DNA from: Cinnamomum chago
Lineage: Eukaryota; Streptophyta; Magnoliopsida; Laurales; Lauraceae
Direction of reading: 5' to 3'
DNA: 64,000 nt
Assembly: GCA_038049695.1 (NCBI GenBank)
Contig: CP142456.1
Span: forward strand, 18,070,501 to 18,134,500
The notes under the pieces are model-generated. The model was not told where the DNA came from. It did no database searches and saw nothing but the letters and a program-made list of their open reading frames with translations. Shown in pieces: positions 1 to 64,000 of the stretch (position 1 is the stretch's first letter; the number at the start of each line of letters is the position of its first letter). Position numbers and translations under genes: made by a program.

Positions 1-932
1 ATGGCCATCCGTATAAAACTAACCAGTATCCTTAGTTGTATTTATTGGGCCCCATCAATATACAGATAACATGTTATCAACAATAACCAGCATATCCTAG
101 TCCTACTGTGGATCATTTGATCAGAATAACAGGATAGTTGTTCAGCACGTAACCATATCAACAGAATCAGCACTTAAAAACCATTTTTGGCTAACCAAAT
201 CAAACAAATATTATTATAGACCATCAAAGCATACCATAATTTATCAGTTGAAATAAACCCTTAATTGCATTGTAGAGATTTCTACCTCCATAGAAATCCA
301 AGATAGAAGCAAAAGTAAATCAACAAAAATGTGCTCATGTGAGAGAGATTCAAAACTAAAATAAAAAAAGTACATGTTTCCCTAAAACAGATGGATGGGA
401 TGGAGATCCTTTTCTACCAAATCAGATTTTTAAGAAAACTAGTGTTTTTCTTTATCCTTCTGCCTTTTTTTCTTCTGTTAAAAGACAAGGGAAGAGAAAG
501 AGATTGGAGAGGCCATACCTTGCAAACCTGTGGCTGTGATCTTAATAAGACGTCACAACCAACGGATTTATAAGCACGCAATCTCGGCGAACCTCCAACC
601 CCAGCAACAACAATGGAGGGTAGAAGACACTGAAGTTATTCGGCCGTACAGGCCCCAAAACCTCCTGCCCCAGCATCGTACCTCACCTGCCCATTTTGCC
701 CTTACATTTTAGGGAAAGTTTAAAAAAGAGCCCCAATTTGATACGAAATTCCAAAGTTTTAGGCTAATTTATGACACGAAAATCCAGAGTCCACCCAAAT
801 TGAGTCCGCGATGAATTTTGAGAGCTTCGTGGTTAATGTCTGAGTTGACTCTCTACTTTTCTGAGCCACTTTGTTTTGAGTTTTGACGATTGACCGACTT
901 AAAAATAAGAGAGCCTCCATCGAGTGATCTTA
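1..932. other. AT-rich intergenic DNA, no gene recognised
   Basis: No coding region, RNA gene or transposon end can be supported here. The two short open frames near 391-712 have no recognisable motif. Confidence 0.5.
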
Positions 933-1086
933 TTTTAATAAGGAGTAATGCTACTTGGACAAACTTTTTTGGCCAGAATTTGGCCAACCCATTAGGTATT
1001 CAATGCAGGCTCAGAATTCTGGCCTAATGGGTTGGCCAAATTCTGGCCAAAAAAGTTTGTCCAAGTAGACTTTTTGTTTTAATAAG
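933..1086. mobile_element. Foldback MITE with 10-bp target duplication (Mutator-like)
   Basis: Two perfect 46-bp inverted arms, 951-996 and 1023-1068, begin CTACTTGGACAAAC and are separated by a 26-bp loop. The direct repeat TTTTAATAAG lies on both sides (933-942 and 1077-1086). A 9-10 bp duplication is typical of Mutator-like elements, so this is probably a non-autonomous MULE MITE of about 134 bp. It has no coding capacity. The perfect arms suggest a fairly recent insertion or strong hairpin-templated conservation. Confidence 0.8.
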
Positions 1087-1114
1087 TTACTACCCTAGCC
1101 GTTAGTGGTGCTAG

Positions 1115-1182
1115 GGACCCCGGCTGGAGCCCGGGCTCCCATGGGGTCCGTTGGGCTCCAGTCGGGCTCCCAGCCGGGGTCC
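1115..1182. repeat. GC-rich imperfect foldback
   Basis: GGACCCCGGCTGG at the left pairs with CCAGCCGGGGTCC at the right, and inside lies the palindrome GGAGCCCGGGCTCC. The block is an island of about 70% GC in AT-rich DNA. It resembles the core of a small foldback element, but I found no target duplication. Confidence 0.55.
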
Positions 1183-1189
1183 GTAGACA

Positions 1190-1959
1190 TAATCCCCTAG
1201 CCATTCATGCTGAGCATGGTAACATTATAAATTAAATATTTGTATATTAAAAATACTATTTGGTGTACCACTTTTCATCCATTAAATAAGTTATATAAAT
1301 GAAAATAAAAAAAATTGGACGGAAACGGAGTAGAAGAGATGGAGTAGAGCAAGAAAACTTAAAAAAGATAAAGAAGTAGAACTAAAATGGAGAATAGTGT
1401 GTGGTTTGATGAGATACGAGTGGGTAGTTATAGGGAGATAATGTAAAACATTTTAACAAAGAGGAATAACTATCATTCAAGATTATAACTCACGGTTAAA
1501 ATTAAAACCAAAACCCTTGGCTTTAATATATAATAATTTGCATTCCAAATCATTTTATAGGCAAATCTAATTCCAAAAGAGTTAAAATTTATTTATAAGT
1601 AATTATGCATGAGGCTGAGAAACAGTAATTTAGAAATGATGACTGAAATGTAATTTGAAGCTTATATTTGATCTTTTATATTCGATATTTGGACTAACAA
1701 ATTATATAATATGCAATATTTTTTTTATTTTCCTTATTATACTAGTTTTCTTGCATATAGAAATTTATTAATTTAAACTAATTATCATGAATCATGTAAA
1801 TAAATGTATTTTTTAGATTAAGTAATGGATTCATTTTTAAGTATTTTTTAAATTACTTAAAAAAAGGCATGACTCTTTCGAGTCTCCGCGTTGACTCTAT
1901 CTACGTCAATTTTTTTTTGCATTTGACGAGTCGAGTCCAAGCCACGAGTTTTCAACCTT
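1190..1959. other. AT-rich intergenic DNA
   Basis: About 770 bp of A/T-rich sequence. I see no gene, RNA or clear repeat. Confidence 0.5.
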
Positions 1960-2487
1960 GCTTCTAAATGCACCCCGCATTTTTCTTTGCACGCCCTCTC
2001 TCTTTACATCCACCATTGAATTTGAGATTTTCAAAATTTTCTTTGCACACCCCCCATAATACTTAAACTAACTTCACCTTAAACCCCACTCCCACCCCAG
2101 CCACCACGGCCCCCTCTGGCAGCACTGCAAGAGGGGGATAGGGAGGGAGAAAGAGACAGGAAGAGGGAGAGGGAAAGGGAGAGGGAGAAGGAGAAGGAGC
2201 AGTGAGAGAGAGACAGAGAGACAGAGACAGGGAGGGAGAGGGAGCGAAAGAGAGACAAGGAGATGGAGAGGGGAGGGGCGATGGAGATGGAAAAGGAGGT
2301 GGAGAAGGGGAGAGGGGAGCGGCAGAATCGTAGTGCTGTTGAGCAATGGAGATGAGATGGATAAGGAGTTGGAGAAGGGGAGAGGGGAGTATAGGTAGTT
2401 TGGGGATTTACCACAAGGGTATATTTGTAATTAAAATTTTAAAAAATGGCAGGTATGCAAAGAAAAATGGAGGGTGCATTTAGAAGC
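1960..2487. mobile_element. MITE candidate with ~33-bp terminal inverted repeats
   Basis: The left end GCTTCTAAATGCACCC and the right end GGGTGCATTTAGAAGC are exact inverted copies. Similarity continues inward through ATTTTTCTTTGCA, giving imperfect arms of about 33 bp. The interior is a CT/GA-rich tract. No clean target duplication is visible, so the superfamily is open. The long open frames on the minus strand in this interval come only from the biased tract. Confidence 0.6.
2128..2395. repeat. Purine-rich (GGA/GAGAGG) low-complexity tract
   Basis: The plus strand is almost entirely G and A over about 260 bp, in irregular GAGAGG, GGAGAA and GGGAGA units. It forms the core of the MITE candidate. 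A polypurine run this long could form triplex DNA. Confidence 0.85.
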
Positions 2488-3600
2488 TCTCATGAATTTT
2501 ATCGTAGTTTTTTTTTAAATACCAAAATGCCCAAATAATTGCACAAAATTAGATTATAATTCATCATTTTATGTGAATTTGTGGACTTGATTATGTCAAA
2601 TTGCATTCAATTTCATAGAATCACTTCATTTCATGCATTTGGGCATTCAAGTTGGAATTTAGGTATAAACCAATCATAATCCATTAATTTGCATGATTTT
2701 ATGAAATCATTATTTTTGCATCACATTTGGTCACACCAATTGGCCTTTTGGATTTCAATTATACTTGCCTGCTATTTTGGTACCATGGTGTAACTCATGA
2801 AAATTTAGTTAAATTGGTACATCATTAAACATGTTTGGGTCTCATGCATGGTCTATGTGAATTTTCTACATAAGACTTTTGTTGAATTTATTTCTTTCAA
2901 TTTGTAGGAAACATTCATAATTCAGGTCCCACGAATTGATGAAATTAGAGAGAGGTCAAAGAAGAAGAGAAGAATTCAAGACACCTATGTGGGGTCCACA
3001 TTGGGCGTGAACCCCAATGTGGGACGTCCCACTTGGTGTGATCTCTTCCCCCTTTGGCAAACACTATGGAGATTTGAAAAGCCAAGGTTGGAGCTCTAAT
3101 GGGAAACTTATTTTGGGAATCTCATTCACAAGAAGAAAATTCAGATTTGGAAAGAAGCCCTTGCTTACCAATTTAAAATTCAAATTCAAGCAAGAGAAAT
3201 CAAGAAAAGAAAGTTTACTTAAAGAAGTTGACAAGTCAAACAAGCAAGCAAGAAATCAAGCAAATTTGGAAAGAGGATCAAGAAACAAAGGAAGGAAGAG
3301 TTCCAAGTCCTCTTGAACGTCCGAGATGGGTCTGTCCCACTTCCCTATGGACGTCCAACACATGAAGGTCCTACTATTTTTAAGTTTGTTAAAGTCTCAG
3401 CACACGCACCGGAGGGGTTGTGTTGGTCATGCTATGTATGGTAGAATATTATTAGGAATATTTCTTTTATTAATGCTGTCATTTCTTTTGTTTTGTTTCC
3501 TATTTAGGCCAGGAGTTAACTTTAGCCAGTTTGCGTAGGCTTTTCTATTTGTATTTGTGGATCTGATGCATCAACTTTGGTTGCAAAGTGATGATGGTAA
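2488..3600. other. Unassigned repeat-like DNA
   Basis: No coding domain. The 2.9-3.5 kb part, with words such as GGACGTCCAACAC and a T-rich end near 3480, resembles LTR or retrotransposon untranslated sequence, but no boundary or family could be fixed. Confidence 0.4.
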
Positions 3601-3619
3601 TCATTGAGGAAGATTTAGC

Positions 3620-4140
3620 CGCGGATGACTCGAGGTAGGCGATGCTTAACGAGCATGGGGGAGCCATTAATGAGGACATGACTTGCGACCGTCGATCTGA
3701 ACGAGTCCCCACAATCTTCTGAGAAGTCAGATACACTTTCTTACTTTTCTTTGTATTTTGTATTATTTGTAAAGAGAAAAAAATCACATTTCTTGTCTTT
3801 CTTCATTGATAAGATTTGTAAATCGTCTTTCACGGCATAAATCGCCTTCTACGGCACAAAATCGCCTTTCACGGCAAACAAAATGAAATCTCCTCTCACG
3901 GCATTTAAAAAATTGTACCTCTTTCTTAAAATATATGTGCAATGGAAAGTTAGAAAGAAGAATTGATTTCCTTTCTACTTGTGAAGGTGAATCTCTGGAT
4001 CACCATTTCAAATTCCAAGTAGAACAAAAAATCTGGCATACCCGTACAAAAAATGTTGATAACTCGATTTTCCTCCTCCGCCATACTCCCGGCAACCCCA
4101 GGGGTGGGAAGGAGAGGACGAAAGGTCGGAGCCCCCATCA
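3620..4140 (+). repeat. Inverted LTR fragment (R/U5-like) of the Tat-like element
   Basis: This segment is the reverse complement, with divergence, of 13640-14100 plus the short stretch beyond the hAT MITE there. Shared landmarks are the CGACCGTCGATCTGAACGAG word, the repeated TTTCACGGCA/TGCCGTGAAAGGCG words, and CTCCCGGCAACCCC against CTCCCGGTAGCCCC. LTRs of one intact element must be direct repeats, so the inverted orientation shows a rearrangement or the remnant of another copy. It abuts the truncated second RNase H at 4140/4141. Confidence 0.75.
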
Positions 4141-4412
4141 GTGATGCTGGATTCAAGGGCGAGTTCCAATCCTACAATCAGTGTTTGGTATTCAGCTGCA
4201 TTGTTTGAACATTATTCCAGTAGCGAGAAAGCGTGTGGAATCATATATTTTTCAAGATTAACAAAGAGAATGCTAATTCCTAATATCTGTTTTCCTTTTT
4301 CATTTGTCCTGGTAGCGTCGTCGAAGTACATATCCCAGGAAACATTTGATGAGGAAATCTCCACAATGTAGATATGTTCGTCTAGGAGATCATTCTTGAG
4401 TGGAATAGGCAA
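4141..4412 (-). pseudogene. Truncated second (archaeal-type) RNase H domain
   Basis: The minus-strand frame reads a W-x-MYFDDA-like start, then a G-rich core, then AAEYQTLIVGLELAL, matching the first strand and the NEAEYEAL helix of the extra RNase H domain typical of Tat/Ogre elements. Coding similarity ends exactly where the inverted LTR fragment begins, so the rest of this domain and the integrase are missing. Not functional. Confidence 0.65.
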
Positions 4413-4483
4413 TGGATGCTCTGCGAGAAAGTCTGCTAGAGCTTGACCTTTGATTACTTTTGTGGTACATACCTAATATCGAA

Positions 4484-5931
4484 TTACAATAGAAGGATGG
4501 GCCATTTTGCCAGTCGATCATTGAGAGAACCTGCTTTTGTGACAAGGACCTTTAAGAGGTTAATCCTCGAAATCAGGTAGACTGTGTTGGATAGCAGGTA
4601 GTGGCGTAGCTTTTGTATGGCGAATATTATTGCAAGGCATTCTTTTTCGATTGGAGAGTAGCGATGCTTTGCACCTACTAACATGTGACTGAGGTAATAT
4701 AGAGCAACTTCTTTTCCTTCGTCGTTTTCTTGTACGAGTAGAGCGCCCAAAGAACACTCGATAGCTCTTGTGTACAAGATTAATGGTTTTCCAGTTGTGG
4801 GGGCAGCCAACACTAGATGTTTGGTCATGTATGTTTTGATGTCTTGAAATGCAGCTTAACATTCAACATCCTAAACAAAGTCCACACCTTTTTTCATCAA
4901 GCGAGAGAATGGACTGCACTTCCCTAACAGATTAGAGATGAACCGTTGGATGTATGTCAATCTTCATTGAACCCCTTTTAGTTCTCTTAGGGTCCTTGGA
5001 GATGGCATTTCTAGGATAGTCTTGACTTTGGTGGGGTCAAGTTCTATTCCGGCTTTCTAAACTATAAATCCGAGAAACTTACCCGATGAGACACCGATGA
5101 AGCATTTTAGTGGATTCATCCGCAGTTTGTGTTTGTGAAGTCGGAGGAAGACTTTTCGAAGATCTTTGAGATGGTTTTCTTGTCTTTGACTTTTGACTGC
5201 GAGGTCCTCAACGTAACATTCGACCGTCTTATGCTGTATATCCTAGAATATCTTCATCATAGCCATCTGACATGTTACACCAGCATTTTTCAGACCAAAT
5301 GGCATGACAATGTAGCAATACAAGCCAAACGGGGTCCGAAATGATGTATGCTTTTCATTTTCAGGACGCATATTAATCTGATTGTAGCCAGAGAAGCCAT
5401 CCATGAATGTCATTCGCTCAAACCCACAGGTGTTGTCAATCATCACCTCTGGTATGGGGAGCGGGAATTCATCTTTAAGGCACGCATTATTTAGGTCTCT
5501 ATAGTCAATACAGATCCTAATCTGCTTATTTTTCTTTGTCACTGGGACAATATTGGCCAACCATTCAAGATGTTGTTCCCCACGGATGAAGCCAACGCTT
5601 TTGAGTTTCTGAATTTCTTGTTCAATTTTATCCATCACATCAGGACGAAATCTTCTTTGGCCGTGTTTGACAGGCTTGATATCTTGTTGTAAATTAAGTT
5701 TGTGGACTGCTATTTGGGGTCTAAGCCAGGCATTTCAGCATAAGACCATGCAAAACAATCAACAAACTCACGAAAGAAAGAGATATACTCGGGTAATTCA
5801 TCATCCTTTATATTCTTACTTATGAATACAGGACATGGGTCCTCAGGTGTCCTCAAATCTATTTTTTGAACATGATCTTCTGTTGAAAGGTTTGAAGGTG
5901 GTTCCTCCACAATATTTTTGGAGGCTTCCAA
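4484..5931 (-). pseudogene. Ty3/gypsy reverse transcriptase and RNase H remnant
   Basis: From the 5' side the minus strand encodes a pre-RT linker (5931-5710, ending W-S-YAEMPGLDP), the RT fingers and palm (from 5638, with RICIDYRDLN, FMDGFSGYNQI and YIVMPFGLKNAG), and RNase H (4862-4484, with ECSLGALLVQ and HRYSPIEKECLAI). The usual YVDD catalytic box is read as YVED at about 5209-5220, so one catalytic aspartate is replaced. Stop codons interrupt the frame near 5241 and 5058. Homologous enzymes copy element RNA and remove the RNA strand; this copy cannot. Confidence 0.85.
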
Positions 5932-7123
5932 TTCAACATGGCCTTCTGAAGTTCCAAAGCTATTTATAGACCAAGGCTCTGCTTTTGTCCATGGGTCTTC
6001 TTGATCAGTACTCTTCTTAAGACTTGTTATGCGATAGTCCCAATCATATGCTGAAACTAGGTCGAAGTAGGGAACTTCTTTTGGAGACGATGGTTCTTTT
6101 GGATCGGAAAATCATTTTTCTGTGTCATCGGAAAATTCCTCTTCATTATCAGAGAAATCATACCAATTAGAGCTTCTTGGATTCCTGATAGATGACTCTT
6201 CAAAGAGATATACAGGGAGATCAATGTCTTCGTGAACATGAGATGTTGAGGCCTGATTGGCAAAACCACTTTGCAGCCTTTGTGTCAACTGTCCTATGGG
6301 AGTGTCAGGATCATACCCCAACTCGTATGAAGACTTGTCTATATGACGGTGGAGTTTTCAATCCTTCAATTGACTTTTGATCAGGGTGGGTTCCAATGGC
6401 GTGAGAATACCACGACCTCCTCCCAAACTGATTGGATTCTGAACATCATAGCCCATTTTCTTCATGATAACTTGTGTCATTGGACTATACAGGGATAGCT
6501 AAGGCATACCTTTATTTTGAAAAGGTTCAAGCAAAAATTTGATGAAGAAGCTTCCAATTTGTGGAAGGAGATTGGCCTTTCTTCTGTTGTAGTTGCCGGA
6601 ACGATGAAGAAAGCAGATGCAGTGTCTTCTACGTCGGCAGGTGTTTCCAATGGAGTGAGAGCAGGCTGAACTTACTGAGTATCAGCTTGGCTTGACGGTG
6701 TATCGTCTTCTGGTTCTGAATCTAAATCTGTGTCTTACAAGATAGACACGAAGGAAACAACAAACTTGCCGCTAGTCTTTTGTTTTGTCTTTTTCGCTTT
6801 GGTGGTGATTACCAAAGACTTGGAAGATTTAAGGGAGACAATGAAGGGAGATGGATTACTCTCTTCGGATTTGCTGGAAGGTTTGTTTTCTTCCGATGAT
6901 TGCTGAGGAGCCTTGCCCTTCTCTTTCTAAAGATTTTCGGCAAAGGGTGTTGTTTCTTCCTCTTTTTCTTCTTTTCATCCTTGTACATCTGAGCATCTGC
7001 AAAATGAACATCTTTTCCTTTGAAGGGCCTTTTTTCTGCAAACACTCGATGTATCAAGTCGTCGTTGCTAACGAACTTGATACATTAATGTAAAGTTGAA
7101 GGGACGACACCATTCTCGTGTAT

Positions 7124-7405
7124 CTAGGGGCGTCCAAGAAGGATGTTGTAGCATGAAGGGGTTCTTATTGCATATACAGTGACTTCAGAGATAAGATCAT
7201 CGATTTGCAACTTGAATATGATTTTGCCGATAGGCTTTTCAGCGCTCCCATCATATCCAAAGATGGATACAAATGTGTGACTCGGCTTGTTAGGTGGAAT
7301 GCCCAGCTCTTCGAGTGCCAAAGTAAAGATGAGGTCGAGTGTAGGACTTGGGTCGATCTGGACTTTGTGTATTATCATTTCTTTGATGTACCCTATGAAG
7401 TACAA
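7124..7405 (-). pseudogene. Retropepsin-like protease remnant of the gypsy element
   Basis: The frame carries the landmarks of a plant gypsy aspartic protease: VQIDPSPT at the catalytic loop (normally IDxGSS/T), LEELGIP, a G-YDG flap-like turn and the closing YNILLGRP. The active-site glycine and serine are not in the normal arrangement, so activity is unlikely. The flanking 5932-7123 and 7406-9076 read as Ser/Glu/Lys-rich linker sequence with many stops, as expected for the poorly conserved spacers of Tat-type polyproteins. Confidence 0.7.
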
Positions 7406-9076
7406 GGGTCAGTTGTGCTTTGTCTCGCCTCGCAGGAGGTCATCCTTATCAAAGGCGATGGTTGCACTTATTTCTTTCTGAACCGAGAGGCATTCAATGC
7501 CTGATCCCCGATTTTCTTCTTTTCTCCCTTTTAGGAAGTACTTGGTTTTTTGACCCTATAGTCAATTTCAATTTGTACAACTTACGTTGCATGTTTGTCG
7601 ATATCCGCATTCAGTCTTTGCAATTTTGAAATGAGATTATCATGAGTGTGTGGAGACATTCATAATAAGTTAAGGATGTGCAGTCGTGCATGTATGTGTT
7701 TGAAGTGCTCAATCAAGTCGTAATTGAAAGCCTCATTAGGGCTTGCATTTTCATTATTGTTGCCACTTGGGACGTTTACAACTTGTTTTCCTGAAGGATT
7801 CACATAAGAAGAAGAAGGTTGGTTGTAATTTTTGTGGTAATCCCAACAAGAGCGGGTACCTCTACCAACTTCAAGAGGGTTTTCCGCAAACGATCGCCCT
7901 TGGAATTAGGGGGTTGATCTTTCTCATTTGCTAAAGACATCTCTGTAGCAGCATTGTCGTCCTCAATGATTGCGTTACACGGAGCATGTTCCGGGAACAA
8001 GTTCTGAACATCATCAAGCAACTTTTCTTCCTTGTTGAGTAATTTATCGGTCCAGACATCTCCCATGAGGTCATGTATCTAGGGCCAGTTGACCGGATTT
8101 TCATTGAAGAGGACTTCATCGGCTGGAGTTTCTTCAGGATGATCGGTTGAAAAAGGTGTAAGTTTTGATGTCACAGTTTCAGGGGACGAAGGCTAAGAAT
8201 GTGATATCTCAGTGGAAGTCACCTGAGAAGATGTAGCTCCGGAAGATATACTACCAGACGTAGTCTGAGAGTATGTGTCTTCGGCAGATGAAGCTTCAGA
8301 GGCACTATCATCATGAGCTATCGTGCGCATTGCAAGTTGCCCCGATAGGAGATGCCCCCAGAATAGACTGTTGGAAATTAGACCCATCCTCGGATGTGAG
8401 AGTATTATTGATCCAGCAGCTTTCTTCATTTTTCAGGATTACCGGAGGAGGTACTTGTAAATCTTCAAGGACTTCTGGCGCTGGATTTTGATTGTGACGA
8501 AGGTGATTTATGCGATCCTGCTCTTGCTCTATGGCAAGACGCTGCAAGATCCTCATATATTCTTCAGGATCAGGCATGGGAGCCAAATCTTCTTCGTCAT
8601 CTGCTCCTTTCATCAATGTTGGGTTCTATTAGAGCATTGGCAGGTGCTGGATCGACAACATTTTCTTGAATAACCTCTTGGTCTTCTTCATCATCGAACC
8701 GAGATCCTTCTGGCTGTAAGGGATTATACCAGATTACTGGCATAAGATGAGATTCAGGAATTCATTCTTCATCGGAGAGGTATTCTCCTGTTTCAAGGGA
8801 TTCCTCCCACTCGTCGGTGTCACTGGACTCATATCCATCCATGGAGAATCCAATTACCGAGTTGCAAGAATATGATGCCCCCTGAGTAGCTTCATTTCTT
8901 AGCTGTGGTGGCATGAAATCACCAATGGTGAATTTTCTTGATGCCCTTGAAGTCTTGGGAACAAACTCTTCTTTTACCCCTAGTGAAGCAATAGAAGATG
9001 TCTCTGCCTTTTCAGGAACTTCTTATTTTGGTTGAGCTTTCTCCTGCTGTCTAAGCTTGCGGAGTTGTCTCTTGGC

Positions 9077-10879
9077 TTACCTTTGTTGTTGAGCAGTCAG
9101 CTTTGTTTTGACGATCTCCCAATTTTCATATTTAAGGAGATCGGGATGCACCCATATAGGCTGTCCGTCTGGTGTTGGATAAGGAACCAACTCTTGGGAC
9201 GTTTGAGTCATTTTTATCACCTTGAAGGAAGTAGTGATCTTCTCCTTTGGTGACTTTAAAGTTTGTCCATATGACACCATGTTGACGGAGGCAGACCCAT
9301 AGTTTTTATCAAAGGTGATGACTTCGTTTTTCCATATCTCGTTGATCTTCTCTCTCACAATGAAGCATTGATTGAGAGGATGCGAGACCATTTGGTGATA
9401 TGGACAATATCGAGGATCATTGGTTTTGCCAACATCTCCTAGTCTTTTGGGGTTTGGCAAGGTGAGTGTCATTTGCTAAAAGAGCCCCAAAGATTTCTTC
9501 ATTATCTTCATCGAACGGGTATTATTTTCTACTCGTTCTTTGAAGGCCTCAGAGAGTTTGAGTTTCTTACCTGTAGCTTTATTTTCAGCTTTCTTTGGCT
9601 GCTGAGGAGCTGACTTTGTTTACACATTAAGAACCTCATTTTTCTTCAGTTTTGAGGTCATAATGGTAGTTGGCTCTTTCTTCGATGATTCCTGACTGTT
9701 GAGGTCTTTGATCACCGTTTCAGCTTCCATAAATGCTTCTAGGAGTCTCAGGTTCTTTGATTTAATGCCGATGATCATGGAGCGGATCCTTGCTCTCATG
9801 TTGTTACGGCAGATGTCGACCGGCAACGCTTGTGGCAGTACATTTGAGCACTTGTATGCCATCGCCTTCCACTTGTGAATGAAGTCGTATGTGGATTCAT
9901 TCTCTCCCTGTTTTAGGCTACAGAGTTGCGCCATAGTAACAGGATGATCCTCACCTTTGAAGTGGGTTAGGAAGCGTGTCTCCAGCATATTCTAGTTTTG
10001 AATGGAATTCTCCGGTAGAGTGGAGTACCAATCAAAGGCCATACTTTTTAGGGTACTTGTAAAGAGACGGATCTTGAGGGCATCTTGATCCGTAATAGCT
10101 CCTGTTAGGATCTTGAAGTAGATGACGTGTTGTTTGACTGAACTGTTCCCCGTGTATGTTTGGAAAGCAGATTATTTGAATTTTGCAGGGAATGGAACCG
10201 AGTCCATCCATAGGGGATAAGGTGGCTTAATCCCATGCTCCTTTAGTGTATCCTCTTCTTTTTCTTTGGCGAGGATATTGTCAACCTCATTTTTGGTAAG
10301 GGCAAGTGACTCATCATCTCCACCGTTTGTCCCATCATTTAGATGGACTTCATTGTTTGGTGGACGTTGGAAAGTGAGAAGGAGGTATTCTATCAGAGCC
10401 TCTATTCTTTGTTGTCCTTGCTCCAACTACTGGATGTGTGCGGTTATGTCATCATGCAGCGGAGGCAGCTCAGCATTTGTAACCAAGATGGTCACCCTTC
10501 GAGAGTCAAATGAGGACATCGTCTTGGTGACTGAACTGGAGCTCATTCTTCTGGATGAAGAGTCGGAGGAGTAGTTACTCCGATGTCCTTGGCTTGAAGG
10601 AGCGGGAGAATTCTCCTGATGTCTTCGTGTCTGGGAGACGCTACGAGTCACCGGTCGTCTTACATGAATTTTAGTTGCCGACTTCTGGCGTTTTCTGGCT
10701 TTGCCAACCATATGGACAGCAGCAACTTGATTGGATCTCTCTTTCGACCCATTTTTTAGACACTTGAAGGGTAGAATACTGGGTTCTTCGCTTTTCTCAT
10801 CTCTTTTGTCGATATGCCGCGTGACGACGTATGCAACGAGCAATATGAGCTTCGGTGAGCTCTGGCTGAGCTCTAGCAA
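9077..10879 (-). pseudogene. gag remnant with Retrotrans_gag core and zinc-knuckle-like motif
   Basis: The segment 9988-9620 contains LETRFLTHF and the QGENESTYDFIHKWK helix with the CSNVLPQALPVDI turn, which are hallmarks of the plant retrotransposon gag capsid domain. Downstream, 9472-9077 has YCPYHQMVSHPLNQC, the CC-H-C-like box found in Tat-type gag. The upstream part, 10879-10172, is Ser/Arg-rich and then acidic. Frame changes and stops separate the pieces. The product would have been the capsid/nucleocapsid precursor of the element. Confidence 0.75.
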
Positions 10880-12996
10880 TAAAGGACACAGTCCTTTGTG
10901 TACATCAGTCGAACTTGTCTTCTTTGAAGCTAGGCATGAACAGGATTCGGACGCGGTCCTTTACCTGTCGTAATGAGGCTTTGAATCTTGCCAGTTCGGC
11001 CCCTATTGAGATGAAGGGTCGAACTGCAGGAGTGTAGGCCTTAGCAGGTTCTCGCAGAGGCCTTGTGATGCATGATCTGATTTTTGGCTTATAGGAGCAA
11101 GCCGACCCATGCTGGGTTGATTTGTTTGTTTGGTGGAGGGTAGGCCTCTCTTCTTTCATGTAAGAGAGAGCTTAGAACCAGTTCTCTTTGAGAGGGGCCA
11201 GGTATACTAGCTTTGCAGATGCATGGGACCTCCTTTGTTTTGGTGAAGGTCTTGGGGGACTAAGTCTTGAGGCAGATATGGTTCTTTGCACGTTGAGGCT
11301 TCGTGGGGTTTCCACGAGCTTCAGGATTTTTGATGGCTGCCTTTGGTGTCGGAGCAACAACATGTCCAAAGCCAGTTTTCTGCTTCTTGGCAGATACAGT
11401 TTCTTCTGCGGGGAGTGGGAATGGTCTTAGTGACCCGAAGACAATGGTCCGAGGAGTAGAGGTCGACCCGGTGTTCTAAGAGTTGCCGAGGTAGATGACG
11501 CTTCGGCAGGCGCTTGTGAGTGCGCTTGTTTTGCTTCTCTTGAAGTATGAGCTGGTACTTGTTCTCGTCAAAGGTGATGCTCAATGAAGCTGCCATTGCT
11601 AGTTTGGAAAACTTCTGAAACAAGACCACATCCATTAGTAATCACAAGAATATGGTGATCATAAATGGAAAAGAATTATGGTTTTGTCTTTTCAAATTGC
11701 TCGAGGGAACATGGCCCTGCCCAAGCGAGGTGAAGAAGGCAAAAAGTCATAGCGGGTACAATTGTTTTAAACGCAAGTAGAGGAGGCTCAGAGTAAGCGT
11801 TCCAGTGACTGCTATAAACAATTGTAAACCTTAATTCAAATTACCGAGAAGCGAGGCTCACTCAAGGTAAGATGATATAAGGTTGGAGATACAAATGTGT
11901 CGGTCACGAATACAGTAGACCCGAAAAAGCGTACTAGCACCGCTAGGCATAAATGTTGCAAATCGCATCCTTGGAATGAACATGAGATGAGATTTTTTTG
12001 AAAGTTCAAAATTGGATTCATAAAAGAGAGCAAATGGTATTCCAATCCGAACACAAGCTACAAGCGATTCCGCGAGCTTTTATCCGAAAGGAAATGAACT
12101 AAGATTTCTCAGATTTGAACCCAAAATGCCGGAAGTTTTTTTATTTTTTTATTTGAAAGGTCAAAATTGAATTCATCAAAGAGAGCAAGTGGTGTTCTAG
12201 TCTGAATGCGAGCTATAAGCGATTTCCGTTAGCTTTCATCTGAAATGGAATGAACCAAGATTTCTTAAATCTGAATTAAAAAATGACAGAAGTTTTTTTT
12301 TTTTTTTTTTTAAAGGTTTTTTTTTTGTTCGAAGAGATTTTTTTTGGAAATTTTTTTTGAAGAGTACACATAGGTTTCCAATTCGGTCTTATGAAACCTC
12401 AGTAGATAGATCGGCCCCAGGTAAGGGTAGGATTACTTAATGAACCTGTTTGGAGGACCCTTGCCTCGAACAGCCTAACTGTCTCCACACTCTAGACAAG
12501 GCTTTTCTTAGATCCACTTTGGTCAAAGAACACAATTGGTGTAACCTGAGTGGTTTTTTTTTTTTGAAAACTTTTCTTGCAAGATCTTTAGTGGACCCAT
12601 CAAAGAGGGCGAATGGCCCCTCCCAATCCAAACTTGGCTACAAGCGATTTCCGCCAGCCATTGTTCGAAAAGGAAGAAACCAAAGTTTCTCTAATTTGAA
12701 TCCAAAAGAGAGAAAACTGATTTTTTTTTGAAGCGTTTGAAATTACACTATTTAAAAAAAATCCCTATTGGACTCAGTAAAGAAAAAAAAATGACCCATT
12801 CTCCGATACGAACAATAGCTACAAACATTTCTGTGAGCTATCAAGTTTGGAGAGGAAATGATCAAAGTTTCTCAAAATTGAATCAAAGAAAGAGAAATCA
12901 GATTTTTTTTTTGTGAAATGAGAAAGAGTGGAAATAAATTCAAAGATAGAAATTTCCAAAAAAATCCCATCTCATGTTTTTTTTTTAAATGCAAGA
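10880..12996 (-). other. Leader (5' untranslated region) of the gypsy element
   Basis: This lies between the primer-binding site and recognisable gag. The 11321-11635 minus frame could be a gag N-terminus but has no diagnostic motif. Homopolymer T runs are frequent near 12290-12360 and 12550. Confidence 0.45.
11999..12910. repeat. Four degenerate ~140-150-bp repeat units in the gypsy leader
   Basis: Units near 11999-12135, 12155-12290, 12585-12720 and 12767-12910 share the order CATC/AAAGAGAGCAAATGG, CAATCCGAAC, AGCTACAAGCGATTTCCG, GGAAATGAACCAAG, ATTTCTCAAATTTGAA and an AGAAG(T) end. A less related spacer separates units two and three. Copies differ at many positions, so the array is old. 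Confidence 0.7.
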
Positions 12997-13014
12997 TCCA
13001 ACATACGCCACCAA
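12997..13014 (-). promoter_or_regulatory. Probable primer-binding site of the gypsy element
   Basis: On the minus strand TTGGTGGCGTATGTTGG lies just after the LTR end. It resembles the TTGGCGCCGTCTGTGGG site of Tat/Ogre-type elements with a few substitutions. The identity is inferred from position and similarity. Confidence 0.5.
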
Positions 13015-13124
13015 CTAAAAAGGAGCCTAAGAATCCAACCATCACGTTCTCAAATGAACGATTCTCACTGGGTGTGCCAACTTGATGGACTCGGTTTTTT
13101 TTCTCTCTCTCTTCTGTCCCGGGC

Positions 13125-13625
13125 TAGGGCTGCCAAACCGGAAATCCGGTCCGGTTTTTGGACCGGATTTCCGGTCCGGGTTAAATGAGAGGACCGGACC
13201 GGACCACTTATAAGTGGTCCGGTCCGGTCCGGTCTGGACCACTTAAGTGGTCCGGACCGGTTTCATTAGTTTTTTTTTTCTAAGTTCTTATTTTTTTTTT
13301 TCATTTTCAGCCCATTTCCTACCTCTTTTTCCAGATGTAAGAAGCCAGATCTTCGATTTCACTATAGTATTTGACTTAGGAATTTTATATATTTAAAGTT
13401 TTATATTATAAAAATTAAAAAAAAAAATTTATTATTAATCCGGTCCGGTCCGGTCCAGACCGGTTTTTAAAAGGTCCGGACCGGACCGGACCGGATATAA
13501 CCGGTTTTTCAAAACCGGTCCGGTCCGGTCCGGTCCGGATTTGTGGTCTAAGACCACAAATCCGATCCGGTCCGGTCCGGTTTTGCGGTCCGGTCCGGTC
13601 TACGGTCCGGTTTTGTGCAGCCCTA
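13125..13625. mobile_element. hAT-like MITE made of CCGGTCCGG repeats
   Basis: The termini TAGGGCTGCC and GTGCAGCCCTA are inverted. Flanks are TCCCGGGC and CCCGGGGC, an 8-bp target duplication with a one-base shift. The interior is mostly alternating GGTCC/GGACC units, so nearly the whole element can fold. The inverted LTR fragment at 4080-4140 shows the same target without the insertion (CTCCCGGCAACCCC), which supports both the insertion and its borders. Confidence 0.75.
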
Positions 13626-15534
13626 CCCGGGGCTACCGGGAGGCCGGTGGAGGGAAAAAAGCAAGTATCAACATTTTTGTACGGGTATGCCAGATTTTCT
13701 ATTCTACTTGGAATATAGAAATGGTGATTCAGAAATCCACCCTCCCAAGTAGAAAAGGAAATCAACTTTTTTCCTAACTTTCCATTGCACATATATTTAA
13801 GAAAAGAGACAAGGTTTTTGAATGCTGTAAGAGGCAATTTTTCTTTGTTTGCCGTGAAAGGCGGTTTTACCGTAAAAGACGATGTTTGCCGTGAAAGGCG
13901 ATGTACAAATCTCATCAATAATGAAAGATAAGAATCGTGATTTTTTTTGTCTCTTTAGAAAAAAAATACAAAATACAATAGAAAAGTAAGAAAATGAATT
14001 CATACTTCTAAGGAGATTGCCGGGACTCGTTCAGATCGACGGTCGCAAGTCATGTATGGACTTCGCCATCGTCCTTCAGATGAGAACATATGATGCTTTG
14101 ATTCTTTTGGCTTGCCTTGGACTTCAGAATTTTAGAGGATAAAGACCAAGGGAAAATCCTATATCCAATAAAAAACCGAGTAGACGGGTTGAAAAGCCGC
14201 GTCTAGGCCATGTCAGATAGAAAGAGAGGGCCTTGGGGGGGGGGGGGCGCTAGGGACTTCAATTACCTTGTGGTGTTTGTTGCAGCAGAGTTTCTTCAAA
14301 GTAGCAGAGCTACTTTGCAAAGTGTTTGGACTTTGGAGGTTTTTCTTCTTGGATTTCTCTCTCTCTCTCTCTGTGTGTGGATTTGTCTCTGGATGTCTGT
14401 CTCTGTGTGTGTAATTGGATTTGTTCTTCTTGGAATGACCCCCTTTTATAGGCTTTTGGTAGCCATGGGATGGGTTTATGAGCATTGATGGCATTGATGC
14501 TCCATGATGGGAGGAGTTACAAGTTTTTATTTCATGATTTTGTAACTCCTTTTTCTTGGCTTTTGATTGGCCGATGGAGAATGATTGGCATTTAATCGCT
14601 TTCAAACTCCATGATGAGAGGAGTTTCATGATTTATTGTCATGATTACTTGGACTTGTAACTCCTTTTTTCCTTGATTCTGATTGGGCCGTCCAAAATAA
14701 TGAGTTAATGACTGCATTAACTTGTCATTTAACTGCATTAAGTGGTCGTTAAGGCGCATGAAGAGTCGCGGGCTGTCCCGCATCTTTTGGAATTCTTCTT
14801 GTGATGGTCGCCGATGGATCTTCATGTTGATCTACGTCGGATGACCATGCAACTTCAGACATTGATTGTTACCAGTGGGCCGGTACCATCTGTCCTGTCG
14901 ATTTCTCGATCAATCGGGTAGAAAGTGTACTTTCTTGGTTGGCTGATTGGCGATTTCGAAGCTATCAATGATGATATGATGCTCTTGACGGCGGATCCGT
15001 GATGTTGACGAAGATCGACGGATTGCGAGCCTCAAAAGTCAGAATTTTGAAAAATCACAGGGGCTGGAAATCTCGAAACACGAAAAGGGACCGAAAAAGG
15101 GTCATTCGGCGAAAATCCGGGAGGGTCGCCAGCGACCATGGGAGATTTTTCTGTTAGGAATTTTGTGTATTGCAATTTGATGGATGCATTATCATTCTAG
15201 CATCATTTTGAATTTACACACATGCATTGATTTATAAAAACTTGAAATCTTGATTTATACTTGTATTGTTTTTAAAATTTGTAAAAGTATTGATTTATGC
15301 ATGTTTTTGTTTTTAAACTTGGATGCATTTTTTTTAAAAGAAGTTTTAGAAATCAAGCTAGCCTATGAGTTTTAAATCTTTCAAATCGTTTTAGGCTTTT
15401 TGTGTTTCATGGTTTTTATCCTCTTAGTTTGATTTAAACCATGTTTCCAAGCTTGATTCAGTGGCCCAAGAGTTCCCTCATGAATTTACTTTGAAATGTG
15501 CAAAAATATGCAATTATAGGGAACTTTGGTCCCA

Positions 15535-15705
15535 GGCCAGGTCGACCCGCAGTGGGCTCGCTCGACCGGCCCAACAGGGGACCCTGTCGACCGAGCCACT
15601 GCGGGTCGACCGGGTAAAGAGCTGTTGTGCTCTTGACAAACGGTCCGTTTTATGACCGTTGTGAAGGCCAGGTCGACCGGGGACAGGGGCAGGTCGACCG
15701 GGGAC
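15535..15705. repeat. Cluster of GTCGACC palindromes upstream of the LTR TATA box
   Basis: At least six GTCGACC or CTCGACC sites occur in 170 bp. Two lie in a longer foldback in which GGTCGACCCGCAGTGG pairs with CCACTGCGGGTCGACC. The cluster lies just upstream of TATAAATA at 15727. Confidence 0.85.
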
Positions 15706-15726
15706 TAGCCGTTGGGCTGTTTTGGC

Positions 15727-15734
15727 TATAAATA
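15727..15734 (+). promoter_or_regulatory. TATA box candidate of the solo LTR
   Basis: TATAAATA follows a GC-rich palindrome cluster by about 25 bp, the usual place for the U3/R promoter of an LTR. It fixes the plus orientation of this LTR. Confidence 0.55.
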
Positions 15735-17300
15735 TTAGTTCATTCCTTTGCCAAAAGTTAGGGATTTTTAGGCCATCCTTGAGTGGTTTTGAGGCAAATC
15801 AAAGGGGAATGAGCTAAGGGATGAAAGGGGTCATTAGGAAAGCTAAAGCTTGGATTAATGAAGTTAAATATCTAAGTAAGCTTTACTTTTCTTAATCATA
15901 TGTTTTCATGCTTTGCTTTAATTATTGGTAAATTTTTTCTAGCATGATAAACTATGATTTGTTGTGTCCTTAACATGTTTATGTTTTGAATTGATCTATT
16001 GTTTTGGATGCATCACTTTGATTCAATCCAAGTAGTACTTTAATTGGTAAATCTAAGTAGATCATGTTAATGAAAGAGTCTTTGAAATTATATGTAACAT
16101 GATTCCTATACTTGGTTGAATCTATGGTTGTTGTTTTTCATCATAAGAAAATCACTTTCAAATATATCTTATGTTTTGGATTCAACATCTTTACAAATCA
16201 TATGTAACTTTGTTTTAAAGTTTCACAACTTGCTTTTCTTTGATAGGTATATCATATTCAAGTTGATTTTATAAGTACATATGATTTGTCCCCTATTTTC
16301 AATCAAATCTAATTTTATGTTTTATGAGCTACATTGTTGATTTGATTGACATCCCTATGCATCACATGTTTTGTGCTTAGAATTTCACAACTTGTTTAGG
16401 ATACAAATGTATATCTTTTACAAGTTATTTTTAACATGTGACTTGCATTCTTTCCTCAATCATAAATATTTTTATGAGCTAAAACTTTCAAAAGCCTTAG
16501 GCATACATTTATGAGCTTTCATTTTAAAAATGATTGAGGACATCATACATACACATTGAGCATTCATCTTTGCATTCATAGTGTGTGTGTATGAATTAGT
16601 TTTTCACTTCCATAGCCGCCTAATTAAGAGGCATTGTAAGGAGCTAAATTGTATCTCCATCAAGTGTATTATAGACACTAATTAGAGAGATAATCAACCT
16701 TTGATTAAAGAGGTTATTGCTTAGCCTAAGAAAAGCATAATGTATAGGTTGATGTTAAGCCTTGAAAAACATCATTGTAAAGGTTATTGCTTAGCCTATT
16801 GAAAAGCATAAATAGTGGAAATCCGGTGGGGTGATTAGATCACAAGCCGGTAGTCGATGTAGGCATTGAGGCCGAACCACTATAAACCTTTGTGTTATGG
16901 TGTATGCTAGTGGTGATTGTTTTATTAGCTTCCGCATCTTGTTTGATTAATCATCACTTGTGACTAGTTTATGTTAAGAAGTTAACATTTGTCTTAATTG
17001 GTCATAATTGAAGCTCACCCTATTCACCCCCCCCTCTAGGGTTTGGATCCCCGGACTTTCATTTTCCCCTTTGGTCATTGTCTTTCAGCCGTTTCTTCGA
17101 TTTTTCTGTATCTTTTTTTCTTTGGCATTTTTCCTAACATTTTTGTACATGTTTTGGCCTGATTTCCCTATAGAAAACTTGACTAAAAGCCTTGCATATC
17201 GGAGAACAAAGTTTCCGATTTTTCGAGAAAGCCGTAGAGTTTGTCACGCAGAGTTGCCGATTTGTCGTCAGAAGCCAAACTAGGTCAAACGATGATGGAA

Positions 17301-18060
17301 TGACCTGAAGTTTGAGGTGAAGTCTGCTGAGCAATAGATAAGACCAACCATAGGCTTTTGTTTGAGTTTTGAAGCCATGTGGGGTCCCGTCACCAGTAGA
17401 CTTGATTTTGTTGCGAAGGAGATGCCGCGCTTTGATGTGTGGTCAACCGATGTCCGATTGACCTGAAATTTGACAAGGAGCCTATTTGAGTCTTTTTGAG
17501 ACGATCCATTAGCTTCGATTTAGAAGTCATGATCCCAGGGAGCTCCGCCGCCGGGAGGCCTGATTTGGCTTCCGAGAGTCAAAGTCCGGTCAAATGTTGT
17601 TGAAATGACCTGAAATTTGACATGTAGCCATTTGGAAGCCTTTTGAAGTTACCCATGTGCTCTGTTTGATGAGTGATGACCTCGGTGGTTCTCGCTGTCG
17701 AGAGGCTTGATTTTTCTGTTTAAGGGTTGATGTGGGGTCAAACATTGTCGGTTTGACTTAAAACTTAAACTGGAGCCTTTTGGAGGTATTTTGAGACCAT
17801 CCATAGGCTTGGATCAAAGATCTAACGTCTTCGACGTTGTCGCCGCTAGGGGCGCTTGTTTGGTTATCAGAGGAGTGAAGTTAGGCCAAATGATGTTAGG
17901 ATATAGAGCCTCCTAGTGGCATTTTGAGGCCAGCTGTGTGCTCTATTTTGTGTGTCAGGGTATCTGGCTTCGCCGCCGCCGGGAGCTCCTACTTAGCTGC
18001 TGAAGGAGTGAAGTTAGGCCAAATGATGTTGAAATGACCCGAAACTTCAGGTGTACTCCT
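17301..18060. repeat. Degenerate tandem array, period ~137-158 bp, six units
   Basis: A TGACCTGAAA/TTTGA word recurs near 17301, 17459, 17607, 17755, 17898 and 18035. Each is followed by a GAGCC..TTTGAGG-like block and a CCGCCGGGAGG-like block. It lies in the gypsy LTR next to its outer end. Tandem arrays in non-coding parts of Tat/Ogre elements are known; here the array is in the LTR. Confidence 0.7.
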
Positions 18061-18206
18061 CTTTTAGCTGTTTTGAAGAATCTTGTAGTTTTTGTTTGGT
18101 TCTGACGAGATTTGATGCTTGAATTGGCATTGCTTGTTTGTAGTAGGATTCAGCTTCATGTAGCTTTTGATATCGAAGAGGCAAAGTGACATTTTTGGTG
18201 TCAACA

Positions 18207-18691
18207 ACAACCTTGGTTAGATTGAAAAAGGCTTGAGAAGTATTGGATTGCATGAGCCTGGATTGTTGCTGGGTCTTCAGTTGGGACTCCAGCTATGCAA
18301 ATGTGGTTGATTTGCCTGAAAGCACTTCTGATTTTTGCTGAGAGATGAAAGAAACTAGTGTTTTGGTCTCTTTCCCTCAACCAACTTATCCTTGATTTTT
18401 GCTTCAAATGGATTTCTTGAGCTTTGAGAGCTTCATGGAGTTTGGTCCTTGCCAAGAGCAATTGATCACGCAAAGAATCTTTGGATTATAATCAAAAGAC
18501 TGTTGCATCTGCAAAACTCTATTTTCAGCTGAGATGATAATCTGGACGAGGTGACCAAAAGTAGTCCTATTCCAGGTTTTTAGGGCCTGTTTTAGGTTCT
18601 TCAACTTCTGGGTGAGGACAACCTGGGGATTGCCTTGAATTTGTTCCATCCAACTTGATTGCACCCAAAGAAAGAAGTGTTTTGAAGCCAC
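18207..18691 (-). pseudogene. LINE ORF2 linker before reverse transcriptase
   Basis: The segment reads LKQALKTWNRTTFGHL, then SRISWLRERDQNTSFFH, then an INHI-x-G-x-PTEDPATIQ..YFSSLF block. This is the canonical order between endonuclease and RT in plant L1 elements. It is cut by the gypsy LTR immediately after the YFSSLF block. Confidence 0.75.
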
Positions 18692-18898
18692 ATATTTAAG
18701 AATTTGAAGGGGGCTTTTGGGGTAGGAGTTGGATTGGCATGGGTTAAAAGAATGGGGCTATGGTCGGAAGAAAATCTGGCTAGGTGATGGCGACAAGGAT
18801 CATTGAAAGAGGAAGGCCAATGGAAATTTATAAAGGCTCAATCAAGTTTGGCAGCTACATAAGATTGACCTTGACGATTATTTGACCAGGTGTATTTG

Positions 18899-19331
18899 CT
18901 ACATGTGAAGAGGAGGTCGAAGAGGCCGGCTATCATGATTGTCGAGTGGAAATCCCTTTATTAGGGATGATGGAGTGGTTGACCGCAGGCTTAGCTTCTC
19001 ATCATGAGACAAAATGGCATTGAAGTCCCCGAGCACACACCATGGGAAATTTATGGAGGAGTGGTCGATCAATATTTTCCATAAAGCTTTCCTTTGGGAT
19101 TGGTTGGTGGAGCCACAAATACCAGTAATGAGAATAAGAAGGCCAGTAGCCGAGTTTAATAGGAGCATGGATAAGTGTTGGGAGGAGAAGTCTGAGACAG
19201 ATGGAGAAGGGGAGAGAGGATTTGCAGAAACACCACAGGTTGCCGCTGTGAGATGGGGAAGAGTTGGAATGAAAAGTGTCAAAATCAAAACTACATAGGG
19301 AGAGGGATTTGAAGAAGGAGAAGGAGGTCAT
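18899..19331 (-). pseudogene. LINE ORF2 AP-like endonuclease fragment
   Basis: The minus frame contains ITGICGSTNQSQRKALW followed by PWCVLGDFNAILSHDEK. The GDFNAI box with its catalytic Asp and Asn is diagnostic for the apurinic-like endonuclease of L1 elements, which nicks target DNA. A frameshift in the N-terminal half moves similarity between two frames. Dead remnant. Confidence 0.85.
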
Positions 19332-20100
19332 TGGCTCTGAAATGAAGACTAGGCCATGGGAATGGGAGGAGACAAGATGATCAAGACCTCCGATTGTTGG
19401 AGTGTTGGCCGGCCCTCAACCAGTCCAGTACCGTATTTTTAACATTGGAGACAGTGTGGCCGGGGGGCTTTACCTCTGGATCTTCTAGTGATGGGGCCAA
19501 ATGAGGAAGAGTTCTTGCCATTTTTACTCTTTTTGGATGTTTTTTTTAGGTGGATGTTTCCAAAGTAGAAGCTGGAATGGTCCCCTGATGGTAGGTTGAA
19601 TCAAGATGTGGAAGACCGACCAGATGAGGTTGGTTTGTGGCTAGGATTGAAAGGGGTTCTAATGGGTCAGGTGTTGGTCCAATTTGGAGGTTTGGAGCTA
19701 CTCTGACGTTATCATAATTAAAGGGATTGGAGCTTGACCAGGTGGTGAGAGGCTTTGGTTTTGAGACTACTCTGCATATGGCATAGACGAAACTGGTTGG
19801 GGAAGATGCCTACTAAGGTCAACAGTGTATGCAGTTGGGTCTAAGAAGGTGCAATGCTCCAGGATTGAGAAGGAGTTAGAGGCGTAGCTCAAGGGCTGGG
19901 ATGTTGCTAAGAATCAAGGTCATTGAAAGAACGGGTGGGGCTTTGTTATTCGGTTGTTGCAAGATGGCTTACCAAATCTTGTTCGCTTCTCTGGTTTAGA
20001 TTCGGGGCCTTGTCGGTTGCAGCCTGCTTTGGTTTTTTTTATTTTGGGGGGGGGGGGGTGTTTTGTTGACTGAAGTGTTTTGAGAAGCGTTTAGTGGTGC

Positions 20101-20778
20101 CTAATCAGGTTGGGAGAGAGGTAGGGAGAGATGAACTGATTGGATATCCTCTAGTTCAGTAATGGGGGTATTGATTGGTAGAGCCGGTTGTTGGTTGGTT
20201 ATCTGGGAGTGGGCTTTGGGACAGGCTGAAGGGGGATGACCAGTTAGGAGGAAGAGATGACAAGGGCGGTTCTCATAGGTCACCTCTATTTCTAGTTCTC
20301 GCTCGCCTTCATGCTCAACAAGGATACTGTATTGCCTGGGTTTAGAGATATCTAGGTTGACAAGGACTAGGAAAGGACTTTTCAAATGTGGTAATGTCAT
20401 CCAGCTTGATGGGTTTTCCTAAGGTGTTAGCAAGAGAAAAGATGATGTCCCTACTCCAGCAACGGCCAAAACAAGGCCAAAGAAGGCCACTCAAAATCGT
20501 CCTGGCCCGGGGACCAAGGTAGGAGGTGAAACTGCTTGTTTTCTATGGAAAGAGGAGAGGGGCCTAGGATGTGTTCTCTGTCATGTATGGAGTAGAATCT
20601 AAAGATGAAATGGTTCTTTGGAGTTTAGAGATACAAGACAGGGTCTTGAGATGTTCTAGAGTCTTTGCTCTACCCACTCCAACAAGGGACGTTTTCGGGC
20701 ACTGCAAAAGAAACTGGTTCTTTGTTAGTAGATTTAAGAGGTGGGTGTAGGGTTGGTGTACCATTAGAGAAGAGGTAG
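20101..20778 (-). pseudogene. LINE ORF1 fragment with zinc-knuckle-like end
   Basis: At 20400-20101 the frame reads VLVNLDISKPRQYSI, then VTYENRPCHLFLLTGHPPSAC, which matches the VEVDLSKP..YENLP..C..C..GH...C pattern at the end of the plant L1 ORF1 domain (DUF4283-like), an RNA-binding protein. One expected knuckle Cys appears lost. Upstream sequence to 20778 is interrupted by stops and by the LTR insertion. Confidence 0.6.
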
Positions 20779-21621
20779 TGTCACATCCCGGACCCGAGAA
20801 TCCCTTGTTTAGGGTGGTTCCCAAGGTGTGACACGCGTACTCCCGTGAACTCGCACCTGTTCCGGACCAAATCCGAATTCACGAAGGAGAAAATTCCACA
20901 TTTTACGTGTGAGGATTACTCACTGACACCTGTCAATGCACAATTATCTGCGGAACATGCACATTATAGAAATCAAAGCCGTGATCAGTCCAATAACCAA
21001 ACCATTATATTACAATTTATCCTTAACAAACTAATGATTTAAATGTCTTAAATGTAAAGTACACCAGTACTCTAATGAACAACTACTAGATGCTTATCTC
21101 AAGGGAATAAATTCCTAATACAATGCGAAATAAAACTAGTCAAATGCATTACCTTGAACTAAGTGCAATTAAATTACCTAGGCTCAAACTCAAGGTTACC
21201 CTTCTGATTCGTACTCCGACAGTCATAACTAACTGTTAAGCTTACCAATTAACCCCACATTTGAATGGCTAAAAGTAACTCTCTTTGGTGTCTTGAATCC
21301 CTGTGACACCAAGAATAGTATCTCAAATACAACGATTTGGCAAGTATAGGCATTAATAAGAAATTACATAATGTTGCAACTAGAATTTAAGACAAGTAAA
21401 TCAGTGGATAGTAATGATAAGTATCAGCTACGCAATTGTGCAAAGATTGAATAATTATGCTGATGAATCAATAATGAGAACCATACAAATTTGGCTACTA
21501 CTTTAAGGTCATCATCTCAAAGAGAGCAATCTAGTTGGGATGTCACCAGCGGCCCGGCCAAAGGCTAACTGGCTACCCGGTTCTGGAGTTCCGGTGTTCC
21601 AGGCGACTTACTACAGTAGTC

Positions 21622-21776
21622 TCTCAAATACGAACCCAAGTGCTGGCCCCGTCGGGCGTCACAAGGTCGAGTCTCCCAAATACGAACCCAAGTGCTGGCC
21701 CCGTCGGGCGTCACAGGGTCGAGTTTCTCAAATACGAACCCAAGTGCTGGCCTCGTAGGGCGTCACAGGGTCGAAG
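21622..21776. repeat. Three tandem 52-bp units inside the solo LTR
   Basis: The word AAATACGAACCCAAGTGCTG recurs at 21626, 21678 and 21730, a 52-bp period, each time followed by the CGTCGGGCGTCACA block. The related LTR near 32670 has only one unit, so this is a lineage-specific expansion. Confidence 0.9.
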
Positions 21777-22510
21777 CTAAGTAGTGCCGACTCAATCGAA
21801 TCAAACAAATCAAATTTATAAGTGGATTTGAGTGAGTTTATATTTCAACTGTCTATAATCAAATCAAATGCTAATCTCAAATCAAATCAAATGCTAATCT
21901 CAAATCACGACATACTTACTCAATCCACACTCAATCCACATTTCAAACAATTAGAAAATTGGTATATAATACTGAAGAATTTCGAAAGAATATAATAATT
22001 GGACCTCAAGGAGTATAAATAATGCAATAATTCTACTAATTGTGATTGATATACAAAATGACAGTGTACTTCAATATGAAATGCAATGATTTAAGGAATC
22101 AAGAGAATTACTAGCCCATCTAATCTAACTATTCATTATTCTTCACCATCCAATTCGATATAGGTTTAGAGAATCCATGTATTCCTATTCTATTAGGTGT
22201 CACAGTGTGTAAGTAAATACAAAAGGTTCACTAAACTAAGATCAATGGAATGGTGATAGATTTCCGAATAGTAAGCATGAGTCTATCCCAGCCTCTCGAG
22301 ATATCTCATGCTCTAGGCCTCTCCGTTGGACGTATAAGGGTTTAAGGTTTCCCTGTTAAGGTCATAAGAGTCATATGAAATCCTAATTTTCCTATGGAAC
22401 AAGTTATGCACCATAATTATCTATTTGGAACCTTTAAGGTGGGTAAGATAGGTTAAGGGTGATAATTCACCCTAAAATTGGGGTAAAAAAGGGCCCAGCT
22501 ACAGCATTAG

Positions 22511-22620
22511 GTTCGCTCGAGCGGACCCTTTCCAGAGTGTTGCAAGTTCGAGCGACATTTATTAGTTCGCTCGAACGGTTCGTTCGCTCGAGCGATGTGT
22601 CCAGTTCGCTCGAGCGAACT
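22511..22620. repeat. Cluster of GTTCGCTCGAGCG palindromes
   Basis: GTTCGCTCGAGCG or a near variant occurs at about 22511, 22546, 22565, 22582 and 22604. Each carries a TTCGCTCGAGCGAA-like palindrome. Confidence 0.85.
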
Positions 22621-23650
22621 GTCCAGAATCTCAGACTTTCGAATTCTGTTCCATTTCATTTCCATTATTCTTCCCCCACTAAACCTGCAAGAGAATGGAG
22701 CCACCATGCTCCCATTCACCACATAATCTATTCATTACTCAATTATCATTCAATTTAAACAAAAGACTCAAATCCATGTGAAAGAAGAATAAAAACATGA
22801 AAGATAGATTTCCTTCAACTCAATGGAAATAACAATATGAACTTCCAAATTAGTGCTTATACTTGCCTCAATGTAGCCTTCTACGCTCTTTCTCTAATCT
22901 TTTGCTCAAATTAACCCAAAATCCCCAAAGATCAAACACTAATCACAAAACACATGGAAATGCTAATGAATATGCAAATATGACTCCAAGAGAGTCCATT
23001 GACTTGATTTCAATTCAAAAACACAAAGAAAGATGGGTTTGATTCTTACCTCAACAAGAAATCCGAAAATGAAGGTTGGAGATTATGATTCTTGTCAAAG
23101 ATTGAAGGTGAAGAAGGTGGAGAAGATGAAGACTCCAAATCCTTGTCTCTCAACCACATGCACAAAGATTTGAGAAAAGAAGGAGGAATGGAAAGGAAAA
23201 TAATGGGGAAGAAGACTCTCTCTCTCTCACTCTCCCTTTCTCAAGATGCAATTACAAAAGAATGAAGAAGATAAGGATGGGTTCTTTTAAGGGTGTCTAA
23301 TTTGCAAGGAAGTCCAGTGGTTTTATGTATTTCCATAATGAGTCAATTGATGGCCCACTTCATTAACGGTTGATCAAATGAAAGAAAGCTTAATACGAAA
23401 ATCGACGTGCTCAACGAGACACACGCGATGATGTCAAAATGATGTGCGTATGATGGAATTTGGGAATATCATAATTTACATAAACTACCTTAATTAGTCA
23501 CTAAGTATGATTAAATTAACTAAAACACAATTAATTAGCATTAAACAAGATTAGTTCGAGTTGGGGTGTAACAGGTAGAGTCCTTTGGATAATTTGGCAA
23601 TGCTGGGAGGGTCTGTTTGTTGTTGGCAGATGGGGAAGGATGGTGGGACG

Positions 23651-25100
23651 TAGTGGCGGACCCTGTGATTGTTCTTTGGGTGAGGCAAATAATGATCAAC
23701 TAAAAAAGTGTACCATGCTTTTTGCTAGAATTTTTTGACATTAACACTATAACCAACATACCATTCTCTCATCAAAAGTCATTTCAACTCTAAAACAAAA
23801 GTTTTTACAATTGTCGTTGATGGTTTTCAATCTTAAAATAACATCTACACATTATTCTTTAGAAAATGTCAAACTTACGCGGAACTCAACTATGCACAAC
23901 AATTATTGAAGATATGACAATGAAAATGTTATGATGTTAATTAGAACTACAAAAAAGTATTACATGGACAAAAAATGAATCTAACTTTGATTTTAGATAC
24001 TCGAACAACCAAACTTACACTATCCTGTTTCACTCTAATTTATATGTCAAATCTAATGCTCAATGGAGATCACCGCAAATTCAAAGTGAGTATAGGTGTG
24101 TCTCCATTCAAGGTGAGTACGTGTGTGGAAGAAAAAAACTGAATCTAAGAACATTTTATATTCAAAACTTTGTGGTAGTGGACACCCGTCCTTTCCATTT
24201 TCACTTCCTCAATGCCTCTTACTTGTCGAAAACAGGAGTGAAATTCCATTTTTGAATCATAGTGGGGGTAGGAAGACATGATAATTTAGAACATCAAGTT
24301 TAATATACCTTTATAAAACTAGTCATTCCTCAATCCCTTCATTTTTTTTTTCTATTTCCATAATAGACTTACCAAAAAAAATTGCATAGGGATCAATTCG
24401 ACGACACATTTCTAATGACCAAAAAAGACCCACTAACAAATGACCCACCATTGTTAGCCTACATTCAAGTATCAAATAATCCAATTCAATTATACATAAA
24501 AGTGATAGAATCCTATTTGGGGAAAAAACAATAGAGAATACGATAGCACCTACATACAACCCTAACAACCTAATAACATGAGTGGATTTGGTCGTCTTAA
24601 GATTTATAGACACGCTAAGATTTGGTGATTTAGGTAGGGGTTAGGGTTTGGATTGAAATTTAGAGATTTAGGGTTTGAAACTAGAATTTAGGGACTAGGG
24701 GTTCAGATTTAGGTACGATGATCCCGATTTTTGAAGAAATAATTGAAAGTCTTTTATAAAACTCTTGATTCTTAAAATCGAACATCGACAGTCCACGTCC
24801 CTTATCTTTGCTGCTATCGGACAAGAATTTTGTGAATTACAAGAATTTTGTAAGTTATATTAGTTTAGTAGGATAATGAATTCCAAGTCTAATAAGTCGA
24901 CACCCGAATTTGAACCGGGGAAAAAGGATTTGCACTTCGATTAGGATTATAATAGATTAGGGGAGGGAGAGAAAGGTACATGATTTAATTATTTAAGATT
25001 ATTTGAAATAGAGAAAAAAGGTTAACTGATGAGTTATTGAACATGCATCTGCACAGAGACCAATAACGAAGAGCTATACTGGCGTGGACTCGCAAAGAGA
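23651..25100. other. Intergenic DNA, no gene recognised
   Basis: The AGTGGCGGACCCTG word at 23650 resembles the end of hAT-type repeats, but a partner end was not found. At 24630-24720 there are several degenerate TTTAGGG-like words, too scattered to call an interstitial telomere tract. Confidence 0.4.
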
Positions 25101-26165
25101 ATAAATAGCATTTTCTTTTCCGCACATGTGGCGATTGTTTACTGTTTAGACAGATGTGTATGGGGCATGGCTGGGTCTGTTTACCCTTTAGACAGATGTG
25201 GATGGGGCATGGTTGAGGGGCCATGGGGCATGATGAATCTCTGCAAATTTCAAGAGGTCATCGAAGCATGGTGCGGGAGCTGAAGGCTTGCTGGGTAAAG
25301 GAAGAAAACCTTGAGGGGGTAAAGGAAGAAAACCTTGAGGGTGGAGCAGAGGTCGAGGTTGTGAAGTTGCAGTGGGGGGAAAGCGAGAAGAAGAAGGATG
25401 TGCAGGAAACGAAAAAGGTGGAGGCATTTCAAGACTAAGAAAAAAAGGGGTACTTGGATCTACGCTCACACAAGGTGCGAAACCCTACCAATCGAGAAAT
25501 CAGCAAAGAAAACCCTACAAAACCTCATTTTCCGGAACAGAATCGAGAAACCAGCAAAGAAAGCCAATACCGACCGATATTGAAGATCAATATCACTACA
25601 GAGATTGGAGCTCGATCGAGGATCGCTGGAGAAGAAGCTCCCCGGGGATGGAGTATGCATAAGTAAGACAACGTTGCAATGGTTTCTTGTATATTTTCCT
25701 GTCTGGGCCTCTTTCACTAGTACTATAATAGAATGACGAGAAAATAGAATAGCTGCACGAAAATAGAACGACGCTCTTCGCCGGGACCGGAGGAGGATAG
25801 CTATCGCCGTCGCGTTGCCGCCGTGCCGTGCCCGGAGAGGAAGGAGACGAAGAAATCCGGACGGGTGCAGGCTTCTGGTTGCAGGTTTTTGTTACAGAAC
25901 CAGGAAGAAGAGGACGACCTGGGGTGTATCTGGCCAGGTCGGGCCAGTTTTGGGTCGGGCTGACCTGACCCGTGCAGCTGAGCCTAGAAGCACATCAGGT
26001 GACGCCATCAGGGTTTAAACAGGTATGAGTAAGGCTTCGAGATTGTTTTGCTGAAAAAAGAAAAAGAAAAAAAAGAGGTGATTTGGGTACACTCTCTCCT
26101 CTTCAATCCGGCGTTTGGAAGGTTGTAAACACTGAGAAAGTTGTTTTTGTTTGTGATCTGGTAAT
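25101..26165. other. Upstream region of the PPR gene with two small tandem duplications
   Basis: A 42-bp unit containing TTTAGACAGATGTG is duplicated near 25145 and 25187. A 24-bp unit with TAAAGGAAGAAAACC is duplicated at 25296 and 25320. A GC-rich stretch at 25770-26000 may be part of a promoter or an unrelated gene remnant. Proline-rich and lysine-rich open frames here have no recognisable domain. Confidence 0.4.
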
Positions 26166-27362
26166 ATGATTTGCACTTCCATCAGTCGTTTCAATCTCTA
26201 CCGATGCTTCTTCAAAAAGATCTTCCTTTTTCAACCACGCTCTTCAAAATCACAACTTTTCAAATACCCATCTCTTATTTCCCCTTATTCTTCAAAACCC
26301 AGATCCCAATTTACAAGATCCAGATCAAAAAGCAAAGCACAAGCACAAGCATTAGCAGCAGCAGCACAAGACCTATTTCAGCAGTCCCTCTCTCAGCTTC
26401 CTCCAAGATTCACCACCCAAGATCTTTACAAGGCCCTCTCCCTCCAGAGAGACCCCAATGCCTGCCTCCTTCTCTTCAATTGGGCCTCCCAACAACCCAG
26501 ATTCCGCCATGATGTCTCCACCTTCCTCATCGTCATAAAGAAGCTTGGCGCAGCCCAGCTGCTCGACGAATTTGATGCTATTGTCAGCCAAGCTCTCTCC
26601 CTCTCCGTCACCTCTGAAACTCTATTCAATACCATCATCTATTTCTACACCGAATCACGCAAGCTGTCGAAGGCGGTATCGGTCTACAAGCACATGAAGA
26701 AGTGCAAAGACCCCCATTGCCGCCCTTCTGTCCGGACCTACAATCTGCTCTTCTCTGCGATGCTGAGCCGTGGAACCAATTCATACATCAACTACATGTA
26801 TATGGAGACAATTAGGTGCCTCTTCAAGCAGATGGTTGATGATGGGCTTGAGCCGGATGTGTTCTCCTTGAATGCCATGATCAAAGGATATGTTCTTTCT
26901 CTCCATGTGAACGATGCACTTCGGATATTTCATCAGATGGGGGCGGTTTATAAGTGTTTGCCTAATGCTTTCTCGTATGATTATCTTGTTCATGGGCTCT
27001 GTGCACAAGGGCGGTCGATGAATGCTCAGGAATTGTATGGGGAGATGAAGAGTAAGGGGTTTGTACCGAGCAGGAAGGCATATAATTCGCTTGTGAACTG
27101 TTTAGCTATTGGTGGGGAGGTCGATGAGGCAGTGAGGTTTCTGTGGGAGATGGAAGAAATGAAGCGGGCGGTGGATTCTATTACTTACCAAACCGTGGTG
27201 GATGCTTTAGGAAGGCAGGGGAGGGTCGAGGAGGCAGTGAGGTTGCTGAGGGAGTTGAGGGAGAAGGATATGTTGGATGGACAATTGTATGGGAAACTTA
27301 TGCATCTTCTTCAAGATGATTTTGGTGGATCCGATGGAAGAAACGGGTTTGGTGAGAGGTGA
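26166..27362 (+). CDS. Pentatricopeptide repeat (PPR) protein, probably organellar
   Basis: An uninterrupted 398-codon frame. Residues 1-60 are rich in Ser, Arg, Lys and Phe with almost no acidic residues, like a mitochondrial or plastid targeting peptide. Residues ~152-186, 233-262, 268-302, 304-338 and 339-370 fit the 35-residue PPR helical hairpin, for example FSLNAMIKGY, KAYNSLVNCL and ITYQTVVDALG. P-type PPR proteins bind organellar transcripts and guide their processing, stability or translation. No E, DYW or SMR extension is present, and the C-terminus is short. The absence of introns is typical of PPR genes. The start is the first in-frame Met before the basic leader. No stops or frameshifts are seen, and it is the only clearly intact host gene here. 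The exact orthologue was not identified. Confidence 0.88.
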   Translation: MICTSISRFNLYRCFFKKIFLFQPRSSKSQLFKYPSLISPYSSKPRSQFTRSRSKSKAQAQALAAAAQDLFQQSLSQLPPRFTTQDLYKALSLQRDPNACLLLFNWASQQPRFRHDVSTFLIVIKKLGAAQLLDEFDAIVSQALSLSVTSETLFNTIIYFYTESRKLSKAVSVYKHMKKCKDPHCRPSVRTYNLLFSAMLSRGTNSYINYMYMETIRCLFKQMVDDGLEPDVFSLNAMIKGYVLSLHVNDALRIFHQMGAVYKCLPNAFSYDYLVHGLCAQGRSMNAQELYGEMKSKGFVPSRKAYNSLVNCLAIGGEVDEAVRFLWEMEEMKRAVDSITYQTVVDALGRQGRVEEAVRLLRELREKDMLDGQLYGKLMHLLQDDFGGSDGRNGFGER

Positions 27363-27994
27363 GCTTATTTGCAGTTTTGGCTTGTTTGTGAGATATTTAC
27401 TCATACTCAATGGATGATAGATGTGTAATTTTAATGTGATTAGATTCTAATCCGGTGATTGGAATCACAGGAACGGTGGAAAGATGAATCCTGTAATTAG
27501 TGCTTTTCCTTTTTGGTTAATAGTCAGGTGATTGATCATGTTCTGATTCTTGATAATTCCAACTTATTGAGAGAGATCAATTTGAACCCTTTTGATGGAT
27601 GTGATTGATAATGGCCTCCAATATGTTAAAAAATTCAAATCCTTTCTAGAGACTGGCTTGACAAATTGTTGCAAGCCATACTTTAGTTCTTCGTTACTTT
27701 ATATGTGTGCAAGCCAGGGAGAGCAATAAATTGTAATGAGTAAATATGGTCCAGCACTCCAGCTTTTAAAGGGTTTTTTTTTTTTTTTTTTTTTTTTTTT
27801 TGTTGTTGTTGTTGTTGTTGTTGTTGTGGTTGAGATGGCCACAAAATGTGTTTTTTTTTTTTGGTGAGGTCTAGCAATGAACCTGCCACTACATATTGTG
27901 TGAATTAATTTGTATTATCCTGGCCATTGTTTTCCAACAAATCAAATAATAATAATAATAAATAAAAGGGAAAAAATGATTCAGTCTTCCTTCT
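27363..27994. other. 3' flank of the PPR gene
   Basis: Noncoding, with no clear polyadenylation cluster that I can fix. It separates the PPR stop from the first recognisable CPL3-like exon by about 630 bp. Confidence 0.5.
27773..27828. repeat. Poly(T) and (TTG)n microsatellite
   Basis: About 28 T residues are followed by nine TTG units. A simple-sequence tract, possibly the tail of a retroposed element on the minus strand. Confidence 0.9.
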
Positions 27995-29288
27995 CGCGTT
28001 AATGAGTTGGAGAAGGGAGCCAAAGAGAGGGAATCTGAAGTGAATGAGAAAGAACCTGAGAAGGAATCAAAAGAAAAGGAATTTGAGAAGAGGGTAAGAA
28101 GCTTTATAGGATGTAACTGTAAGCAATGCGGAGAAGTTAATGTCTGCTTAATTTGGATCTTTGTGGTTCTTTTGGCTTGATAAACAGTTTAATTGGAACA
28201 TAATTTTATAGTGATTGGTGGGGTTAATTTGTGTTGGTTGGTTTGTTGTAGATCTTTTCAGAGCGTGTGTTCTCAGCTACGGCTTGCTTTAGAAAGCTTA
28301 CAGCTGCTTATATTAGAGACTTTTATTCCAATAATAGATGAGCTTATTGAACAAACATTTTGAAGAGTTTGAGATCTTCACTCTGTAAGATGGGTTGAGC
28401 TGGAAAGTTGAATTTCTTTTGGTTCTGATTATCTTTTGTATTTGCTCAAAATGTTGAACCCTATTTTAATGTAATATTTTAAAATTCAAAATTTTCTGTG
28501 TTTAATTCAATCTCTGATGTTTGGGTAACTCGCAGCAATATGAGGAAAACAAACAGAATAAGGATGAATTATCAAGTTCAGGCATATAAACACCGAGTGC
28601 CCTTTAACCTTTTGTAGGTTATTTGATATTTTGAAAAAACAAGATCCTGCTATTTTCTCTCCCAAGCAGATGATATTATTCAAGTTGAGATTGTTGAGTG
28701 GATAATGCGAGTGATGGTTTGATTTCTTAAAAGAAAACCTCAGTTTGGAGCCTGGTGGTGGTAATAATGGATAGGATATTTCCAAGTTTATGAAACCAGA
28801 ACAACCATTTGTCACAGAGCAGATGGCTGACACGTGACAATTTCTCATTCGACGCCCTCCAGGCAAGAGACTGGAGACTGGAGACTGGAGAAGGAGGTTA
28901 CTACATTGCATTCCTAAAACAGATGCCCTCAATGTTTCAAGCCATCAACATAAATTTAGTCAAGACATCCTTTATTTCAAGTAATCTACTACCGAGCCCA
29001 GTTCCTTCAGAGGAGCATTATGATGATGGTGATGGGATTCTCATGATGAAGTTTCTAGCTCTGGTGTTGGTAGCGCCAAAAAATGTTGTAGCTTCTGATC
29101 AGAATGACGATCCTCAGCCTGTTGATAGTAGGTCATCTAAAAATGACCTCGGAGGGATCATGAGTTCCACGAAGCATAAAGTTAAAAGTTGTTGATGAGT
29201 ATGTGCTTGATGGCCATACCTTGAAAAAGCAAAGAAACAGTTTAATGGATTCCGGGCTTTTTAATACTTCGAGAGTGATGTGGGAGTG

Positions 29289-31004
29289 GCTAGTGTTGGA
29301 AATAGGTGGGTCTCATGGATAGGCTTTCAAAACTTTTGACTCACTTGACTCGGGAATGAAGTACTCATCATGCCATAAACACCATCCAGAAGGCTATAAA
29401 CCCAATCCAGGATCCATGTCCTCAATCTCAGCCATCATAATTAGTAAATAAACTTATCAAGAAGATAGAACAACAACCAACAAGCATCCATCAAATCTAC
29501 AACATACAAGGAAGTAGATTATACCTTTGGAGCTCGGTTGTGCTCTAATGGAGAAGTTGCGTCTTTCTTTGATGATAAAACTTTTTCACGTATCAAATAA
29601 GAATCTCTAAGCCCTTTTGATCTTCCACGCTATGACCCTTTATCAGATCTTTTTTCTCAAGAAGATGGGTGAGATTTCTAAGAGAAAACCCTACTAAAAA
29701 CTCCAAGGAACTATAACAGAACTAGAAGAGAAAGAGGAGAAGGAAATTTGTGCAACTCTTACACTAGAGAAGGGGCTGGGCGTGGGATCCTATATTGGAC
29801 GTCCAAGGGGGATTCTTCCCCTTTATATAGCCTTCAAAACTCCTTTTCTTTCTCTCTTACTAATTGCATAAGAAGTCTTACTTCCATACAAATTAGTAAC
29901 TTCTTATATTATTATTACCACTATTAGAAGTCTCACTTCAAATAGAAATGGTAAGTTTCTAATTCCTTTCCTTTTGGAGTTCAAGTAGAATTAGTAATGA
30001 TCCAATCTTGAGCTAGCGTGGGGACCACTAGGGATTCCAAAGAAAGCTACCTCCAACTGAGGCACGCGACCCCACATCTCATGTGCAATCCGGGCCCACA
30101 GTTAATTGCAAATAACACCACTATATAAACGCAATTGCACTCCAGTCTTAAGAATAAATTACAATGAAGACCCTAAACTTTTCAATTACCATAAGTAGGC
30201 CCCTCCATCATTATCCATGGATCAATTGGAATAAATCTGTTTCATCCAATCTTAAATCAACATCTTATTATCCTTGAGCCCCAATTAATCACAATGATCA
30301 TCAGTACCATCCAATTAACTCTTAATCGAGATGGGTGCGCACTTACTAATGATAAATCCATTAATTGACACAAGAGGATAATATAGATAGATTTCATTTT
30401 GATTGTTGGATGTTCCCACAGTCCTACTGCCATATACCTAAAACACCGAGGTGTTGACTTACAGTTGGCCTCACTCATTGGTGACTCAAAGCAAATGAAT
30501 AAATAAAAACTTGAGTTTATCAATGTCTCAGGATTGAAAGCCTATTGCTAGGGAATTATGAGAGCAATCATTAAAATCGAGACAATATTTCATAAGGTGC
30601 TTCTCATGGTCCTTCAATACATCCAATGTACCAGTACTATGATCTAGAATCTTACATTCTAATGATCGAGACAAATCACACTATCTCATAGTGATCAAAG
30701 TGCTGAAACCTTTTCAGATGAGATGTTCAGTCTCATCACTGGTTGTGAAGATGTTTTTAAGTATAAGATTTGTGACACATGTTTCCCGTATGTGGATCTC
30801 ATCCATATACATACATCACATATAATATACTAATGGGACCCGGTTCATCTCATGAACCATTATGTCATATATATTGGTCATATGCATTAAGTAATAAAAC
30901 ATCATTCATCTTATGAAAGAAAAACATGATTTTATTAATAAATAAAGAAATTAATCATTTATTACATCAACTGATGGATTGAGACCATATAATCTAACAA
31001 CTAG
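29289..31004 (-). mobile_element. Solo LTR (29294-30999), copia-like, TSD GCTAG/ACTAG
   Basis: It starts TGTTGGAAAT and ends ATCTAACA. The flanking 5-mers differ by one base. On the minus strand it starts TGTTAGATTATATGG and ends TTTCCAACA, usual for copia LTRs, with CTATATAAAG at about 29830-29821 as a TATA candidate. It splits a CPL3-like exon. A second family member is at 37008. Confidence 0.8.
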
Positions 31005-31442
31005 CAGAAATGAACAATTACTAGAAAGTATGGAAGATGATGTTAGTAAGTCTGAGAATGGAGAAGTTGGTTCTATTAATAGAAATGACACTAATGCCAA
31101 TTTGAATGGGGCAAATGGTGGCGGCCAGCTGTTTGCAGTGACAGATAATGTGGGCCTGTTTCATTTCCTTCTTTGTCGAAGGATATTAGTGTGAATCCAA
31201 CTATGCTTATGCATTTAATTAAAATGGAACAAGAGAGATTGGCTGTAGAGAGTTGGCAGAAGCCTGCAAATACAGTCCAGCCTCCTTCATGCTCAAGTGT
31301 ATTACCTGATTTAGGAAATGTTACTTCCTTCAAGCCCTCGTTACTAGAGCAAATACCAATACCGATTGAAAAATCTAGTGTGCACACAATTGTTTCCTGT
31401 CTGTGTTGCTATTTTTTCCTGCAACTTCAAAAAATTTTCCAG

Positions 31443-31811
31443 GTCAGTGATAGTCATATTTCATCAAAATAGAAAAGTTGACCAATGGCGCACCATCTTA
31501 CATGTTATGACTCATCAGATTCCTTCCTAGGACTTTGGTTTTTTTTGTTTTTTTCTCATTTCTTTTTGAATATCCGTCTATTCGATTATTTCCGGATCTC
31601 CTGACCAATGATGGGAATGAACAAATTCCAAAAGATATTGGAAAACTGCAAATTACATCTTATAGGCTCCTATCCTTGGGCTCCAGCATCCTCATTAATT
31701 GATTATGTAACATTATCCAAACTCTAAAATGAATTATAAAGATCCTTCATTAGAAACAGCATGTGTTAATGGGTGTACACTCATGGTTGAAGTGTGCACT
31801 TCATCTAGATT
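31443..31811. other. CPL3-like intron remnant
   Basis: It follows a GT donor at 31443. I see no gene or repeat boundary before the LTR at 31817. Confidence 0.45.
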
Positions 31812-33423
31812 GTATGTGTCACATCCTGGTCCCGAATCACCCTAGTCTAGAGTAATCCCCGAGGTGTGGCACACGTGCTCCCGTGATGCTGTACCTGTCT
31901 CGAGCCAAATACAACACACGAAGTAGAGAAAACAACTATTCCACATGTGAGTCTAGTTCACTAACATAAATGAATAACATTTAAATATAGCAGAAGTTGT
32001 AATTTCATTAACAGAAAGTATCATTTTCCATTCAATTTAGTTAAACATTTAAGTTTGATACAAAAGAATTATACAAGTATATACATTAGTTTACAAAAGA
32101 GGGATCAATGAAAGAACCCTATACATCCACTACCAAAAATATATTCAAAAGAACTACATGTGACCCACACAAAAATGGGCTAGCCACACGAACTATGATA
32201 TCTCTCAAATTGTAACACGCTCTCCGGGGAAAGTAGAATCTAAACTGACCCTTGTTCTGGCCACTCTTCTAATCCTGGAGGTACCTCTTGGGTAACCTCC
32301 TGTCCCTCCGGGGTCTCTTTAGGACTGGGAGCTGTACCTGCATCTCTGACACCAAATGTAGTATCTCAATACGACGATTTAGCAAGTATAGGCAAGATTA
32401 AGGAATTACATAGTGTTGCAAATTGAATTTAAGATATTTAAATCAATAGATGTCAATGATAAGTATCAACTTTGCAGATTGTGCAAAAATTGAATAATTA
32501 TGCTAGTAAATCAATTAATAAGAAAACATACTAATTTGACTACTACTTTAAGCTCATCCTCTCAAAAGAGAGCAAATCTAGTTGGGATGTCACCAGTTGC
32601 CCGGCCAAAGGCTAACTGGCTACCTGATTCTGGAGTTCCGGTGCTCCAGATGACTTACTGCAGTAGTCTCTAATAAACTAAACCAAGTTCAAACCCCGTC
32701 GGGTATCACAAGGTCGAAGCTATGTAGTGTTGACTCAATCGAATCAAAATAATCGAAATAATAAGTAGATTTGAGTGAGTTTGTATTTCAAACTGTCTAT
32801 AATCAAAATCAATGCTAATCATATATCACAATATGCTTACTTAATCCACATTTCTAATAATTACTGAATCGATATACAACACTTGAAGAATTACGGAAGA
32901 AATGTAATAATTGGACCTCAAGAATATAGATAATGCAATAGATCTACTAATTATGATTGATATACAAAAATGAAAGTGTACTTCAATATGAAATGCAATA
33001 ATTTAAGGAATCAAGGAATTTACTAGTCAATTTAGTCTAATCCTCTATTGTTTCTTCACCATCCAATTCGATATACATTTAAAGAACTTCTACCTAGTGT
33101 CACATTTTAATAAAAGGTTCATTAAATTAATATCCATTGCATGGTGATAAAGTCCTGATTTTTAGGGCTACTCAAGTTCCTAGGGCTTCAATTAGGCAAC
33201 TAAGAGGTTAGGGTATCGATTCATGGCTCTAAGAGGGCTTTTGAAATAATAAAATAAAAAAAAATGGAAATTCATGGAAGGTCGGTCAGCTGGCGGTGAC
33301 CAGGCGGCTGCGCAGGCGGTCAGCCGCCGGGTAACCGCTTGGTGACTGCCCAATCTGCAGGAAATTCACCCTGCTGTTAATCTGACCGACTTCAGGTCGG
33401 TCGACCATCAAAGAAGCCGGCAA

Positions 33424-35965
33424 TGGGACCTGAGTACCAAAGCAAAGGATCAGACACGACGGTCTGGCAAGAGAAAGCAAGGATACAATAACATATAATA
33501 GGGGAAAATACCTTGAAAAGCATATAAATCTGTTTAAGCAAGAACTCTTATAAAACAGATAAATCATTTGCTATAAAACAAGTAAACAAGATGAAACATA
33601 AGAGGTAACCAAGGAAATCGGGAATAACAAGGTGGCAATCACATAAAGCTAAGTCCTCTGTCACTAAAGTGACAACAGTATCACGGGACGTTGATCTCAG
33701 TCACACAAGGTGAGGAGAAACAACGTATACATATATACAATATAATAATACGGGAACGGGACCACGGTAGCGAACCGGGTATCGGGACGGGGCCACGGTG
33801 ATAAACCGGGCATCGGGATCCAAACTGCAGCTGGCGGGACGGGAGAGGGATATCCAAGTCAGTGGATCAGACTGACAAGGTATCCAAGCTTAGTGATGCC
33901 GACACATAGGATAAAACCAATCGAGACATATATGAGTAAATCAAGTACAATAAATAAACGGGGAAAACGGGGGTGCTCAAGGCACACTGTCATCTCATGT
34001 CGGGCAATACATATCTGGACAAGTCAATACTACTATCATGCTTTCGGGAAAACGATTCATGTCAAGTAATGCTTGGAAATAGAGAAATATGATGAACTAT
34101 ACCAATTCGGGAAAGATGATGATTTAAAGATCTATTTGAGTGGATAGGGGTCCCGTATGTCGATTATAGATATAACTTGGTACTCCTTGAGTTTGAAGAC
34201 ATTCCGGGCTCCTTATGCACTCTTACGATTTTCAAAACTTAAAATGAGCTTATGGTTATAACTAGATTTCATACCAGGAAAATCAAGGTTATCGACGGTC
34301 CATCCTAGGCATGACATTAATTCGGAAACATCGACCAACCCATTCAGTCATCGAAAGGAATGGAATTCGCGATAACCAAGGCAAAAGACTTATATTTGGA
34401 TATAAAGAAGTTATCGCGTCATTCCATCCCGTTCAAGATTGAAACGGATTGAACTTCGATGCCACCAAACTAACCGTGAGAAGCGTCGGCTCAAGACATC
34501 TCACCCATAGTCCAATTAGTCCAAAAAGGGTAGCCAAGGTCCCACCTAAAACCAAGGGAAAAATAAAAATCTCAAAATCCACCCCTCCGATCGATCGGAC
34601 CGAAGGTCCGATCGATCGGCCAAAATTTTTTGAACAGGGTCCGATCGATCGGCCGAAATTTCTACACAGAGTCCGATCGACCGGCCCAAAAACCCTTACT
34701 GTTAAAAGTCAGTCCGATCGATCGGTCTGCACGTCCGATCGATCGGTCCTGGGCGCAGTGCAGGTCCGGGAACTTTGATTTTTTTTCCTTTTTCCTTTCC
34801 TTCCAACACATGATCAACCAAGGAAAACTATGAACAATATGACTTATTTACATACTTCCAAGACATTAAATGAGGCTATCAAGAGGTGTAAATATCATTT
34901 ATTTCAACCATGAAAAACCAATAAATGCAATCAATGAAAGCATAAAAATCCATCAATGCTTCACCACATCATTTGAAACTTAAAAACCTCCAAACATTCA
35001 CTTGCCTCAAGTCCAAGCTAGCAATAAACAAGCCTCTACTCACTTCTCAAGATCACTTCCAAGCTACAATCAAAAATCCCCAAAAACAACCCTAAAATGG
35101 GTCAAACCATGAAATGACAATGAAACCTTTCAAAAATGCAAATGTAGCTTCCCTAAGGCTAGAAGATTAACAATCTAGAAGATGAGAGGGATCACTTACT
35201 TGGATGACCTCCAAATGAGAAGAACTAGTTCAAAGAAGGTCTCAAGATGGGGAGATTGCTCCAAGAATAGTATCAAGGTGAAGCTTGCAAGGAGAGGAAG
35301 AAGATGATGAGTTCCCTTTTGAGTTTAGTGCAAGATTGGTGAGGATTTGAGATGAAGAAGCAAGAAGAAGGTGAGAAACCAAGAAAACCCTAGACTCCAA
35401 TGGTTGTGCTGGAAAATGAAAGATGAAGTGAATGGAATGGCTTCTCTTGTTAGCTAAAGAGTTGGGTTGGATTGGGTCCCACAACTAATGAAACTAAATG
35501 GGCTGATATCATCTCTCTCGGGTCCTCAGATGAATTCGACGAAGAAGGAAGAATTGTTCGTTGAAATATCTAGTTTCCAAAAAGTGTATGTTTCGCGGGT
35601 TTCGAGAATATTAAGTTTTGGGTACAGATTTTGTGTGCAATGACTGTTTTGCCCTCCGGGCTATGAAATCGGGTTTCGGGGCCTCGAATGGACACGAGAT
35701 CAACATGAAAGTTGTAAGAATCCACAAGATGAATGCAACGGGCCAAAAACACAATTCACAACCAATCGGGAAAATCTCGCAAGAAAACGCAAAGCCGAAA
35801 AGGGAAACCCCCAAAGGGCCCCACAAGCTACCAATCACTCTAAAAAGCCCAAAACTAGAAACAAGGTTATTCCAAACCCAACTTAACCACAAACACTAAT
35901 CAAGCTTAGCACTAACACGTAACTTAATTAGTACTAATCAGAATCACTCGGGTCGGGGTCTTACA
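33424..35965. mobile_element. Nested LTR-like insertion
   Basis: It starts TGGGACCTGAG and ends GGGGTCTTACA, so the ends pair approximately as TG(TAA)GACC. No matching 5-bp duplication is present (GGCAA against ACACA), and the host LTR lacks a short segment here relative to its sister copy. The left end may therefore be truncated or the insertion accompanied by a deletion. No coding domain is visible. Confidence 0.55.
34587..34746. repeat. Six CCGATCGATCGG palindromes in 160 bp
   Basis: The 12-bp perfect palindrome starts at 34587, 34608, 34641, 34714 and 34735, with a one-base variant at 34673. Spacing is 21, 33, 32, 41 and 21 bp. Confidence 0.95.
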
Positions 35966-37002
35966 ACACACTTGACTCAAAAGCCACAAAACCCCCAATT
36001 TCACAAACCCTAATCACAAAATCATGGAAAAGGGGAATGAATATGCTTGTATGAGTAAACATGAGTCTTTGGACTCTTTTATAACTCAAAAATCTAAACA
36101 AAAAGGAGTTTGAAGCCTACCTCTCGCAAGGATTCTGAATTTGGAGAGATTAATGGAAGATGAAGAAGGTGTTTTCTTGCTAACAATGAAGGGAGGAAGA
36201 TGAAGATGATGAAGAAGAGTCTTCTCCTAACGTTAAAGTGTAAATGCTAAGATCTCTTGATGATTAAGAAGTAAGAAAAGAAGAGAAGAAATGGAGAGGA
36301 AGAAGAAGAGTAGAGAGAAGAGAGTGAAGGAATGAAAAGGAAAGGTAAAGTGGCTTATAAGGGAATAAGAATGTCCATTTTTGCAAGAAAACCCACTAAA
36401 GTTTCGTACTTTTAATTTGAGTCAAATGGAGGTCCACTAGTTCAATGGTTGGTCAAATGAGGTAGAGTTCAATATATAAATTAACGTGGTCATCAAAATA
36501 CACGCGTTGACGCCAAGATGACGTGAAAATGATGCAAAATGTGAAAATCTATAATTATGAAAAAGTCCTTGACTCTACCCAACTGAGTCAACTATACACC
36601 ACTCACCTATCCAAAGTTCAAGACTCACTTGACTCAATCGAAAAAGACTAATGGGTATTAATTCCGATGATTAACAACTAAGCGCAATTAATTAAGTTAA
36701 ATCCTCATTAATTAGCACTAATTAAGATTAATCTGGGTTGGGGTGTAACAGTATGTCTCATAATGGCGACGATTGCGATTCTAAGCTTTTTGAGACATTT
36801 ATGCTCCAAACGCCAATACAAACAGTAATCCTACCATGACAATCTATACCAATAAATTAAAGAACTTCTCAATATGGAAAAAAAGAAACAAAAGAAAAGA
36901 AAGAACATAAATCCATGCATTTACCGGAATTGTCCATGATCATCTTTTGTAGCAATAACCTTTGATTTTTTATTGAGTGAGATGTTTCAACTTTCTGATA
37001 TA

Positions 37003-38694
37003 CTTATTGTTGGAAGTAGTTGGGTCTCGTGGATAGGTTTTCAAAACTTTTGACCCACTTGACTCAGGGATCAAGTACCCATAAGGCTATAAACCATATC
37101 CAGGATGCAATCCCTCCATCTCATCAATCATGTACAACAATAAATTCTATCTAGAAGATAGAAATCAACAACAACATGCATCAAAAAACAATCCACAACA
37201 AATAAAGAAGTAGATAATACCTTTGGAGCCCAGTAATGCTGTAATGGAGAAAAAGACTTGAATGTTGAAGAAACTCTTTCTTTAAGCAAACTTAGGATCT
37301 CCAAGACCTCTTAGCCTTCCACGCTATAACCCGTATCAGATCTATTTTTTCAAAAAGATTGGTGGAAACTTCAAGAGAAAATTCAACTAGAAACTCCAAG
37401 GAACTAGAAGAGAAAGAGAGGAGCGAGAGGTGTGCAACTCTTGCACAAAAGAGGGGCTGGGCATGAATTCCAAGGTTTGACGTCCAGCCCCCTTTTGTCT
37501 CCTTTTATAACTTTTTGCAACTCCTCTTCTTACTAATTAACTAGAGTTCCTACTTCCAAAACAATTAGCAACTTTCTCCTTTCCAATTATTATAGAAGTC
37601 TCACTTCCACAACAATTAGTAACTTACTATTACCACTATTAGAAGTCTCATTTCAAATAGAAATAGTAACTTTCTAATTTCTTTTTTTTAGAGTTCATGT
37701 AGGATTAGTATCTTTCTAATATCCTGGGCTATTGTGGGGGATCGCTAGGGATTCAATAGAAAGTTGGCTCCAACTGGGACACCACGACCCCACATCTCAT
37801 GTGTAATCCGGGCCCACGGTTAATTGCAAATAACACCACTATATAAATGCAATTGCACTCCAGTCTTTGAAATAAATTGCAATGAAAACCCTAAACTTTC
37901 AAATTACCACAGGAGGCCCCTCTATCAATATTCATTGATCAATTGGAATAAATCTATCCCATTCAATCTTAGATTCACATCTTATTATCCTTGAGCCCCA
38001 ATTAATTACAATGATCATCAGTACCATCCAATTAACACTTAATCGAGAAGAGTGCGCACTTACTAATGACAAATCCAATAATTGGCACAAGGGGATAATA
38101 TAGATAGATTTCATCTTGACCATTGGATGTTCTCACAGTCCTACTACCACGTACCCTAGACACTGAGGTATTGACCTACAGTTGGCCTCACTCATTGGTG
38201 ATTCAAAGCAAATGAATAGATAGAAACTTCAGTTCATCAATGTCTCACGATTGAGAGCATATTGTTAGGGAATTATGAGAGCAGACCTTAAAATCGAGAC
38301 AATATTCCATAAGGTGCTTCTCATGGTCCTTCAATACATCAAATGTATCAGCACCACGATCCAGAATCTTATATACTGATGATCGAGACAAATCACACTC
38401 TCTCATAGTGATCAAAGTGTTGCAACCTTAACAGATGAGATGCCCAGTCTCATCACTGGTTGTGAAGATATTTAAGTATAAAATTTGTGACACATGTCTC
38501 CCGTATATGGATCCCATCCATATACATATATCACATCTAATACACTAATGGGACCCGGTTCATCTCATGAACCATCATGTCATATGTATTGGTCATATGC
38601 ATTAAGTAATAAAACACCATTCATCTCATGAAAGGAAATCATGATTTTATTGATAAATAAAGAAATTAATCAATTTATTACTGTGCTAACTTAC
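37003..38694 (-). mobile_element. Second copy of the copia-like solo LTR (37008 to ~38689)
   Basis: It begins TGTTGGAAGTAG and aligns with 29294-30999 nearly end to end, including AATCCGGGCCCA and the TCTCATGAACCAT block. The last ~30 bases differ, ending near GCTAA. The flanks CTTAT and CTTAC could be the target duplication. It lies in the pseudogene, 0.25 kb from the previous LTR. Confidence 0.7.
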
Positions 38695-39164
38695 AGATTT
38701 GCAGAAGCCTCTACAGCAAGTTCACATTCCATGATAGATGAACGTGTGAAATTATATGCCTTTTTTATGATTTGGCTGGTGGAAACTGTTTATTATTTCA
38801 TTTTGGCAGTGTACTGATAAAAAAAAATTTTCATTTTGAGGATGCCTATATTGATCACAATTCTTTTTTTTTTTTTTTTTTGTTGGGCATGATATGGAAG
38901 TTATGTATCTTAAAACAGATATTTTATATCGTCTGATGTCAAAGAAACTCTCGGTCTTGTTACTGTGTTATACATCCTGTATATCATTGCTTTGTCTGGC
39001 GTGCTTTAGTTTGTTTTCGATGGGCAAGGGTATCAACGATATCGTTGACTTGATGCTTTTGGTTTTTGTAGTTGTTTGTAGTCTTTGTGAACTCTTGTAA
39101 GTAAATTAGTGTCTGTTGGTCTTATGATCTTTTAAAGTGTGTTGATTATTTAACCTATCCACAG
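38695..39164. other. CPL3-like intron remnant
   Basis: Noncoding, with a T-run near 38865. It ends with the ACAG acceptor of the exon at 39165. Confidence 0.5.
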
Positions 39165-39955
39165 ACCCTCGCCGGATACTTCACAATAATATAGTTCAAA
39201 GGAGTGAGAACTCAGTATCAGTTTAAATAGCTGGAGCCATTCCATCAATTGCACAGGTTGGCAAAGACAACATAGCAGCCAGAAAGCAAGGCAAGCAAGC
39301 AATGACAAGTTTGCATTCTAAATCCACTCCTCTGCCTGATATTGCTCGATCCACAGTTCGCCAAAAAGCTCAGGAATCTTGCTGACATTTTATCTAATTC
39401 CCAAGCTACTAATACGCCAGTGACCATTCCTACGAACATTGTCCAATCAATGCCACCAAATAAGATGGAGAAGCTCGACATTAGAGTTGCACTGATTCAA
39501 ATGATCAACCAATTGGAATGTGAAGAAGCCTCAAACCACTTCTCAGCTTCCAAACCCATGGGGTGATGTAGACCATCTCCTTGAATGGTATGACGACTAG
39601 TAGAAAGCTGCCATCCAAAGAGAGAGAGCAAGAAGAATAGAGGAACAAAACAAAATGTTTGCAACGCAGAAGCTCTGCCTTGTCTTGGATTTTGATCACA
39701 CCCTTCTTAATTCAGCTAAGGTATAAATTTCCGTTTTCCAATAAGGTTTGCATCGGCCCAGCGCCAAGTCTTTATCCAATAGATAAAAATTGTTTGTTCT
39801 TCAGTTTATAAAAGTGGATAAAGTGCATGACGAGATATTGAGAAAGAAGGAAGAGCTGGATTTGGAGAAACCTAGAGACATCCTTTTCCAGTTTCAACAT
39901 ATGGGAATGTGGGTGGACCAAATTGTGGCTAGGAATCTGGAATTTTCTAGAGAAG
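39165..39955 (+). pseudogene. CPL3: CPL3-like catalytic exons (FCP1-type phosphatase core)
   Basis: Exon 39165-39720 ends with the catalytic box LVLDFDHTLLNSAK, keeping the DxDxT nucleophile motif, and the next exon 39805-39955 continues KVDKVHDEILRKKEE and HMGMWVD. Just upstream, where CPL3 has a Gln-Gln pair before AAIQRERARR, this copy reads two adjacent TAG codons (about 39597-39602). Each is one C-to-T change from CAG, or two changes from CAA. An earlier TGA follows KAQESC near 39383. GT and AG borders of the intervening intron are intact. Confidence 0.85.
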
Positions 39956-39990
39956 GTATATTTGTTTATGATAGATGTTTCCATATATTA

Positions 39991-40327
39991 TGTAGGAAAT
40001 CGTGTGGCCCGCATGCCACGGGTCCCACGTCAGATCAAGCAAGACAAATGTCAATAGAGAATACAATTTCACTTAATGTAAGGCTTGATCTGGTCCCACT
40101 AATAAGACTCCTAATAAGATTAGTGGATGTGAGTTTTTTGACGAAGAAGTCTCTAGTAAGTGTGACTCTTTGAGACTTCTCTATATAAGATAAGGGAGCC
40201 CTAGAGTTGGCATTCATTCCATCCCATAGGAAAGACAAGAGGCGAAGAGATCCGCTTAGCTTTCCAATCGCCGAAACGCACATAGATCTCCAGCCGTATG
40301 TCGGAGTCTCCGCATGCAAATCCATCA
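39991..40327 (+). repeat. 5' LTR of the copia element
   Basis: 337 bp, starting TGTAGGAAAT and ending ATCCATCA. It contains CTATATAAGATAAGG near 40181-40195, a TATA-like promoter. Confidence 0.92.
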
Positions 40328-40329
40328 GT

Positions 40330-40345
40330 TGGTATCAGAACTTGG
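40330..40345 (+). promoter_or_regulatory. Primer-binding site (initiator tRNA-Met type)
   Basis: TGGTATCAGAAC lies two bases after the LTR end and matches the usual plant TGGTATCAGAGC site except near its 3' end. Confidence 0.85.
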
Positions 40346-41101
40346 TACCGTGCGTTTCGACGGTTTGGATCGCGAAATCAGGCTTTAGATCGGAGTAGAT
40401 TTAAGGCTCCCTATCGGACCAACCTTCTTCGTTTTTTCTCCCTGCAAATCGAAGTTGAGGAAGAATACGAGAAAAAGGAACTACTAATCTTTTTACCGCC
40501 AGCACACGCTTAGAGAGAAAAAAGGAGACAAAACAAATTTTTTTTATCTCTCCTCGGGTAGTGTGCGTCATTGGAGAGTGCCTATTTTTTTTTATTGCAT
40601 CAGAACCAAGAAGAAACTGTTTACTGTTGCACACTTCTTTGCATTGAAGAGGACGTCATCAGCACAATGAAAAGAAGACAGGCCTCGGTTTTTCTTCTCT
40701 CTTTTTTGCCTCGTGATGCGTGCAAGTAAAGAGGGGATCATTCCACCTATCTTCATTGCAGGTTGGGTCAAATCAAGTACTAACCCGACCCAGATTAAGC
40801 CGGTCCACACCAACAAGAGCCGATACACGTGCTGACGCAGGCGACGAAGACGTGTGATATCAGCAACGACGGAGAGATCGTACGGATGACACAGAAAGTG
40901 ATTTTCGACCGTCAAAACTTCGCACTGCGATATCTTAAGCATCCCGATTTCGATCGACGAACGGTTTGGTTCTGCGGAATCCTTGCAAGCAGATATACGT
41001 AGTGGCAGTAAAAGGAAGATGATCCGGTGGTTCAGAAAAAAGGGTGATTTTTCTCCTTTAATGGTCAGTGATATCTGAACCTCTTTTTCAATTTAGCAAT
41101 T

Positions 41102-41971
41102 ATGTCTTCCAAATCAGTGTTGCATGATCTTGCCAAGGCTGATATTTTTAACGGCAAGAACTTAGCCATATGGAAGCGTCGGATGGACGCGTTGCTGCAC
41201 TTTGACGGATTAACATATGTGATTGAATCCGATCCGATCTCCAAATCTGCTGACGAAGATCATGATGTGTATGAACAATGGGTATTTGATAACAAATCAG
41301 CGAGACATCTTCTGATCGGATTCATATCCAGCGATTTGCTAAAGCAGTTTGAGTACTTTAACACTGTTAAAGAAATCTATGACTATGCTATAGACAAATA
41401 TGATGAAACCTCCAAATCTCATTTGATGGAGGCATTCAGCGCATATGTTAACTATAAGATGCCAGAGGGATCATCCATAAGGGATCACATTGATCAAATG
41501 GCGGTCCGATATAGTAACCTTGCAGCATTGGGAAAGGAAATGAACGAAGATTTTCAAATCATGTACTTGCTGGTGAGTCTTTCACCTTCGTGTGAGAATG
41601 TGTCACAAACCCTTAGCCTCCAAAAGGGTATAACCCTCAGTGAGGTTGAAGTTAAATTGCTTGCTGAAGGACAAAGGTCGGCCGTCCACGGTGTAACACC
41701 TACAAACTTTGCCATGATTGCTAAAACTAAGAATAATAACGGTGTGTCAACCGTCAATACGAAAAATAAAAGAAAATTCAAAGGCAATAAAAAACGGAAA
41801 GGGCTTAAGAATGGTGTTTGCTTTAACTGCGGGAAGCCTGGACACTTTAGTTCTCAATGCAGAAAGAAAAATGGTGAGAGTAGCCAGCAAGGTAAAGTGA
41901 CCAAAGAGCATGGTGATTATGTTGAAATGGTCACAGAGTCCATGATGGTGGACACCAATGATAAGAATTGA
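41102..41971 (+). CDS. Copia Gag protein with CCHC zinc knuckle
   Basis: An open frame of 289 codons. The N-terminal two thirds is a UBN2/Copia-gag capsid-like region with IFNGKNLAIWKRRMDALL near the start and LLVSLSPSCE near residue 160. It is followed by a basic stretch and the CFNCGKPGHFSSQC nucleocapsid knuckle at about residues 240-253. It would package element RNA. The frame ends at a TGA directly before the protease motif, where copia elements normally read on as one polyprotein. This is probably an inactivating stop, though the gag frame itself is complete. The upstream leader 40346-41101 holds no feature I can name. Confidence 0.85.
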   Translation: MSSKSVLHDLAKADIFNGKNLAIWKRRMDALLHFDGLTYVIESDPISKSADEDHDVYEQWVFDNKSARHLLIGFISSDLLKQFEYFNTVKEIYDYAIDKYDETSKSHLMEAFSAYVNYKMPEGSSIRDHIDQMAVRYSNLAALGKEMNEDFQIMYLLVSLSPSCENVSQTLSLQKGITLSEVEVKLLAEGQRSAVHGVTPTNFAMIAKTKNNNGVSTVNTKNKRKFKGNKKRKGLKNGVCFNCGKPGHFSSQCRKKNGESSQQGKVTKEHGDYVEMVTESMMVDTNDKN

Positions 41972-43372
41972 TGGATTGATTCGGGAGCCACCAGGCACAT
42001 ATCAAGAGCCAAGGCTAGATTTATCGAATTCAAAGAGATGAAACTGGGAGATCAGAGTATTTACATGGGGAATGAAACATTTTGTGATGTGTTGGGTGTA
42101 GGAAAAGTCAAAATTCCCTTACCAACTGAAAAGTCCCTATATCTCTCCGATGTTTTCTTTGCTCCAGCTATGAGGAGGAGCGTCATCTCTGTGAGCGAAT
42201 TGGCTATGAATGGATTCGAAATCAGATTTAAAGATAAAGAGGTTACAATTGGCATGCTCTGTCAAGTTTTAGTCAATGATTTTCTTTCTGATAAGTTGTA
42301 TTTGATGGACACTCTTAATGATTAAATAAAATCTAGTTCTCATTATTCTGTGTGTGTGAATGTGTGCATGGACGGTTTGACAATGTTATGGCATATGAGC
42401 TTAGGGCACATTAACAAAAACAGAATAAGTAGAATGGTTAGGGATGGACTCTTATCAGATTTAGGTAAAGTGGAGTACCCAATATGTGAACCATGTCTGA
42501 GTGGAAAAATGGTCAAGAAACCATTTCCAAAAGGAACTAGAAGTTTAGAAACATTGACCACAATTCATTCTGATATTTGTGGACCATTGAATGTCCAAAA
42601 TAGAACGGGGGAGGACTATTTTATCACATTTATTGATGATTATAACAGATATGGTTATGTGTACCTGATTAAACACAAACATGAGGCCTTAAAAATGTTT
42701 CAAATATACGCTGCTGAGGTCCAAAATCAAAAGGGTAAGAAAATAAACCAGATTAGATCCGATTAGGGGGTGAATATACCTCAGAATTGTTCAGAGAATA
42801 CTGTGCATGTGAGGGAATCATTCATGAATATTCGATTCCATACACCCCACAATAAAATGGCGTGGCTGAGAGGAGGAATAAAACCTTAATGGATATGGTA
42901 AGGTCAATGATCAGCCACGCGAGACTTCCACTGTATTTGTGGGGAGAAGCATTAAACACGGCACAGTATATCCTGAACAGAGTACCCTCCAAAAGTGTGC
43001 CCAAGACCCTGTATGAATTATGGACCGGTGTCAAACCAAAATTAGAACATGTGAGAGTTTGGGGCTACCTTGTACATGTCCTGCTACCACCCAAGAAAGA
43101 TATAAACTGCAAGCTAAAACGAAGAAATTTTTTTCTTTTGTACCCATTACATTCCAAAGGATATCGTGTGTATGATCATGATAACAGGATAATCATGGAA
43201 TGCCGAGATGTGTTTTTACTTGAGGATCCGATGGTCAGTCCTAGAGTAGAACCACAGTGTGTGGAATTATATGAAATCTTTAAAGGCAAAGAGGTTCAAG
43301 TGGGGGTTCCAACGAAGAGGACGTTGGACATAGAATTCCTGGTCAGGGCCTACTTGAGGTGATTGAACAACC
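41972..43372 (+). pseudogene. Copia protease and integrase remnant
   Basis: It begins WIDSGATRHIS (protease, with the DSGA box), continues to a stop near 42323, then the GAG-pre-integrase/HHCC finger (LWHMSLGHI, CEPCLSGK) and the integrase core (HSDICGP and FIDDYNRYGYVYL supply the first and second catalytic Asp). A frameshift at about 42766 and a TAA after YTPQ (about 42855) precede [10 protein letters not shown], the catalytic Glu region. The C-terminal part runs to about 43372. Non-functional. Confidence 0.85.
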
Positions 43373-44812
43373 CGATGAGCCGATTCGGGCGAGGAAACAA
43401 CCAGCATATCTAGATGATTATTGCAGTTTATTGGAAACCGTGCAAGATTTGGATCCAAATTCCTACTCTCAAGCAATCAAAGCGCAGGATGCGCAGTATT
43501 GGTTAGAGACTATGAGAGAGGAGATATAATCAATTGAAAAGAACCAAGTATGACAATTGGTTGATCTTCTACAAGATTGAAAAGCCATTGGATGTAAATG
43601 GGTTCTTAGAAAGAAACTAAAGTCGAATGGATTCTTAGATAAATATAAGGCACGACTAGTAGCTAAGGGATTTCCTCAAGTGGAAGGAATAGATTACGAG
43701 GAGACGTATTCTCCAGTTGTAAAATTCCAATCCATACAAACCTTAGCGGCATTGGTAGCATGTCGTGACCTTGAATTGCACCAGATGGATGTGAAAACCG
43801 CATTCTTGAACGGTGAATTAGAAGAAGAAATTTATATGAAACAATCCGAAGGGTTTGTGGTGCAAGGTCACGAGGACAAAGTGTACAAACTTAATAGGGC
43901 ATTGTATGGATTAAAACAGGCATCGAGGCAATGGTGTAGAAAATTTCACCAGGCCATAGGTGAAATATGATTTGTCCCCAATAATGCAGACATATGTTTC
44001 TTTATTAAACGCAGTGGGAGTAGTTACTTATATTTGTCATTATATGTGGATGACATTTTGATCGTTGGTGATCAATTGGAAGCCATAAATAAAATCAAAC
44101 AATGGTTAAACTCAAGATTCGAGATGAAAGACATTGGTGAGGCAGAGTATGTCCTTGGCATTGAAATAACCCGTGATCGTCTGAATAGGCTATTGACTTT
44201 ATCACAGAGATCTTATTTGGAAACTGTGTTGAAACAGTTTGATATGACTATGTGCAAATCAATTGATACTCTCATCTGCAAGAGCATAAAATTGTCTAGC
44301 GATCAGGGTCCCACAAACGAGTAGGATAAAGAAGTGATAAGAATGAAACCTTATGCTCAAATTGTGGGCAGCATCATGTATGCGATGTTGTGTAAGAGAC
44401 CAGACCTTGCATTCGTCGTGGGTCTCGTAAGTAGATTCCAAAGTAACCCAGGATTACAACATTGGTATGCGGTTAAGAGGATTCTGCAATACACCAAAGG
44501 AACAATGAATCTTCGCTTGTGTTATCAAGGTGAAGTCCTGGAACTGTGTGGCTACTCAGATGCAGATTGGGTTGGTGATTTAGACCAGAGAAAGTCAACA
44601 ATCCGCTATGTGTTTACCCTTGGAGGAGGTGCAGTTTCTTAGGGTAGCAAGAAACAAACCTCTACGGCTTTATCAACAGCCGAAACAGAGTATATAGCTT
44701 GCAGTACAACAGTTCTGGAGGCTCTTTGGTTAAAATATTTCCTAACTGATTTGGAAATAATTGGAGAAAAAGAGCCTGTCCCAATGAATGTAGATAGCAC
44801 ATCTGCAATATC
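43373..44812 (+). pseudogene. Copia reverse transcriptase and RNase H, first part
   Basis: Recognisable RT boxes are YEETYSPVVKFQSIQ, DVKTAFLNGELEEEIYM, YGLKQASRQW and LYVDDILIVGD; the catalytic YVDD is intact. RNase H follows, with YAQIVGSIMYA, RPDLAFVVG, CGYSDADWVGD and STAETEYIA. Frames are broken at 43363-43680, 43968, 44322 and 44640. Coding sequence is cut at 44812 by the hAT insertion and resumes at 50052. Confidence 0.87.
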
Positions 44813-44920
44813 CATGGTTTAAAATCTCGGTCTCGGTCGCGGTATCGGCCGGGCCGAAAAACCGATATGATATCGGTATCGGTCGCGGATATCGGTCCGT
44901 CTCGGTCATCGCGGTGTGAA
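44813..44920. repeat. Left subterminal repeats of the hAT element
   Basis: TCTCGGTC, ATATCGGTATCGG and related words recur. They mirror the right end and are probable transposase-binding sites. Confidence 0.7.
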
Positions 44921-45337
44921 TTTTTTTTTTAATCCAAAAAAATTCGCAAAAATATCCAAAAAATCCAGAATATTAGAAAATGCTGGAAAACTATATTTGT
45001 TTCCATTAGTAACAACAATAAATCAAAATCTCGGTCACCTTAAGTTATGAGTCCTGTCTGTGTCGCAGACTCGCAGTTCACTGTCTTTTTTCCAGTATTT
45101 CATATAATGCAAACATTATTGATGCTCTACTCATGATCAATTCATTAGTGTCAAATATAAGAAGATAAAAATAACATATCAATCATCATTTAATACTAAC
45201 TTAATCATCAAATAAAGACTAGAGAGACTGGAGAGTACTAGTAGAGACTAGTGGAGACTGGAGAGTACTACTGTACTAGACTACTAGTAGAGACTAGAGA
45301 GAGACTGATGAGTATGAGTGTATGACAGATTGACAGC

Positions 45338-48300
45338 CTAATACCAAGTGGAGTGTCGCCCTGGCTCGATATCATCATCATTATCATTTCTTCGGTATTG
45401 GCTAAAAAGATATGCTCCATACTGCTGTGCAGCACTAGCACTACCATATCCATAACCATATTCAGATTGTTCTTGATAAGATGATGAACTATCTTGATCC
45501 CCTGTGTCTGTGGATTGAGATGGTTGGTTGTAATCATATGGCATGAAATAGTTATGAGGGGCATAAATAGGTCGTCGAGAAATTGGTGGGGGAAGCCTCC
45601 CTTGCTCAATTAACATCTGTTCAATAGAAATAATTGGTGTTGGTGAAGGGGGTACCCAATTAGGGTCATATGAATAACCCTCATGCTGTCCATACATGGC
45701 ACCTTGTTGGCCAACATAATCCCCATGTTGTCCATACATGGCACCTTGGCCAACATAACTTCCATGATGACCATGAGTAGCGGCGCCGGCGCTACTACTA
45801 CCCCCTGCCTCAGTCTGTCCAACATGTCTGATATAGCCACGGCGAGGATCTAACTCAGTAGCATGAGGAAAATGCTCAACTGTCTCATAAGTGACAGGCT
45901 CATCATCTTTGTAATGACCCTCATCCCCGGGAGAGTCAGGTGGAATTCCTGCTGATGATGAAGAAGTAGAAATACTTGACTCACTCTCTTCATCCACCTC
46001 CTTTCCCCTTGGCTCACTTGTATTAGGTGCACGCCCCTGCTGCATTGTCAAGTTTATTTCTTCTATCCTTTCTGCAGCCCTCACTGGCTCAGGCCTTTCC
46101 CCAGTCAATTCCTCTATCAACTGCTCAAACTCTGGGTCTTGGTCTAACACCGGTTCTTCTTGTTCCTCCAACCATTGACCTAACACAGTATCCTCTTCTG
46201 AAAAGATATAGTCCAAATTAATTGGACAGAAATAATCCCGGTGATCCTCAAACTGTCTTCTCCTTCTATTTCTACTCCGGAGTTTGAGGTTGTAGTGAAT
46301 GTAGACCAATTTATTTAGCTTTTGCATTGTCAATCTATTTCTTGGTCTTGTGTGGATAAATGAGAATGTGCTCCAGTTTCTTTCACAATTGGAAGACGAT
46401 GTAGTTTGACTAAGGACTTTAATAGCAATCGTCCTTAGTGCAGGAGCACTCTCTCCATAATTCAACCACCATTCAGCTGAAAAAAATAGAAATGATATTA
46501 AAGTCAATAAAATAAATAATAAGTCCTTAAATAATATAGAGATGACATTACAATCAATACCAGGATTGGTCTGTGTCACAGCTCTCCGTGCAGTCGTCGT
46601 TCCAAAGCTTCCAGCCCGTACATTGTATATGTCAATCTGAAGATATTAACGTAGAAAAATAAATTAGAGAAATTACAATGTTATATGCTTTTTTCCTTAA
46701 TTATCCTACATTCCTACCTGATTAGTAGCCCAAATTGCTTCATCTGTACTCTCTGCCAATCTTTCAATTACATTTTTTAGTCCCAAACGGATTTCATTAG
46801 ATATGTGTCCATCTATAAATTGGGGATTAAAGAAGTATCCTGTAACAGTAAAACCAATGAATTTTAGTCATTGATAAATTAATGTAGTAAGGATTGAGGA
46901 CTGAGGAGAGAATGGAGAGTTGAATACAACAATTCAAGTGTTAAAGACTTAAAGGATATTCTTCACTTACCGGCAATGTGTAAATCATGTTTTAATTGTC
47001 GTCCCCATCGATCGTCGATGATCTTCCAAAACTTTTTGTAATATTTACAATCTCCTTGAATAGCCAGCTTTGATCTCTCCATGGCCTCATGTAAGAACCC
47101 CATTGTTGGCTTATCATCGCCATCAACCAATCGAAGAACCTTTATTAAGGGTTCAAAAACATTTAAAACACCCTTCACATGAGGCCAAAACTTGTTGGAC
47201 TCAATTGTTTTACATACTTCAACAGTAATGGGACTTGGCCTTTTTCCCCATTTTGAATTCATGAATTCATTTGATTTTATCAATCGGAGAAGTCCTTCTC
47301 TATACTTGTAAACACTTTCGATAGCAATGAAGTTGGTGGCAAATCTAGTGATGCCAGGCCGTAGTAATTCATGGTTGTCTGTATGCATTTTCATCATGGA
47401 AATGAGTCTATATGATTGATAAAAAAAATTGGTGATCTTCTTTATCTTACCAATCACAAACTTCATGACTTTTCCTTTTGCAATATCTTCAAGCATTAAA
47501 TCCAAGCAATGTGCTGCACATGGAGACCAAAAAATCCTTGGCCTTTGTTTCATAAGCATCGTTCCTGCAGCCTTCATGTTTGCAGCATTGTCGGTAACAA
47601 CCTGAACTACACAATCTGCCCCAACTTCTTCAATCACCTCATTCAATAACTTATTAATATATTTTGCATCTTGAATGTAATCAGTTGCATCAACTGATTT
47701 GATAAACACCGTGCCCATAGACGAGTAGACTAGAAAATTCAAGAGATGACGGTGTGTGATGGTCGTCCACCCATCGCACATTAGTGTACAACCTCTTTCC
47801 TTCCATGCCCATTTGAAAGTTTGCACCCAAGCCTGCAACTCTTCATACTCTTTCTCAACACATACATGCCCAATCTCATAAGGGGTAGGTGCTTTTATAC
47901 CTGGACCATGTTCTGCAGCTGCATCTAACATAGTGGTGAAATAAGGAGATGATGCCTTGTTGGGAGGAATGCCTCCGTCCAAAAAAAACTTCCCAGCGGC
48001 TCTCACTAGATGTTCTCTTGCTTTACCAAGCCTACCCGTTAATGCTTTCATAATGCTGGGCTGCTTTGATGTTGGTTTTCTATAAGAATATGGGTCAGTT
48101 GACCCCACTTGCTGAGGTGCACGTGTAGGAGTTCTTTCAATCTCCTCAATGTCTGGATCTCGACGGGGTTGTTTTTGACTAAATGCCCGACGCAAACTTG
48201 CTCCCCCAGGTTCGGATGACCCACCCTGCTCATATTGGCTACCTCTAGAGGCTGCTTCATATTGCATTTTTCTTCTCTCTTCCTCCTCTTGAAGTGACCT

Positions 48301-48639
48301 AATACTTTCTCTCCTAGCCTTCCTCATTTCCAGGTCTTCATCGTCATCATCATCGGAGGAACTGAATATTTCTTCTCTACATGCATCAATTTCCTCAGTT
48401 CTTCTTTTTTGTTGTAACTCTTTTTTTTTTGTTGTTGCATTTAGGAGCTCCCTCATTTCAGCAGTTACATTTGGTGGCACTTTATGACATTTTATCACCT
48501 GTCCTGTTACATGCCCCAAATGTTGTTTCAATCGAGTAATCCCGCCATTGAACACTCTTCCACAATAATTACATTTCACTCTACTTTTGCTTCCAGCTGG
48601 TTCACCATGGTTCCATGCCGGATCTATTGAACGCACCAT
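45338..48639 (-). CDS. hAT transposase, four exons, 1001 residues
   Basis: Exons on the minus strand are 48639-46971, 46839-46718, 46636-46561 and 46476-45338. Each intron has GT/AG borders and the phases join without a stop (3006 nt). The start is MVRSIDPAWN, just after a possible 5'UTR acceptor. Domains in order: BED zinc finger (C23, C26, H40), an acidic/Arg-rich linker, a DUF659-like region with LMCDGWTT and TDNAANM, which hold likely catalytic Asp residues, then SPCAAHCLDLML, and the hATC dimerisation region in exon 4 (RTIAIKVLSQTTSSSNCERNWS). A Gly/Tyr/Gln-rich tail with repeated GAMYGQH words follows. It should cut and paste this element. Splicing is inferred, not observed. Confidence 0.9.
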
Positions 48640-48699
48640 CTTGTTCCTATAAAATAAGAAATTCATGCAATACAGCAATAGTAATACACTAATACTCTT

Positions 48700-49545
48700 A
48701 AGAACAATTATTTTTAGGAAAATTCAAGATTTAATAAAATCATTTTCAATATCCTAAATATATAGATCTAACATAAAAGTATGTAGATCTATCATTTACA
48801 CACCATACAATGATCATTAATCATTAAAAGAACATATTTATGATGAAATCTCCAAAAAATGATATATTATAATTCAAATATTAAAAAATCCGAAAATAAA
48901 ATAATTAAAATAAAAATCATAATCATGTTTATGACTATGAGTAGATGTAGATCTATCATCTACACACTATTAATAAGCCTTTGGTTTCACAAATATCCTA
49001 ACAAGTAATAACAATTAATTTTTGAAAAAAAAATTAATAAAATCATTTTCAAAATCCTAAATATATAGATCTAAGTTCTAACATGAAAGTATGTAGATCA
49101 ATCATTTACACATCATACAATGGTCATTAATCATTAAAAGAACATATTTATGATGAAATCCCCAAAAAATGATATATTATAATTCAAATATTAAAAAATC
49201 CGAAAATAAAATAATTAAAATAAAAATCTAAATCATGTTTATGACTATGAGATAGATGTAGATCTATCATCTACACACTATTAATAAGCCTTTGGTTTCA
49301 CAAATATCCTAACAAGTAACAAAAATTATTTTTTGGAAAACAAAAATTAATAAAATCATTTTCAAAATCCTAAATATATAGATCTAACATAAAAGTATGT
49401 AGATCTATCATTTATACACCATACAATGATCATGAATCATTAAAACAACATATTTATGATGAAATCCCCAAAAAATGATATACTATAATTCAAATATTAA
49501 AAAATCCGAAAATAAAAAAAATTGAAAAAAAAAGTTCAAAATCAT
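48700..49545. repeat. About 2.7 tandem copies of a ~305-313-bp unit upstream of the transposase
   Basis: The word CCTAAATATATAGATCTAA starts at 48753, 49056 and 49369. Long stretches, including ATGATATATTATAATTC and AGCCTTTGGTTTCAC, are nearly identical between units. The array lies between the transposase start and the right terminus, where the promoter should be. Confidence 0.9.
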
Positions 49546-49856
49546 GTGTATGAGTAGATCAAGCATGAAAGTATATAAATATAACTTCTAAATGAAGAAA
49601 ACAACACAACACAATCTACATACCTCTATGTTTCATCTATATAAAAAATAAAAAATAAACACATAACATGCTTTAAGAGTTTAAGTTGATTTCCTCTTAC
49701 CTTAAATAATTTTTTCTTCAAAAAATGTAAGTGAGATTTGGAAATATGGAAGAGAGAAGGTGGCTGCTGCTATGAGGCTTTGAGAAGAGAGGAGAAGAAG
49801 ATGAAGATGGGAGAAAGAATAAAAAAAAAAAATTAGGGTTGCAAGGGCTTTATATT

Positions 49857-50043
49857 CATCTCGGCCGATATCTCGGCCGAGATGAAAAAATGGCCGAGAT
49901 GGCCGAGATATCGGCCGAGATGGCCGATATATTGAAGAATATGGGCCGGATCCGATATCTGCGCGAGATATCGGACCGGTCCAGCCCGAGACCGGTTCAT
50001 CTCGGCCGAGATGAACCGGTCTCGGCCGAGTTTTTCAACCATG
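49857..50043. repeat. Right subterminal repeats of the hAT element
   Basis: Many ATCTCGGCCGAGAT palindromes and GGCCGAGAT words are packed into about 185 bp next to the terminus. Confidence 0.85.
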
Positions 50044-50051
50044 GCAATATC

Positions 50052-50253
50052 CATGGTGGATGAGCAAAAGTTTAACAGCCGATCAAAACATATTGAGATA
50101 AAGTATCACTTTATCAGAGAGAATGCTGAAAAGAATGATATAGAAATATTTTATATGCCTTTAGAGGAATTGATGGGTGATGCTCTCACCAAGGCTTTGC
50201 CTGCAGAGGTTTTTGCAAGGCATGTGATGCGTATGGAACTAAGATATGTTTGA
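50052..50253 (+). pseudogene. Copia RNase H, last part
   Basis: After the hAT target duplication the frame resumes with RSKHIEIKYHFIRE and ends DALTKALPAEVF, the standard copia C-terminus. Confidence 0.9.
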
Positions 50254-50272
50254 TGTACATGACATTCGTATC

Positions 50273-50283
50273 AAGTGGGAGAT
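50273..50283 (+). promoter_or_regulatory. Polypurine tract of the copia element
   Basis: AAGTGGGAGAT lies immediately before the 3' LTR, the expected plus-strand priming site. Confidence 0.85.
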
Positions 50284-50670
50284 TGTAGGAAATCATGTGG
50301 CCCGCATGCCACAGGTCCCACGTCAGATCAAGTAGGGCAGATGCCAACAGAGAATACAATCCCACTTAATGTAAGACTTGATCCAGTCCCACGTCAGATC
50401 AAGTAGGGCAGATGCCAACAGAGAATACAATCCCACTTAATGTAAGACTTGATCCAGTCCCACTAATAAGACTCCCAATAGGATTAGTGGATGTGAGTTT
50501 CTTGGCGAAGAAGTCTCTAATAAGTATAACTCTTTGGGACTTGTCTATATAAGATAAGGGAGCCCTAGGGTTGGCATTCATTCCATCCCATAGGAAAGAC
50601 AAGAGGTGGAGAGATCCGCGGAGCTTCCCAATCGCCAAAACGCACGTAGTCTACGCATCCAAATCCATCA
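50284..50670 (+). repeat. 3' LTR of the copia element with internal duplication
   Basis: 387 bp. It is longer than the 5' LTR mainly because a 71-bp unit (GTCCCACGTCAGATCAAG...) is tandemly duplicated from about 50315. Other differences from the 5' LTR are almost all transitions. Confidence 0.92.
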
Positions 50671-50786
50671 TATTAAATGAAAATAACCAATTACAATTTC
50701 CAAGCATGAAACCTTTGGTCTCATAATATATGTAAGAGCTTTGCTTTAGGTTTTTCTTTTTTTAATGAAGTTTGTGTTTGGTGTAG

Positions 50787-51544
50787 GCTAGTGAGCTTAA
50801 TGAGCTGCATCTTTACACAATGGGAAACAAGTCCTCAATCCCACTGGGACTTTGTTTGCTGGATGAGTTAGTTTGAGGGGTGATGCTGGTGATCCATTTG
50901 AAGAAGCTGCCAAAGAACCAGGATTGAGATGGGTCTTGGGTATGGAATTGGCTGAGGTCATTATAGATGCTTCTGTAAGGGTCTGGGCGCATAACAAATT
51001 AAACTTGATAGTTGTGGAGAGGTATAACCCTATCTCTATGTAAATTAGTAGGAATCATTGGGTCTTTGATTCTTTATATGCTCTGACCAGTGGGGCCTTA
51101 GTTGGATGATGGATGCACCAAGACCCTCTCAAGAAGAGATCCGATGACTGGCATATTTGTAACAGTAGATTTTGGGGAGTGATTTATCTAGAGCAATTTG
51201 GTATGTACAGGGACATACTAACAAGGCACCATGAAGAATACTTTTCCCCCTTCCCCTTCTGGCTCATTTTCTACTTGAGAGCATCCTCTTTTGGGGCTTG
51301 ACTCTAATATATTAAATAAATGCACTGTGATACTTTTTATCTACTTCCAATATTATCATTTGCCCTTCGATCCAGTTCGAAAGAATCCACAAGAAGTTGT
51401 TCTCACATCGGCCGATGAACGAGGTGGATGTTAGAAACATCTTGCTGCTGAATAAGGTTGCCACATTGTGTTGAGTCTGGTGCTGTGAATCAGATTGACG
51501 AACAAGTCACTCGTGTGGTTGCCAATTCTTTTGGCACTGACAAG
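50787..51544 (+). pseudogene. CPL3: CPL3-like C-terminal exons with BRCT-like end
   Basis: From 50787 the frame reads ASELNELHLYTMGNK, then after disruption DAGDPFEEA and VRVWAHNKLNLIVVERY, the second half of the FCP-homology domain. The exon 51375-51544 reads ERIHKKLFSH, MNEVDVRNIL and, after a frameshift, QIDEQVTRVVANSFGTDK up to a GT donor, the start of the BRCT domain. The final BRCT exon was not found downstream. Confidence 0.82.
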
Positions 51545-52870
51545 GTATTATTTTGATAACAAAAAAATTATACTAGGAAACTATACACTTCTTGACATGT
51601 GAACTTGTTTAATAGTACGAGAGGTCCGATTGGGCAAATACCAATCATAGGATATATATATATATATATATATATGAATAATCTTAAATTTAAGGTAAAT
51701 TATTTTTATTGTGAAAAATAATATGAATTCGCATCACACAGGTAGGACCAATACAAACCTTCGTAAACATAAACAGTTCGATTTTTTTTTTTCAAAGTTC
51801 AAAATAAGAAATAGTGTGCAAAGCATGCACCAATACGTTGCGTTGTGCAAACAGGGCCATGGGTAGGTGAGTGTATGATTTATTTGGGATTGGTTGATTT
51901 GTGTTAGGTTATGAGGCCAGTCTTTTAGATCCGCTTAATTAATCATTTTTTTCTAAAATGATGATGTCTTTGTTTTGTTTTTTAACAAGGTGGAAGCATT
52001 TAATTTGTTATATTATAACGGGCAAATGAACGTGACTTTATCCCTTAATGAGTAAGGGTTATTAACCATAATATACCGGAGGTGTATAGGACCGGTTTTG
52101 TATGCTCATGCAATTGCCTTCTTCACAGGCTAATGATTTTATCGCTTGTGCTTCCATTCGTCTACTTCTCTAGGTATTCCAAATCCAACCATATAGGCCC
52201 ACTCCTACTTCACTGTACATACTATAAAGACAGAGCCCAGAATAAAGAAAAAATAGAAGATATCTTTAAAAGAAGTCCTAAAAATCTTGAAAGTCTAAAT
52301 CTTGAAAGGCAAGTAAAAGAGACTGAGATTTTCAATTTGAAGCAAATGTTAATCGGGCATTCAGTTTAATTTTATTTGAATTGAGGCTTTAGTAGTAATT
52401 AATCAAATAATATTAATCAAGTGTCAAATAGTATATTTTGTTATATAAAAAGTCTTCCAATCTGTTGTCTGTTTTGCATAGGTGGTGGTGCTGTTATTGT
52501 TAATGATTGTAGCTGCAGTTATTAGTACTTTTTGTTTTTACCATTGGTCCTCCCGAGCTCGTTAGCTGCAGTTATTAGTATTTTTTTATTTACCATCGGT
52601 CCTCCCGAGCTCGTTCAAGTCCCTCTCTGGAGCCCAGCCAACTGGGAATTTGATTTGTTTTAACATATAATAAAAATTCTGGAGGTGGCCTTAATTCCAA
52701 TTAGAGTGATAAATTGTCGTTGCTCTATTGGAAATGAGAATACTGTGTTTTTAGGCCATTCGGCTTTAAGAAGTGGGCTTCACTGTTGTATCTTATGATT
52801 TACCTGGACTGACATAGAATTTCATTGCGTTCAGAAAAGGACAGTGAGAAGCATGCAATTTTATTATATC
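51545..52870. other. Noncoding flank of the pseudogene
   Basis: No last CPL3 exon was found. The sequence GAGCTGCAGTTATTAGTA...CCTCCCGAGCTCGTT is partly duplicated (about 52510-52562 and 52565-52615). Otherwise nothing is recognised. Confidence 0.45.
51652..51676. repeat. (AT)n microsatellite
   Basis: About 12 AT units in a row. Confidence 0.95.
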
Positions 52871-52873
52871 TCG

Positions 52874-53204
52874 AGGTGTTCTTGCGCTGTGCTGGGCTGA
52901 TGCATATCCAGGCCCAGCCCAAGCCTGAAGCGGACCAAAAAAGTTTGGCCTGAGCCTGCCCATTTAGTCAACCGGGCCGGTTGAACTGGGCTTTTGATTA
53001 GTTACGTGGGCTTGCAAGCAAATCTTTGGCCTGATTAGATTAAATTACATGCATTCTTTATACGGGTCAGGTTGAGCCGGGCTTTGGATTTTTCACATAA
53101 TCCAAGCATGGCCCAATAGTTAAATGGACCCAAATTACATCTCCATGCCCCGCCTAAATCATGCTGGGCCGGGATCAGGCTTGCCTGGCCCATGAACACC
53201 CCTA
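52874..53204. mobile_element. Non-autonomous hAT-like repeat
   Basis: GAGGTGTTCTTG at the left and the complement of AGGGGTGTTCATGG at the right form imperfect inverted ends. The interior has GGCCCAGCC and GGCCGGTTGAAC-like words typical of plant TAGGGGTGTTCA elements. No clean 8-bp duplication. Confidence 0.5.
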
Positions 53205-54870
53205 ATTGTACCAAATGCAGTAGTAGGTGTGCCTACAACTGATTCACTGAGATGCAGTAGTAGGTCTTGAATATGTAAGTTGTGATGTTTTTTTATTATT
53301 TGTCTCATCTTCATTTAAGAATCTAAATTGCAGCCTCCCAGTCAAGACGTCACACCATTAGATCACGAGTCATGCGGTATGAAAGCATTTTCATTATTAA
53401 ATAAATTATTATACAAAACTAAAAATGATGAGAGTTTAAAAATTATGTAAAATTAAGAATGTTGATGTGACATTCTAAATTTGATGGATCGTGAGTTGAA
53501 TGGGCAAGTCTTGATTGACTAAAAAGGATCATCTGATCATTAACATGAGGGATTAATCTTGTACGGGGTTAATGGTTCGTGATTTTTGGAAAAATCGTTA
53601 ACCGTGAAAAACCGAGGGATTAACAGTTCAGTTACGGGCGGAGTTGATGTATGCTCCAGTTTCGCAGCTTATGATCGTTTTGGTTTTAACGTATGAATTG
53701 AAAAAGGCGGAGAGAAAATCTAAATATTGATCCAATTACTCTTATTCTTATTCATTGTGATGTAGAGTGATCTGATCTTGGACAAATACTAGCAAATATG
53801 AATTTTTCTTTTGAGATGAATAACATATTATTAGATAAACAGAGGATGCAGTTCAATTTGACTTTTAGCAGAGTGTATATCTTTTTAAGACATTATCACC
53901 ACCTCTTTGATCCGTTATATATATTTTAAAATTAATTTCTTCATCTTTAATGATCAAGATTTAATCACCAACTCTTCCAGTCTTCTTACTCTTTTAAAAT
54001 ACTTTTCATTAAATTTTATGCCTCTTTAAAATATTTCCTCATTGTGAAAAATTAAAACTACTATATAAAGTTTTTTAATGCAAGTAATTATTCATCATTA
54101 AGATCTAAGTATGTTATACAATATTAATAACTTATAACTAACTTTAGAATTCATTGTAATCTACTTCTCTGCTTGAAGCAAAATTTAAATTATCATATTA
54201 TATTATTTATTAAATCCACAATAAAATCACTTTAAAATCATTAAACATTATAAAATAGTTAACAATAAACTAAAATGGATACAAAATGACACTAAATATG
54301 TTTATTTAAATAAGTACAGAATATAATGATGATGACGATGATGATGAATACTCGTTTCCTAATAAATATAAAAACACCCGAATCGTTGTATTTTGTTTCT
54401 TGCCAATAGTTTTCAAATATAACAATTACCTTATTTTTAGTTTTCTTCCAATACCTCAATCATTTTCTGATCGATTTCTTGAATTTGTTTGTTTTCTCAC
54501 TACTTAAAAAATCTTTGAACATGTGTTTTTGAATATAAGAGAGAAGAAAGGAAGTATTTTATATATAGTGTTTGCTATCATTCATAAATTGGATTTTGTT
54601 TATTCACAACAAATTTATGATACTTCTAATATAATATAAATTTGATAATAAAATACTAAGTGTATGATCCTTATATGATTAATTAATATAATGTAATAAG
54701 GTATGAAACATCATGGTAAGATTTTTATAACCTATGAAACTAAATTATATACCCATATTTAAGGTTCAAAGTCTTTTTAATGGGCGGAATCTAAGTTCAT
54801 TATGTTAAATGGATTTGAAATCTTGTAATCTATTATGATTCATCTTTACCCAAGTTTCCCAACATGTATA
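53205..54870. other. AT-rich intergenic DNA
   Basis: I see no gene or clear repeat in about 1.7 kb, apart from a short (GATGAT)n-like stretch near 54330. Confidence 0.5.
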
Positions 54871-54879
54871 TAGGGTTCC

Positions 54880-55215
54880 GGTCTAGGTCCATGGTGGACC
54901 CGAAACTGGAACTGTTGAGGAGAAGGTGGAATCAGATCCTGAACCGGAACCATTTCGGAACCGGTTTTTTAGGCTCCGGAACCGGAACGAGAACCATATA
55001 TGGTATAGGTCTGAATCCGGATCTAGGTAGAGAATGATATTAAAAAACATTATTTTAAGGAGAGATTTTCAAAAATTAAGATAATATGTCGGGTCTCGGG
55101 TCCACGGGTCTGAACCAAGGTGGTACCGGACCCGGACCCATTTTCTTATTGGGGCCTAAATAAGGACCCAGACCTGATTTTTAATAGGTCGGGAACTTTG
55201 GGTAATCGGAGAATC
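54880..55215. repeat. CCGGAACCGG-rich repeat, hAT-MITE-like
   Basis: Words such as AACCGGAACC, GGAACCGG and GGACCCGGACCC recur, resembling the body of foldback hAT MITEs. Ends and duplication could not be fixed. Confidence 0.4.
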
Positions 55216-55289
55216 GGTGACTCATTTACATCCACTACAACAGTTTACACATTTAGCTATGAAATTTTTCGTCGCAAAAAGTCAACAAG

Positions 55290-56365
55290 ACGTCGGTAAA
55301 AACCTTTACCGATGAAAATAATTTCGTCGGCCAGACGTCGGTAAAAAGTGGTGGACAAAACCTTTTACGGAAGAAATTTTTTTCCATTGGCAAAAATTAG
55401 ATTTTTACCGACGTTTTTAAATCGTCGGTAAATTTATTTTACTTTTCTAAAAATTGAATATAAATTTTACCGACGTTTCATTTTCTTCAGCAAAAGAAAA
55501 AAAATGAAAAAAGTTTTACCAACGTTTTTTTTTCGTGGGCAAGAGAGAAGAAAAAATGAAAAAAATTTTACCAATGTTTTATTTTCGTCAGCCAAAGAAA
55601 AAAAGAAAAAAAAATGAAAATTTTTTTACCTACGTTTTTTTTTTCGTCGGCAAAAGAAAAAAAATGAAAATTTTTACCGATGTTCTATTTTCGTCGGCAA
55701 AAGAAAAATGAAAAAACTTTTACCGACGTTTTATTTTCGTCGGCAAAAGAAAAAAAGAAAAAAAATGAAAAAAATTTTACCGACGTTTTTTTTTTCGTCG
55801 GCAAAAGAAAACAAAAACGAAAATTTTTACCGATGTTTTATTTTCGTCGGCAAAAGAAAAATGAAAAAACTTTTACCGACGTTTTATTTTTGTCGGCAAA
55901 AGAAAAAAGGAAAAATAGAAAAAATGAAAAAACTTTGCCAGACATTTTATTTTCCTCGGCAAAAGAAAAAAGGAAAAATAAAAAAATGAAAAAACATTTG
56001 CCGACGTTTTATTTTTGTCAGCAAAAGAAAAAGAGAAATTCTTCTTGGACATACTGGGGGACCGATTCCTGGCCTGGTCCCCCCAACCCTTGGATCCCAG
56101 ACCTCTCTGGGATCCAAGGGTTGTACTGGGGGACCGGGCTAGGAATCGGTCCCCCAGTATGTCCATGTAGCAAAAGTCAAAGAAAAAAGGAAAAATAAAA
56201 AAATGAAAAAACATTTGCCGACGTTTTATTTTCGTCGGTAAAAGAAAAAAGGAAAAATAAAAAAAAATGAAAACTTTTGCCGACGTTTTATTTTCGTTGT
56301 TAAGGAAAATAAAAATAATAAAAATAATTTTTACCGACGTTTTTATTTTCGTCGGTAAAAGTATT
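55290..56365. repeat. CACTA subterminal repeats (TTTTACCGACG / CGTCGGCAAAAG)
   Basis: More than a dozen TTTTACCGACGTTTT motifs, each paired with a nearby inverted CGTCGG(T/C)AAAA motif, at roughly 70-bp intervals separated by A-rich spacers. The long Lys/Phe-rich open frames here are a by-product of the array. Confidence 0.85.
56047..56164. repeat. Near-perfect foldback inside the subterminal array
   Basis: Arms 56047-56100 and 56107-56164 begin GGACATACTGGGGGACCG and differ by two substitutions and a four-base indel, with a 6-bp loop. The outer bases CTTCTTGGACA/TGTCCATGTAG resemble the MITE ends at 951/1068. Confidence 0.85.
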
Positions 56366-56789
56366 TAATTTTTTTTAAATATGGTATTTGTTTTTTCAAT
56401 ATAATTTTCCTATAAACCTGTATATACACCTGTATCAAAAAATAAACATGTTCGTATACCCATATTCAATATAAAAAATGCATGTAAACACAAATTACTA
56501 AATAAACAAACAACCATCGCCATTTTTCATCAAATCATTCATCTTATTAAACAAATATTACAATTAATAATGATACAGTTCCATATAAATGTCCAATATA
56601 CATATACAAATAAATTAAAAAGAATAAAACACCCCCCAATCCTACAACCGACCCCAAAGCATCCATCAATCTGCAATGATAAAAACAACACTAGAATATT
56701 TTCAATGAATTAAATTATAAATGAAAGATAAACATGTATATATATATATAAATCTTTTCGTAAGTGTTGAGGATTAGGCGATTTTTGTG

Positions 56790-57965
56790 TCTAAATTCGT
56801 TTACCGAAAGTCCGATTCACTAACCGTCAATTCCTACAAGTTACTTTGGCCTTCAATAAGGTACCCATGCTAAGTTCTTGGCTGTCCGACGGCCGTTTCC
56901 CGTTTTCGACCTCCGACGGCCTATTTTTTGAGACTTGAGTGTTAAGAATCCAACGTTTTTAGGTCACTAATCGGGAGTCCTATTTGCGAACCGTCAGTTC
57001 CTACAAGTCACTCTACCCTCGAGCCAGGTGCTCGTGCCGGTTTCCGATTTTTCCGATGGCTGATTCCTGTCTCGGACCCTCGACGGGCCGTTTTCGAGCC
57101 TAAGTGTTGGAAAACCCGATGTTTTCGCTTCTAATTCTCTAACCGGGAGTCCTATTTGCGAACCGTTAGTTCCGACAAGTCACTCTATCCTAGAGCCAGG
57201 TGCTTGTGTCGATTTTCGATTTTTCCTGGGGCCAGTTTCCGTTCCGGATCCCCGGCGGGCCGTTTACGAGCCTAAGTGTTGGAAAACCCGATGTTTCCAC
57301 TTCTAATTCTCTAACCGGGAGTCCTATTTGCGAACCGTCAGTTCCTACAAGTCACTCTACCCTCGAGTCAGGTGCTCGTGCCGGTTTCCAACTTTTTCGA
57401 GGGCCGGTTCCCGTTCCGAACCCCGGCGGGCCGTTTTCGAACCTAAGTGTTGGAAAACCCGATGTTTTTGCGTCTAATTCTCTAACCGGGAGTTTTATTT
57501 GCGAACCGTCAGTTCCTACAAGTCACTCTACCCTCGAGCCAGGTGCTTGTGCCGGTTTCCGATTTTTCCGGGGGCTGGTTCCCGTTCCAGACCCCCGGCG
57601 GGCCGTTTTCGAGCCTAAGTATTGGAAAACCCGATGTTTTCGCTTCTAATTCTCTAACCGAGAGTCTTAGTTGCAAACTGTCAGTTCCTACAAGTCACTC
57701 TACCCTCGAGCCAGGTGCTCATGCCGGTTTCCGATTTTTCCGGGGGCCGGTTCCTGTTCCAGACCCCTGGCGGGCCCTTTTTGAGCCTAAGTGTTGGAAA
57801 GCCTAATGTTTTCACTTCTAATTCTCTAATCGGAAATCCTATTTACGAACCAACAGTTCCTACAAGTCACTCTACCCTCGAACCAGGTGCTCGTGCCGGT
57901 TTCCGATTTTTCCGGGGGCCGGTTCCCGTTCCGGACCCCCGGCGGGCCATTTTCTAGACTAAGTG
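56790..57965. repeat. 172-bp tandem repeat, about seven units
   Basis: The landmark GGGAGTCCTATTTGCGAACC recurs at 56973, 57145, 57317 and 57488, with degenerate copies near 56803, 57660 and 57832. Spacing is 170-172 bp. Units contain CCGGGGGCCGG and GTTTTCGAGCCTAAG blocks. Open frames across it are translation artefacts, since 172 is not a multiple of three. Confidence 0.93.
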
Positions 57966-59339
57966 TTGAAATACCGGGGGGCCCAGCTTGAGTAAATTAA
58001 CAAATTCACATCGTTTTCAAAATAGATTAAGAAGGTCACGGTTTAGCATATATACTAAGCAAGGCATGGAATTGAAGCTTATTTGATTGTTATAAAAAAT
58101 TACATCTTGCGTCAAGGAATGCATGTTAATTGACAAAATGCACTCACAAGCAGGTAGACTTCAAACAGAGAGATTCCTAACACTGCCACAAGCCTGGCAA
58201 AGAAAAAAATAAAAATTCATCCGCATTTAAGAAAACCTAAATGATCAATAAAATAAACAAAAAATTAAATAAAATAAGGTAAAAGATTCCTTCATACATC
58301 TAGAAAGTATTACCTTCAGATTGGAAATGATAAGTAATTTTTATTGATAGTATAAATCAGAAATTATGGAAAATAGGAACAATGATCAACAGAATTAAAA
58401 GTCTGGTTTAAGATTAAAATATGTCTCACAATGTTGGAAAATGGGTGGAGCTAGTCTGGGCCTAGCACAAGTGTCGTCTGCCTTGGGATGAGTATTAAGG
58501 GGCATTGGGAGAACCCATGCCTGTTTTCTTGGCCAAAAGATAAACTGGCTATCCGAGGCCTATGTCTTCTTAAAGACCTAATGAGATGACCAGCCAAACA
58601 TTCATCATAAATAAGAACATTTTTCCAATGAACTTGGCTCAAGCCAAACTTTTAGTTATATGATGAATCCATACTGGGCCATGGGCTGAAGGATGCACCA
58701 GAGCCAGAGACAATTAATATCATTGATGTACACCCCTATGGACACTGCAGTCGAAATTACAACATACATGTCAACTGCTGAAAATGGTATAAAAATTTCA
58801 TGCACTGAAGGAAGTAGGAACCGCAGGAGAGAAAAGAAATTAAAGATTTTGGCAAGTATCGATAGATAAACACTGGAACCCTGTCCTATCCTTGAAAAAT
58901 TCATCACAGTTGATCAGACAATCAATCTGCTTTGACATTTGCCTCACTCTGAAGATGAGTCAATATCAGGTCAGAATTGAAGTCATAATTGGTTTCTGTT
59001 ATATAGGGAAGGGCTCACCCGCTTGTTTAGCTTGCTCCACAAGGCCCTGCTGACAGAGAACAGGTTCTCACATACCCTTAAACCTCTTCCTCTATTAACC
59101 ACATGCTCTAAGGGCCAGTGTCCTCTGTGTGTGACCAGCCACATGGACAGAAATTACAATATGATTTAGGCCACAATTTATAATGGTAAAAAATAATAAT
59201 GAACTGCTGGCTGCAGTACTAAAACAGCGTTTTTGTGGAAATCTAATTCAGAAAAGCAAATGAACTTTTTAAAAATAATAATGAACTGTTGTCTTAAATA
59301 TTTGCAGTACAAATCACTATCACAAACAAATGAGAGTAC
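57966..59339. other. Unassigned sequence, possible tiny exon
   Basis: Near 58148-58195, minus strand, an AG acceptor and GTGAGT donor bracket LVAVLGISLFEVYLL, a membrane-segment-like peptide I cannot assign. The 58451-58907 frames have no known domain. Confidence 0.3.
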
Positions 59340-59618
59340 CTGTATGAGGCCCTTTATGCACCAGACATTATGCTTTAAAACAGCTGAATGGCCAGAACCT
59401 CTCCAGTTGCCTTGACAAGTCTGCTTAATACGGCACGAGAGTCTCCAACATTTGCAACGTACAAAGTTTCACCACATATCACACGAACAGGACAACAAGA
59501 TCCAACTGCAGCAATCTGGGGGCCACTGTTTAGTGACGAGAGAAAAAACCTACTTCCGTTGCTTGGTATGCTTTCCCTATAACATCTGCTGACATTGACT
59601 GTTGCTCTGATGCAAACC
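59340..59618 (-). pseudogene. PP2C protein phosphatase exon fragment, frameshifted and internally deleted
   Basis: Between an AG acceptor (59619-59620) and a GT donor (59339-59338) the minus strand reads [21 protein letters not shown], then after a one-base frameshift [31 protein letters not shown] and [10 protein letters not shown]. It then jumps to [14 protein letters not shown]. Plant clade-D PP2Cs have roughly 26 residues between those last two blocks, so a piece is deleted. The GDSRAVL metal-site motif is present, but the upstream DGHGG exon and the later exons were not found. The family dephosphorylates Ser/Thr, for example on plasma-membrane H+-ATPase. This piece cannot encode an enzyme. 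Confidence 0.88.
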
Positions 59619-60430
59619 CTGCAAATTAGCAGCCAAGTCATAACCTGTATCTTGGCTGAATTGGCTGTCGTCTTTGAAACTTAGTATTATTGTAGCCTAA
59701 TATAAGGAAATGAAAGGAAGAAGGAAAGACATGTTTAGAGAAATTATAGCATGAAAAGGAAATCTAACGGAGGATATCGCCCTAAACATATTTGAAAGGC
59801 GTCGTCAAATCCATATATATAGCCGACCCCACCTATTGGAATAAGGCTTGGTTTGGTTTGGTTTGGTTTAGTAAAGCATGAAAATGAAACTTTATGAGGA
59901 GAACCGATCAGCAAAGGAGAAAAGCACCAAAAAATCCAGCATAGCAAACAGATGTGGCCACGAGGTATGTCCAAAAAAAAAAAAAAAAAAATACAAACAA
60001 AAGAAAAAACTTCCATACACTTCCATTAATTATTGAAAAGATAGAAAGACAATGTTAAGCCAAAAGTACTACTAGGAAAAAAGGGGTACTTAAGAGTCAG
60101 GGACTGAAATTGGTGAATCAACAGACAAATTATGGAAAGCTACTGGCTCCTTTTAAGAGATTGAAGATTGATGATCAACTTGTCAAAATATCCATAAACT
60201 CTCTTCCATTAATTTAGGAGATTGTTCTAGTAAATTTCAACAATGCCACATCTAGAGTTGAGCATGCAACTGAGTTGGACAATGGATAGTGCTTCAATCA
60301 TGACATTGTGAGATCTATCCCATGTTATCCACTTAAAAGAAAGACTCTTCTCTCTTCCTGCAAAGACTGAAGATTTTATCCAAGTAAATAGTTAAAGCAT
60401 CTGTTTGGGAAATCAGAAGAAGAACTTCAC
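59619..60430. other. Unassigned, with a SINE-like tract
   Basis: Around 59805-59872, read on the minus strand, a (CAAAC)n run is followed by AAGCCTTATTCCAATAGGTGGGG, resembling the AAGCCTTATCCCACTAGGTGGGGTCGGCTA word of plant SINE-like repeats. The rest is noncoding. Confidence 0.35.
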
Positions 60431-60495
60431 CTTCGCCACATCAAAGCGTTGGCAGTCCATAGCTGCTATGGCCACCAGCTCATAAAGAGTCCACT
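60431..60495 (-). pseudogene. EMC2: EMC2-like (ER membrane complex subunit 2) exon fragment
   Basis: A 65-bp exon with AG acceptor (60496-60497) and GT donor (60430-60429) reads WTLYELVAIAAMDCQRFDVAK, close to the first TPR-region segment of plant EMC2/TTC35. That protein helps insert membrane proteins into the ER. Only this exon is seen; the following DCIK...RVGRLEA part is absent. Identity is from recalled family sequence. Confidence 0.7.
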
Positions 60496-60939
60496 CTACA
60501 TCAAGTAACACAAAATGAAAGGAAGGCTGATTTTATTTCCAATAACAACAAATAGCTGTAAATTTCAGACACAAGAAACAAGTTTTATAAATAAATAGAT
60601 TTAGAAATTAAAAGAAAAACACGTGCCAAGATTTGCAAGGCACAAGTGCCAAAGTAAGTTTTGATTCCCAGATGCTAGGCAATTCATATAATCTAAAATG
60701 CTGCTCTATCTAAAACATAAAAACATTAAACAACCATGCATCAACAATAATGATCACTCAATTACAAAGGTGCATTGGCTATAGAGCATTGACTACTCAA
60801 TCATAGAACAAATAAGCCAAGGAAAAAGGCCAATAGGTTGGGCATATAGGTGTGTCCATGCATGTGATAGAAAGGAAGAAAGGCTAAGGATAAAACCTCG
60901 AGATATACATGTTTGTCCAATAGCCTGGGCATATAGGTT

Positions 60940-61172
60940 TTTTATTTTTCCGGGGGCCGTTTCCCCCTTCCAGATCCCCGGCAAGCTGTTTTCGAGCCTA
61001 AGTGTTGGAAAATTCTATGTTTTCGCTTCTAATTCTCTAACCGGGAGTCCTATTTGTGAACCGTAAGTTCCTACCAGTCACTCTAGCCTTGAGCGAGGTG
61101 CTCGTGCCGGTTTTCAATTTTTCCGGGGGCCGTTTCCCTTTCAGACCCCCGGCAGGCCGTTTTCGAGCCTAA
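60940..61172. repeat. Isolated 1.3 units of the 172-bp repeat
   Basis: TTTTTCCGGGGGCCG at 60945, CTCTAACCGGGAGTCC near 61032 and a second TTTTTCCGGGGGCCG near 61117 match the array at 56790-57965, about 3 kb away. It lies between the EMC2 and UFD1 fragments. Confidence 0.92.
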
Positions 61173-61211
61173 GTGTCAAGAGTAAATAAAATAGAATGAA
61201 GGATAATAAAC

Positions 61212-61295
61212 CTTATCAATCAAAGAAGAAGGGTAACACCGATACATCTGCTCAAATGACCCAACGTCATGATCATAGCCATATCCTTGATAAGT
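61212..61295 (-). pseudogene. UFD1: UFD1-like exon fragment
   Basis: An exact 84-bp (28-codon) exon, AG acceptor at 61297-61296 and GT donor at 61211-61210, contains SFEQMYRCYPSSLIDK. This is the conserved N-terminal start of UFD1 (family: SFEQ-x-YRCYP-x-SFI-x-K), an adaptor of the CDC48/p97 segregase in ER-associated degradation. Adjacent UFD1 exons (PQLENGDKI...) are not present. Confidence 0.85.
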
Positions 61296-62298
61296 CTGCA
61301 AAACCATCAACAATAAGAGAAAAGGTCAAGACAAAAATGTGGCTTGAGGAATCGATTTATTTGACAAATCAATAAGCTACATAACATAAAATCTAACATT
61401 TGGGTGGCCTGAAAAATCAGGCATTGGCTGGTTGATAATGCAAGATAATCCTCGGAGTAGCAACGAGGGCTGGCTGCAGTCTTTTAAATCCAAAACCAGC
61501 AGATACACAGCAGGAAATTGACAGATTAACCTAGGCATCAGCACCTAGGATCTTGGAGTCAGTACCAAGAATTGGAAAGAGTCAACACCATTTGCATGGA
61601 GTCTTCACGACACCATGACACAAGAAGAAAAATATAGCCTTTGTTCAAAACTATTCCACTAAACAATTAAATAGTGCCACAAGTTACAATATATGTGGAT
61701 TACTAGGTCCTATTGCAAATTTGTAGGATAGAAGTCCTTGTTACAAGAGAATCTCAACCAACCCTCCTCAGTTAAACCTCCTAAAAATAAAGAACACTCT
61801 TTCTGTTAATATGACTATCACAGTAAGGTACGGTGAGTGTATAAGATCACAACTTTATCTTTATAAACATAGTGCAAGAGAACTTAAAGATATGAACATG
61901 AAGTATCAAGACTAACCTTCATTGCATGTACTACTAGTACTCCAAACCATATAGTTCGCAATCTTCAAAAATCCATTCTGAGGTTTCATTCTTGCTTCTC
62001 TTCCTCGAATCCTTGTACATGATTCACACTGTAAGATCTTCAATCCGGCTTATAACCCACTGATGACATCATGAATAGTTGTGACTACTTAGTATTTACA
62101 CAGGATAAAGCAATAAACTTTCCATAAGAGAAATACTCACATGGAAATGAAGGAAATTATATCATATATTCAACAAAAACATCAATAGAATCTACTTGCA
62201 GGAACCATGGAGTTTTATCTTTCAGCAAGTTCTGCCAGCTGATAAAATCACATACAAACTATATAATTTTGGAACAAGCAAATGCACCAAGAACCTAC
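61296..62298. other. Unassigned, with two exon-like pieces
   Basis: On the minus strand ~62027-61918 an open piece with AG and GT borders reads CESCTRIRGREARMKPQNG and cannot be assigned. Near 62238-62163 a frame with LLKDKTPWFLQVDSI follows a TATCAG acceptor. It weakly recalls the next MCM6 segment but is too divergent to call. Confidence 0.3.
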
Positions 62299-62696
62299 CG
62301 TGAAATGCTGGCTATCATCATCATCGACGACATCTCTCCTTGTACTTCTAACGTTGCTGCCCCTTCCATCACTTGCCACCTTAATGTACGTGCATGATGA
62401 CGAAATGAATGAGCAATGAAAGAAAGAAACAAAGAACAAAAAAAGAAAGAAAAATGGAACCAGTTATACTCCACACAAACATGAGAGAGATGGCACTCAC
62501 CTGCACTGAATTTGCAATGAATGCAAGCTGATAGGAGAGGTCTCTCACTCCCAATGCCCGAAGACCCTTAACACCTTCATGCCCACCAAATGCACCCTGT
62601 CTCTGAGATGCTTCACGCCGGCATTCTGCTCTCTCGCCAGTTGAAGCTAATGCCATTATATCTGGTATGACCACCACTGTGCCTGTGAATATAACC
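62299..62696 (-). pseudogene. MCM6: MCM6-like fragment, two exons
   Basis: Exon 62696-62501 reads [45 protein letters not shown] and LAFIANSVQ up to a GTGAGT donor. Exon 62379-62299 reads DGRGSNVRSTRRDV..DDDDSQHFT up to GTAGGT. Both follow the N-terminal region of plant MCM6, a subunit of the replicative helicase, in the right order with an intron between. The AAA+ ATPase exons (Walker A, Walker B) and the earlier N-terminal exons are absent, so this cannot make a helicase subunit. No frame break inside the two exons. Confidence 0.88.
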
Positions 62697-62917
62697 CTAC
62701 AAAGTCATTACAAAAAAATCAATCATTTGAACAAAATTTAGAGCGTAGAATACAGTTACACAACTCTTTAACTTCCAAAGAGGAAATTAAATATTGAGAT
62801 TGAAATGATGCCAAAAAGCACAAATTATCAACTAGGAAGTGGATTCTCAGAAATCTACCAAAAAAAAAAAAAAAAAAAAATGTTTTCATGTGTCCTCATA
62901 AAATAAAATACTCTTAC

Positions 62918-63030
62918 CAACCAGCTTTCACTTGTGTCAACAGCAATGCAACTGACCCATGAGGAGGCTTCCTTCAACTTGGATTTATCTTTGGGATTTA
63001 TAACTTGAACACTTTTTCCACTTTTGCAGT
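62918..63030 (-). pseudogene. DWA1: DWA1/THO6-like WD40 exon fragment
   Basis: With acceptor TAG at 63033-63031 and GTAAG donor from 62917, the exon reads DCKSGKSVQVINPKDK and SSWVSCIAVDTSESWLV. This resembles the WDCKTGKCV...SCMALD..ESWLVCG strand of plant DWA1, also named THO6, a WD40 protein of the THO mRNA-export complex and a DDB1-binding factor in ABA signalling. A single exon only. Identity is from recalled family sequence, so the family (WD40) is surer than the gene. Confidence 0.65.
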
Positions 63031-63472
63031 CTACCAGTTACAGATAACCACAAAACACATCACAATAAGCAACAGTGAACTCCAAATATAACTATTCCAT
63101 ATCAATGTTCTATTAATCAAACCAAAAGGCAAAAACAGATATATATCAGTGTTGGAAAACTTTGGATAAGATAGAGAGAAAAATAAGAACATCTATCCTT
63201 ATCCCATTTTCACAAATGCTCATAAGAAAACCATAATAAAATATCAGATTTGTAAACATTTTATTGGTCATGCCAATCATATGGACAACATAATGAAAAA
63301 GTTCCTACTTTTCATCTTTTGGAGGTGGGTTTTGTGAGCTCATTTCATTTCCTTTATGTTTAAGAATTAAATTCATCCTAGTCTCTGGCATTTAGCATTT
63401 ATTCTTCCTGTATAATTCACTAAAGCATCATTAAGGACTACTTATCCAAATTAAAATAGGGTGGTACCATAC

Positions 63473-63629
63473 CTGCATACCACTGCTTCTGAAGGCTGTT
63501 AGCAGTGTAAATATTAGAAAAGGAGTCCTCAAATGCTTTGTCATCAACGCCAGTCAATCCATTGTCATAGAAATTATCACCAGTAGAGATTACAAAGTCT
63601 ATGTCTAGATTCTCTCCTACCCTTCCCAT
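63473..63629 (-). pseudogene. Purple acid phosphatase exon fragment
   Basis: A 157-bp exon from a TTTGCAG acceptor to a GTATGG donor reads [25 protein letters not shown], then [16 protein letters not shown]. The GDNFY block holds metal-binding residues of low-molecular-weight plant purple acid phosphatases (PAP3/8/17-like), secreted or vacuolar enzymes for phosphate scavenging. The next exon (GNHDY...) is not found downstream. The exon start is duplicated just upstream (63664-63767). Confidence 0.87.
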
Positions 63630-63767
63630 CTGCAAAAGAAAATAACCAAACAACACCTCAAATTCAATCCATTGTCATAGAAATTATCACCAGTAGAGAT
63701 TACAAAGTCTATGTCTAGATTCTCTCCTACCCTTCCCATCTGCAAAAGAAAATAACCAAACAACACC
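63554..63767. repeat. 110-bp tandem duplication of intron/exon border in the PAP fragment
   Basis: 63554-63657 and 63664-63767 are identical over 104 bp, at a period of 110 bp. Each copy has the intron end, the CAG acceptor and the first ~76 bp of the exon. The period is not a multiple of three, so reading through both copies shifts the frame. Confidence 0.95.
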
Positions 63768-64000
63768 AAAACTCATTGTTTAATCAGGACATTTAACCAA
63801 CAGCAAAGATATGGGTCATTTGCAATTTTGTATTTGTAAGCATCTCGAGATATGTTCTTGTCTCATTTCTCTAAAACACCTAGCCACCACACAAATAACA
63901 AATCAATACCCAATTTCTAAAAACTAAGCATTCATTAAAAAAAATAAAAAAATAAAATAAAAAAAATAAATAAAAAAAAAAATAGAGAGAGAAGGAAGGT
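63768..64000. other. Noncoding end of window
   Basis: Nothing recognised. A simple A-rich (AAAAT)n stretch occupies 63930-63985. Confidence 0.6.

Follow-up and report, generated by a model that had tools for sequence, protein, structure and literature searches.

In the genome of Cinnamomum chago (assembly GCA_038049695.1) we identify a 24.6-kb transposon of the Pack-CACTA kind, probably non-autonomous, which very probably acquired pieces of six host genes over several rounds before inserting, together with them, at its present site. Both ends of the element, its target site duplication (TSD), its tandem arrays, gene segments lying nearly end to end, source copies for five of the six genes and joints common to other copies were all observed. 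The element, at C6:18125733-18150377 in the genome, measures 24,645 bp and spans 55233-79877 in the coordinates of the window, i.e. the whole stretch of 64,000 nucleotides analysed, its right part being read from the assembly contig beyond the window. Its features within the window are as follows, with sources given by contig (C1 to C11).

55233..55242, plus strand: left terminal inverted repeat (TIR) CACTACAACA, preceded by ATC at 55230-55232
55250..56361, plus strand: left subterminal array of palindromic ACCGACG...CGTCGGT repeats
56041..56170, unstranded: fold-back insertion within the subterminal array, with 43-nt arms that are 91% complementary
56794..57975, plus strand: array 1, a 172-bp unit repeated in tandem that belongs to the element family and is present in many of its copies
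57984..58674, minus strand: left DWA1/THO6 segment, exon for amino acids 276-313 at 58080-58193 with one stop and its donor lost; source C1:15533275-15533963
58675..59762, minus strand: PP2C segment, with two deletions, of 10 nt and 79 nt, in exon 59340-59618; source C5:12521840-12523267
59952..60919, minus strand: EMC2 segment with an exon at 60431-60495, resembling stretches on C2, C4 and C11
60936..61176, plus strand: array 2, 1.4 units of the 172-bp repeat of array 1, directly adjoining UFD1
61171..61970, minus strand: UFD1 segment, comprising the upstream region, exon 1 with its ATG at 61398-61424, intron 1 and exon 2 at 61212-61295; source C11:44746932-44747737
61979..62855, minus strand: MCM6 segment, adjacent exons 62501-62696 and 62299-62379; source C7:51550714-51551580
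62871..63120, minus strand: right DWA1/THO6 segment, exon for amino acids 238-275 at 62918-63030; source C1:15534357-15534605
63160..64000, running on to 64134, minus strand: purple acid phosphatase (PAP) segment; source C1:128028700-128029398 and beyond

The CACTA-type terminus and subterminal array of the original prediction were confirmed by motif counts. The window contains a single CACTACAACA, at 55233; CACTACAACAGTTTACAC with up to three mismatches also occurs once (0.03 expected), and CGACGTTTTATTTTCGTCGG at the same tolerance occurs 11 times, always in 55471-56300 (0.01 expected). The opposite, inverted CACTA terminus and its matching 3-bp duplication, which had been expected past the window, lie 15.9 kb beyond it: TGTTGTAGTG, absent from the window itself, occupies 79868-79877 in the right flank and is followed by ATC. 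The TIR is thus 10 bp long and perfect, as is the 3-bp TSD (ATC/ATC) flanking both ends, and motif scans of the window detected no second CACTA end before 58 kb. The left-end sequence also matches positions 5249-5742 of locus L008, close to the right end, which places subterminal repeats at both ends. TIRs starting with CACTA, a 3-bp TSD and these repeats are the marks of a CACTA (En/Spm-type) DNA transposon, and host-gene DNA with sources elsewhere for five of six genes, together with related copies in the genome, those of a Pack-TYPE (Pack-CACTA) element. Pack-MULEs have long TIRs and a TSD of about 9 bp, whereas the perfect TIR is here only 10 bp and the TSD 3 bp. No transposase domain was detected in the ORFs scanned, which were some of those in 55-80 kb, and three ORFs of 64-67 kb had no transposase match in Pfam; the element is probably non-autonomous, and would be predicted to be mobilised by a CACTA transposase. 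Rfam gave no match at the gathering score in the window. Splice sites are kept in the exons, as they would be in genuine genes of a host locus, or in a segmental duplication, next to which a CACTA end happened to lie. However, each gene is represented by only one or two exons, the source copies lie on other contigs, and both element ends with their matching TSD enclose the block, which refutes this reading and leaves it extremely improbable.

The six genes represented (PP2C, EMC2, UFD1, MCM6, DWA1/THO6 and PAP) are unrelated, all lie on the minus strand and all retain intron sequence, in agreement with the original prediction of at least six. Its statement that no exon has its neighbours was wrong, since two consecutive exons are retained for each of UFD1, MCM6 and DWA1; the single orientation it took as a mark of transduplication is real, but only mildly surprising for six genes under coin flipping (p=0.03). 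Segments of 0.25-1.1 kb follow one another nearly end to end, at spacings of 0, 16, 8, 15 and 39 bp, with a 6-bp overlap between UFD1 and array 2 and 189 bp from PP2C to EMC2. A distance of 4.7 kb, which contains PP2C, EMC2, a repeat array, UFD1 and MCM6, separates the two DWA1 exons, and the PAP exon (63473-63629) is in part repeated by a 110-bp tandem duplication that extends to 63773. PP2C was identified by a Pfam match (E 7e-7), and each of its three pieces matches 114 of 120 proteins among the matches listed. MCM6 and PAP were identified by solved structures (E 1e-11 and 1e-7), and UFD1 and DWA1 via the Persea sequences P0122 and P0121. EMC2 was recognized only via an intermediate plant sequence, which is 73% identical to the window (E 1e-6) and itself matches solved EMC2 at E 2e-37; the fragment alone had no match among solved structures or in Pfam, where five short exon pieces likewise found none. 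The matches of the C2, C4 and C11 stretches to this segment begin at 59952 or 60051, and the 5.8 kb adjoining the C4 match contained no further EMC2 exon. A 6-kb interior query for further captured fragments retrieved only high-copy repeats among the best 40 of 4,152 candidates.

With splice borders placed at the nearest AG or GT, the acceptor is present in all eight exons examined and the donor in eight of nine, so that the consensus borders previously described are kept except at the donor of the left DWA1 exon. The longest open run across the exons reaches 148 codons, a length attained by 25% of the 5,040 orders of seven exons and by 20% of 3,000 sampled orders of eight; selection for a chimeric frame was therefore rejected, and the PP2C fragment has two indels. 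A chimeric transcript is possible on these borders, with no chimeric reading frame standing out, and any effect on the host is most likely limited to small RNAs or fortuitous chimeric transcripts.

The parental genes sought in the same genome exist as multi-exon copies elsewhere for five of the six: DWA1 and PAP on C1, UFD1 on C11, MCM6 on C7 and PP2C on C5. Because of these copies and the intron sequence kept, capture most likely occurred at the DNA level; the transduplication first proposed is thus supported, also by the recurrence of joints. Breaks or gaps in or between element copies may have been mended with unrelated DNA or with DNA of sister elements. Copies sharing array-cargo joints were located on C3, C4, C5, C6, C8 and C9. 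The DWA1-PP2C joint (58674|58675) recurs on C4, C9 and C6, and the 79-nt PP2C deletion is common to copies. The C9 copy has matches to parts of each of the six genes, in unchanged order, its UFD1 piece being devoid of the exons, and in the C3 copy a separate CACTAC end precedes the array. Such an end was not seen in the stretches fetched for C4 and C9, and these copies may be truncated.

A mosaic of intron-bearing exons in one orientation would also suit a Helitron lying in or beside a CACTA remnant, since Helitrons collect exons with introns too; in maize, Helitrons are reported to take up several gene fragments stepwise (PMC3288121). Moreover, the minus strand of 55-64 kb holds one hairpin-CTRR-T match, compared to 0.08 in shuffles. 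Yet Helitrons are defined by a 3' hairpin followed by CTRR and by A/T insertion, without TIR or TSD, and this match, which falls at 55400, belongs to the repeated subterminal palindromes of the CACTA element, with the sole other match in a scan of the window lying at 43339 on the plus strand. Both CACTA ends and the 3-bp TSD bracket the block, and the 172-bp array links cargo to element. This explanation is mostly refuted, and we consider it very improbable.

The 172-bp array adjoins DWA1 in the copies on C4, C6, C8 and C9, and UFD1 in those on C3 and C5. The phase of its inner edge was 144-148, 139 and about 122 of 172, while another array on C8 (L041) ends at 76; a common phase is only suggestive. 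Homology between the right flanks of arrays 1 and 2 did not exceed chance (p=0.15), and viral contigs, in which the array was sought, gave no match. Short direct repeats near joints, including an imperfect 22-bp repeat bordering array 2 on the left, number at least 5 in the two stretches examined, against 0.19 in shuffles, but constitute no evidence because the remaining 55 kb of the window contain 89.

How the cargo came together was addressed through divergence. The DWA1 exons are consecutive (amino acids 238-275 and 276-313), in correct order and orientation, and by substitutions the two halves are equidistant from their source (31/675 and 11/249, p=1.0), as expected if a DWA1 segment had been captured and everything between its exons later inserted into that intron. 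MCM6, which lies between the halves, shows fewer substitutions to its source (22/859; p=0.03 against pooled DWA1), but one part of the supposedly younger PAP segment has diverged to the same degree as DWA1 (13/295), and hence the age order is not clean. Against nested insertion alone, the protein changes differ (0/38 and 6/38, p=0.025), which counts against a single capture, comparison of six sister loci with the source revealed no unsplit DWA1 segment, and array 2 within the insert, together with the array-UFD1 joint in the separate C3 and C5 copies, points to two joined lineages. We hold nested insertion as the whole account to be possible, though somewhat doubtful. The two DWA1 pieces would probably derive from one capture later split by other cargo, and the present element would most likely be a join of two cargo lineages, array-DWA1-PP2C and array-UFD1.

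Comparison of the window with the C4 copy bears on descent. Two near-end stretches are about three times as diverged as the shared cargo (64/685 against 42/1283, p=4e-8), an excess also found in transversions alone (p=7e-4), and a comparison with C9 gives the same trend for the left end. The common joints and the common PP2C deletion indicate one cargo origin, as would follow from simple descent of cargo and ends together in every copy, the ends merely evolving faster; the near-end excess speaks against it, and we give this account somewhat less than even weight. Unless ends do evolve faster, the pattern suggests exchange of cargo between element lineages, and cargo transfer between diverged lineages seems to have taken place. 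Tentatively, and with somewhat less than even probability, we propose that gene cassettes pass between diverged CACTA lineages, that array-DWA1-PP2C and array-UFD1 were joined at the common 172-bp array, and that capture and exchange thus happen repeatedly at the inner edge of this array. If true, the element would represent a recombining holder of cassettes rather than a simple line of descent.

The mechanism by which cut-and-paste transposons gather gene fragments is not settled. Here a single assembled genome holds ends, sources, joints and relatives with overlapping cargo, and capture order and exchange are thus testable by comparing end and cargo trees. Captured exons with good splice sites are, moreover, easily miscalled as genes, a warning for annotators. 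Gene-collecting elements such as Tgm-Express1 and Pack-CACTA are already known; the C. chago element shows part of the order of its assembly. No report of a CACTA element that captured genes in Lauraceae appeared among the literature matches listed. In the excerpts of the cited papers considered here, 140 CACTA capture events are reported for wheat chromosome 3B, one gene occurring in two CACTA families, which the authors read as recent DNA exchange (PMC4290129); the wheat events were defined by genes lying between two same-family elements, in contrast to the six-gene mosaic described here. Chenopodium CACTA elements likewise contain gene fragments and tandem (satellite) arrays (PMC8978399), but with one captured gene per element instead of six. 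Pack-CACTA elements, described in Arabidopsis, rice and maize, share CACTA ends and captured coding DNA with the present element, which belongs to Cinnamomum chago and contains 172-bp tandem arrays; the route proposed for Pack-TYPE elements is the joining of neighbouring insertions (PMC8903248; review PMC13317346). Tgm-Express1, the CACTA element of the soybean wp allele (Zabala and Vodkin 2007, PMC1947982), similarly carries exons and introns of unrelated host genes, five in number, and yields spliced chimeric transcripts. It measures 5.7 kb and its transcripts are known, whereas the C. chago element measures 24.6 kb, would have only putative chimeric transcripts and differs in its two internal arrays, in DWA1 exons split by other cargo and in relatives with overlapping cargo.

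The terminal sequence CACTACAACA occurs once in the 64-kb window, at 55233, and TGTTGTAGTG is absent from it. An 18-base extension of this left end has a single match in the window at three or fewer mismatches, against 0.03 expected, and the adjoining subterminal motif gives 11 matches, all within 55471-56300, against 0.01 expected; the CACTA terminus and subterminal array of the original prediction were thus borne out, the last 9.5 kb having been read directly and repeats listed before the claimed features were tested. The window corresponds to G000:C6:18070501-18134500 in the 1.06-Gb assembly, and in the 20 kb to its right TGTTGTAGTG lies at 79868-79877, followed by ATC, the same triplet that directly precedes 55233. 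The inverted end and matching 3-bp duplication sought beyond 64 kb are therefore present, and subterminal repeats recur in the right part. The CACTA element is real and well bounded, 24,645 bp long, and carries fragments of six genes. Inside the left subterminal array lies a MITE-like fold-back sequence with 43-nt arms (56041-56170), of which no other copy is listed in the window self-comparison.

Five of the six unrelated gene pieces were matched directly. The PP2C exon was recognized by Pfam (E 7e-7), its three pieces each matching 114 of 120 listed proteins, while MCM6 and purple acid phosphatase (PAP) matched solved structures (best E 1e-11, and E 1e-7, respectively). DWA1 matched the WD-repeat protein P0121 (E 3e-14) and UFD1 the Persea americana protein P0122, with PF03152 (E 1e-8), the two matches among 12 candidates. 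Direct searches with the EMC2 fragment gave no EMC2 match; a presumed plant EMC2 stretch matched solved EMC2 (E 2e-37) and 60431-60496 at 73% identity (E 1e-6). The exons had been described as lacking all their neighbours, which tblastn with whole proteins contradicted:

58080-58193, minus strand: second DWA1 exon
61398-61424, minus strand: UFD1 exon 1, with ATG

The DWA1 exons (aa 238-275 and 276-313) are consecutive, yet here 4.7 kb of sequence separates them, containing PP2C, EMC2, array 2 of the family's tandem repeat, UFD1 and MCM6. Since acceptor AG is kept in 8/8 exons and donor GT in 8/9, chimeric splicing is possible; no outstanding chimeric frame was found, the longest run, 148 codons, being reached by 25% of 5,040 exon orders.

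A search of this genome with a 6-kb query, in which 40 of the 2,711 candidates were scored and at least 267 matches reached E<=0.001, splits the block into distinct captured segments. As anticipated, parental loci with further exons were recovered by tblastn, for five of the six genes: DWA1 (C1, aa 180-380), UFD1 (C11, aa 1-42 and 57-322), MCM6 (C7, five exons), PAP (C1, five exons) and PP2C (C5, aa 1-106 and 108-230). EMC2-related loci lie on contigs C2, where the array of the element is also present, C4 (two exons) and C11 (one exon), and no complete EMC2 gene is demonstrable among them. The segments keep intron sequence, and capture therefore occurred at the DNA level. Gaps between successive segments are 0, 16, 8, 15 and 39 bp, the UFD1 segment and the array share 6 bp (AAGTGT) where they meet, and the PP2C-EMC2 gap of 189 bp is partly SINE-like; near this joint, 59786-59875 is presumably the 3' end of a SINE-like sequence, with a tail of TTTGG repeats.

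Substitutions relative to source, with gaps excluded, exons and introns mixed and p-values uncorrected, number 31/675 and 11/249 for the left and right DWA1 pieces, 46/1070 for PP2C, 27/799 for UFD1, 22/859 for MCM6 and 13/497 for PAP; EMC2 differs by 24/775 from C2, 31/874 from C11 and 40/904 from C4. The DWA1 halves are equally diverged (p=1.0), and more so than MCM6 (p=0.03) or MCM6 plus UFD1 (p=0.04, both uncorrected), as would be expected had DWA1 been captured first and later split by other cargo. The PAP part beyond its duplication (13/295) misfits a clean age order, and protein changes in the two DWA1 exons are unequal (0/38 vs 6/38, p=0.025). The element's DWA1 pieces lack 393 bp of source intron that lie between the two halves. 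A 79-nt PP2C deletion is common to the window and the C4 copy, which lacks a further 10-nt deletion. The PAP segment contains a direct repeat of 104 nt without mismatches, spaced at 110 bp (63554-63773); the source gene has this stretch once, matches in C9 overlap as for a single copy, and the duplication is either recent or an assembly artefact.

Several repeats occupy the right part of the element:

64131-66575: high-copy repeat, copies about 90% identical (genome query, 40 of 4,152 candidates scored)
from about 67966 onward: second high-copy repeat (same query and scoring)
74796-77321 (L008:896-3421), minus strand: nested LINE-type reverse transcriptase ORF, 842 codons (RVT_1, E 3e-34)

Pieces of the first repeat (stretch L007) also occur in the C2 and C5 loci holding array and cargo, so that it may perhaps be the element's own internal region; three ORFs within it gave no convincing Pfam match. 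A relative of the LINE-type ORF (83%) adjoins the C3 copy (stretch L057). Elsewhere in the window lie hAT-type transposase remnants (45341-48723, minus strand; DUF659, BED finger, dimerisation region) and an At2g27800-like PPR gene (26157-27359). Of the 304 hits that its protein gives at E<=1e-60, the best is a Cinnamomum micranthum f. kanehirae protein with 97% identity, so that the plant is probably a Cinnamomum or a near relative.

Among related copies, the array abuts DWA1 at an identical joint in C4, C6, C8 and C9, abuts UFD1 in C3 and C5, and lies beside EMC2 in C2. The C3 copy has an end of its own, CACTACGACA, with 70% likeness to the left end in the window; behind it come subterminal repeats, then the array and UFD1. 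In C9, pieces of all six genes have matches in the window's order, the UFD1 piece being without exons; these matches span 52 kb, read apart from a large central portion. No CACTAC-type end was found for the C4 and C9 copies in the stretches fetched. Because the two joints occur in separate copies, the window element looks like an array-DWA1-PP2C lineage joined to an array-UFD1 lineage, with array 2 as the seam.

Non-repetitive stretches near the left and right ends differ between the window and C4 at 36/383 and 28/302 sites, three times as much as the shared cargo (DWA1 26/690, PP2C 16/593). The p-value is 4e-8 for both stretches combined, 5e-6 and 3e-5 when each is taken singly, and 7e-4 when transversions are counted; the test excludes the right subterminal repeat (14.4%). 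The contrast has the same direction between the window and C9 (41/389 at the left against 31/551 in cargo, p=0.006) and between C4 and C9 (28/384 against 22/552, p=0.04). Ends evolving faster than cargo are the alternative; given that the cargo joints share one origin, cargo exchange between element lineages is a fair reading of these sequences.

CACTA elements of this sort are a known kind, and the assembly history is here unusually readable. Tgm-Express1 shows that elements of this type are able to yield chimeric mRNAs through splicing (PMC1947982). In wheat, the presence of one gene in two CACTA families was interpreted by the authors of that study as recent exchange (PMC4290129).
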